Positions 1-44,853 of a stretch of DNA of 44,853 nucleotides are shown here, in pieces. A model generated the notes under the pieces. It was given only the letters and a program-made list of their open reading frames with translations. It was not told where the DNA came from and did not search any database. Positions within the stretch are counted from its first letter, which is position 1. Every line of letters begins with the position of its first letter. Made by a program: the position numbers and the translations under genes. Origin of the DNA: Candidatus Saccharimonadota bacterium (GTDB lineage: Bacteria; Patescibacteriota; Saccharimonadia; Saccharimonadales; JACOTW01); NCBI GenBank assembly GCA_016178135.1, contig JACOTW010000010.1, forward strand, positions 1 through 44,853, given 5' to 3'.

Positions 1-25
1 CATAAAGTAACCATAAGGAATAAAA

Positions 26-427
26 ATGACAAAAACTAAGAAAAAAACTAAAGTATCAGTGTTGTCTCGCCTTCGCAAACCACAAATGATGATAGCGATG
101 GTGTTTGTACTAGGCTTTGGTGGCTTCGGGGTATACAAACTAGCTTTTAGTAGTGCGGCTACCTACCAAACAAGCTGTAGAACACGCTATTTAAAGCTTG
201 GCGATCAAGGCAACTGCGTAAAATATTTACAAGATGTATTAAATAAATCCGGTAGTCAGCCAATTTTAAAAGTTGATGGCAAATTTAGTATCGATACACG
301 ATCTTCGGTCGTAAACTACAAAAACACTAATGGATGGGGCTACGCAGACGGGTACGGTGTAGCAGGACCAGATTTTGCAAATCGCATGTGTTCAGGTGCT
401 ATACCGATAAATTACTGCATAAAATAA
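26..427 (+). CDS. Secreted/membrane-anchored peptidoglycan-binding-like protein
   Basis: 133 aa ORF with basic N-terminus plus hydrophobic segment (MMIAMVFVLGFGGFGVYKLAF) followed by a PG_binding_1-like stretch (LKLGDQGNCVKYLQDVLN...VDGKFSIDTRSSVVNYK). Confidence 0.7.
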   Translation: MTKTKKKTKVSVLSRLRKPQMMIAMVFVLGFGGFGVYKLAFSSAATYQTSCRTRYLKLGDQGNCVKYLQDVLNKSGSQPILKVDGKFSIDTRSSVVNYKNTNGWGYADGYGVAGPDFANRMCSGAIPINYCIK

Positions 428-431
428 TCTT

Positions 432-594
432 TACTCGACTCACCCGAAACTCCTCCATCCCCAGACCGAATTCTATCGGCTGCAAACAGTTTTTCTTCTC
501 TCTATGTACCTTCAGGTACCTCTCCTTCAGACAAAACTGTTTTCGCTCGAGCTGATTCGTCCTGGGAACGAGGGATTTTGCGTAAGTCCAGTAG
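432..594. repeat. Family A palindromic element (intergenic copy)
   Basis: Starts tactcgactcacccgaaactcctcc and ends cgagggattttgcgtaagtccagta; same terminal and internal sequence as copies at 12016, 29455, 35272 and 40973. Confidence 0.85.
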
Positions 595-616
595 AGTCCC
601 TAAAATGTAAAGGTGA

Positions 617-812
617 TATAGCCCCCGCAAAACAAATTCCCGACTTTTCGAATCACCCTCTTTGGCCCAAAACCGCCTTTCCTCGTTCAACGTATCTAAG
701 GATATGTCTCTCTCGGAAAAGTCAGTTTTTGGCTCAAAGATCATTGCTTCAAAAACTTTGGCTCAAAGATCATTGCTTCAAAAACCCACGAATTTGTTTT
801 GCGGGGGCTATA
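617..812. repeat. Family B palindromic element (with internal tandem duplication)
   Basis: tatagcccccgcaaaacaaattc ... gaatttgttttgcgggggctata terminal inverted repeats; internal segment ttggctcaaagatcattgcttcaaaaac occurs twice in tandem. Confidence 0.9.
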
Positions 813-872
813 GCTTCGGTATCTATGGCGAAACATTTTAGGTTGTTTTAAAGAGGTTTTACATAAGACCAG

Positions 873-1817
873 TCAATACTGATATGGCGTGAGCCAGTGA
901 GCGAATTGTTTTTTATCGCCCCTCAAAACAGCTGCGTAATATTTCATGAGTTTTGCCGTAATCGGACCAATGTAACCATCCCCAATCAGGCGTTTATCTA
1001 CCGACAAAACTGGCGTTATTTTGGCACTAGACCCGCACATAAAAACCTCATCCGCCAAATACAGTTCGCTTCTATCAACACTCCGTTGCTCATGCGCAAG
1101 CTTTAAACTATCTGCGATAGCTAGCACACTATTACGAGTAATACCTTCTAATATATCAGTGGAGCCATCGGGAGTTATCAACTTTCCATCGCGGACGATA
1201 AACAAATTAGCAACCGTACCTTCAGCAACATGACCATGCTCGTCCATAGCAATAGCCTCGTCATAGCCGTTTAGTAAGGCTTCGTTTTTCATCAAACCGG
1301 CATTGGCATAGTTGCCGTTCACTTTGGCACGAGGAGGTATAGCGTTATCTGGAGTTCTAGTCCAACTACTCACGCAAACATCAATTGCATCTTTACCATG
1401 TAAACTACCCATCGGATAGATATAGGCACTGAAGGAATTGGTTAGACCACGCATCTTGGTACCAGGGGCCAGTTCATCTATAAACACCGTTGCCCTAACC
1501 GAAACGTCCTGTTTGACGGCGTTGCGCTTGATTAGCTCTAACATAGTTGATTCAAACTTTTGATAGGACCAGTTTTGCACAAATCCACCGAAGTCCATGA
1601 TCTTAGCCGAATCCACTAGTCGGTTATAGTGATCACGTAGTCTAAAAATATAAAGTTTTTGCCGTTTATCGTTCCATGTGGCACTAAAAACCGTATAAAC
1701 ACTCAACCCGTACAAAACTGGCGCGCTGGCAATGCTCAAATTCGCATCTTCAAAAGGCACAAACTTATCACGCAAATAAACTTCTGTTTGGTTCAAATTG
1801 AATCGTGTGTTTTTCAT
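873..1817 (-). CDS. Class IV aminotransferase (branched-chain amino acid aminotransferase-like)
   Basis: Translation MKNTRFNLNQTEVYLRDKFVPFEDANLSIASAPVLYGLSVYTVFSATW... with PRAKVNGNYANAGLMKNEALLNGYDEAIAMDEHGHVAEGTVANLFIVRDG, typical of the IlvE fold. Start moved to internal Met to avoid overlap with ddl. Confidence 0.85.
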   Translation of the reverse strand: MKNTRFNLNQTEVYLRDKFVPFEDANLSIASAPVLYGLSVYTVFSATWNDKRQKLYIFRLRDHYNRLVDSAKIMDFGGFVQNWSYQKFESTMLELIKRNAVKQDVSVRATVFIDELAPGTKMRGLTNSFSAYIYPMGSLHGKDAIDVCVSSWTRTPDNAIPPRAKVNGNYANAGLMKNEALLNGYDEAIAMDEHGHVAEGTVANLFIVRDGKLITPDGSTDILEGITRNSVLAIADSLKLAHEQRSVDRSELYLADEVFMCGSSAKITPVLSVDKRLIGDGYIGPITAKLMKYYAAVLRGDKKQFAHWLTPYQY

Positions 1818-1818
1818 A

Positions 1819-2982
1819 TTAAAATTGTTGCAGATAATTAGTTGAAAATATGGTATTTTGCTGTTTAACAACCTGCCAGCGTTCTTCTGCCAAGCGCACT
1901 AATGTTTGTACTAATTCAATGTTACTGACTCCAGCCGCCCGCCAGTTATGCGCGTATAGTCCGCCAGGTAAGGGGTTAACCTCGTTAAAATAGACTATTT
2001 CGGTTTTGAAATCTATCAACATGTCAACTCTCGCAATTCCTTGGCAACCCAAGGCTCGGTACACGCTTAGCCCCGTATTTTCAGCTTTCTTGTAGAGTTC
2101 GTCGCTCAATTTTGCTGGCAATTCACTATAACCTTGCGCGCCTTTTGAGCCGCCTTTTTTGCCACCTTTGCCTCCTTGCAAATATTTGGTATCAAAGTCA
2201 AAGAAGTCTTCTGGCTTGGTCAAGGGGCGCTCCAACAAAGCCGGTTTGAGCGTTTCATTACCCATTATTGGCAAAGTTACCTCAATCAAATTAGATATTT
2301 CTTCTTCGATCAAAACTTTTTCATCATAATGCGAAGCGACTTCTATAGCGTTCCGTAATTCCTGATTGCCAGTAACTCGCGTAATTCCAATGCTCGAACC
2401 AAGATGCGCCGGCTTGACGAACATAGGATAGGTAAGTGCTTTTTCTAGCTTGCGTAAAACCTCACTGCTATTTCTAGCAAATATTTCTCGCTGTAAATAC
2501 TCGTACTTAGCAACCGGTATGTCCTTGCTGGCGACAATTTGTTTTGCCAAAACCTTGTCCATGGCCAGAACAGAGGCGTCCAGATCGCAACCTACAAACG
2601 GCACGTTTGCCATGCGTAGTAATCCCATAAGACTGCCGTCTTCACCGTATGTACCATGCATAGCTGGAAATACGACGTCAATCTTGCGCGCGGTCTTACG
2701 GCCAGCGATGCCACTGGATTTGACCAACGTCATTCCACCGTCAAATTGCACACTGACTGGACTGGATTTATGCAAAAAGTCTTGTATACCACCCGAACTA
2801 TACAAATCTATATCTTTGAGTTTTTCATCCCAATACCAGGCACCGTCTTTGGCGACGTAAACCGCCTCAACCTTGTACTGTTTTGTCAGCTCTAACGGCT
2901 TGATGATACTCGCCAACGCCGTTACGATAGAAACATCGTGCTCCGTAGACCGCCCGCCAAATATAACCGCAATCGTTTTCAT
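1819..2982 (-). CDS. ddl: D-alanine--D-alanine ligase
   Basis: MKTIAVIFGGRSTEHDVSIVTA N-terminus; ATP-grasp motifs including FVKPAHLGSSIGI and YFNEVNPLPGG. Confidence 0.95.
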   Translation of the reverse strand: MKTIAVIFGGRSTEHDVSIVTALASIIKPLELTKQYKVEAVYVAKDGAWYWDEKLKDIDLYSSGGIQDFLHKSSPVSVQFDGGMTLVKSSGIAGRKTARKIDVVFPAMHGTYGEDGSLMGLLRMANVPFVGCDLDASVLAMDKVLAKQIVASKDIPVAKYEYLQREIFARNSSEVLRKLEKALTYPMFVKPAHLGSSIGITRVTGNQELRNAIEVASHYDEKVLIEEEISNLIEVTLPIMGNETLKPALLERPLTKPEDFFDFDTKYLQGGKGGKKGGSKGAQGYSELPAKLSDELYKKAENTGLSVYRALGCQGIARVDMLIDFKTEIVYFNEVNPLPGGLYAHNWRAAGVSNIELVQTLVRLAEERWQVVKQQNTIFSTNYLQQF

Positions 2983-3024
2983 ACGATTAGTATATACAAT
3001 TAGGCACTACAGTTGCAAGTATAA

Positions 3025-4437
3025 CTACCGATAACTATCCGGCCAGTCGTTTTGCATAAGCACAATATCTCCCGCTGCAACAAAATGTTCAAGATTGGTA
3101 TAAAAATCCAGTGGCACGGGTTCTATGAGTAATTCTCCAGCAAAACCACCCTCATCCAATCCGTCCTGAATAAATGATGTGACAGAATTTTGCATCAGTA
3201 CTACTCGATCAGGTTGGGACTTGGCTATCAGCTGCCCTAATTTATTATGTATGACTCTGGTCAATGCTCCTTGCTCGACCAGACCAGGGGTAACATATAT
3301 TTTACGCCCCGTAGTTTTTAATTCACCCAACAACTTTAGCCCCGCTCTCACACCCTCAATATTCCCATTATAAGTATCATCAATAATCTGCGCACCAGCC
3401 AATTTGTAAGGTTGCATGCGATGTTCGAATGGTTTTGTAGCCGCTACGCCAGCTTTTATTTGCTGATCGCTAAGACCTAGCTGTTCAGCGAGTTCTACGG
3501 CCAGGCCTAAGCTACCGAGCAAATGTTCACCGATCAATTTTGTATGCAATTTAAGCGTCTTTTTGCCACTACTCATAATAAAATCCATACCATCTAAATC
3601 TTGACTCTGTAACTTTATTTTCCAATCCCCCAGACCAGCACCAAAGTACGTTCTGCCTTGGTGTATTCTACTGGTGAGTTCTGGCGAGTCGCCATTAATA
3701 AATACGTTTTTGGGACTACACACGGAGAATATGTGCCTGAAATCTTTAGCTATTGCATCCAGCGAACCATATTCCTCCATATGCGCCGCCGCTACTCCGG
3801 TAATAACAGCTATTTCTGGATGACTGAAATCGGTTAGAAGTTTTATGTCTCCAGGTTTTCCCTCTCCGTATTCAAAGATCAGCACATCCTCTGCGCCATT
3901 CAGGCTATTCACCCATCTGGCATGGCTAATCAGCACGTTTTTGTTACCTGGTGTCGCTACAACTTGTTTGCCCGATGATAAAACAGCCGTCAGAATCTCT
4001 TTGGTTGTAGTCTTGCCGTAGCTTCCCAAAATAGCAATACGTGTAGCCGGCAAAGACATTAGCTTGTTTTTAGCGCGAGCAATTTCTCTTTTTTCTTTTG
4101 GTGTAATTATCGCTAAATCCAGCAATGTGTTGCTGGTTGCTAAAACGCAAATCAAAAATAGTGGCAACAGAAAAAGTAATAAAACCCCAAATAATACATT
4201 AATTTTTAAACATACAACCACGGCAGTCACGAGTAAAAATATCCAGCCAGAATAAGTTATTGCAAGAAGTAATTGTACTCTCGCCGTGGTTTCTAATTTT
4301 TGGCGTTTTTGTACTTTTAATAAATTGGGTAGAGTGATCGTCCATTTTAGAAATTTACTAGAGTTATATTCAACCTGCTGAAGCATATACACCAGTATTT
4401 TTGGTGATTTTGGTAAAAAATAACTCCAAATTCCCAT
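3025..4437 (-). CDS. MurF-like Mur ligase with N-terminal membrane segment
   Basis: P-loop LGSYGKTTTKEILTAVL, NKNVLISHARWVN, DDTYNGNIEGVRAGLKLL; N-terminal hydrophobic segments WIFLLVTAVVVCLKINVLFGVLLLFLLPLFLICVLATS. Confidence 0.85.
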   Translation of the reverse strand: MGIWSYFLPKSPKILVYMLQQVEYNSSKFLKWTITLPNLLKVQKRQKLETTARVQLLLAITYSGWIFLLVTAVVVCLKINVLFGVLLLFLLPLFLICVLATSNTLLDLAIITPKEKREIARAKNKLMSLPATRIAILGSYGKTTTKEILTAVLSSGKQVVATPGNKNVLISHARWVNSLNGAEDVLIFEYGEGKPGDIKLLTDFSHPEIAVITGVAAAHMEEYGSLDAIAKDFRHIFSVCSPKNVFINGDSPELTSRIHQGRTYFGAGLGDWKIKLQSQDLDGMDFIMSSGKKTLKLHTKLIGEHLLGSLGLAVELAEQLGLSDQQIKAGVAATKPFEHRMQPYKLAGAQIIDDTYNGNIEGVRAGLKLLGELKTTGRKIYVTPGLVEQGALTRVIHNKLGQLIAKSQPDRVVLMQNSVTSFIQDGLDEGGFAGELLIEPVPLDFYTNLEHFVAAGDIVLMQNDWPDSYR

Positions 4438-4442
4438 GTTAT

Positions 4443-5192
4443 TTACGCAAAATCCTTAATTAATTTTGCTACAACCCCAAGCGCGTCATGGTGTATAAAA
4501 TGTCCAGCTTCTGGAATAACTTCCATCTGTGAACCAGATATAAGTTTATGTAATTTATTGCCAATACTTTGCGATGGTGTCGCTCGATCTTTATCACCAT
4601 AAATGAGTAAGGTAGGCACCGTGATTTTTAACGCGTCTTTTTGTATATCTTGTCTAACTGTTTGTCTAAAGGTTTCCTGCATATGAGGCACCACCAACAT
4701 ATCCGAGCCTACAGCTCCATAAAGCCATTTTTGCAATTTTTGCTTATGACGCCTCGGCATCCAAAAAGTTGATATTTTTCCAATCTTGGCAATGGTTTTT
4801 ATAAGATTTCGTTGGACGGATTTAGTATTACGAACACCTGAAGATGCTAATAAAACAAGTTTTTCGCTTTTCAGTACATCCATAGAAAGTCCACGTATTG
4901 CCAATGCGCCACCATTGGAATGCCCGACAATCACATCAGGTTTGACTCCAAGTTTATCAAGAAAGTTTTTTACAAAATGAGCGTAATCATCTAGTGTCCA
5001 GGCAAATTTGGGACTTTGAGTTTGCCCAAAACCAGGTAGATCGAGTGTAATAACCTCAAATCCACCGGCTAGCTCACGACCTAGATCATTAAAAGTCGCC
5101 AAACTATCTCCCCAGCCATGAAGCAAAACAATTACCTTTCCACGCCCCGCTCTGGTGTAGTTTGTGATGAGTGAATCAACAATCAATTGCAT
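4443..5192 (-). CDS. Alpha/beta hydrolase
   Basis: LLHGWGDSLATFNDL, VGHSNGGALAIRG nucleophile elbow, DKDRATPSQSI and catalytic-His region EAGHFIHHDAL. Confidence 0.9.
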   Translation of the reverse strand: MQLIVDSLITNYTRAGRGKVIVLLHGWGDSLATFNDLGRELAGGFEVITLDLPGFGQTQSPKFAWTLDDYAHFVKNFLDKLGVKPDVIVGHSNGGALAIRGLSMDVLKSEKLVLLASSGVRNTKSVQRNLIKTIAKIGKISTFWMPRRHKQKLQKWLYGAVGSDMLVVPHMQETFRQTVRQDIQKDALKITVPTLLIYGDKDRATPSQSIGNKLHKLISGSQMEVIPEAGHFIHHDALGVVAKLIKDFA

Positions 5193-5203
5193 ATTAATTG
5201 GCT

Positions 5204-6106
5204 CTATCTCTGAAGGTTTTGGAGGCGATTTTGCAGTTCTTCTATAGAAATAGCCTTAGCAGGGATGGCGTTGGTTACTAGTGCGCCGAAACCACTGTAT
5301 TGTTCTTTGCGATCGGTGCCAGTATAGGCAACTTGAACAAGTTGACGCGACAAAACGTCAATAGTAAATGTAAATTGCAATGGTGGGGAATTTTTATATT
5401 GATCGGGACGGATATTTTCCAGTCGTGAAATATTAACCAAATTTCCAAATTTTTTAAGTAATGCTACGTAAGCTTCGGTATTAACCTCTACGTCATATAC
5501 ATACACCGATCTACCGTCCCGCCAAACGCGCTTCAGTTTTCCATAATCAGGCTTGTAAACTTGATGTTCGGCCATAAAGCCAAGCAACTCTTGTCTGGCA
5601 ACTTTACTAAGATTGGCTTTTGGCACGATGCCCATCAAGGTGTCGTTGAACAATTGGCCAGCTACTGATTGTCCGTCAGGTGTAATTGGCGTTTTAGCCC
5701 AAACTTTTAAGATACTTGAAAAATCAAGTGGCTCGCCATTTTCGTTTTTTTGTTCGGTCTTGATATCCACATACCTTACATAATCGTCTCTGGGAGTACC
5801 TATACTTTCAGTAGTTACACTCGCCGCCGAATTACCCGACCTGCTTATAAAAGTCATTGACCTAGCTATGTTCTGCGACCCCGATTGTGCCTGAATGATC
5901 TGGTCAAATTGTTGATTATCATTCGGCTCTATAAGACGCTTAGTAAACGAACTTGTACGCAAGCTCGTATTCAGCATATCGGAAAAAACCCGACCCGGAC
6001 TTGTAAAAATAAATCGCCACCAAAGCCAAAAACTCACCAGAACAAGTATCAGCCCAATCCCTAAAATTTTATAAAATATGTTACGCGTTAATAACTTCAT
6101 GGTCAT
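5204..6106 (-). CDS. Hypothetical membrane-anchored protein
   Basis: 300 aa ORF with a single N-terminal TM segment (ILGIGLILVLVSFWLWW) and soluble remainder. Confidence 0.65.
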   Translation of the reverse strand: MTMKLLTRNIFYKILGIGLILVLVSFWLWWRFIFTSPGRVFSDMLNTSLRTSSFTKRLIEPNDNQQFDQIIQAQSGSQNIARSMTFISRSGNSAASVTTESIGTPRDDYVRYVDIKTEQKNENGEPLDFSSILKVWAKTPITPDGQSVAGQLFNDTLMGIVPKANLSKVARQELLGFMAEHQVYKPDYGKLKRVWRDGRSVYVYDVEVNTEAYVALLKKFGNLVNISRLENIRPDQYKNSPPLQFTFTIDVLSRQLVQVAYTGTDRKEQYSGFGALVTNAIPAKAISIEELQNRLQNLQR

Positions 6107-6135
6107 TGACTATACATTGTACATTAAAAACAGCT

Positions 6136-6253
6136 TCAATAGGACGTTTCGCACTTTTTTACCATCCCATGCCAGTCCTGTAGGGCTGCAACAATTTTCG
6201 TTCCAAGCAGAATTACTCTGGAATTGGCGACAAAGTGCGAAACGTCCTATTGA
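6136..6253. repeat. Palindromic intergenic element with perfect 22-bp inverted repeats
   Basis: tcaataggacgtttcgcacttt (6136-6157) and its exact reverse complement aaagtgcgaaacgtcctattga (6232-6253). Confidence 0.85.
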
Positions 6254-6313
6254 ACTTGAACAAATCGCTGATATTATGAGTTCTGCGGCTAAGTGCGAAA
6301 TTCGTGATAAATT

Positions 6314-6387
6314 GGGGCCGTAGTACAATGGCTAGTACGCATCCATGGCATGGATGAGTTGGGAGTTCGATTCTCCCCGGCTCCACC
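6314..6387 (+). tRNA. tRNA-Ala (GGC)
   Basis: Acceptor ggggccg/cggctcc, anticodon stem catcc/ggatg with loop ATGGCAT, T-loop TTCGATT, encoded CCA. Confidence 0.92.
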
Positions 6388-6420
6388 AAAATTACACATT
6401 AATATTACTTTTTTTATTTT

Positions 6421-6875
6421 ATGAACGAACGCTTCGATAAATACGAATTTATGAGACCAGCCTCGTCGAGGAAGGCCACGGCAACAGCCCTAGTATTAGC
6501 CGGCCTAACCATGCCGGGAGTGTTTTTTGGATGGCTAAACGCCAGAAATGATGACGAAAGACTAAATCAGGCACGATTAGAACTAGCTACTACTCAACAG
6601 ACCTTATATGATCCTGCACTGTTCAATGAACAAGTGGAATTATAGTCCCCGCAAAACAAATTCGTGGGTTTTTGAAGCAATGATCTTTGAGTCAAAAACT
6701 GACTTTTCCGAGAGAGACATATCCTTAGATACGTTGAACGAGGAAAGGCGGTTTTGAGCCAAAGAGGGTGATTCGAAAAGTCGGGAATTTGTTTTGCGGG
6801 GGCTATAGCTGGCAAGATTCATGATGCTAAGCACAATGACGAATTATGGCAAGGCCCAGTCGTTGAGATGATCTG
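6421..6875 (+). pseudogene. Hypothetical protein gene interrupted by family B insertion
   Basis: ORF 6421-6645 (one TM) terminates at the TAG inside the B terminal repeat (TATAG). After the element the same frame resumes as AGKIHDAKHNDELWQGPVVEMIC before family A begins. Confidence 0.5.
6641..6807. repeat. Family B palindromic element
   Basis: tatagtccccgcaaaacaaattcgtggg ... tcgggaatttgttttgcgggggctata; near-identical to copy at 617-812 in opposite orientation. Confidence 0.92.
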
Positions 6876-7213
6876 TATACTGGATTTACGTAAAATCGCC
6901 CGTTCCCAGGCTAAATCAGCTCGAGCAGATAGTGGTTTGCCTGAAGAAGAGGTAGCTTTAGGGCTAATTAACATCTATCCGTTGATAGCGAATCTTTAGC
7001 AGCTGTCATGATTTTTATTCTGTTTTCTTGGCTTTTGGTCGTACCTATCGGTACGAACCGAAAACAAAAAACAGATTAAAAGTGACAGACCTGAAGATTT
7101 TAGCCGACAGATAGATGTTAATTAGCTCTTGGCTACATCGAGAGAAGACAGACCGCTACCAGCCGAGATTAGTTGGTCTGGGGATGGGGGAGCTTTGCGA
7201 CAGGTCCAGTATA
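6876..7213. repeat. Family A palindromic element interrupted by family C
   Basis: Left portion tatactggatttacgtaaaatcgcccgttcccaggctaaatcagctcgag...gaggtagct and right portion ttggctacatcgagagaagacagaccgctaccagccgag...gaggtccagtata-like end are family A, separated by ~166 bp. Confidence 0.88.
6962..7127. repeat. Family C palindromic element nested in family A
   Basis: Ends ggctaattaacatctatccgt / acagatagatgttaattagct are near-perfect inverted repeats; the centre is another inverted repeat tctgttttcttggcttttggtcgtacc-tatc-ggtacgaaccgaaaacaaaaaacaga. Confidence 0.8.
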
Positions 7214-7273
7214 GGCAGTCTCGTGGGCCTACTCAAAGGTACGGGCGTCTTTGAACATATTCAGAACTCAAAC

Positions 7274-10242
<2,969 letters not shown>

Positions 10243-10254
10243 ACCGCGCCAATC

Positions 10255-11130
10255 TTATGCTTTTGTTCCCATGACACGCAAAGCTTGTATTCGATCATCG
10301 ATTGGCGGATGGGTACTAAAAAGCGTAGCTAGTTTGTGTCCTTTTAGGGGGTTAGCAAAAAATAAATGAGCCGTTGAAGCATTTTGGCGCTTCATGGTAC
10401 TGCCAGTGTGTTTGATTTTCTCAAGCGCACTAGCCAAGCCTTCTGGATAGCGTGTCGTAAGTGCTCCAGTGGCATCTGCTAAGTATTCACGACGACGCGA
10501 TATGGACAGCTGTATAAGTGTAGCTATAATTGGCGCCAAAATAGCCCCGACAATGCCCAAAATAATAAAAACAGTGCCACTGCCACTATCGTCATCATCT
10601 CGAAACCATGCCATCCTTAACATAATGTCGGCGATAATACTCACAACCGCTACCAGAGCAAAGGCAATCATTGAAACTCTAATATCATAATTTTTAACAT
10701 GTCCAAGTTCATGTGCCATAACTCCTTCGAGCTCACTATCTTCCATAGCTTCAAGCAGTCCTGTCGTAGCACACACAATTGCACGTTTAGGGTCGCGGCC
10801 AGTGGCAAAGGCATTCAGGGCAGGATCATCAATAACGAATACGCGGGGCATCGGTAACCCGTCAGTAATAGATAGATTTTCAACGACACGCCAAAGACGT
10901 GGATTATCTGTTTTTTGAATTTCATGAGCACCGTTTATGGCCAACGCCAGTTTCGAACCACCATAGTAGCTAATAAGCGCGTATACGGCCGCGCCAATTA
11001 ACACATACGGCGTAATGAAAGGAGTGCCAGCATATTGCCCAAACAGCCAACCAAGCCCTACCACCAGCCCAACAAACAGCACCATCATAATGACTGTTTT
11101 ACGTTTATTAGCAGCAATTTGCGAATACAT
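10255..11130 (-). CDS. htpX: HtpX-like zinc metalloprotease
   Basis: EGVMAHELGHVKNYDIRVSM (HExxH), RRREYLADATGALTTRYPEGLASALEKI, FSTHPPIDDRIQALR. Confidence 0.95.
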   Translation of the reverse strand: MYSQIAANKRKTVIMMVLFVGLVVGLGWLFGQYAGTPFITPYVLIGAAVYALISYYGGSKLALAINGAHEIQKTDNPRLWRVVENLSITDGLPMPRVFVIDDPALNAFATGRDPKRAIVCATTGLLEAMEDSELEGVMAHELGHVKNYDIRVSMIAFALVAVVSIIADIMLRMAWFRDDDDSGSGTVFIILGIVGAILAPIIATLIQLSISRRREYLADATGALTTRYPEGLASALEKIKHTGSTMKRQNASTAHLFFANPLKGHKLATLFSTHPPIDDRIQALRVMGTKA

Positions 11131-11154
11131 AAATATAATGTGTTATGACGTATT

Positions 11155-11715
11155 TTAGAATTTAACTTCTGTTGGTTTTGCTGCAACAGCAACTTCTGCT
11201 TCATCAAGTTCGAAAAATTCGCGAACCTTAAAACCAAGCATGTCAGCAAATATATTGTTTGGAAAGACTTTGATTTTGATGTTCAGATCTCGTGCCGATC
11301 CATTATAAAATCTGCGAGCAGCCTGAACTTTATCCTCTGTATCAACTAGCTCATCTTGCAAGGCTCTGAAATTTTCGTTAGCTTTTAAGTCTGGATAAGC
11401 CTCGGCAACAGCGAACAAGCTTTTTAATGCGCCGCTCAACATATTTTCAGCCTGGGCGGTTTGTTGAACTCCCTTGGCATCTACTATGGCAGAGCGAGCT
11501 TTGGTAACTTCTTCAAAAACGCCTTTTTCGTGGGTCGCATAACCTTGTACGGTGTTAACAAGATTAGGTATCAAGTCAGCTCGACGCTTTAACTGGACAG
11601 TGATATCGCTCCAAGCTTCTTCAACCCGAACATTCAAACGAACCAAGCCGTTGTATATTGCCACACCGGCAATCAGAACAACTGCGATTATACCAATTAT
11701 TACAAATATCATCAT
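11155..11715 (-). CDS. lemA: LemA family protein
   Basis: N-terminal TM, then VEEAWSDITVQLKRRADLIPNLVNTVQGYATHEKGVFEEVTKARS; adjacent to htpX as is common. Confidence 0.95.
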   Translation of the reverse strand: MMIFVIIGIIAVVLIAGVAIYNGLVRLNVRVEEAWSDITVQLKRRADLIPNLVNTVQGYATHEKGVFEEVTKARSAIVDAKGVQQTAQAENMLSGALKSLFAVAEAYPDLKANENFRALQDELVDTEDKVQAARRFYNGSARDLNIKIKVFPNNIFADMLGFKVREFFELDEAEVAVAAKPTEVKF

Positions 11716-11780
11716 TCATAACCCCTTTTTAATCAATAATAACAGTATACCACCTAAACCAAATAATCCGGAGCTAAGTT

Positions 11781-11866
11781 TGGTGCGCGGGGCGGGAATC
11801 GAACCCGCACGCCTTTTGGGCACGTGATTTTAAGTCACGACTGTCTACCAATTCCAGCACCCGCGC
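11781..11866 (-). tRNA. tRNA-Leu (UAA)
   Basis: Acceptor GCGCGGG/cccgcgc, anticodon loop CTTAAAA, long variable arm, T-loop TTCGATT, encoded CCA. Confidence 0.93.
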
Positions 11867-11870
11867 ATTA

Positions 11871-11944
11871 TGGAGGCGCGTACGAGTAACGCTCTCGTCT
11901 AGCAGCTTTTGCAGAGCTGTGCCTAACTTCTCGGCCAACGCGCC
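11871..11944 (-). tRNA. tRNA-Cys (GCA) with atypical T-loop
   Basis: Acceptor GGCGCGT/ACGCGCC plus TCCA, anticodon stem CAGCT/AGCTG with loop CTGCAAA; T arm ACGAG-AGCGTTA-CTCGT lacks the usual TTC start. Confidence 0.8.
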
Positions 11945-12015
11945 ACAACTATTCTATTATACCGATAGATTTATAAGATGAAAGATGAAAAAATATTACC
12001 TTATCAACCCCTACA

Positions 12016-12183
12016 TATACTGGACTTACGCAAAATCCCTCGTTCCCAGGGCGAATCAGCTCGAGCGAAAACAGTTTTGTCTGAAGGAGAGGTATCTGAA
12101 GGTACATCGATAGAGGAAAAACTGTTTGTAGCCGAGGTTAGTCGGTTTGGGGATGAGGGAGCTTTGCGATAGGTCCAGTATAC
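12016..12183. repeat. Family A palindromic element (intergenic copy)
   Basis: tatactggacttacgcaaaatccctcgttcccagggcgaatcagctcgag ... ggatgagggagctttgcgataggtccagtata. Confidence 0.92.
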
Positions 12184-12620
12184 TATTTAGCCAAAATTAG
12201 ATTGCTCACCCAAACAGCTTGCCAACTGTCTCACATATCTCAGTCTAGGTTTTGGGGTACTGGACACTTTTTGCTAAAAAGGTCTGTGCCAAAGAAATCT
12301 TTAGCTCGCACCTCCTCTTCGGCGAAAAAACAGTGCGCGCTTGCGCGTCAGAAATTCTGAATTCCCTTGCAATTCCGCCAAAAAATCGTTGAGTCTAACT
12401 CTGGTGCACCTGATGGCAGGTATCTTGAACTATTAGAAAGTATAAGTGATTGGTTACTGAGTTATCCAGATATAGACTGGAATTTACAGCTTAGCAACGC
12501 TTCACTATCTAGGTTTGTGCCACAGTACCAACTCTGATACGAGCATGTTATTACTCTCGCTAGAAGTCGTTTGAACCATTACTACTTGCATAAATACCAA
12601 TAATATGCTACTATACTGCT

Positions 12621-13118
12621 ATGTCAGAAGTAGAACAAGGACAACGAGCCCCTCTTGATCCCAATATGGGTTTGGGAGAGTTTTTAACTTCTATGCAGCT
12701 ATTGGCGGGAGTTCCTCAGAGAGCTTTCTCTGAGGAGTTTCAGGTAAGTCAACAAAGTGTGTCCAGATGGATGAAAGGGACAAGCACCCCAGCATTTGAT
12801 TCGGACAACACTCTACATATTAAAAAGACGTTTGGTCTTACTGACGAGGAACTTAGAGGTCTAATAGCTAACAATGCCCCTTGGGAACGTCCCGATACAA
12901 CGTCAGTGTCATCTGCCTCAACAAACGCAAGGCGAAGACTAGGCGTTTCTCTACTATCACGACCAGAAGAAAATATACCCAATAGGTCTTATGCCGCTCA
13001 AATGCTCGGAGCTTTCGTCGTAAGGGCTGAAAATGGTCCGCCTCTCAACGAGGTTGAAGCTAATTTGATTAGGTTTCTTGTTCAAACTGAGATTGAAGCT
13101 CCAACTCCTAGAGACTAA
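12621..13118 (+). CDS. HTH (XRE/Cro-CI-like) DNA-binding protein
   Basis: GVPQRAFSEEFQVSQQSVSRWMKGTSTPAFD resembles an HTH_XRE motif. Confidence 0.7.
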   Translation: MSEVEQGQRAPLDPNMGLGEFLTSMQLLAGVPQRAFSEEFQVSQQSVSRWMKGTSTPAFDSDNTLHIKKTFGLTDEELRGLIANNAPWERPDTTSVSSASTNARRRLGVSLLSRPEENIPNRSYAAQMLGAFVVRAENGPPLNEVEANLIRFLVQTEIEAPTPRD

Positions 13119-13273
13119 CATCCTGCTATTTGGGTGTCGCACAAATACCGATTGCACGACATACCTTAACAGAGGTAGACTCTGATATTTAGCGACACAT
13201 GTTCTTGTCAAGTGCTTGGTTATTTTTCGCCGACCCCTGTTATTTTATATATTATGCAATACTCGGTTTTGAG

Positions 13274-13921
13274 CTAGGTTTCAATAAAATAATGCTGTGC
13301 AGAAGCTACATATTCTTCAAATGGCATAGTAGAAATATCAAAGAATGGGAAGCCCAACCGCTCAGCTTCGGCTTTTAGCTCTGTACACTTCTCGGCTTGT
13401 CTTGCGACCCACTCTCGTATTTTGGTTTCATCACCGCCATCTTTCTCTAACCATACATTTATCCAGTCGTGGGGATTTGCTTTTGCATATTCTAATACTT
13501 GGTCAGCGTGAGAGGGGTTAGTAAAGCCTACGAAAGCAGCTCTTATCGTGAAGTCAGCAACTTTCAAATTCTTAACCCATTCAGGCGTAAAGGCAGCACC
13601 TTCAAAAGCAACAGATTCTTTATTTCGGCGGTAATAATCTAGCATACCTACAACTGCCTGTAGTGTTAACTGTGATTCAGTGCCTTTATTTGAGAATGGC
13701 TTCCTTTCGCCACCCTCTGTAAACGAGGTTTTCCATTCCGCACTACCAGCAAGCTCAATATCACGAAGCATTTGGTGAGGGTCGCCTGTAAGCACATTAC
13801 GGATACCGTGTTCTACGGCATCAGCAGCGATAAAGGCTATACCTTTTTCTTTAGCCAAACCAGACATAATGGTTGTCTTGGCTGTTCTTGGTGGTCCACC
13901 GAGTAAGTAAAGAGTGTTCAT
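13274..13921 (-). CDS. P-loop kinase-like protein
   Basis: N-terminal MNTLYLLGGPPRTAKTTIMSGLA Walker A-like motif. Confidence 0.65.
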   Translation of the reverse strand: MNTLYLLGGPPRTAKTTIMSGLAKEKGIAFIAADAVEHGIRNVLTGDPHQMLRDIELAGSAEWKTSFTEGGERKPFSNKGTESQLTLQAVVGMLDYYRRNKESVAFEGAAFTPEWVKNLKVADFTIRAAFVGFTNPSHADQVLEYAKANPHDWINVWLEKDGGDETKIREWVARQAEKCTELKAEAERLGFPFFDISTMPFEEYVASAQHYFIET

Positions 13922-14027
13922 AAGCTAACTATAGCATTCCTTGTATCTGATAGGGGAGGTTTTGACACCTCCCCATACCGTTCTAGTATCAGCTCTTGAG
14001 CGTCATAGTTAATTTCCTTTCTTAGCT

Positions 14028-14807
14028 TTAAGCTTTCTTTTCTTTAATCCACCGTGCAGTCGTTTCGTATAGTCGTTCCATAGCTCCATCTTCTGTAAAC
14101 GGATGGGATGCATCAGGAATAACTATGTGTTCTGTTTCTGCGTTAATGTTGTTGGTATAGTCTTTTCCAAAACGCTTCATAACCTCACCACTATTAGCTG
14201 CATTTACGACAAGCGTATCAATCGTGAAGTTCTTAGCCATCTCCGTACTGCCTGGTGCATAGCCTTCAAAGACCTTACGGGACAGTACGTAGCCTGATCC
14301 ATTCGCTGAAACGTATGAATCAAGTTCTTTAATGTACATGAAGTCGTTCTCTAGATTCTTTTTCGCTTGGGGTTCATCATAGCCATCCGTATGGCTTGCG
14401 TCCCATAAAACAGCAGCGTCAAACGCTTGTTTTGCGGAGTATACAATCGCCAAACCACTATAACTATGACCTACAACACAAACCCACTCCGAACCTTGTT
14501 CTTTGACGTAATCAACAATCGTATCAATATCTGCTGCATTGGTTTTTACACCAAAGTCGCCAATGTTACGTTGCTTTGTATCGTCACCGTAAAAGCTCAC
14601 TCTTAAAGTCGCAATCCCTTGATCTTCAAAGAAACGGGATGCGTTAAAAAGCAGTAGGTCGTGCATCCAACCACCCAAACCAGGAGCTAGAACTGCTAGT
14701 GGAGAGCTGTAGTCGCCACGCAGTACACCATGTATTTCTAATCCACTGTCAGGGATAGGAATATGCACTTCTGTTTCGTGCATAGCTTCCAAACTAATCT
14801 TTTCCAT
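14028..14807 (-). CDS. Alpha/beta hydrolase
   Basis: VCVVGHSYSGLAIVYSAK nucleophile elbow and C-terminal IVIPDASHPFTEDGAMERLYETTARWI. Confidence 0.8.
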   Translation of the reverse strand: MEKISLEAMHETEVHIPIPDSGLEIHGVLRGDYSSPLAVLAPGLGGWMHDLLLFNASRFFEDQGIATLRVSFYGDDTKQRNIGDFGVKTNAADIDTIVDYVKEQGSEWVCVVGHSYSGLAIVYSAKQAFDAAVLWDASHTDGYDEPQAKKNLENDFMYIKELDSYVSANGSGYVLSRKVFEGYAPGSTEMAKNFTIDTLVVNAANSGEVMKRFGKDYTNNINAETEHIVIPDASHPFTEDGAMERLYETTARWIKEKKA

Positions 14808-14820
14808 ATCAAACTCCTAT

Positions 14821-14872
14821 AAAAAACCGAACAGTAATGACTTGCTCAATCATACACCTGCTCGGTTTTTTG
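14821..14872. terminator. Candidate hairpin/attenuator upstream of hydrolase
   Basis: aaaaaaccgaacag ... ctgctcggtttttt imperfect inverted repeat flanked by A/T tracts. Confidence 0.4.
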
Positions 14873-15256
14873 AAGTTTGTTAGTTACTAAGACACACTAA
14901 AAAGTCGCAGAGAATGTATGACTGTTTTAGCTGATTTCGTAAAGTAACATAATTGTTAATCATAATAACACCATATAATGCTAATGTCAATTATTTTCCG
15001 CTTGTACTTTTCTAATAACAGGGACAAACAGCATAGCCTCACAATACCTCAACATAAACCCTAGAGCTTGTCCAAAGCTCTTAGAATGCGTCACAGAGCG
15101 TGTTTCGGTTGGGGTTCTCTTTCATTACTTGCACTTTGAAATTACAGTCCTTCTATTAACGAGATTTTTCCTGAATTTTTTACCTGATAACGTCATTTAT
15201 TCGTTTATTTACCAGACACTAAATCTATTAAAAACGTTGCAAAATCAATGGAGTTT

Positions 15257-15487
15257 CTAGAAATATGTACTGTAACTAAATACTACTTTATTTCGGTTTT
15301 CTTTTGCGGCTTGCATCTTCTCTGCAAACACTTCATTACTCATATAAGAATAATAAGTCGTAAGGCTAATCCCAGCATAACGACAGGCTTCGCTGATTGT
15401 ACTGTTGTGCTGCAAAGCATCAGTTAATCTAAGCATTGTCTTATAGGTGACCTTTGGTTTTCTGCCTACAGCTTTTTTTATTTCCAT
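15257..15487 (-). CDS. Small HTH protein (phage small-terminase/homeodomain-like)
   Basis: 76 aa, basic; LRLTDALQHNSTISEACRYAGISLTTYYSYMSN resembles a helix-turn-helix. Confidence 0.5.
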   Translation of the reverse strand: MEIKKAVGRKPKVTYKTMLRLTDALQHNSTISEACRYAGISLTTYYSYMSNEVFAEKMQAAKENRNKVVFSYSTYF

Positions 15488-15631
15488 TTCGACTCCTTTG
15501 TTTCCGGTGTTACCTCTATTCTAATTATACAAAATTAGTATAACCATAAGATATACTACCCAGGCTTTGTGAACACCCAGATTAGCCTGTTCTACCAAAG
15601 TTTCCTGGCCTTACAGGGCCGTCATGTCCAG

Positions 15632-15660
15632 ATTGGTGGGCGAGAGAGGACTTGTACCCA
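15632..15660 (-). pseudogene. tRNA-Leu 3'-end fragment
   Basis: attggtgggcgagagaggacttgtaccc is nearly identical to the 3' end of the tRNA-Leu(GAG) gene (attggtgcgcgagagaggacttgaacc). Confidence 0.65.
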
Positions 15661-15794
15661 TTATGCGTTTCTTTGGATAAATCCTCCAGAAACGGCCAAG
15701 CAAGGAAAACTCAAACAGCCGCCCAGGCTGTTTTCGACCCACGGTTCAAGTCTTAAGCCAATTTAAAAACCCAACATGAGTTGGGTTCTAAAAT

Positions 15795-15878
15795 TGGTGC
15801 GCGAGAGAGGACTTGAACCTCCACGCCTTACGGCACTTGCCCCTCAGACAAGCGTGTCTACCATTCCACCACTCGCGC
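15795..15878 (-). tRNA. tRNA-Leu (GAG)
   Basis: Acceptor GCGCGAG/ctcgcgc, anticodon loop CTGAGGG, long variable arm, encoded CCA. Confidence 0.92.
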
Positions 15879-15944
15879 GTGAGTTTTTTTAGTATATCAC
15901 TTTGTCTTAAAAAAGATGGAGTGGTATACTCAATCAGTTATTTG

Positions 15945-16021
15945 GGGTGATTAGCTCAGTTGGCTAGAGCATCTCGTTTACACCGAGAGGGTCGGGGGTT
16001 CGAGTCCCTCATCACCCACCA
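15945..16021 (+). tRNA. tRNA-Val (UAC)
   Basis: gggtgattagctcagttggctagagcatctcgtttacaccgagagggtcgggggttcgagtccctcatcacccacca; anticodon loop TTTACAC. Confidence 0.95.
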
Positions 16022-16121
16022 AGTTCACTTGAGAATTTGCCGAGCACCGCAGGGAAAAGGCCGAAGGCCGCTGTCTGGGAGATCTTCCAGATCGAATATT
16101 TACAGTATAATCAATAGTTGT

Positions 16122-16163
16122 GGCTCTTTAGCTCAGTTCGCAAACGCAGAGGCTTGAAGATGC
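16122..16163 (+). pseudogene. Truncated 5' copy of tRNA-Phe
   Basis: ggctctttagctcagttcgcaaacgcagaggcttgaagatgcc matches the first half of the intact tRNA-Phe at 16250 and then diverges; the shared upstream sequence agttgt is also duplicated. Confidence 0.75.
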
Positions 16164-16249
16164 CGGGGGGCGTAGCCGGTAAATAATATTAGTCCCCTTG
16201 GGACACGAGGTTCTTTAACAAATCGTGCGGTGGTAGAATAAGTAGTTGT

Positions 16250-16325
16250 GGCTCTTTAGCTCAGTTGGTAGAGCAGAGGCTTGAAGAGCCTTGTGTCCCC
16301 AGTTCGAGTCTGGGAGGAGCCACCA
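16250..16325 (+). tRNA. tRNA-Phe (GAA)
   Basis: Acceptor GGCTCTT/AGGAGCC, anticodon loop TTGAAGA, T arm CCCAG-TTCGAGT-CTGGG, encoded CCA. Confidence 0.95.
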
Positions 16326-16423
16326 TTCGACTCACTGCGTTCGCTCGTGGTAAACCACTCAAGGAGCTCGTGGTAAACCACTCAAACAAAAGCTTATAAC
16401 AACTTAAAAAGTAGACCATAAGC

Positions 16424-16687
16424 ATGAAAAGCTGGTATTTATATATAGCTCAGGCTCGAACTGGCCGTTTTTATACCGGCATAACTGTAGATACACAAGC
16501 GAGACTTGATATGCATAATTCAGGGAAAGGCTCAAGATTTGCAGTTCAACAAGGTCCTTTTGTGCTTGTTTATGTATCGCAACCGCTTGAATCAAGTATT
16601 GAAGCCAGAAAACTAGAGATAACTGTTAAGTCTTGGTCTCAGAAAAAGAAAAAAATGTTAATCAACGGAGAGTGGAGTTTGCTATAA
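16424..16687 (+). CDS. GIY-YIG nuclease family protein
   Basis: WYLYIAQARTGRFYTGITVDTQARLDMHNSGKGSRFAVQQGPFVLVY matches the GIY-YIG small domain (UPF0213/YhbQ-like). Confidence 0.88.
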   Translation: MKSWYLYIAQARTGRFYTGITVDTQARLDMHNSGKGSRFAVQQGPFVLVYVSQPLESSIEARKLEITVKSWSQKKKKMLINGEWSLL

Positions 16688-16769
16688 TCTATCAGTATTC
16701 GTTCATAAGGTGGTTTACAGCTAACAAGTAAAAATTAGCGGTTTACCGCGAGCGAGCGAAGCGAGACGA

Positions 16770-16845
16770 GCGGGTGTAGCTCAGTTGATAGAGCGCTTCC
16801 TTGCCAAGGAAGAGGCCAGGAGTTTGAGTCTCCTCACCCGCACCA
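16770..16845 (+). tRNA. tRNA-Gly (GCC)
   Basis: gcgggtgtagctcagttgatagagcgcttccttgccaaggaagaggccaggagtttgagtctcctcacccgcacca; anticodon loop TTGCCAA. Confidence 0.95.
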
Positions 16846-17050
16846 AACAAAAGATCCAGCCGTTGGCTGCTAGAGAAGACTGACCCCTAGAATCACTAAA
16901 AGAAGATCTTGCTGATCAATAAAATGAATAACTGGTATTTTACAACACCTTATAAGGATGAACCTTATAATTCATTTGAGACCCAATCAAGGCCTTATTC
17001 ATTTTTGAGCACGTCTTGCAACCCATATAATAGTATGTATAATAATATGT

Positions 17051-17323
17051 ATGGACTTTGAGTGGAACGATGGCAAGAATGCTGAAAATATGAGCAAGCA
17101 CGGCTTATCGTTCTACAAAGCCCAGGAAGCCTTCTTTGATGAAAACAGGGTAATTTTACTCGATAAAGGCCATTCATCAATAGAGAAACGGTACTTTTGT
17201 ATTGGCAAAATTGGCAACGGTGGTATCGCTACCGTTAGATTTACTATAAGAAGTGGCCATATTCGCATCATTGGTGCTGGGTACTGGCGGAAAGGAAAGA
17301 AAATATATGAGCAACACAATTAA
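17051..17323 (+). CDS. brnT: BrnT-like ribonuclease toxin
   Basis: FEWNDGKNAENMSKHGLSFYKAQEAFFDENRVILLDKGHSSIEKRYFCIGKIGNGGIATVRFTIRSGHIRIIGAGYWRKGKKIYE fits the BrnT/COG2929 pattern. Confidence 0.88.
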   Translation: MDFEWNDGKNAENMSKHGLSFYKAQEAFFDENRVILLDKGHSSIEKRYFCIGKIGNGGIATVRFTIRSGHIRIIGAGYWRKGKKIYEQHN

Positions 17324-17561
17324 CTATACTGATGCGCCCTCAGACATAGAACAAGCCCTGGAAAGAGCTGTCGTCGTTAGCGATTTGCTGCCATCTCCGA
17401 GTGAGCTGGTCAGTAAAGGCGAGAAAGAAAAAATCACTATAGCCGTAGACAAACACAGCCTAGACCTTTTCAAGAAATATGCCAAAAGGCACAATACTAA
17501 ATACCAGCCTATGATTAACGGCGTACTCAGCTCTTACGCAGATAAATTTCTGAACAAATAA
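17307..17561 (+). CDS. brnA: BrnA-like antitoxin
   Basis: Overlaps the 3' end of brnT; EKITIAVDKHSLDLFKKYAKRHNTKYQPMINGVLSSYAD resembles a ribbon-helix-helix BrnA C-terminus. Confidence 0.75.
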   Translation: MSNTINYTDAPSDIEQALERAVVVSDLLPSPSELVSKGEKEKITIAVDKHSLDLFKKYAKRHNTKYQPMINGVLSSYADKFLNK

Positions 17562-17616
17562 GCGACAATATCGCCGTGAAGATGTAATGAAGTTATTAAA
17601 AAAGAAAGGTATGTAA

Positions 17617-18558
17617 ATGAAAGCATTTATATTTGATCCGCTTTGGGAAGAGCTAGTAACTGATGAGTTGCTCGATAAGCTAAAAGCGAGCAACGTTGAA
17701 CCTATAGTTACAACAAAAATTGCACCGCTAAGCGAGTGTACTGCCTTATTCGAGGGCGATGACGAACGGATAATTTGCGTCAATCCCGATTATGTTAGTT
17801 GGAAACTCAAGTCTGATGACTACAAAGGCATTCCAAATCTAAAGGCAATACTTGGTGCAGCAACCTCTTTTTCTTGGATTGATGAAAGCTATGCAAATGA
17901 AAACGGCATAACTATTGCAAATGTCCGCAGTTTCTCAACACAAGCCGTTGCAGAATGGGCTGTGGCAATGCTGTTCAATGTTGCACGACAAGTGCCGAGG
18001 TTAATAAAAGACGGCTTTCCATTAGATTTTGATAAAGACTTTATGAAATATAGAGGTGTGGAACTACACGGCAAAACTGTCGGTATCATCGGTCTTGGTA
18101 ATATCGGTAGTGCAATAGCAAAACGATGTATTGGGCTTGGTATGAACGTAACTTACTGGTCAAAATCGCCAAAAGAAAGCGACTATAAGTACGCAGAGTT
18201 AGCCGAACTTTTTGCAAAATCAGACGTTATTTTCCCAACGATGGCACTCAACAATGAAACCAAAAACCTTATAACGCCTGAGCTACTCAAGTCAATGAAA
18301 GTATCTGCTATGTTTATCAGTGTCGTTCACGAGCTTTTTGATGAACAGCTTATTCTGAGTATGGTAAAAGACCGCAAACTCTTCGGGTTTGGCTATGAGG
18401 CTAGTCCAGCTACTTTCAGCGGACACGAGGGCAACGTGTGGGCTGCACCTGCCTATGCTTGGGTTACGGATGGTTCAATGAATAATGTGATGACAAAATG
18501 GGTTGAAAATATGGTGGATGCAGCTAATGGAAAGTTCCCGAATAAGGTAAACCAATGA
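17617..18558 (+). CDS. D-isomer-specific 2-hydroxyacid dehydrogenase family protein
   Basis: KTVGIIGLGNIGSAIAKRCIGLGMNVTYWSKSP Rossmann motif and downstream NAD-binding domain. Confidence 0.88.
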   Translation: MKAFIFDPLWEELVTDELLDKLKASNVEPIVTTKIAPLSECTALFEGDDERIICVNPDYVSWKLKSDDYKGIPNLKAILGAATSFSWIDESYANENGITIANVRSFSTQAVAEWAVAMLFNVARQVPRLIKDGFPLDFDKDFMKYRGVELHGKTVGIIGLGNIGSAIAKRCIGLGMNVTYWSKSPKESDYKYAELAELFAKSDVIFPTMALNNETKNLITPELLKSMKVSAMFISVVHELFDEQLILSMVKDRKLFGFGYEASPATFSGHEGNVWAAPAYAWVTDGSMNNVMTKWVENMVDAANGKFPNKVNQ

Positions 18559-18562
18559 AAAC

Positions 18563-18701
18563 TATAGTCCCCGCAAAACAAATTCGTGGGTTTTTGAAGC
18601 AATGATCTTTGAGCCAAAAACTGACTTTTCCGAGAGAGACATATCCTTAGATACGTTGAACGAGGAAAGGCGGTTTTGGGCCAAAGAGGGTGATTCGAAA
18701 A
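18563..18701. repeat. Family B palindromic element, truncated at right end
   Basis: tatagtccccgcaaaacaaattcgtgggtttttgaagc...ccaaagagggtgattcgaaaa then diverges before the right terminal repeat. Confidence 0.9.
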
Positions 18702-18828
18702 CACTTAGTGTTGCGCCAAAACTGCCCGATGCCCGAGTAGCTCGTAGCTGAATATCTGGCTTTCGATATAGTCTTTGAACTTTTTACTGATTCTAGAGTT
18801 CTTTCAATTAAATATTTGATACGATTTT

Positions 18829-19071
18829 TTAGGCAGCTTTTTGTTCTAGGTGAGAGATGCGGGTTTCGTGATCTTTTAACTGTGAATCTGTGGTTTCGTT
18901 TGAACTTTCCAACGCTTCCGCAACGGATTCAGAAAGATCATCAATTTTGGCGCTCAATTTATCATCTAGGTTTTTAATATCAGATTTAATGCCAGATTTA
19001 ATATCAGAAGTATGTTGAGACACCGTTGCTGCGATAAATTGCTTTAAGTCTTGAATCGTATCTTCATCCAT
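18829..19071 (-). CDS. Small coiled-coil protein
   Basis: 80 aa, MDEDTIQDLKQFIAATVSQHTSDIKSGIKSDIKNLDDKLSAKIDDLSESVAEALESS... heptad-like. Confidence 0.55.
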   Translation of the reverse strand: MDEDTIQDLKQFIAATVSQHTSDIKSGIKSDIKNLDDKLSAKIDDLSESVAEALESSNETTDSQLKDHETRISHLEQKAA

Positions 19072-19131
19072 AAATCTATTTTAGCATAAAATAGTGTGGT
19101 CTAGGTGGGGCGTGGCCAGTTGTTTGATTTT

Positions 19132-19164
19132 GAAGAGGCCACGAATTATGTCACCCGCACCAAA
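19132..19164 (+). pseudogene. tRNA-Gly 3'-end remnant (possible att site)
   Basis: gaagaggcca...tcacccgcaccaaa shares exact 10-nt and 14-nt blocks with the 3' half of the tRNA-Gly gene at 16770-16845 and its flank. Confidence 0.65.
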
Positions 19165-19177
19165 AATGGAGCAAAAT

Positions 19178-19203
19178 CGGACACTTCGGTGTCCTTTTTC
19201 TTT
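19178..19203 (+). terminator. Rho-independent terminator-like hairpin
   Basis: cggacacttcggtgtcctttttct: GGACAC-TTCG-GTGTCC stem followed by T tract. Confidence 0.75.
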
Positions 19204-19372
19204 CCCGCCAATCTGTAAAGTAGAGCCAGGAGCCGATAATTTTTGTTCCAATTGAGTTAAAGCTGACAAAGCGTAACACCTGTTACGGTGCGAAAGCTTT
19301 GACTCAATTTGGGGCAAAAAGGGCGGTTTCTGGACTACGGAGTTATTTTGCAAGAGTTTAGTAGCCAGTCAT

Positions 19373-21010
19373 TTAACTTCGAGGCATGTGGTCATAAAGA
19401 TGATCCATCGAATATTCATTACGTAGCAGTGGCTTAATATCATCGATAGTAACATTAACTTTTACGCCCGGATTTAAGATACCGTATGGGTCAAAGATTT
19501 GCTTTACTTTCTGAAACAAAGCATACATGTCTTCGCCATATAACTGGGATAAATAAGGGGCTCTTAGGCGGCCGTCATTATCTTCCCCGCTCGTACTGCC
19601 TCCTAGGCTAATTACCATCGTATAGTAATCGTCTAGTAGCTTGAATACTTTTTGCCTGTCGCCAACTTGGCTAAGATCAAAGAAAGGTTGTATATGCAAA
19701 TTAGCACTGCCAGCATGACCCCAAACTGCAGGTTTTAGATTGTATCTATCAAAGATTTCGTATATTGCCTGTAGGTATTCGTTGAATTTATCTACCGGAA
19801 CAACGCCATCTTCGATAATCGGCAGAGCTTTGGCCATTCCCTCCGCGTGAGTTAATAGAGCCGCAGTACTGTGTCGAATCTTCCATAGATCTTCTTTTTT
19901 ATTTGGTTCTGTTTGAATTTGAAAATTAACCTGATAACGCTTTAATATCTTGCTTGTTTTTTTGGCCATACGCTTTTGGCTACGATCGTTTGCATTATCA
20001 AATTCTATAAGCAAAACCAGTTTTGGAAAAGGAGCGTCAATGATACCTTTCAATTGATTAGGATTATTTTCTTGGATAAAGTTAAGTAAATGCTCGTCAA
20101 CAACCTCAATTGCACTCGGAACTTCCGATAAATTGCGTAGCTCGGCAATAATTTGCTCGGCAACTTGCGTATCATCACAAAAAGCCGCTATAAGGGTCGA
20201 CTCTGCACTATGAACTTGAGTTTTTATGGTTGCCTCTGTTACGATTCCTAACGTACCTTGAGAGCCAACAATAAGTGGCGTCAGGTCAAATGATCCATCC
20301 TTACGCTTCACATCAGCCAGCGCATAACCAGCAGTGTTTTTTGTTACGTTCAACTGTGCTTGTTCAAGGATTTCGGTACTTTCATCAAGAATAGTGTCTA
20401 GATTGCGATATATTTCACCTTCAAACGTAGCAAGCCCAAGTTTTTTATTGAGCTCTCGTTTACTCAATCGTTTTGTTTCAATAACTTCGCCATTGGCCAA
20501 AACAACACGTAAACTTTTGACATAATCGCGAGTCGCACCATATTTGACACTCTTTTCACCGCTCGCGTTATTGGCAATAGCACCACCAATCGTACTATAT
20601 TCAATCGAGGCCGGAAAAGGTGGCAAAAAACGGTTATGAGTATGTAGTGTTTGCTGGAGTTTGCCATAGTTGATCCCCGGCTCAACTACAACACTGCCAG
20701 TTTTAGAATCAAGCTCAAGAACACGATTCATGTGGGCCGGAAAAACCAGCATAACCCCGTAGCCCAGTGCTGCGCCGCCTTGATCTGTTCCAGCTCCGCG
20801 CGCAGTTATAGGAATTACCCGTCCACGTTCTGCCAGTTGCCAACTAAAACGAGCGGTTTTACGAACATCGTTTTCGTTCCGAGGATAAACTACAATTGAA
20901 GGCATGATCTGAAAAATACTATTGTCAGTTGAAAAATACTTGCGGGCATCCGAACTTGTCGTTACTTCGCCCACCAAATGTTCCTGCAGGTAGTATGCAA
21001 TCTTGCTCAT
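19373..21010 (-). CDS. FAD-linked oxidase (GlcD/D-lactate dehydrogenase-like)
   Basis: PSIVVYPRNENDVRKTARFSWQLAERGRVIPITARGAGTDQGGAALGYG FAD-binding type 4 domain; C-terminal VWGHAGSANLHIQPFFDL and YGILNPGVKV. Confidence 0.92.
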   Translation of the reverse strand: MSKIAYYLQEHLVGEVTTSSDARKYFSTDNSIFQIMPSIVVYPRNENDVRKTARFSWQLAERGRVIPITARGAGTDQGGAALGYGVMLVFPAHMNRVLELDSKTGSVVVEPGINYGKLQQTLHTHNRFLPPFPASIEYSTIGGAIANNASGEKSVKYGATRDYVKSLRVVLANGEVIETKRLSKRELNKKLGLATFEGEIYRNLDTILDESTEILEQAQLNVTKNTAGYALADVKRKDGSFDLTPLIVGSQGTLGIVTEATIKTQVHSAESTLIAAFCDDTQVAEQIIAELRNLSEVPSAIEVVDEHLLNFIQENNPNQLKGIIDAPFPKLVLLIEFDNANDRSQKRMAKKTSKILKRYQVNFQIQTEPNKKEDLWKIRHSTAALLTHAEGMAKALPIIEDGVVPVDKFNEYLQAIYEIFDRYNLKPAVWGHAGSANLHIQPFFDLSQVGDRQKVFKLLDDYYTMVISLGGSTSGEDNDGRLRAPYLSQLYGEDMYALFQKVKQIFDPYGILNPGVKVNVTIDDIKPLLRNEYSMDHLYDHMPRS

Positions 21011-21174
21011 AGATAAAATCAATCCCCCTTGTTTCGTGAAAGCTTTAGCGTCTTCTCAAGATATAATACCACATTGAAAGTGAAAGATTGAGGATCCTAG
21101 CTGGAACAAACGGCGGGGCTAGTCATTCTCTCATTCAGCTTTTTGTAAGAAAGCAGGTTCGAGCCTTGTTGTTT

Positions 21175-21261
21175 TGGTGGGGATGAGAGGACTTGAACCT
21201 CCACGAGATTACTCTCACTAGCTCCTGAAGCTAGCGCGTCTACCAATTCCGCCACATCCCC
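21175..21261 (-). tRNA. tRNA-Leu (CAG)
   Basis: Acceptor GGGGATG/catcccc, anticodon stem CTAGC/GCTAG with loop TTCAGGA, long variable arm, encoded CCA. Confidence 0.93.
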
Positions 21262-21390
21262 ATAGTAATGATTATAAGGTTCAAGAAATAAATTGAAAGG
21301 ACTTGGTCACGTTCCGCGACCCCGAAACTTCACTATTGGCAACAAGTTGCCATCGGAAGGTTTCCTTGCGAAGTGCCACAGGCACTTCTC

Positions 21391-21455
21391 ACCTCCACGA
21401 GATTGCTCTCACTAGCTCCTGAAGCTAGCGCGTCTACCAATTCCGCCACATCCCC
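21391..21455 (-). pseudogene. Truncated second copy of tRNA-Leu (CAG) lacking its 3' end
   Basis: acctccacgagattgctctcactagctcctgaagctagcgcgtctaccaattccgccacatcccc is almost identical to 21195-21261, but the 3' acceptor half is absent. Confidence 0.85.
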
Positions 21456-21492
21456 ATGTATCAGCCCAATATATTGTAATACGTCTGTGTGA

Positions 21493-23274
21493 TTATTTGG
21501 CAACTTTTTCTTGCAAAATCATCCAGTTTTCAACGTTAGCATAGCGGTCTGTAGCATGATTTATGAGGCTTGAATCAAAACCGAAAATACCTCCATAACT
21601 TGCATAGAGAAAATTTGGCTGGTAAAGAACAAGAGCTGGCGCATCAACGCGCCATGCTTCTAGAAACGACCGATATTTCGCGGATCGAACCGCCGGATCT
21701 GATCTGGTACGTCCAGCTTCAAGTGCCGCATCAGCTTGTTTAGATGTATATTCCGATAAATTCAGGCGATTAGCGGATCGCGGATCGGCTTGCGAACTAT
21801 GCCAAAACGGGAAAACGTCAGGATCTGACCCAATCGAAATCCCAAACAACAAAACATCATAGGCATGGCTTGAAATACTTACCTGCAAATCACTGTCCGG
21901 CTGTAAAGTTACCTTTACGTCCACACCTATCGCGCGCCATTGATCACGCAAGGACTGGGCAATGGCCGTGTAATCACTGGTGTTCTGCGAATATAGTTGA
22001 AGATTAAGCTTGGTGCTACCTTTGGCGCGCAACCCATCTTTACCCTTGAGCCATCCGGCATCATCCAGCAACCTGTTAGCTTCGGCAATATTTTGCGGAA
22101 ATTGCACTATGTTTTTATCGTAGCCAGGCTGTGATTTTAGAAGTGGCGATTTGGCAATACTTACCGAAGAATTAATTTTTTTGATGGCCGCATTAACGTC
22201 TACGGCCATAACAAGCGCCTGCCTAACTCGTTGATCGCTTAATAATGGTTGGGTTGTTTTAAAGAAAGCCAGCACTTCGCCATTAATTGGTATATTGTAG
22301 GTTTTTATATCAGTGATACTCTTTAGATTATCGGGTATCGTCTCAAGACCGGCAGCACCGTTAAGCTCGCGCGAGTTTAGACTTTCTAACAAATGTTGCT
22401 CGTTATGGAATGCTCGAACAATAAAATGCTGTAGCTTTGGTTGGCCACGATAAAAGGCACCGTTAGGAACCAGGCCAACTTGTTCTTCTCTGTCATCTGG
22501 GTTATTTCCGCGAACCTCGATAGTTTCCCATTTAAACGGCCCCGATCCCACTGGACGCGAAACATTAAAGCCAGCTGAACGCAATTGAGCAGCGGGGATA
22601 CCAACAAGCAAATGTTTGGGCACTATACCGTTTGTCAAACTATACTTAAACGAACTTAGAGCGTTTGGTAGCGTAAACACAACTGTCAGCGAGTCTTTGG
22701 CTTCTACCTTAATACCTTGCCAGCTATAAAAAAGCGGTGATTTGGCATCTGGATTTTGGATAGTTTGATAGGTAAAAACTACGTCGTCTGCCGTAAGCGA
22801 ACGGCCATCGTGCCAGACAATATTTTTACGCAACGTAACTATATAGTGCGTGCCCCGATCATCTACTGTTAAACTTTCCGCCAGATCACCTACAAGATTG
22901 CTCTGATGATCATAACGCATCAAGCCGGAAAAGACTAAGCGTGCAACACTACTATCTACGGGGTTAGTAGCATATAAGGGATTGGCATTAGTAAAGGTAC
23001 CGAGTACACCTTCTGTAAATGTACCGCCAACAGCCGGTTTAAAAACTTGGTAGTACTGTCCCAATCCGCGTAACTGCACGGTTATGCCAATAATTAGTAA
23101 AATGAAAAGTGCTATCCATGAGACTACAAAACGCCGCACCTGTACTAGCCTGCCCAGCCTACGAAAGAGATGTCTATCTAAATGCTCTTCGGCATTAATA
23201 CTAAAATCTTCAACCTGGCGCTTACCAAGACGTAGACGCCGACGCCACCGTAATTTGGTCATCCGATTTATCAT
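21493..23274 (-). CDS. Peptide/oligopeptide ABC transporter substrate-binding-like protein
   Basis: SBP_bac_5 features: FTEGVLGTFTNANPLYATNPVDSSVARLVFSGLMRYD, SLTVDDRGTHYIVTLRKNIVWHDGRSLTADDVVFTYQTI; N-terminal TM anchor. Confidence 0.88.
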   Translation of the reverse strand: MINRMTKLRWRRRLRLGKRQVEDFSINAEEHLDRHLFRRLGRLVQVRRFVVSWIALFILLIIGITVQLRGLGQYYQVFKPAVGGTFTEGVLGTFTNANPLYATNPVDSSVARLVFSGLMRYDHQSNLVGDLAESLTVDDRGTHYIVTLRKNIVWHDGRSLTADDVVFTYQTIQNPDAKSPLFYSWQGIKVEAKDSLTVVFTLPNALSSFKYSLTNGIVPKHLLVGIPAAQLRSAGFNVSRPVGSGPFKWETIEVRGNNPDDREEQVGLVPNGAFYRGQPKLQHFIVRAFHNEQHLLESLNSRELNGAAGLETIPDNLKSITDIKTYNIPINGEVLAFFKTTQPLLSDQRVRQALVMAVDVNAAIKKINSSVSIAKSPLLKSQPGYDKNIVQFPQNIAEANRLLDDAGWLKGKDGLRAKGSTKLNLQLYSQNTSDYTAIAQSLRDQWRAIGVDVKVTLQPDSDLQVSISSHAYDVLLFGISIGSDPDVFPFWHSSQADPRSANRLNLSEYTSKQADAALEAGRTRSDPAVRSAKYRSFLEAWRVDAPALVLYQPNFLYASYGGIFGFDSSLINHATDRYANVENWMILQEKVAK

Positions 23275-23285
23275 AATTGAATAGC

Positions 23286-23498
23286 CTAAACAACGATGCC
23301 CAGAATCAAAGAGGCCGCAAATATAAACGCCAGCATAATAGTCATCTGGTGTAGCGTCCTATCAGAACCACGTCGAACTGTATTTATTTCGCCACCGCCA
23401 CCCATGCCAGCACCAAGGGATGCTCCGCGTGTTTGAATCAAAATAAGTATTGTCATAAGTATCATTGAACCAATAGCAATATAATTATAAATACTCAT
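23286..23498 (-). CDS. secG: Preprotein translocase subunit SecG
   Basis: 70 aa, two TM segments; ILIQTRGASLGAGMGGGGEINTVRRGSDRTLHQMTIMLAFIFAASLIL. Confidence 0.88.
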   Translation of the reverse strand: MSIYNYIAIGSMILMTILILIQTRGASLGAGMGGGGEINTVRRGSDRTLHQMTIMLAFIFAASLILGIVV

Positions 23499-23581
23499 CA
23501 GAAAATTCCTCCAAATCTTATTTTCGACGCATTATTGATAATGTGGTAATTTAATTCATGCCAATATCGGAAATTAACAAC

Positions 23582-23747
23582 TATACTGGACTTAAGCGAA
23601 ATCGCTTGTTCCCAAATTGAATCAGCTCGAATAAAAGCAGTTTTATCTGAAGAAGAGGTATCTGTAGATACATCGAAAGCAGAAAAACTGTTTGTAGCCG
23701 AGGCTAGTCGGTCTAGAGATAAGATAGCTTTGCGTGAGTCCATTATA
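23582..23747. repeat. Family A palindromic element (between secG and holin-like gene)
   Basis: tatactggacttaagcgaaatcgcttgttccc ... gatagctttgcgtgagtccatta. Confidence 0.88.
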
Positions 23748-23757
23748 TGCATCATTT

Positions 23758-24132
23758 TTATTTCTCCTCCAGAATAGTTGACACTAGATAGTTTACCAAG
23801 CCAATGATCATGCCGGCAAGCATTGCGGCCCAGAAATTCGTAACCTGTAATTGTGAATATAATTTACTGACCAACATGACCATAAAGCCGTTAATAATAA
23901 GCATGAAAAATCCTAGACTAAAAAGAATTGCTGGCAATGATAGGATCACCAATATCGGCTTAATGACGATATTGACCAGGGCCAAAATTAGGCCAGCAAC
24001 AACGATAACGGTCAGTCGGCTGTCATAATTTATGCCTCCGCCCACAATACCCGCGGCGATCCATAAACCAAGGCTGCATACAAACCAGCGCAGTAGAAAA
24101 CTAACAAGAGGTTTGCGTTTCATTGTTGCCAT
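23758..24132 (-). CDS. Phage holin family IV-like membrane protein
   Basis: 124 aa; VVAGLILALVNIVIKPILVILSLPAILFSLGFFMLIINGFMVMLVSKL. Confidence 0.8.
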   Translation of the reverse strand: MATMKRKPLVSFLLRWFVCSLGLWIAAGIVGGGINYDSRLTVIVVAGLILALVNIVIKPILVILSLPAILFSLGFFMLIINGFMVMLVSKLYSQLQVTNFWAAMLAGMIIGLVNYLVSTILEEK

Positions 24133-25355
24133 TGTAACATAGCGGACGGAACTTTGCTTAGCAGATCTACACCGTTTTGAGTGATTAGTACATCGTCTTC
24201 TATTCGCACGCCAATACCTTCTTTGGGGATATAAATGCCTGGCTCGACCGTCAAGACCATCCCAGATTCAAGTCTATGTTCATAATCAGCGCTGTCATGA
24301 GCATCAAGCCCTAGATGATGAGAAACAGCATGTGGGAAAAACTGGCGAACTGATTCATGTTCAATAGTCTTTATGAGACCTAAAGATCTTAGTTTCTCGC
24401 CCATAAATTGCTCAACCTGGCTTTCGTATTCCCTAATTAATATCCCGGGCTTTAGGAGTTCTTCCGCAAAAGTTTTTACTTCATACACGGCTTCATATAT
24501 AGTTTTTTCGCGTTTACTGGGCTCTACTAGCCAGAACATTCTAGTAATGTCTGCCGCGTACTGATCTACCTCTGCACCTACATCCAACAGAACAAAACGG
24601 GCTTTTTGCAGATCATCATTATTTTTAAGATAGTGAATAACACAGGCGTTTGCCCCGCTAGCCACAATAGGCGTAAAAGCGTGACCGCTAGCCCCCCGCT
24701 TACGAAAACCTCTCGTTATATCGGCTTCTATCTCGTATTCATTTTTATAAAATCCGAGCCGCCGCTTAACATCATTGAGAGTTTTGCCAGTAATATCAAT
24801 TGCCTGGCGTAGCGCTTGAAGCTCTGGTGCTTGTTTGACCATTCTCATGGTGGCAAGATGCTGGCGTAAATCCAAAAGTTTTATTTCCGAATTAATATCT
24901 TTGATTTTTTCTAATAAATTCGCACGTGCAGGATTAGTAAAAAAACCATGGGAATCAACGTATGTAGCACTAGCACCCAGGGTTGCAATATGTTTTGCCC
25001 GTTTCAGGCGACTCTCCACCTGCTTCCAGCCAGTTTTTGTATCAAATACCGTTTCTATACCTGAACGTCGAACTAATTCTTCAACGTTTATAGCACCATC
25101 AAAAGTTATTTGATGTGATTCTTGATTTGAGAGAATTAGATATTCCTTGTCTTTATCCAAGACCAGGATGATATCCGGCTCGTCAATACCTGTCAGATAC
25201 CAAAAACTACTGTCTTGTCTGAAAGGAAAAGATGTGTCAGCATTACGTTGAAGTAAACCATTAGCCGTCAATACAATAGGCGCAGTGCCAGTAAACAGGG
25301 CTCGTAATTTTGCCCTATTCCCAATAAAAAAATCCGCCGTAAACCCAGTTTCCAT
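24120..25355 (-). CDS. pepP: Xaa-Pro aminopeptidase-like M24 metallopeptidase
   Basis: FVLLDVGAEVDQYAADITRMF, FFPHAVSHHLGLDAHDSADYEHRLESGMVLTVEPGIYIP; N-terminal AMP_N-like domain. Confidence 0.92.
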   Translation of the reverse strand: METGFTADFFIGNRAKLRALFTGTAPIVLTANGLLQRNADTSFPFRQDSSFWYLTGIDEPDIILVLDKDKEYLILSNQESHQITFDGAINVEELVRRSGIETVFDTKTGWKQVESRLKRAKHIATLGASATYVDSHGFFTNPARANLLEKIKDINSEIKLLDLRQHLATMRMVKQAPELQALRQAIDITGKTLNDVKRRLGFYKNEYEIEADITRGFRKRGASGHAFTPIVASGANACVIHYLKNNDDLQKARFVLLDVGAEVDQYAADITRMFWLVEPSKREKTIYEAVYEVKTFAEELLKPGILIREYESQVEQFMGEKLRSLGLIKTIEHESVRQFFPHAVSHHLGLDAHDSADYEHRLESGMVLTVEPGIYIPKEGIGVRIEDDVLITQNGVDLLSKVPSAMLQWQQ

Positions 25356-25489
25356 AATCAGCCTATAAGTATAGCAGTTCAAGACCACCCAGTACATACT
25401 TCACGCCCAACGCCCGCCCATCAACTGGATCCTGACATTCTATTACCCCCCTTTGCTCGGGGTATGACCCAATAGCACTACGGGGGGTG

Positions 25490-27142
25490 TTAATTTAGGT
25501 ATCGGTGGAGAAGGGTTGCTTTGGTTTTACCTATAACTTGTTCTAAGGATAAGAGAGAGGCTTGTGTTAAGCCGTGCATACTACCAAAAGTTTTGAGGAG
25601 TTTTTTACGAGTGGCTGGACCAATACCTGGTATATCATCCAGTAAACTAGCAGTTGCACGTTTGGTTTTCAAGGTAGAGTGGTAGCTGACGACAAAACGA
25701 TGCGATTCGTCTCTAATACGCTGGAGTAGTTTTACCAAATTAGTATTATGCGGCAGATTTATCAGTACAAAATCACCAGATTCCGTCACAAAACCGTCCA
25801 ATTTATGGAGTGTTTTCGGATCTATTGTCACATTTGACGCATGTTTATTGATCACGATTTGCTCTTCGCGTTTAGCAAGACCAACCATAGGTACATCGCC
25901 AACTCCTCGTGCGTCGCGGGCTTTTATGGCCATTTCTAACTGACCCTTGCCACCATCTATAAGTATAAAGTTTGGTTTGGGCCATCTTTTTAGATTAGTT
26001 TCGCTAAAACGACGCTCGATTGTTTCATGCATATTATAAAAATCATTATTTTGGTCTTTTTTGGTTTTGAACTTACGATATTCGCTTTTGTTACTCGCCC
26101 CATTAGTAAACACCACCATGCTGGCCACCACATCCGTGCCGCTCATATGGCTGATGTCATAACCCTCAATCCGGCGCGGAAAGGCTTTTAAACCCAATAA
26201 ATCAACCAATTCATTGAGGGCGTGATCTTTGCTAATGTCCAGAAATTCTTTGTCACTAAATATTACTTGTTGATTCAGTCGTTTCAAGGCAAATAACTGA
26301 TTTCTTGTCTTCGCCGCCGCTTCAAACTGTGAAGTTTTGGCAAATTGTTTCATGTCTTTTTCTAATTCTTTTTCGATATTTTTACGCTTACCTTCAATAA
26401 CAGCTATCAAGCGTCGCAAATTTGCCCGATAATCTTCTAATGACGTTTTACCCTCCTCAAGCCCTGGGTCTAAACCTAAATGATAATGCAGTGTCGCTCG
26501 TTTTTGCCCAGGTGTCTGGCTAGTAGTAAATGGGAAAATTCGTCTCAAAAATTTGAGGGCCTGACGAACGCTTTGCGTACTTAAATATGGGCCAAAATAA
26601 TGCGCGCCATCGTCTAACGGACGGCGTGTAGTGGTGACAGTCGGGAAGTTGTCATCATAATTGATGCGAATATAAACCATCGATTTATCATCGCGAAGCA
26701 AAATATTATAGCGTGGCATATAACGCCGAACCATCTCGGCCTCCAAAAACAACGCCTCAAGCTCACTATCCACCACCATCCAATCGACATCAGCAATTTC
26801 GGCTATTAGGGCTTGGGTTTTTGGATCACGACTCCGACTTTTTTGAAAATATTGTCGTACACGATTTTTCAGAACCGCCGCCTTGCCCACGTAAATAATC
26901 TCGCCCTTGCTGTTTTTATGAAAGTAAACCCCGGGCGATTGGGGTAAGTTTTTTAATTTGGTGACCAAGCCTTTACTGGACTTACCCAAAATCGCCCGTT
27001 TCCGGAGTGAATTATCTCCAGCGAAAACTGTTTTATCTGAAGGAGAGGCACCTGAAGATACATCGGAAGAAGAAAAACTATTTGCAGCCGATAGAATTCG
27101 ATCTGGGGGTGGAGGAGTTTTGGGTAAGTTGAGTTTATGCAT
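25490..27142 (-). CDS. uvrC: Excinuclease ABC subunit C with repeat-encoded N-terminal segment
   Basis: GIY-YIG start LPQSPGVYFHKNSKGEIIYVGKAAVLKNRVRQYF, UvrC homology region and HhH end DDIPGIGPATRKKLLKTFGS. Residues ~6-55 are family A-encoded. Confidence 0.95.
   Translation of the reverse strand: MHKLNLPKTPPPPDRILSAANSFSSSDVSSGASPSDKTVFAGDNSLRKRAILGKSSKGLVTKLKNLPQSPGVYFHKNSKGEIIYVGKAAVLKNRVRQYFQKSRSRDPKTQALIAEIADVDWMVVDSELEALFLEAEMVRRYMPRYNILLRDDKSMVYIRINYDDNFPTVTTTRRPLDDGAHYFGPYLSTQSVRQALKFLRRIFPFTTSQTPGQKRATLHYHLGLDPGLEEGKTSLEDYRANLRRLIAVIEGKRKNIEKELEKDMKQFAKTSQFEAAAKTRNQLFALKRLNQQVIFSDKEFLDISKDHALNELVDLLGLKAFPRRIEGYDISHMSGTDVVASMVVFTNGASNKSEYRKFKTKKDQNNDFYNMHETIERRFSETNLKRWPKPNFILIDGGKGQLEMAIKARDARGVGDVPMVGLAKREEQIVINKHASNVTIDPKTLHKLDGFVTESGDFVLINLPHNTNLVKLLQRIRDESHRFVVSYHSTLKTKRATASLLDDIPGIGPATRKKLLKTFGSMHGLTQASLLSLEQVIGKTKATLLHRYLN
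26972..27134. repeat. Family A element inside the uvrC 5' coding region
   Basis: ttactggacttacccaaaatcgcccgtttccgg ... gggggtggaggagttttgggtaagttgagt. Confidence 0.85.
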
Positions 27143-27147
27143 AAATA

Positions 27148-28002
27148 TTACACCATGACTGAACTATGTTGCTCGCAGTTGTTAGTTTTAGTAGCACAAT
27201 CTACACAAGCTAGAACAAGGCGGTTGCAACTTTTGTCTTCACAATTGATATGATTGCTAGTTTGATTGTCGCAGTGAACGCAAATTCCAATATCTTTGGA
27301 CTTATTAGAAAAAGCTATATTAAGCCGTTCATCAAAAACGAAACACTTGCCCTCCCAATGACCCGAGTCTCTATATTCTTCACCGTATTTTACAATGCCA
27401 CCGTCCAAATGATAGACCTCATCAAAACCCTTATGTTTCATGTAAGCGCTCAAGTATTCACAGCGCACATCGCCAGTGCAGTAGGTCAAAATAGGCTGAT
27501 CTTTTGGCAATTTATCTAACTCTGATTTTATATCACGGAAGTTTTTGATCTTCGGCTTTATAACATTTTTACCCTTAAAGGCACCTATTTCACTTTCATA
27601 ATCATTACGAGCGTCAAGAATGACTACATCTGGATGCTTATCAATATATTCGTGCCACTGTTTTGGCTTGAGTCCTTTTGTGCTATTAAAAACATTGAAC
27701 TGCTCGTCTGGGGCCAGAGTTACTAGTTCTTTGCGAACTTTTACGCTTAGTTTAGGGAAATCATCAGCGTTACCATCGCTCCATTTATACTGAATTTTCT
27801 TAAATAACGGGTGCTTGTTCATGTCTCGAATATACATTTTGATATTTTCTATCTGACCGCCAAGCGTACCGTTGATACCATTCTCCGAGATTATAATCCG
27901 ACCTTTTAGATTTAGCCGTTCACATAAATTACGCTGCCAAAACATTACGGTTTCTGGATCGGCTACCGGTACAAATTTATAAAAAAGAATTATTTTTTGC
28001 AT
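27148..28002 (-). CDS. trhO: Rhodanese-domain tRNA uridine(34) hydroxylase-like (TrhO/YceA)
   Basis: LNLKGRIIISENGINGTLGG, VVILDARNDYESEIGAFKGK, ILTYCTGDVRCEYLSAYMKHKGFDEVYHLDGGIVKYGEEY. Confidence 0.92.
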   Translation of the reverse strand: MQKIILFYKFVPVADPETVMFWQRNLCERLNLKGRIIISENGINGTLGGQIENIKMYIRDMNKHPLFKKIQYKWSDGNADDFPKLSVKVRKELVTLAPDEQFNVFNSTKGLKPKQWHEYIDKHPDVVILDARNDYESEIGAFKGKNVIKPKIKNFRDIKSELDKLPKDQPILTYCTGDVRCEYLSAYMKHKGFDEVYHLDGGIVKYGEEYRDSGHWEGKCFVFDERLNIAFSNKSKDIGICVHCDNQTSNHINCEDKSCNRLVLACVDCATKTNNCEQHSSVMV

Positions 28003-28028
28003 ACTTTAACTATTTTACCTCTGTTAGT

Positions 28029-29774
28029 TTAACGAAGCAATAACAAAGCAGCGATAACTACCCCAAATAATACAGCGATAATAATTATGGCAGGTGGCAA
28101 TGTTTGCGACCGTTGACTGGACTTAGGTGCAACGCCAAAACCATTGGCCCCATAAGCCGAGGGCATTGACTTGCTAGTGTTGTGCGGACTCTGGTTAGAG
28201 ATGGAACCATAGGCTGCATCATCGTTTTTATTGAACTCACGCGAAATCTCTCGTTCTTGGAGTAAACTGGACTTACCCAAAACCCCTCGTTCCCAGAGCG
28301 AATCAGATCGAGCAAAAACAGTTTTATCTGAAGGAGAGGTACCTGATTTACTGTGTCTTAAATGCTCCTGTGAATCTTGGCGATGTAAGCTATCAATTAG
28401 AATAGTTTCAAAACGATTACCGCTCAAAAATTCGCGCACTACACGTCTTAAGCCTATCGTATCAAGCCGACCCGCTTCATACATCTGTTTTACGCTAACA
28501 CCCCCTGATTCCATGTGTTTTGCCACCTCCAGAAGCTCAATCAAGGACATAGTTTCCGTCTTTTTAGGAGCTTCCTGGGCAGCTATCGGTAGCACCTCCA
28601 TTTTTGGCAACACCATTTTTGCCAACCTCTCCGCTTTTACTGGCAATCTATTTTCTGTCCGCTTTTCTTGTTTATTTTCACGATGCGTATCTAGCCGATC
28701 GGTCAATACCGGCCTAGCGATTCCCGGCTTATGTTTGATTGTGAGAGGGGCAAGTTTACGAATTTTTTCTTCGCGATCTGAAATACTAATCTGCAAGTTT
28801 TTTACTTCTTTGGTTAACTTTTCCTGAATGGGTAGCAATCGCTTTTCTGTTTTAATCCGCCCGCGGCGTCGACCAATTAAATAACCCACGATGCCGCCCG
28901 TCAAAACATCGCCGACTCTTTGATGACGTAACGGCAAGACCTTTGGGCTGGTATCCATGGCGTTTGGAGCTGGAGCTACAACATCTGACTCACTCAATAT
29001 CGAGATTGGAGGCACACCCAAACTTGACGGAGGTGCCGATGCGGAAACGGCGATCGGATTAACTGTAACTGGCCGATCATCTTCGGTTTCTTCGGCAATA
29101 TCAAGATCATTCATAGTATCTACCAAAATTTTATCGAGCAAATCTTCGTTAATTTCCTCATCACCATCCAAACCTTCCTGAATATTTTCCAGAAGCATAG
29201 CATTGGCTACGACGGCTGCCTCCTCCGGACTGTCCGGCTCTAATTGGTCAAGTTCCTGTTTTACATCTTCAGTTCTGGCTTGTACATATTGTTCTATGAC
29301 AAATCTTTGTTCGTTGTTCGTCAATTTCTCAAGATTTTTCGATTTGTCTTCTTGTTCTGATTGCTTACTAGACTCTTGCGCAATTTCCTCGTCATCATAT
29401 CTAATAACCTCGGTTACTTGAGTTGATTCACCTTGGAAACGAGGGGTTTTGGGTAGACTGGACTTACGCAAAGCTCCCCCATCCCCAGACCAATTCATCT
29501 CGGCTGGTAGCGGTCTGTCTTCTCTCGATGTAGCTATGGCTACCTCTCCTTCAGTCAAACCACTCCCAACTCGAGCTGATTTAGCCTGGGAACGGGCGAT
29601 TTTACGTAAGTCCAGTAGATCTTGCTTATCGTCTGTAACAATTTCAAAAATTGGTAATTTTTTGTTGGATTTTTTGTTCTTCTTGTCTTTTTTCTCGGCA
29701 ATATCAAAAAAACTCTCAAACGAACTCATCATTCGTTTATCGTTGTCCGAGTTATCGCTACCCGATATTTCCAT
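28029..29774 (-). CDS. Hypothetical protein with C-terminal TM, carrying family A insertions
   Basis: 581 aa; C-terminal ILPPAIIIIAVLFGVVIAALLLLR; contains LDLRKIARSQAKSARVGSG...GDGGALRKSSL and HSKSGTSPSDKTVFARSDSLWERGVLGKSS family A peptides. Confidence 0.75.
   Translation of the reverse strand: MEISGSDNSDNDKRMMSSFESFFDIAEKKDKKNKKSNKKLPIFEIVTDDKQDLLDLRKIARSQAKSARVGSGLTEGEVAIATSREDRPLPAEMNWSGDGGALRKSSLPKTPRFQGESTQVTEVIRYDDEEIAQESSKQSEQEDKSKNLEKLTNNEQRFVIEQYVQARTEDVKQELDQLEPDSPEEAAVVANAMLLENIQEGLDGDEEINEDLLDKILVDTMNDLDIAEETEDDRPVTVNPIAVSASAPPSSLGVPPISILSESDVVAPAPNAMDTSPKVLPLRHQRVGDVLTGGIVGYLIGRRRGRIKTEKRLLPIQEKLTKEVKNLQISISDREEKIRKLAPLTIKHKPGIARPVLTDRLDTHRENKQEKRTENRLPVKAERLAKMVLPKMEVLPIAAQEAPKKTETMSLIELLEVAKHMESGGVSVKQMYEAGRLDTIGLRRVVREFLSGNRFETILIDSLHRQDSQEHLRHSKSGTSPSDKTVFARSDSLWERGVLGKSSLLQEREISREFNKNDDAAYGSISNQSPHNTSKSMPSAYGANGFGVAPKSSQRSQTLPPAIIIIAVLFGVVIAALLLLR
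28263..28352. repeat. Half-length family A element in ORF 28029-29774
   Basis: aaactggacttacccaaaacccctcgttcccagagcgaatcagatcgagcaaaaacagttttatctgaaggagaggtacctga; only one arm present. Confidence 0.85.
29420..29454. repeat. Family A end fragment abutting a full copy
   Basis: gagttgattcaccttggaaacgaggggttttgggta resembles the family A terminus gctgattcgtcctgggaacgagggattttgcgta. Confidence 0.6.
29455..29620. repeat. Full-length family A element in ORF 28029-29774
   Basis: agactggacttacgcaaagctcccccatccccagaccaattcatctcgg...gggcgattttacgtaagtccagta; nearly identical to 35272-35440. Confidence 0.93.
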
Positions 29775-29794
29775 AATCTACATTCTAAAGGATT

Positions 29795-30493
29795 TTATTT
29801 ATTGTCTTCTTTTGAGTCTGTACCTTTTGCTTCGGTTGTATCTGTTGGCTCGACGGTTGGTTCGACTTCATTACCAGACTTAGTGGCGTCTTCGACCAAT
29901 GATGCTTGTGAAGCATCGGCTACAGCAATTTGATCTTTTGGCATCTCTACTATAGCTATTTGCGTTTCGGGTTCGGTCAAGATTGTTACTCCAGCTGGTA
30001 TCGGAAGATCGGCTACAGTCAAATGGTCGCCAACCTGTGCTAATTTACTAGGGTCTACAATCAGCTTGTCGGGTAAATCTTTTGGTAAGGCCTCAACTTC
30101 TACGTGATCAAGTTGCTTGAGTATAAGTAGACTGATTTTTTCTGCAGGAATTTCAACGTCCTTAAAGACGATAGGCACTTCGGCTTCAACTTTTTCATTT
30201 TGCTTAATAGCCTGGAAGACAATATGGCGCATGCGGTGTTTGGTCGGCTCAAAATCAATATCCTTAATAAGTGCCAGGTGGTGTTTGCCACCAACTGATA
30301 GCTGTACTGGATGGTGCTTGCCAGCTTGCTCGTAAGTTTTATGTAGCTTAATGTAATCACCCATAACATGGATGGATGAATGGCCGTGATCGTGGATCAC
30401 CGCCGGAATTAGTCCGTTATTGCGGAGTTTACGTAAGCCCTTGCCTACAATTTCGCGCTCCTGTAAATCTACTGATATATCCTGTACTGTCAT
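29795..30493 (-). CDS. rplY: 50S ribosomal protein L25/CTC
   Basis: Ribosomal_L25p and TL5-like C-terminal domain: GKGLRKLRNNGLIPAVIHDHGHSSIHVMGDYIKLHKTYEQAG...HHLALIKDIDFEPTKHRMRHIVFQAI. Confidence 0.93.
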   Translation of the reverse strand: MTVQDISVDLQEREIVGKGLRKLRNNGLIPAVIHDHGHSSIHVMGDYIKLHKTYEQAGKHHPVQLSVGGKHHLALIKDIDFEPTKHRMRHIVFQAIKQNEKVEAEVPIVFKDVEIPAEKISLLILKQLDHVEVEALPKDLPDKLIVDPSKLAQVGDHLTVADLPIPAGVTILTEPETQIAIVEMPKDQIAVADASQASLVEDATKSGNEVEPTVEPTDTTEAKGTDSKEDNK

Positions 30494-30546
30494 GAATCCT
30501 CCTAAAGTACTTTTATATTATAGCAAAAAACAGTAGTATATGACGA

Positions 30547-31188
30547 ATGTTAGATATAAATCAATTAATTGAAAGTGGCGGCATTTTATTAATTGCTTTG
30601 ATTGTTTTTGCGGAATCAGGGCTTCTTTTAGGTTTCTTTTTGCCAGGTGATACTCTACTATTTGGTGCCGGACTGCTTGCCTCTCAAGGTGAATTATCAA
30701 TATTGCCATTGATCTTGGTAATTATAGCGGCGGCAATTGTTGGTGACAATGTTGGTTACAGTATTGGCCAACGAGCTGGACCACGAATTTTCCGTAAGAA
30801 AGATGGAATTATATTTCGCCAAGAATATATAGAAAAAGCCGAGGCTTTCTATGAGAAACACGGCGGCAAAACAATAGTACTAGCTCGCTTTATCCCCATA
30901 ATACGCACATTTGCTCCGGTAGTAGCTGGTGCTGGCAAGATGTCGCGACGAAGATTCATGTTTTTTAATATTGCTGGCGGAACATTGTGGGGTGCAGGTA
31001 TTACACTGTTGGGCTATTGGTTTGGGCAACGAATCCCTCACCTGGATCAATACATAGAGTACGTGATAATCGGGGTTGTCGTCGCGAGCCTTGGGTTATC
31101 CATGCTTCATTTGTTGAAGGATAAAGAAACTCGCCAAAAACTCAAAATTCGCCTAAGAGATATATTACTTAACAAAAAAAATAATTAG
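30547..31188 (+). CDS. DedA family membrane protein
   Basis: ESGLLLGFFLPGDTLLFGAGLLAS, VGDNVGYSIGQRAGPRIF, FYEKHGGKTIVLARFIPIIRTFAPVVAGAGKMSRRRF. Confidence 0.95.
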   Translation: MLDINQLIESGGILLIALIVFAESGLLLGFFLPGDTLLFGAGLLASQGELSILPLILVIIAAAIVGDNVGYSIGQRAGPRIFRKKDGIIFRQEYIEKAEAFYEKHGGKTIVLARFIPIIRTFAPVVAGAGKMSRRRFMFFNIAGGTLWGAGITLLGYWFGQRIPHLDQYIEYVIIGVVVASLGLSMLHLLKDKETRQKLKIRLRDILLNKKNN

Positions 31189-31715
31189 TCTTCTATATCC
31201 GTAGTGTGTGCGTGTGCCGCAACGGTTCTGTCGGCAATCGTGTCAAGTAACGAAAGGTCAGGCACAAAATCATCAAGCAACCTAATAGTGCGTAGGGTCG
31301 TGTAATTGCCATGGCAGATTTTACGATATATTTGTTCCTTGAGAAAAGGAGCTGGTCTAAGTATAGAATACATCGGGTTTAGACGCTCGAGTCTGTATTC
31401 ATGACGCTCACAAGTATAGTCGACCAATTCTCTCATAGCCCATAAAGATTCCTGAAAACGATCTTCCATAGTCAACTTATGTTTTCGGTATTCAGGCTCT
31501 TGGGCTATACGAATAACCCTAACAATGCCGTGAATCATCATACGCTCCGCTGTTGTAATAATATCGCCGGCAGTGCTTTCATTATTTTCAAGTCTATGTA
31601 TATTTACCATATCTTCAGGAAATTGAACGATTGCTAAGCCGGCGCAATAACGTATGTATGCTTCGCTACCCTCGCTAAAGTCTTCGGGCGTCAAATATTC
31701 GGCAGCTGGCATCAC
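31185..31715 (-). CDS. Hypothetical protein
   Basis: 176 aa ORF directly downstream of and overlapping uvrA by a few bases. Confidence 0.7.
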
Positions 31716-34522
31716 AAAACCTTCTTTAGAAAATTACCAGTAAAGGAACTGTTGATTTTTGCTACTTGTTCCGGTGTACCTTCGGCGATAATTTGACCAC
31801 CTTTCGCACCACCCTCTGGACCCATATCAATCAAATAATCGGCAGACTTTATGACATCGATATTATGCTCAATAATAATCATACTGTTGCCGGCATCAAC
31901 TAAAGCATGTAAAACATGTAGCAATTTATCAACATCTGCCATGTGCAGGCCAGTCGTTGGTTCGTCAAGTATGTAAAGGGTGCGCCCCGTGGGACGGCGC
32001 GACAATTCACTGGCCAGTTTAATACGCTGCGCCTCGCCACCGGAAAGCGTAGTAGCGGGTTGACCTAGTTTTATATAACCCAGACCAACGTCTACGAGTG
32101 TCTGAAGTCTACGAGAAACTGCCGGAATATTTACAAAAAACTCCAAGGCCTGTTCGCAAGTCATATCCAGTACATCACTAATCGTTTTACCTCTGTAATG
32201 TATCTCCAGAGCTTCACGATTATAGCGTTTACCATTACAAACCTCACAAGTTACATAAACATCCGGCAAAAAATGCATCTCAATCTTGATAATACCGTCG
32301 CCGGCGCAATTTTCACACCGTCCGCCCTTAACATTAAAACTAAATCGACCGGGGCTATAGCCCCGCAATTTAGATTCCGGAACTCCAGCGAATAATTCAC
32401 GAATAGTGGTAAATAAACCTGTGTAAGTTGCCGGGTTAGAACGTGGTGTACGGCCAATGGGCGATTGGTCGATAATTATAGCCTTATCAAGCTGTTTAAT
32501 ACCTTCGATTTCATCATGTCGACCAGGAACTTCATTGGCACGCATCAATCTAGCCGATAACTCTTTGGCCAAAATATCGTTAATTAAGCTGGATTTTCCA
32601 GAACCAGATACGCCACTAACCACAACAAGTTGGCCAAGTGGAATTTTAACGGTAATGTTTTTCAGATTATTTTCACGGGCACCTTTTATGACTAGCGATT
32701 GACCGTTGCCTAATCGACGCTTTTTTGGAGTAGCTATTTTCTTTGATCCTCTTAGATATTGTCCGGTGATACTTTTTTCATTTTTCGTTATATTATCAGG
32801 TGTACCAGCGGCAACAACTTCTCCACCATGTATACCTGCGCCTGGGCCAATATCAAGTACGTAATCGGCTGTCCTGATTGTTTCTTCGTCATGTTCAACC
32901 ACAATTACTGTATTGCCTAGATCTCTAAGATGTTTTAGGGTACTAATAAGTTTAGCGTTATCACGTTGATGCAGGCCAATTGACGGCTCGTCGAGCACAT
33001 AAAGAACCCCTTGTAATCCAGAACCAATTTGAGTAGCTAAACGAATACGTTGTGCCTCACCACCGGAAAGTGTTACCGCGCTACGCGCTAAACTTAAGTA
33101 ATTCAAGCCAACGTCTTGCATAAAAGTCAGGCGAGCTTTAACTTCTTTAAAAATCTGTTTAGCAATTTGTGATTCTTTTTCATTAAGTTGCAAGAGATCA
33201 AAAAAAGTTAAAGCATCATCAATAGACAATTCGCAAATATCCATGATTGATTGGCCGTCAATGGTAATCGCCAAAACCTCCGGCTTTAAGCGTCGACCGT
33301 GACAGGTATTGCAAGGACGCTCACGCATAAAACGCTCTATATCTCGGCGCATAAAGTCGCTTTCGGTTTCTTTATGGCGACGTTCCAAGTTCGGTATAAC
33401 TCCTTCGTAGGTTGTTTCAAAAGCACGACCACCACCCAGACTTACCCGATATTTCTGTATACCAGTACCGTATAAAATACGCTCTAAATCATCAGCTTTG
33501 AGCTCACCAGTTGGCACATGCAAACTAAATGAATATTCATCGGCTACGGCCTGCATTTTTTTCATATACCAAGCGTCGGCAGTAACTCGATTAAATGGCC
33601 TGATAGCACCCTCGGCTATAGTTAGCCGGCCGTTTGGAATTACTAACTCCGGATCAACCTCCATACGCGAACCTAAGCCAGTACAGATTGGACAAGCACC
33701 ATGTGGACTATTAAAACTAAAAGTTCGAGGCTCTAACTCTGGAATGGTTACATCTGGGTGATCAATACAGGCATACATCAGGCTATAGGCAAATTCGTCA
33801 TTACTATCGGCATTCAAGATTTTAAGCTTGCCGTCGGCAACATCAAATGCTTGCTCCACGCTCTGCGCCAAGCGTCCGCTGTTATCCTCATTATTGACTA
33901 TACGATCAACTACTATTTCTATATTGTGTTTATAGTTTTTATCAAGTACCGGAAATTCATCAAGTGCATACACCACGCCATCAACACGTGCCCTGGCAAA
34001 ACCGGCACGCATGTATTGTTCTGATATATGTTCAAAAGCACCTTTTTTGTCTATAACGATTGGGGCTAAAATCATTAGACGAGCACCATCTGTCAAGACT
34101 GACACCTGGTCAACAATAGCGCTGATGGTCTGACGTTCAACTGACTTTCCGCAAACTGAACAATGCGGTACACCTACACGAGCAAACAGTAAACGTAGGT
34201 AATCATATATTTCCGTGACAGTCGCCACTGTACTTCTAGGGTTTCGACTAGTCGATTTTTGATCAATAGATATAGCCGGACTAAGCCCGTCAATCTGATC
34301 CACGTCTGGTTTTTCCATTATACCCAAGAACTGTCTAGCATAAGAGCTAAGCGATTCAACGTATCGGCGCTGACCTTCGGCATAGATAGTGTCAAAAGCT
34401 AGGGATGATTTTCCGGAACCCGACAGGCCCGTAATAACAACCAGTTTACCGCGAGGAATAATAACATCAATATTTTTCAGGTTGTGCTCACGGGCACCTT
34501 TAACAATAATTTGGTCGCTCAT
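31712..34522 (-). CDS. uvrA: Excinuclease ABC subunit A
   Basis: Two ABC ATPase domains ([56 protein letters not shown]), zinc motifs, C-terminal signature [15 protein letters not shown]. Confidence 0.98.
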
Positions 34523-34608
34523 AAAAGTCGAGTAATTATACCCGAAAAACAGATAAAATTCCAGTGTACGTTTTGTAACCTTGTCAACTCAAAGCAGCAA
34601 AGCTCGTG

Positions 34609-35241
34609 TTAGAAAAAATACCTGAAGATATTAACTGTAATTTCCCCAAAAGCAATTACCAAACCAATACCTGCCACACCCACTACGCATCCGAACAAAA
34701 ACAACAAAGAATCGCTAAAAATTAACCCGAGAGCAACTACTACGGCACCAAGCGAAGGGATAGTATCAAGACCTGAAAATGGTGGCGCCAAAAAAGCACT
34801 AAGTGCTAAAGTAAAAAAAATAGCACCAGCCAAGCGCGTAAAATAAAAATTATTAATAAGCCCTCTCAAACGTGGTCTGGAAAACTTCTCAAACCATTGA
34901 ATTCGATCAATCATAAACGGTATAGTTTTTTTTTGAAACATTTCTCCAAACTCCTTTTTGCGCCAACTTTTAGGCAACCACAAGGTTTTCATACCAACAA
35001 TCATCTCTAAACTTAAAAGCATGACAATAAGTTCAAATACGTGAGTCACACCTCCTGTTGGCAATGGCAATGCTGGTATGAACATGAGAAACAAAATAGC
35101 TACAGCAAAACCGCGTTCTTCAAAAATCATCTCCAACGAACCCAGTGTTTTTTTGTCATTATTATCAAGCCACTCTTTAAATTGCTGGCTAAAAAGTTGC
35201 TTAGAGCCTATGCTAGGTAGTTTCTTGGGTGTTGAACTCAT
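34609..35241 (-). CDS. ExoD-like exopolysaccharide synthesis membrane protein
   Basis: SLEMIFEERGFAVAILFLMFIPALPLPTGGVTHVFELIVMLLSLEMIVGMKTLWLPKSWRKKEF. Start placed at MSSTPKK; the longer ORF start lies in a family A element. Confidence 0.8.
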   Translation of the reverse strand: MSSTPKKLPSIGSKQLFSQQFKEWLDNNDKKTLGSLEMIFEERGFAVAILFLMFIPALPLPTGGVTHVFELIVMLLSLEMIVGMKTLWLPKSWRKKEFGEMFQKKTIPFMIDRIQWFEKFSRPRLRGLINNFYFTRLAGAIFFTLALSAFLAPPFSGLDTIPSLGAVVVALGLIFSDSLLFLFGCVVGVAGIGLVIAFGEITVNIFRYFF

Positions 35242-35271
35242 AAGCCCAGTGTAACAAACAATGGTCAATAA

Positions 35272-35440
35272 TATACCGGACCTACCCAAAGCTCCCCCAT
35301 CCCCAGACCAATTCATCTCGGCTGGTAGCGGTCTGTCTTCTCTCGATGTAGCTATGGCTACCTCTCCTTCAGTCAAACCACTCCCAACTCGAGCTGATTT
35401 AGCCTGGGAACGGGCGATTTTGCGACAGGTCCAGTATACG
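35272..35440. repeat. Family A palindromic element
   Basis: tataccggacctacccaaagctcccccatccccagaccaattcatctcgg...gggcgattttgcgacaggtccagtata. Confidence 0.93.
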
Positions 35441-35451
35441 AAACACTCTAC

Positions 35452-36876
35452 CTATAGGATACTTTGGCCGTACAATTCAAGTTCTTCTAGCAAATAACGA
35501 GCATTATCGGATAGGTCGGTTCGTGTCCGCAACTCCTTTAAACGGGCAAAATAACGTGCTATCCAGCTTTCAGTATTGCCACCAAGCAGTTTATGCTCTT
35601 TGAATTTTTCCCAGATAGCTCGATCTTTATCATTCAAAACTTTTGGATAATTTCTAGCCTTGTAGAGTGGCAGAAGCGCACTCAATCGCTCATCGCTAAA
35701 CTCAACATCGAGCGTAGATAATTCGTTCGGCTTCGTCGTTCTTACCAAACGCATCTTGCTACGATCCTGATCATCAAAAAAACCGTCATACAGCCTAGCA
35801 TCCACATTACTTTCGTCTAGCAATGTTGAGGTTTGTTGTTCATCCAGAATTTTAAGAGCAGCTAGTAGATGTTCGGTAAAATCTGGCTGGCTAGTTAATT
35901 TTTTATAATTTTTCCGTATTTGATCGAGCGGTAATTCCAGACGCAACTGACTGGCTTCATCTAAAACACTTAACGGAGCAACGGCCGGACAATGATTAAA
36001 CTGCAATGTTTTGACGGGTAGTCGCACGCCTGGATCATCGGCTCGACGACGCCAAGCTTCAGTCAAAGCTTTCGGGGTGAGTCCGAAGAATTCTTCTGGA
36101 TCATAGCGCAAATCATACACTAACATTCCTTGTCTGGCTGGATGTTTGGCTATGATCGCCCCCGCTGTGGTTTTTTCAAATTCACCCTGATATTTGCCAG
36201 AGGTATACAAAAACAATTGATTGGTATTAATGAATTCAGCAACTTTCTTTTTTTCGCGCAGAGTAAGTAGAAAATCGAAGAGCTTCGGCTGCTTGGCACG
36301 AATCAACTTGGCAACGGCAATCGAAGCATTAACATCGCTAAGAGCATCATGAGCATTGGAATGGTCAAGTTTATTGGCAATCGTTAAAAGTTCTAGGCGA
36401 TTTGATGGCTGACCATTACTGTCAAATGGCCATTTAATACCTTCGGGGCGTAGTGCTCTAGTCATCCGTACTACATCCAACAAATCCCAACGAGACCTCC
36501 CATCCTGCCACTGCCATTCATATGGATCATAGAAATTTCGATAGTGCAAAAAACGCATGAATTCATCATCAAAACGAATAGTATTGAAACCTACGAATAT
36601 CGTGCCAGGTCGGGCGATATCCTGATGAAATAAACTCAAAAATTCAGCCTCACTAATACCATCGGCAAGAGTTTTTTGTGGCGTTATACCTGTCAGCAAA
36701 ATAGCATCTGGATCGGGTAATATGTCTTCAGTTAATCTAATATAGTAATTATGTGGCTCTTCGACTGGTTCCAGATCTAAGGTTGTTCGCTGGCCAGCAA
36801 ACTGCATGATGCGTGCTTCCCGCGGATTGAAACCAGTAGTCTCTAAATCATAGAAATAAAAAGTCGGTTGGCTCAT
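35452..36876 (-). CDS. sbcB: Exodeoxyribonuclease I
   Basis: TFYFYDLETTGFNPREARIMQFAGQRTTLDL...GFNTIRFDDEFMRFLHYRNFYDPYEWQWQDGRSRWDLLDVVRMTRALRPEGI. Confidence 0.92.
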   Translation of the reverse strand: MSQPTFYFYDLETTGFNPREARIMQFAGQRTTLDLEPVEEPHNYYIRLTEDILPDPDAILLTGITPQKTLADGISEAEFLSLFHQDIARPGTIFVGFNTIRFDDEFMRFLHYRNFYDPYEWQWQDGRSRWDLLDVVRMTRALRPEGIKWPFDSNGQPSNRLELLTIANKLDHSNAHDALSDVNASIAVAKLIRAKQPKLFDFLLTLREKKKVAEFINTNQLFLYTSGKYQGEFEKTTAGAIIAKHPARQGMLVYDLRYDPEEFFGLTPKALTEAWRRRADDPGVRLPVKTLQFNHCPAVAPLSVLDEASQLRLELPLDQIRKNYKKLTSQPDFTEHLLAALKILDEQQTSTLLDESNVDARLYDGFFDDQDRSKMRLVRTTKPNELSTLDVEFSDERLSALLPLYKARNYPKVLNDKDRAIWEKFKEHKLLGGNTESWIARYFARLKELRTRTDLSDNARYLLEELELYGQSIL

Positions 36877-36887
36877 AGAGCTAATAG

Positions 36888-36961
36888 TACACGATTTTCG
36901 CACTTTTCCATTGACCTTTGGTCACACCAAGAAACAATGAAAAAGTGCAAAACTCGTGTTA
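36888..36961. repeat. Palindrome upstream of sbcB
   Basis: acacgattttcgcacttttccattg ... caatgaaaaagtgcaaaactcgtgt, ~25-bp arms. Confidence 0.8.
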
Positions 36962-36967
36962 TTTTGT

Positions 36968-37068
36968 GTAAACTGGACCTGTTGCAAAATCCCTCGTTCC
37001 CAAAGCGAATCAGCTCGAGCCGAGATTAGTCGGTCTGGAGATGGGGGAGCTTTGCGTCAGTCCAGTAA
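36968..37068. repeat. Internally deleted family A element overlapping the obgE 3' end
   Basis: aaactggacctgttgcaaaatccctcgttcccaaagcgaatcagctcgag joined to ccgagattagtcggtctggagatgggggagctttgcgtcagtccagta. Confidence 0.88.
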
Positions 37069-38486
37069 AACTCAATTTCTCCTAAGGATGGATTGCCAAA
37101 AATAATTTTGTCGTCTGTTTTTATACCTTGGCGAGTGAGCTCATGCATAATGCCCATTTTTTTCATAATATCACGTAGGCGCCGTACACCAGCCGAATTA
37201 GCAAAATCAGTTCTAGCGGCAAAACGTTCAATTTTTTTGCCGGTAATCTCATAACCTCGACTGATTTTTTTAACATGCCAAGCTTCTTCATTCTCAATCG
37301 TTAAAATTGGCAATGAACTGACCTCGTTAACCTCGTCAGGTTGTTTGGCGCGCTCCGTATCAACAATAGTTTTTAGCTTATACAATAATTCAGATATATT
37401 TTGTTTGCTCTGTGAAGATATAGCTACTACAGACACACCTTTGGGAAGAGCTTTTTTAAGTGTTTTGATATGATTAGCGACTATTTTGTCGTCAAGACCT
37501 TCAATTTTGGTCAATGCCACTATTCGTGGACGCTTTGATAAATCTATCTTGTAGGCTTTTAGCTCGCCTTCAACTATCTTGAACGATTCTACAATATCTT
37601 CATCATAAACGTCTATCAACTGTAGGAGCACGCCAGTTCGTTCCACGTGTCGTAAAAACTCGTCGCCCAGCCCTTTGCCTTGACTCGCCCCTTCTATGAG
37701 TCCCGGGATATCGGCAATCAATAGACTAGACTTATCGTCAATATCCACTACTCCTAGATTTGGAGTAAGTGTAGTGAATGGGTAGTTAGCAATTTCTGGC
37801 TTGGCATTACTAACGCTGGCCAAAAGAGTAGATTTACCGGCATTTGGTAGACCGATCAATCCAACATCGGCAATCATTTTCAGTTCTAATGTTACGGAAA
37901 ACTCCTGGCCCTTTTCGCCCTTTTCTGCTACTTGTGGTGCTTGACGAGTAGACGAAACAAAATGAGCGTTGCCAAATCCGCCCTTGCCACCCTTGGCCAA
38001 AATAACTTCTTGACCATCAACTGTCAAATCGGCCAATAGTTGGGCGTGTTCGTTTAAACTCGACTTACGCGAAATCTCTCGTTCTCGGTGTAAATCAGCT
38101 CCAACTAAGTCTGTTTTATCTGAAGAACTGTTAGCATTCGAGATTATTTGGTCTGGGGATGGGGGAGCTTTGCGTAAATCCAGTTTAGGTGATTTGAGCA
38201 TAACCGTCGTACCAACAGGTACCGCCACTCGCGTATCAGTGCCACTTCTACCATGTTTTTTTCTTTTGTCGCCAGGTTTGCCAGATTGAGCAATTAACTC
38301 TCTTTGATAACGAAAATTGGCAAGTGTGTTTTGATTGCGACTGGCTACGAATATGATATCGCCACCATCGCCACCATCGCCACCATCCGGTCCACCTAGA
38401 CGGATATATTTTTCATGACGAAAACTAACCCGCCCATCGCCACCACTACCGGCCTTTAATGTAACTTCTGCTTTATCCACAAACAT
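37026..38486 (-). CDS. obgE: GTPase Obg/CgtA with repeat-encoded insertion and C-terminal tail
   Basis: MFVDKAEVTLKAGSGGDGRVSFRHEKYI...GGPDGGDGGDGGDIIF, GLIGLPNAGKSTLLASVSNAKPEIANYPFTTLTPNLGVV. Insert LDLRKAPPSPDQIISNANSSSDKTDLVGADLHREREISRKSSL interrupts the Obg fold. Confidence 0.96.
   Translation of the reverse strand: MFVDKAEVTLKAGSGGDGRVSFRHEKYIRLGGPDGGDGGDGGDIIFVASRNQNTLANFRYQRELIAQSGKPGDKRKKHGRSGTDTRVAVPVGTTVMLKSPKLDLRKAPPSPDQIISNANSSSDKTDLVGADLHREREISRKSSLNEHAQLLADLTVDGQEVILAKGGKGGFGNAHFVSSTRQAPQVAEKGEKGQEFSVTLELKMIADVGLIGLPNAGKSTLLASVSNAKPEIANYPFTTLTPNLGVVDIDDKSSLLIADIPGLIEGASQGKGLGDEFLRHVERTGVLLQLIDVYDEDIVESFKIVEGELKAYKIDLSKRPRIVALTKIEGLDDKIVANHIKTLKKALPKGVSVVAISSQSKQNISELLYKLKTIVDTERAKQPDEVNEVSSLPILTIENEEAWHVKKISRGYEITGKKIERFAARTDFANSAGVRRLRDIMKKMGIMHELTRQGIKTDDKIIFGNPSLGEIEFYWTDAKLPHLQTD
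38056..38187. repeat. Shortened family A element inside obgE
   Basis: aaactcgacttacgcgaaatctctcgttctcgg...gagattatttggtctggggatgggggagctttgcgtaaatccagttta, ~132 bp. Confidence 0.88.
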
Positions 38487-38535
38487 ATATACCTAGAATA
38501 CAGGGGTTAGGTCAACTAGTCCAGACTGGACCCGT

Positions 38536-39651
38536 CTAGCGATAAATGTAGCGTGGAAAACGAGACACAGGAACCCAGTCGCTATAACCAACCCTGCCCC
38601 AGCCAGCCAGACCATTCATATCAGAATATTTTATCTGGGAACCATCGGGAGAAACTGCCTCCACAACCCCAACATGTCCGGCATAACCAGCGTCAGTCTG
38701 TAAAATAGCACCCTGTACAGGCGCAGTACTTACTGTCCACCCACTTATACGAGCCACATTATCCCAGGTATTGGCATTACCCCAGTTGGACGGCACAGCA
38801 ATCTTAGAAGCAACATACCAAGTACAAAAGCCATAAGCATAAGCGTTATGTCCATAAATAGCCGACGAACCAAAAGAAAAACCAACCAAATAATTTGACG
38901 CAACACGCGTCGTGGCTATAGTGCCATCAGGAATTACAATTTTATCGCCAACTATTAGGCCACTCACTTCAGCATCATTTATTGCAATTAACGCGTCTTT
39001 GTTAGCGCTATATTTTCGGGCAAGACTATCCGGAGTATCGCCAGCTTTGACCACATAAACAATACCGTTGACGGGGGGTATATTAAGCTCTTTGGCTTCG
39101 GGTACATTATTGCCGTTTAAATCGTTAGACCACCTAATACTATCCGAAGTTACGCCAAATTTAGCAGCTATACTACCAACGTTATCGCCAGCAACCACCG
39201 TGTATGTCTGAATGTCTTTTTTGGATTTAAGCGCCGTAGCTACAACCTGTGGCTTAGATATAACTTGTTCGTCAGATGAGGCGAAACTTAACTGGGCGTT
39301 AACCGAATCAGCCTGCTCACCAACCGACGGCGCTTCAAATAAATTAGCTAATCTAGCAGCCTGCACCGCGATATCAGCCGAAGATATTTGATCTAAGGGG
39401 TTGGCGGCGGCAAATTCCGAATCATTAGCCAACGCGCTCTGACGAATACTTTCGCCAGAACTTGGATTTCTAACCACAAAACTAATTACCCCTATCAACA
39501 AGGCAATATTAGCAGTTAACAGACCGTAACGAATAATGCGTTTACGGGATTTATTATAAGCTCGGCGTAAAATACGCCGACTAACTTTTGGTAAACCTAA
39601 CCGCTGCGAAAGCGATCCAGTGATGATACGAATAAATGCTCCGTCCCACAT
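38536..39651 (-). CDS. LysM and CHAP domain cell-wall hydrolase
   Basis: Two LysM-like repeats (TYTVVAGDNVGSIAAKFGVTSDSIRWSN; VYVVKAGDTPDSLARKYSANKDALIAIN) and CHAP domain (YGFCTWYVASK...GHVGVVEAVSPDGSQIKYSDMN). Confidence 0.93.
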   Translation of the reverse strand: MWDGAFIRIITGSLSQRLGLPKVSRRILRRAYNKSRKRIIRYGLLTANIALLIGVISFVVRNPSSGESIRQSALANDSEFAAANPLDQISSADIAVQAARLANLFEAPSVGEQADSVNAQLSFASSDEQVISKPQVVATALKSKKDIQTYTVVAGDNVGSIAAKFGVTSDSIRWSNDLNGNNVPEAKELNIPPVNGIVYVVKAGDTPDSLARKYSANKDALIAINDAEVSGLIVGDKIVIPDGTIATTRVASNYLVGFSFGSSAIYGHNAYAYGFCTWYVASKIAVPSNWGNANTWDNVARISGWTVSTAPVQGAILQTDAGYAGHVGVVEAVSPDGSQIKYSDMNGLAGWGRVGYSDWVPVSRFPRYIYR

Positions 39652-39843
39652 GTGTGGGATACACCTGAAGGGTTAGTTCTTATTATTTACAGGACAGTTC
39701 GACCAATCCTGATTATTACTTTACGCCTTAGGGTAACAACCCGCGTATGCCCGACTCAAAAGAGACGCCAAAGGGGAAGTTACCGGAAAATTATAGCAAA
39801 ATAACCGCTGGAAGGCAATCTTTTTTACAGCTATTTATCCCCG

Positions 39844-40875
39844 TTAAGAGCATAGTTTTTTACAGTGCTTGACAGTTAGGGCTTCGTGTTCGGCTAGGGT
39901 ACGCGAAAAATATGTGATGCCGTCATCCCCTGCAACAAAATATAAATAATCGGTATTGCTGGGATTTGCCACTGCCGTAAGCGACGCCAAACTTACATTA
40001 CTAATTGGGCCTGGAGTTAATCCGACATGCAGATGAGTATTAAATGGCGAGTCATAAGTAAGTGAGGCATCTTTACCAGCAATTATTGAACCATAGAAAG
40101 CCGTAACGTCCGAGCCAAGCATCATGCCTTCTCGAAATCTCTTAATAAAGACCTGTGCTACAGTTGGCTTATCTTTGGGGTTATTAACCTCTTGATCGAC
40201 TATTGATGCTAGTATAACTCCTTCGTGAACAGTCAGGCCCTGCTTAATAATTCCAGCCCTTAGTTCAGGGGTCAAGTGTTTATTCATTTCATCCAACGAA
40301 GCTCGAATAATCGTTTCCACCTTGGTGCTATTTGTTTTCTGGAATGATTCCGGATATAAATAACCTTCTAGTGAAGCTTCTTTGGGTTTATTCGCCAGTG
40401 CTGGATGATCCAAATAAAGTGCAGGATTAAGTGCCAGGTCAACATTAGTCGCTGTAAATCCAGAATTAATTAGTGCTTGGCGAATCTGATCTAGGCGTTG
40501 ACCTGGCAAGATAGTTACCAGATCCGTTTTTATTTTGCCTTGAGAAATAATCGCCACAATCTCCTGAACGCTTTGATTGGATCGAAGCAAATATGTTCCA
40601 GCTTGTAACTTGTCGCGGATATTTTGAAAACGAACATACCATTCAAAGGCCCAGGTAGATTTAATAAGACCCTTGTCTTGAAGAATAGTGCCAATTTCTT
40701 TTATTCCAGTTCCAGATGGTATGGTGATCTGCTGAACGTGCTGGGAAGCATTCACCGGTTTCAGGTTTTCCAAATAAATATGTCGCGTTGCAAAAATTGC
40801 CCCGCCAAGTAAAACTACTAGGGTCAAGACAATAACTACTAGTGGTCTAAGCCATCGTTGACTAGATTTACGCAC
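39844..40875 (-). CDS. mltG: Endolytic murein transglycosylase MltG (YceG)
   Basis: TIPSGTGIKEIGTILQDKGLIKSTWAFEWYVRF, LEGYLYPESFQ, HEGVILASIVDQEV, DSPFNTHLHVGLTPGPISNVSLASLTAVANPSNTDYLYFV. Confidence 0.95.
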   Translation of the reverse strand: MRKSSQRWLRPLVVIVLTLVVLLGGAIFATRHIYLENLKPVNASQHVQQITIPSGTGIKEIGTILQDKGLIKSTWAFEWYVRFQNIRDKLQAGTYLLRSNQSVQEIVAIISQGKIKTDLVTILPGQRLDQIRQALINSGFTATNVDLALNPALYLDHPALANKPKEASLEGYLYPESFQKTNSTKVETIIRASLDEMNKHLTPELRAGIIKQGLTVHEGVILASIVDQEVNNPKDKPTVAQVFIKRFREGMMLGSDVTAFYGSIIAGKDASLTYDSPFNTHLHVGLTPGPISNVSLASLTAVANPSNTDYLYFVAGDDGITYFSRTLAEHEALTVKHCKKLCS

Positions 40876-40972
40876 AAATCCCTCTTTTCCGAAGCAAATC
40901 AGCTTGACACCAGTTTCGCAAAATCGTCCATTCCCAGAGTGAATTATCTCGAGCGAAAACTGTTTTCCCTAA
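40860..40972. repeat. Two partial family A arms in tandem
   Basis: actagatttacgcacaaatccctcttttccgaagcaaatcagctt and cgcaaaatcgtccattcccagagtgaattatctcgagcgaaaactgtttt, followed by a full copy. Confidence 0.75.
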
Positions 40973-41587
40973 ACTGGACTTACGCAAAATCGCCCGTTCC
41001 CAGGCTAAATCAGCTCGAGTTGGGAGTGGTTTGGCTGAAGGAGAGGGAGTCGTAGCTACATCGAGAGAAGGCAGACCGCTATCAGCCGAGATTAGTTGGT
41101 CTGGGGATGGGGGAGCTTTGCGTAAGTCCAGTAAAGTAATATAGCCCCCGCAAAACAAATTCGGGGGTTTTGGAGCCGATGATCTTCGAGTCAAAAACTG
41201 GCTTTTCCGAGGGAAGCATATCATTAGATAAGGTGAGTGAGGAAAGACAGCTTTTGGTTCGGCCTTTAGAGAGGTCAGTGCTTCGTCTTGTAAGTAAATG
41301 TCTTTTTGAGTTTTTTGGCCCAAATTTTCGGCAAACTTTCGCACAATTTTTGTTTGGCCGGTATCTTGCCCGTCCAGGCCTCGTGGTAGCCCAACAATAA
41401 TAGTTTGCACTTGTTCTTTTACGCACAATTCTTCCAGATAGTCCCAAATTTTTTCATCATTTAATACCGTGTCATAGGGATGTGCCAAACGAGCCACGCT
41501 ACTAGCAATAGCCACTCCAATACGTACATTGCCAATATCAAGGGCCACAAATTTATGGATTGCTGGTGCCATTTGAGCTGTTGTCAT
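40868..41587 (-). CDS. ruvX: RuvX/YqgF Holliday junction resolvase-like, native 3' part replaced by repeat-encoded sequence
   Basis: FVALDIGNVRIGVAIASSVARLAHPYDTVL, TIIVGLPRGLDGQDTGQTKIVRKFAENL, IYLQDEALTSLKAE; thereafter translation follows family B, family A and further A fragments. Confidence 0.8.
   Translation of the reverse strand: MTTAQMAPAIHKFVALDIGNVRIGVAIASSVARLAHPYDTVLNDEKIWDYLEELCVKEQVQTIIVGLPRGLDGQDTGQTKIVRKFAENLGQKTQKDIYLQDEALTSLKAEPKAVFPHSPYLMICFPRKSQFLTRRSSAPKPPNLFCGGYITLLDLRKAPPSPDQLISADSGLPSLDVATTPSPSAKPLPTRADLAWERAILRKSSLGKTVFARDNSLWEWTILRNWCQADLLRKRGICA
40973..41133. repeat. Full-length family A element within the ruvX 3' region
   Basis: actggacttacgcaaaatcgcccgttcccaggctaaatcagctcgag...gatgggggagctttgcgtaagtccagta. 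Confidence 0.93.
41139..41258. repeat. Truncated family B element within the ruvX 3' region
   Basis: tatagcccccgcaaaacaaattcgggggttttggagccgatgatcttcgagtcaaaaactggcttttccgag...gaggaaagacagcttttggttc; right terminal repeat missing. Confidence 0.85.
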
Positions 41588-43262
41588 TATTAACCTGTTC
41601 AAACGTAATTGTTATTTTGCCGGTTTGCTTTGGCATTTTGTAGACCCAAAATGGGCTGTAATTTATAGTAACTTCTTTTACGCCCGGACGACTACCGATT
41701 ATATTCTGGGCTTCACCTTTTTTCTTGCCAGCTATAGCCTTTTTAATACCGGTAACGTCTGATTGTACGCCAGCCACGACTTCAGTTTGCAACAAAAATC
41801 TTACATCACCGTTAGCCTGCTTATTAACATCTCTGAAAACCGTCGCATCAAGACCGTTGTCAAGAATTTTTTGTTTCTTAGTGTCTATATGGCCCTTGGA
41901 GTCTTCTTCTATTAGTTGTTTGACGGCATCGAGTTTTACTCCCGTCATAACATAACTGACCGTAACACTGACATTCACTTCTGTTGCCTGATCACCAACA
42001 CTAGGTGCGGAAGTAACTACCGGAGCGCCGACCGTCAAAGTATCAGGTAACGCCAGATAACCTTCGGCTACTAGTAATTTAGAAACCTCGGCCTTACTGG
42101 TCTGTAGATTCTGATCCAAGATTTTCTGCTTGGCACTATCCAGGTCCGCTTGGCTTACGACTTTAACAATATTGCTAGTACCGCCACTCATGGCCGAGCC
42201 TTTACCAGTCATGGTCGGAAAATTGGACACAGCATAATCCCTTGCACTCAAGTTATAGCTATCACCGCCATTTTGAGCCATAACGACAACCGATGCAGAT
42301 TGTTTATTTGCCTGACAAGTATCGCCAGTGTAGCTACTCGGCTCAACGTCAACTGCTTCGGTGGTAATAAAATTCTTGCTACCAGAAGATATAGTGGTTC
42401 CAGCAGGTACAGTTCTAACAATATCTCCGAGTTTATCAGTCTTATTGCAGTTAATGAATTTCACGGTACCAGAGGCCTTGGTACCTAAGTCTTTTTCGCC
42501 TGTCGCCATCGCTTTTATGGCATCGGTTTTTTTATATTCTTTAGTAATTGCAGGGACAATTTTTTGCTGTTTGTCGAGTTCTTTGGCTGCCGAACTGGCT
42601 GTCATCGTCAAACTAGCCGCGTAACTGGTAGTATAAGTTTTTATAACAATCCTGGCACTGGGCATGACAAAAAAGGCAAAATACCAAAATACAATAAGCC
42701 CGACTAATAAAATGCTACCTAGAATTAGTTTTGTGCGGAATTTGTCAAAATTCGGGATTTTGAATTTCTTGTTCTTTTTCGGTTTGGTGGTTTTTGGTAG
42801 TTTTTCTTCGGGCTCCAAATCATCATTGTCAAACTCAATAGTTTCATCTTCTGGCTGACGAGACAAGCTAGCCAATTCACCAATTGGCCTTGTATTATCA
42901 ATACTGGTGCCAGTTGCTTCTTCTGGGCCAACATCTTCGCTAACCGTCAGTGGTGTGCTGTCAGGCATAGATGGCGAGGGTGGAATTGCTGGCTTAGTTT
43001 GCAATGTCCTGGCAACATGCACGCCTACCGCACCAGCTAGGGGTAAAATACCGGTTTCCGACGTAATCAGTACGATGTGTTTTTTGGCCGTATCACCCGT
43101 ACGTTTCAATAATCGCATATTTACAATGCTCTGCAATACGGTGGCCCGCTTTGGTAAAACTAGTGCTACGATCCTGTGCGAACTACCACGCACCTTATCT
43201 ATAATGCTGGTAATTTCATCGTCAAGATCAATATAAATAGTGTCTTTTGGCTGTTCAGCCAT
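41553..43262 (-). CDS. Hypothetical membrane protein, baseplate-J-like repeat region
   Basis: 570 aa; central TM ILGSILLVGLIVFWYFAFFVM, long extracellular part with KATGTVKFIN-like motif (GTKASGTVKFINCNKTDKLGDIVRTVPAGTTISSGSKNFITTE). Confidence 0.75.
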   Translation of the reverse strand: MAEQPKDTIYIDLDDEITSIIDKVRGSSHRIVALVLPKRATVLQSIVNMRLLKRTGDTAKKHIVLITSETGILPLAGAVGVHVARTLQTKPAIPPSPSMPDSTPLTVSEDVGPEEATGTSIDNTRPIGELASLSRQPEDETIEFDNDDLEPEEKLPKTTKPKKNKKFKIPNFDKFRTKLILGSILLVGLIVFWYFAFFVMPSARIVIKTYTTSYAASLTMTASSAAKELDKQQKIVPAITKEYKKTDAIKAMATGEKDLGTKASGTVKFINCNKTDKLGDIVRTVPAGTTISSGSKNFITTEAVDVEPSSYTGDTCQANKQSASVVVMAQNGGDSYNLSARDYAVSNFPTMTGKGSAMSGGTSNIVKVVSQADLDSAKQKILDQNLQTSKAEVSKLLVAEGYLALPDTLTVGAPVVTSAPSVGDQATEVNVSVTVSYVMTGVKLDAVKQLIEEDSKGHIDTKKQKILDNGLDATVFRDVNKQANGDVRFLLQTEVVAGVQSDVTGIKKAIAGKKKGEAQNIIGSRPGVKEVTINYSPFWVYKMPKQTGKITITFEQVNNDNSSNGTSNP

Positions 43263-43367
43263 GCGTATATCCTTTGGAAGCATCAAACGAGTATCTGGCT
43301 TGAATCAAACTAGCCCGTCCACAATCTGACAACTGATCAATTTTTATACTGTATTCTGATGATTGTT

Positions 43368-44669
43368 TCATGCTCTTAACATCCTGTCTATTTTCTCCCG
43401 AATTGAGCCGACGTTACTGTTGTCTTGATTCAACGTATCAAGACCAACCCTAAGCAAACCCATGGCAGTTATAAAAGTATGATCGGTAACTGAACCAGTT
43501 TTGTCAACAATCCCCACCACCTGCTCTGGTTGAATATGCTGCACGACTGGTTTCCGAGTAAACGGCAGACCCCGATACCAGTTGGTTTCTTCTAGCTCAT
43601 TCATCAACATATCGAGACTTGAACCACCACCACAAAGCAATAAACGATTGGGAAGATGATCGAGTTGAGTAAACTCTCCGAGGGCTAGTTCCACACCACT
43701 AATCCATACATCAAGTGTTTTATCTAAAGCTTTTTCAATAGCAGGCACTTTTTGTGGCGGTGCCTTATGCGTACCCAGTGACAATTTTAGAGCTTCAGCT
43801 TGCAGAAAATCAACGCCAAGATCACGCTCAATAGCGCGCGTATAGGCCCGCCCGCCAATACCAAACATCTTTGTCCCTTGCACACCGCCCTCATTAATCA
43901 CCGCCACATCAGTAGTTCCACCACCAACATCCATCAAAACCGCACTCATGCTGGCATTTGGATCATCACCAATAACCGAACGAGCCACCGCGAACGGCTC
44001 GGCCGCTACAGCCAATAGGTCGAGGTCAAGTTCCTGGGCAGTTCGTTCCAGTGCTCCAATATGAATCATTGGCGCAAACGCCGTATAAAGCTGAACGACC
44101 ACTTCTTTGCCCTGAAAGCCTACTGGATTAGTAACCTTATAGCCATCGATATCAATATTCACTAACGCACTATTCACTAGCCGAATCTCCACCTCTTTGC
44201 CGCCAAGCTCCCAGACCAGCTGTTGTTTGGCTTTAGTCTGTGCACGATCTTGAACTAATTTAATAATTTGCTCGACTTCGTCGATATCTAGTGGTTTGTT
44301 CGGATTTTTACGACTGCAACGCACGGTTGTAGTAGTTCCCTTTACCAACTCGCCGGCAATACCAATGACAGCCGTACGAACGCTCACGCCAGACTGTTGT
44401 TCGGCCTGATTAAGAGCTTTGTCGCAATTGCCGACAACTGCGGCAATATCGGCAATAGCGCCAGCCTGCATGTCGGTTAATTGTTGATGGGCACGACCAA
44501 CACCAATAATTTCCAATTGGTCATCTTTTACTTGAGCAATCAGCGCTTTGACGTTTTCGGTGCCGATATCCAATCCCAAGATATATTCGCCTGTTTTGCC
44601 AACTTTTGACTTATGGGCAATTATAGAACTGGAGACGGACTGGGAAATGGTCTTAATTTTATCAAGCAT
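43368..44669 (-). CDS. ftsA: Cell division protein FtsA-like (or PilM-type actin-fold ATPase)
   Basis: GEYILGLDIGTENVKALIAQVKDDQLEIIGVGRA, SAVLMDVGGGTTDVAVINEGGVQGTKMFGIGGRAYTRAIERDLGV, LPNRLLLCGGGSSL. Confidence 0.85.
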   Translation of the reverse strand: MLDKIKTISQSVSSSIIAHKSKVGKTGEYILGLDIGTENVKALIAQVKDDQLEIIGVGRAHQQLTDMQAGAIADIAAVVGNCDKALNQAEQQSGVSVRTAVIGIAGELVKGTTTTVRCSRKNPNKPLDIDEVEQIIKLVQDRAQTKAKQQLVWELGGKEVEIRLVNSALVNIDIDGYKVTNPVGFQGKEVVVQLYTAFAPMIHIGALERTAQELDLDLLAVAAEPFAVARSVIGDDPNASMSAVLMDVGGGTTDVAVINEGGVQGTKMFGIGGRAYTRAIERDLGVDFLQAEALKLSLGTHKAPPQKVPAIEKALDKTLDVWISGVELALGEFTQLDHLPNRLLLCGGGSSLDMLMNELEETNWYRGLPFTRKPVVQHIQPEQVVGIVDKTGSVTDHTFITAMGLLRVGLDTLNQDNSNVGSIREKIDRMLRA

Positions 44670-44679
44670 AATCTTAATA

Positions 44680-44705
44680 ATTATACACGAGTTTCGCACT
44701 TCGCC
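44680..44705 (-). promoter_or_regulatory. Candidate promoter/operator upstream of ftsA
   Basis: Reverse strand reads aagtgcgaaactcgtgTATAATt; the same AAGTGCGAAA-N-TCGTG block precedes sbcB and tRNA-Ala. Confidence 0.5.
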
Positions 44706-44721
44706 ATTGATGCGTAAAATC

Positions 44722-44853
44722 TCATCCCAAATGCGACTTTGCCGTAACTTTCGCTAATTCCAGTGTAGCAGTCTCCGGATTTTCTGCGTAATATTGCGCG
44801 AACTGGGCTGGTGTCATCATGTTTGGTAGTCCCATATGCCAGCGCCGGTGGAT
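44722..44853 (-). mobile_element. C-terminal end of an integrase-core transposase (IS481/IS3-like), truncated by window edge
   Basis: Reverse-strand translation IHRRWHMGLPNMMTPAQFAQYYAENPETATLELAKVTAKSHLG* resembles an rve/rve_3 C-terminus. Confidence 0.6.

What the first reader, a model, noticed from the sequence alone, without database searches (positions are those of the whole stretch)
617..812. Family B: second palindromic element with ~23 bp terminal inverted repeats
Copies at 617, 6641, 18563 and 41139 share TATAGCCCCCGCAAAACAAATTC ends. The two arms are related to each other (TTTTCGAATCACCCTCTTTGGCCCAAAACCGCC versus TTTTTGAAGCAATGATCTTTGAGCCAAAAACTGAC), so the element is a long imperfect hairpin. 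The 617 copy has a 28-bp internal tandem duplication. Two copies (18563, 41139) retain one end but lack the other.
Basis: seen in the sequence. Interest (0 to 1): 0.72.

Follow-up and report, generated by a model that had tools for sequence, protein, structure and literature searches.

The report
Tiny jumping hairpins inside bacterial genes
The repeat is a 167-base non-coding jumping element, about 65 copies of which sit in one very small bacterial genome; it belongs to an apparently undescribed, patchily spread family whose folded centre is conserved while its ends change, and some copies are read straight through as extra protein inside genes.

Summary
Genome-wide: 90 terminal-repeat hits in about 65 places; 21 copies are exactly 167 bp. 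The element is an IS630-type MITE: the same 23-bp end flanks IS630-family transposase genes in two other Patescibacteria MAGs, and removing 165 bp (leaving one TA) restores uninterrupted paralogous sites, so the target duplication is TA. No IS630 transposase was found in the assembled genome. The centre does not come from the IS loci tested; it is a conserved, strongly covarying hairpin. Here the element is stop-free in three of six frames and adds exactly 55 codons; copies are fused in frame to DHH, Doc, VanY-like and RnpA genes, and a family A copy splits Obg in frame. This resembles Rickettsia palindromic elements, with a visible transposition signature. One-ended copies cluster at 137-143 bp, like the contig ends, and are mostly an assembly limit.

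The parts
617..812 (-). B1 copy, 196 bp = 167 + 29-bp internal duplication, both TIRs (617-639, 790-812)
728..785 (-). 29-bp tandem duplication TTTGGCTCAAAGATCATTGCTTCAAAAAC x2
   Evidence: family D10
6641..6807 (+). B1 copy, 167 bp, both TIRs (6641-6663, 6785-6807)
6718..6733 (+). conserved centre CATATCCTTAGATACG (hairpin tip)
18563..18701 (+). B1 copy, first 139 bp only; probably cut by the assembly
41140..41257 (+). B2-subfamily copy, first 118 bp, fused in frame to the 3' part of ruvX
12037..12158 (+). family A copy found by the model built from B and relatives
   Evidence: E 9.8e-9
23631..23699 (+). family A copy (central part)
   Evidence: E 1.6e-8
29477..29598 (-). family A copy inside ORF 28029-29774
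35295..35416 (-). family A copy overlapping the N-terminal part of ORF 34609-35376
457..570 (-). family A copy next to the 617 B copy
37026..38486 (-). Obg GTPase gene with a family A insert read in frame (residues about 96-147)
40868..41602 (-). ruvX/yqgF reading frame whose C-terminal part is B2 + A sequence

Best explanation
B is a non-autonomous DNA transposon (MITE) moved by an IS630/Tc1-mariner-type transposase that recognises the TATAGYCCCCGCAAAACAAATTC ends and inserts at TA with TA duplication. Shown: ends, copy number, TIR shared with IS630 elements elsewhere, TA duplication at paralogous empty sites. Inferred: actual movement, and a transposase supplied in trans (now lost, in the missing few per cent of the assembly, or on another replicon or cell). 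B is one branch of an order-wide and patchily phylum-wide superfamily of elements, mostly about 160-168 bp, whose covarying hairpin centre is conserved while the ends diverge. In this genome the amplified branches became stop-free in three of six frames and add 165 bp (55 codons), so copies landing in genes can be read through, as Rickettsia palindromic elements are.
For: 90 TIR hits in the own genome, control 0; 21 copies exactly 167 bp. Same TIR beside IS630-type transposase genes in L107 and L109, 20-23 of 23 identical at all ends; an order member (G206) has a complete 1,100-bp IS630 with TIR TATAGCTCTCCCAAAACAAAACCTGC, 21-22 of 26 identical to two other members of the superfamily. 6 of 25 flank joins (one TA kept) align across the junction to other places (e.g. 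C8:114674, 94% over 80 bp). Covariation: 20 of 34 pairs changed on both sides, score 0.472 against 0.208 shuffled and at most 0.174 slid; 30 matches from the order: 0.739 against 0.215. 51 of 392 genomes of the order, 6 genomes outside the class. Open frames: fwd0 18/21, rev0 19/21, rev1 21/21. In-frame genes.
Against: No DDE_3 or related transposase in the own genome, and a DDE_3 match in only 2 of 25 relatives checked, so the mobiliser is not shown. Most B copies are intergenic or at gene ends; the mid-domain example (Obg) is family A, and the mid-gene B case (nadD) involves a cut copy. B1/B2 differences are spread over codon positions (7, 8, 11), so selection on the peptide is not shown.
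Confidence: 0.86

Rival explanations
1. The conserved hairpin centre is a functional module (structured RNA or single-stranded DNA substrate) that spreads by acquiring ends recognised by different transposases; mobility is secondary to, or depends on, the hairpin.
For: Centre conserved and covarying across elements with unrelated ends; length held near 160-168 bp; centre absent from the three IS630-bearing loci tested.
Against: Palindromes of mobile elements can keep pairing for reasons of transposition or gene conversion; no conserved gene neighbour was looked for; no expression data.
Confidence: 0.3
2. A stationary regulatory repeat or transcription terminator in conserved context.
For: Hairpin; some copies lie at gene ends.
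Against: No terminator-like or promoter-like calls inside the copies scanned; both orientations; near-identical copies inside genes and inside other repeats.
Confidence: 0.03
3. One-ended copies are a real form (one-ended transposition or a nuclease cut 28 bp from the end).
For: 23 internal copies end 137-143 bp from the TATAG end.
Against: The same length in both orientations and both subfamilies; 10 of 28 contig ends lie in B, 8 of them at 136-148 bp; nadD halves flank such a copy but are out of frame unless bases are missing at the junction.
Confidence: 0.1

Closest known systems
Rickettsia palindromic elements (RPE)
   Same: About 100-150 bp palindromes with open frames, found in frame in conserved genes (PMC2229807, PMC10969869)
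   Different: RPE target duplication is listed as unknown (PMC2229807); here TA duplication and an IS630 TIR; other host group; centre conserved order-wide
RUP / IS630-Spn1 and Correia (CREE/NEMIS)
   Same: Short TA-inserted MITEs; RUP shares TIRs with IS630-Spn1 (PMC2229807)
   Different: RUP is described as intergenic and the 155-bp Correia as having stops in all frames (PMC2229807); a conserved centre with changing ends was not described in the papers read
YPAL / RU-2 of Yersinia (168 bp, 56-aa frame)
   Same: Almost the same length; open frame fused to host genes (PMC2229807)
   Different: Listed without TA termini (PMC2229807)
IS630 family insertion sequences
   Same: TIR and TA target
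   Different: B carries no transposase; its centre is not found in the IS loci tested

Membership tests
IS630-type MITE | short, no transposase gene, many dispersed near-identical copies with TIRs | tested here: met
IS630-type MITE | TIR shared with an IS630-family element | tested here: met
IS630-type MITE | TA target-site duplication | tested here: met
   paralogous empty sites
IS630-type MITE | autonomous partner in the same genome (usual, not required) | tested here: not met
   assembly 96.7% complete
IS630-type MITE | mobilised by the transposase | not testable with these tools
   needs an assay
Rickettsia palindromic element (works like) | palindrome with an open frame lying in frame in conserved genes | tested here: met
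   reading frames and domains; Obg 1-95 and 148-465 align to solved Obg 1-94 and 100-407 (family A); translation itself not tested
Rickettsia palindromic element (membership) | sequence relation to RPE families | not tested
   RPE sequences not compared
Rfam structured RNA | match to a curated family | tested here: not met
Transcription terminator | stem followed by a T run | tested here: not met

The most novel reading that the evidence does not exclude
A widely spread parasitic hairpin module of Patescibacteria-type genomes keeps its folded centre for its own function (RNA or single-stranded DNA) while swapping the transposase-recognised ends, and in one lineage has evolved stop-free versions that are tolerated inside essential genes.
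Probability: 0.35. Interest if true: 0.8.

Novelty: new variant of a known kind. Interest (0 to 1): 0.63.

Why it matters
Gene-embedded palindromes are best known from Rickettsia, where the target duplication is listed as unknown. Here the same gene-insertion behaviour comes with a readable transposition signature (IS630 ends, TA duplication) and with relatives full of stop codons in sister genomes, so the step from intergenic MITE to gene-tolerated insert can be compared directly. It also shows that very small genomes can carry a heavy MITE load that splits contigs and adds peptides to core proteins such as Obg.

Tried and rejected
First attempts to orient loci failed (fixed: all loci are + strand). 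Viral contigs: no match to the TIR and no relative of the transposase. Protein-level selection on the element's frame: B1/B2 codon positions 7, 8, 11 give no support. IS630 interior as the source of the centre: no significant match. Literature searches found no description of such elements in Patescibacteria or Saccharibacteria; subscription journals and preprints are largely not held. Structure prediction was not used: no question here depended on it.

Full report
Observation. The 23-bp end occurs six times in the window with 0.00 expected. The 617 copy carries a 29-bp tandem duplication. The 18563 and 41140 copies show only one end.

Genome-wide. The window is contig C9 of an 800-kb, 14-contig, 96.7%-complete genome. 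The end pattern occurs 90 times, control 0, in 65 places; 25 have both ends, 21 of these exactly 167 bp. Two subfamilies exist, B1 and B2, whose consensus sequences differ at 26 of 167 positions.

Mobility. The exact end was found in three named genomes, annotated as Patescibacteria group bacteria and Candidatus Kuenenbacteria. In two of them (L107, L109) it is the left end of an about 1.1-kb element with a right end of the same kind and an IS630-type transposase (DDE_3 E 2.8e-22 for L107); in L109 the transposase reading frame is split into two pieces. B and IS ends agree at 20-23 of 23 positions. Joining the flanks of two-ended copies with one TA gives sequences that align across the junction to other repeats for 6 of 25 copies, so insertion is at TA with TA duplication and a net gain of 165 bp = 55 codons. 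No IS630 transposase was found in the own genome, and only 2 of 25 relatives checked had a DDE_3 match.

The centre. A 70-bp central query found relatives with other ends in other families of the order; several are again 166-167 bp long. Eleven diverse centres align well; the consensus hairpin has 20 of 34 pairs with changes on both sides, and all measures exceed the shuffled and slid controls. A covariance model finds matches in 51 of 392 genomes of the order and 42 of 156 genera, and in 6 genomes outside the class (one, G448, with 9 matches). Only nine candidates per genome were scored, so counts are lower bounds. Thirty aligned matches from the order give a covariation score of 0.739 against 0.215; that alignment was fitted to the model, so the slid controls (at most 0.204) are the fairer comparison. 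The ends vary greatly among members. The centre does not occur in the IS630-bearing loci tested.

Families A and B are one. The model, built without A, finds A copies in the window at E 9.8e-9 to 3.7e-7. G448, in another class, has elements with A-type ends (ACTGGACTTACGCAAA).

In genes. The 167-bp copies are open in fwd0 18/21, rev0 19/21 and rev1 21/21; three or more open frames arise in about 2-3% of random sequences. In the 24 relatives of the order examined, none has three open frames and most have none. B copies fused in frame include a DHH phosphoesterase and Doc near the N-terminus, and VanY-like and RnpA at the C-terminus (the RnpA copy is one-ended). The Doc copy is 191 bp; its 24-bp duplication keeps the frame. 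A family A copy splits Obg in frame: query 1-95 and 148-465 align to solved Obg 1-94 and 100-407. The window's ruvX reading frame loses its C-terminal part to B2 and A sequence. These are reading-frame results; translation is inferred.

One-ended copies. 23 of 30 internal one-ended copies end 137-143 bp from the TATAG end, in both orientations and both subfamilies; 10 of 28 contig ends lie in B, 8 of them at 136-148 bp. Names of other MAGs found here contain 'k141'; a k-mer or read length near 140-150 would produce this (inference; the assembler of this genome is not known). In nadD both halves of the gene flank such a copy in frames that do not match unless bases are missing at the junction. 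The 41140 copy (118 bp) does not fit this length and may be a real deletion.

Known relatives. RPEs share the gene-insertion behaviour, RUP shares the IS630 link, and YPAL shares the length (PMC2229807, PMC10969869). None of the papers found describes a family with a conserved centre and changing ends, or such elements in Patescibacteria.

Noticed in passing
window 430-596, 12016-12168, 23582-23734, 26972-27124, 29454-29616, 35272-35435, 40970-41132: Family A (ends TACTGGACTTACGC) is even more abundant: 40 places scored out of 170 candidates genome-wide; copies lie in frame in Obg, a UvrC-like gene and others.
   Followed up: partly
G000 C8:101315, C8:128068, C12:9747 flanks: A third repeat family (TATATAGGACTTTYGCAC...) into which B has inserted.
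   Followed up: no
window 21197-21263 and 21391-21457: 67-bp sequence repeated at 99% identity; the first copy is part of a tRNA gene match (21178-21261).
   Followed up: no
G000 contigs C11 start and C14 end: Two different family A copies carry B at the same internal position (...TTTAGAGCTAAT|TATAG).
   Followed up: no
L113 (G181 C15:15612-15706): 95-bp element with B-like ends but a short centre.
   Followed up: no
G000 C8:131077: Copy with an internal deletion that keeps only the last 13 bases of the right end.
   Followed up: no

What the first reader, a model, noticed from the sequence alone, without database searches (positions are those of the whole stretch)
40868..41587. ruvX 3' end replaced by stacked family B and family A elements
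The protein is normal to DEALTSLKAE, then continues as family B peptide, a full family A peptide and further A fragments to a stop overlapping mltG. The usual C-terminal helix of YqgF/RuvX with the last conserved acidic catalytic residue is not recognisable. Either RuvX activity is lost or the repeat tail substitutes structurally.
Basis: partly seen in the sequence, partly recalled or inferred. Interest (0 to 1): 0.75.

Follow-up and report, generated by a model that had tools for sequence, protein, structure and literature searches.

The report
RuvX with mobile-element tail
In one small-genome Saccharibacteria-like bacterium, the last catalytic segment of the conserved RuvX protein has been lost and replaced by translated copies of short jumping DNA elements, which in this genome also sit in frame inside many other housekeeping genes, much like the 'selfish' protein-coding palindromes known from Rickettsia.

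Summary
The 239-aa ruvX product is ordinary through DEALTSLKAE (residues 1-110). The next 129 codons come from a truncated family-B element, one intact family-A element and two decayed A pieces. The stop overlaps mltG by 8 nt. The native ~35-residue C-terminus (third catalytic Asp) is absent from all six frames of the window, but present in essentially every other RuvX found in the order. ruvX is single-copy; a full-length ruvC is present.

Family A is a mobile element: 158-bp imperfect palindrome, 15-bp terminal inverted repeats, perfect 4-bp TNNA target duplications in 24 of 29 copies (TAAA/TAAA here). It adds 162 bp (54 codons) and is open in frame 0 on both strands. Copies sit in frame inside MurD, KsgA, TruB, TrpRS, TsaE, ObgE and others, as Rickettsia palindromic elements do.

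Best reading: elements stacked at the ruvX/mltG boundary, a deletion removed the RuvX C-terminus, and naturally open frames gave a long, mostly disordered tail. RuvX catalysis is probably lost or weakened. 'Tail substitutes structurally' is not supported: the helix seen with AlphaFold disappears in a control alignment. mltG's start codon also lies in element sequence.

The parts
41258..41587 (-). ruvX native part, residues 1-110 (ends ...QDEALTSLKAE); beta1 Asp17 and end-of-beta5 Glu102 kept
   Evidence: Pfam PF03652 2-102/134; alignment A1; junction by comparison with 25 relatives
41139..41257 (-). family B fragment read in frame (PKAVFPHSPYLMICFPRKSQFLTRRSSAPKPPNLFCGGY); mltG-side terminal repeat TATAGCCCCCGCAAAACAAATTC kept, ruvX-side end missing
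   Evidence: repeat families D5/D7, sequence comparison, genome-wide copies, open frames
40974..41131 (-). intact family A element core, 158 bp, read in its frame 0 (LDLRKAPPSPDQLISADSGLPSLDVATTPSPSAKPLPTRADLAWERAILRKS)
41132..41135 (.). 4-bp target duplication TAAA (one side of intact A)
40970..40973 (.). 4-bp target duplication TAAA (other side of intact A)
40904..40966 (-). decayed family A piece (A-old2), read as ...KTVFARDNSLWEWTILRNWCQ...
   Evidence: local alignment score 80 vs 28 shuffled maximum
40861..40904 (-). decayed family A terminus (A-old1); a 1-nt difference from the A consensus creates the ruvX TAA (40868-40870) and the mltG GTG (40873-40875); an AGAGGG motif precedes the GTG
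   Evidence: local alignment score 49 vs 31 shuffled maximum; frames read
39844..40875 (-). mltG (endolytic transglycosylase); start codon and first codons (VRKSS) are element-derived
   Evidence: PF02618, TIGR00247, N-termini of relatives
41553..43286 (-). conserved upstream neighbour of ruvX (no Pfam family); same order in 30 of 30 relatives

Best explanation
Two families of short mobile palindromes (A and B) accumulated at the ruvX/mltG boundary of this genome. Shown: family A makes 4-bp TNNA target duplications, adds exactly 54 codons and is open in one frame on both strands; family B is likewise open and adds about 165 bp if its target duplication is TA (inferred). Such insertions often leave a reading frame uninterrupted. 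Inferred: A and B landed near the mltG start, and a deletion then joined ruvX codon 110 to the inside of B, removing the RuvX C-terminal helix alpha3, the native stop and the mltG start. The ribosome now reads through B, A and A-old2 until a frame change in the outermost A terminus gives a stop overlapping a new GTG start for mltG. RuvX therefore keeps its RNase H-fold core with two of three catalytic carboxylates but lacks alpha3 and carries a ~129-residue, mostly disordered tail. The most likely consequence is loss or strong reduction of RuvX nuclease activity. The ORF probably persists because the elements are open by nature and because translation into mltG stays coupled by the 8-nt overlap. 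RuvC remains for Holliday junctions.
For: RuvX matches only to profile position 102 of 134. In 78 order genomes with RuvX, nearly all matches run to positions 128-134; the two other short ones are a contig edge and a protein that retains the helix. The native C-terminus is in no frame of the window (best E 0.16). Intact A has perfect TAAA duplications; 24 of 29 sampled copies have perfect TNNA duplications. A is open in frame 0: 22/30 and 21/30 on the two strands, against 0-8/30 in the other frames. A lies in frame in KsgA, TruB, DHFR, ROK, epimerase and Mur-ligase genes, and in RluA-family, TrpRS, TsaE, signal peptidase, ObgE and MurD genes. TruB is single-copy and split by the element. Gene order around ruvX is conserved in 30 of 30 relatives, many with ruvX/mltG overlaps. 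G009 and G020, which carry related A elements, have intact RuvX (L039, L054). AlphaFold: core pLDDT above 90, tail mostly below 50. The YqgF active site uses carboxylates on beta1, beta5 and alpha3 (PMC9601230).
Against: No close relative (same genus or family) is held, so the deletion step and its age are inferred. The ruvX core keeps all its conserved motifs and no stop, which also fits a protein still under selection. YqgF is essential in several bacteria (PMC9601230), so outright loss would be unusual. Loss of activity is not measured.
Confidence: 0.66

Rival explanations
1. The gene is a RuvX(without alpha3)-MltG fusion, real or recently ancestral, with the stacked elements as linker; the single-nt difference in the outermost A terminus is a recent frameshift or a sequencing/assembly error.
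For: Apart from that one nucleotide the ruvX tail frame and the mltG frame coincide. Natural RuvX-MltG fusions of 443-499 aa exist in four other genomes of the order.
Against: The natural fusions all keep a complete RuvX. In-frame coincidence has a 1 in 3 chance. The decayed A piece has many other substitutions, so an indel there is unremarkable.
Confidence: 0.16
2. The element tail has been co-opted as a structural substitute for alpha3, for example A's RADLAWERAIL helix or A-old2's DNSLWEWTIL helix, keeping some RuvX activity.
For: The Asp-to-Ile-Leu spacing of DLAWERAIL equals that of DALAATYIL; MAFFT aligned A-old2 to alpha3 and AlphaFold then gave helix 216-234 at pLDDT 83-89.
Against: With the relatives' alpha3 removed from the alignment, that helix falls to pLDDT 34-57. 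In A1 the aligned catalytic position is Asn, with Asp one residue off. A copies show no purifying selection on the peptide (syn/nonsyn as expected).
Confidence: 0.09
3. The arrangement is a metagenome assembly artefact: repeat-driven misjoin between ruvX and a repeat cluster next to mltG.
For: The elements are high-copy, and several contigs of this assembly begin about 74 bp from a B terminus, so B copies do break the assembly.
Against: Both flanks are the expected neighbours in conserved order (30/30 relatives); the intact A has matching target duplications at this exact site; no other ruvX piece was found in the genome.
Confidence: 0.07

Closest known systems
Rickettsia palindromic elements (RPE; Ogata et al. 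2000, 2002, as summarised in PMC10969869)
   Same: About 150-bp palindromes, many copies, each encoding an open peptide, inserted in frame in unrelated housekeeping genes.
   Different: Different host phylum; no sequence relation tested; here clear 4-bp TNNA target duplications and 15-bp CTGGACTTACGCAAA terminal repeats; sampled copies 87-96% identical to the ruvX copy, suggesting recent activity; at ruvX the elements replace a gene end rather than sit inside a gene.
Bacterial MITEs (ERIC, Correia/NEMIS, RUP)
   Same: Short, terminal inverted repeats, target duplications, high copy, no transposase gene.
   Different: ERIC/Correia duplicate TA (own knowledge); family A duplicates TNNA and is a multiple of three in length when inserted. 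Family B's TATAG end is reminiscent of Correia-type ends, but this was not tested.
YqgF/RuvX (PF03652, TIGR00250; PDB 1nu0, 7ess, 1vhx, 7w89)
   Same: RNase H core to the end of beta5 with Asp17 and Glu102; operon order with mltG.
   Different: Lacks alpha3 with the third carboxylate; has a 129-residue element-derived tail.
1iv0, N-terminal fragment of a YqgF-family protein
   Same: A ~98-residue piece without the C-terminal helix that has a solution structure, so a truncated core can fold.
   Different: Deposited as a fragment of a full-length protein, not a natural truncation.

Membership tests
MITE (miniature inverted-repeat transposable element), for family A | terminal inverted repeats | tested here: met
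   CTGGACTTACGCAAA at both ends; 96 forward and 90 reverse sites vs control 1 and 0
MITE (miniature inverted-repeat transposable element), for family A | target-site duplication | tested here: met
   perfect 4-bp TNNA in 24 of 29 copies, TAAA at ruvX
MITE (miniature inverted-repeat transposable element), for family A | no transposase of its own; related autonomous transposase in the genome | tested here: inconclusive
   158 bp cannot encode one; no DDE_Tnp_1 (PF01609) match in the genome; other transposase families not searched
Rickettsia palindromic elements (works like) | palindromic, open frame, in-frame insertion into unrelated coding genes | tested here: met
   59% self-complementary consensus, hairpin z -4.4, open frame 0, in frame in at least ten named genes
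Rickettsia palindromic elements (is a member) | sequence homology to RPE families | not tested
YqgF/RuvX | RNase H fold core with beta1 Asp and beta5 Glu | tested here: met
   PF03652 87 bits; D17 and E102 invariant; Foldseek to 1nmn/7ess
YqgF/RuvX | alpha3 with third catalytic Asp | tested here: not met
   profile match ends at 102/134; C-terminus absent in six frames of the window; control fold has no confident alpha3
YqgF/RuvX | nuclease activity (Holliday junction or pre-16S rRNA) | not testable with these tools
   needs an assay
Self-splicing intron | matches a catalytic intron family | tested here: not met
   no Rfam match at E up to 0.5 in 40000-42000

The most novel reading that the evidence does not exclude
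A Saccharibacteria-like lineage has independently evolved an RPE-type system of protein-coding mobile palindromes that lengthen essential proteins by 54 residues each, and at ruvX/mltG these elements have rebuilt a gene boundary: they supply the RuvX C-terminus (with an element helix standing in for alpha3), the stop, the ribosome-binding motif and the mltG start.
Probability: 0.1. Interest if true: 0.8.

Novelty: new variant of a known kind. Interest (0 to 1): 0.56.

Why it matters
In-frame selfish palindromes in protein-coding genes are a long-standing Rickettsia curiosity; how proteins tolerate them is open. A streamlined Saccharibacteria-like genome carrying a high-copy, recently moving family (target duplications, close copies), in frame in MurD, KsgA, TruB, TrpRS, TsaE and ObgE, would give an independent system in which to ask it. 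The ruvX/mltG case shows the same elements can also erode a conserved gene end while leaving a translatable operon. My literature searches of the held library found no earlier report in Saccharibacteria or Patescibacteria; that library is partial.

Tried and rejected
Native C-terminus in another frame or elsewhere in the window: none. Second ruvX: none. Tail as structural replacement: the AlphaFold signal was an alignment effect; the Foldseek hits did not resolve helix docking. Purifying selection on the A peptide: codon-position diversity about equal (0.093, 0.080, 0.085) and syn/nonsyn as expected, only a slight lack of stops (0 vs 2.0 and 1 vs 2.5 expected). Catalytic intron: no Rfam match. 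IS4/IS5-type transposase: none found. A elsewhere: exact 30-bp pattern absent from the GTDB r220 collection (own genome may be left out there); loose search found full-length relatives in only 2 of 196 other order genomes (G009 85%, G020 73%), plus short core matches in 5. Same genus or family: no other genome held.

Full report
WHAT IS THERE. The window is contig C9 of a 0.80-Mb, 96.7% complete genome. Its nearest named MltG relatives are Candidatus Saccharibacteria, so Saccharibacteria-like is my inference. The ORF at 40868-41587 (-) has Pfam RuvX only over positions 2-102 of 134. The order carries RuvX in 78 of 80 sampled genomes, and nearly all matches run to positions 128-134. The other two short matches are a contig edge (G064) and a protein that keeps DEHSLAAAAILQDFL (G075). 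Relatives continue from DEALTSxxAE into EELxxRGKxYxKGDIDALAATYILEDYL. A profile of that segment finds nothing in any frame of the window (best E 0.16).

THE TAIL. From 41257 to 40871, 129 codons are element-derived. Order along the gene: a B fragment (its mltG-side terminal repeat present, the ruvX-side end missing), an intact A, and two decayed A pieces. The intact A is flanked by perfect TAAA duplications. The outermost A piece runs past the ruvX stop, so the mltG GTG start and codons RKSS are element sequence. One nucleotide that differs from the A consensus both creates the ruvX TAA and separates the ruvX and mltG frames. Relatives start mltG with ordinary short N-termini, and in many the ruvX stop overlaps the mltG start as ATGA. 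Coupled translation is therefore probably ancestral, and the present 8-nt overlap may preserve it (inference).

WHAT FAMILY A IS. The core is 158 bp. The thirty copies taken as loci are 89-100% identical to the ruvX copy. There are 186 terminal-repeat sites with at most two mismatches against one for the control. Perfect 4-bp TNNA duplications flank 24 of 29 copies, so it transposes or did so recently. Insertion adds 162 bp, exactly 54 codons. Frame 0 is open in 22/30 copies on one strand and 21/30 on the other, against 0-8/30 for the other four frames. Full-length ORFs carry it in frame: RsmA/KsgA, TruB, DHFR, ROK kinase, epimerase, NUDIX and Mur ligase; RluA-family synthase, TrpRS, TsaE, signal peptidase and ObgE, with MurD named. 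TruB is the only copy in the genome and its profile match is split by the element (6-66 and 63-149) without a stop. The peptide itself is not conserved beyond slight stop avoidance, so it is tolerated rather than selected as a sequence. The RNA can form a strong hairpin (z -4.4). No IS4/IS5-type transposase was found.

DOES THE TAIL REPLACE ALPHA3? YqgF proteins use three carboxylates, on beta1, at the end of beta5 and on alpha3 (PMC9601230). The first two are kept (D17, E102). In a first AlphaFold run the A-old2 segment formed a helix at pLDDT 83-89, but there the relatives' alpha3 had been aligned onto it. With relatives truncated at LKAE the same segment falls to 34-57, while the core stays above 90. 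So substitution is unsupported, though not excluded. A YqgF-family fragment without alpha3 has a solved structure (1iv0), so the truncated core may still fold.

HOW IT PROBABLY AROSE. Shown: mobile elements, target duplications, truncated B at the ruvX junction, missing native C-terminus. Inferred: insertions near the mltG start, then a deletion from ruvX codon 110 into B; the intact A came late, since it retains perfect duplications. The open tail is then mostly a by-product of elements that are open by nature; 5 of 2000 shuffles keep 129 codons open, but the family frames make it likely. The nearest carriers of related A elements, G009 and G020, have intact RuvX (L039, L054), so among the genomes held the lesion is private to this one.

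COMPARISON. The system works like Rickettsia palindromic elements (review PMC10969869). Homology to them was not tested and an independent origin is presumed. I file it as a new variant of a known kind. The ruvX case alone is a C-terminal truncation by mobile elements; the wider set of in-frame insertions is the more interesting part.

Noticed in passing
window 37029-38486 (-): ObgE (Obg GTPase) carries a family A element in frame near 38055-38187, and its stop codon lies inside another A copy (36970-37065).
   Followed up: partly
window 25493-27142 (-), 34612-35376 (-) and 28032-29774 (-): UvrC, an ExoD-like protein and an unassigned 581-aa protein overlap family A copies near their N-termini or inside.
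   Followed up: partly
L010, L025, L026, L144, L148, L150: In-frame A elements inside MurD, KsgA, TruB, an RluA-family synthase plus TrpRS, TsaE (two A pieces) and signal peptidase I.
   Followed up: yes
L049, L157, L158, L159: Natural RuvX-MltG fusion proteins (443-499 aa) with complete RuvX in four genomes of the order, i.e. a RuvX tethered to a membrane transglycosylase.
   Followed up: partly
L153 (genome G020): A 73% identical A-type element in another family of the order lies in frame at the N-terminus of a pilin-like protein; the own genome has A at a similar place in a pilin-like protein (L008).
   Followed up: partly
G000 contigs C2, C3, C6, first ~140 bases: Three contigs begin about 74 bp from a family B terminus, so B copies break this assembly.
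   Followed up: no
window 6876-7199: A family A copy appears split by another inserted palindromic sequence (about 170 bp between the two A halves).
   Followed up: no
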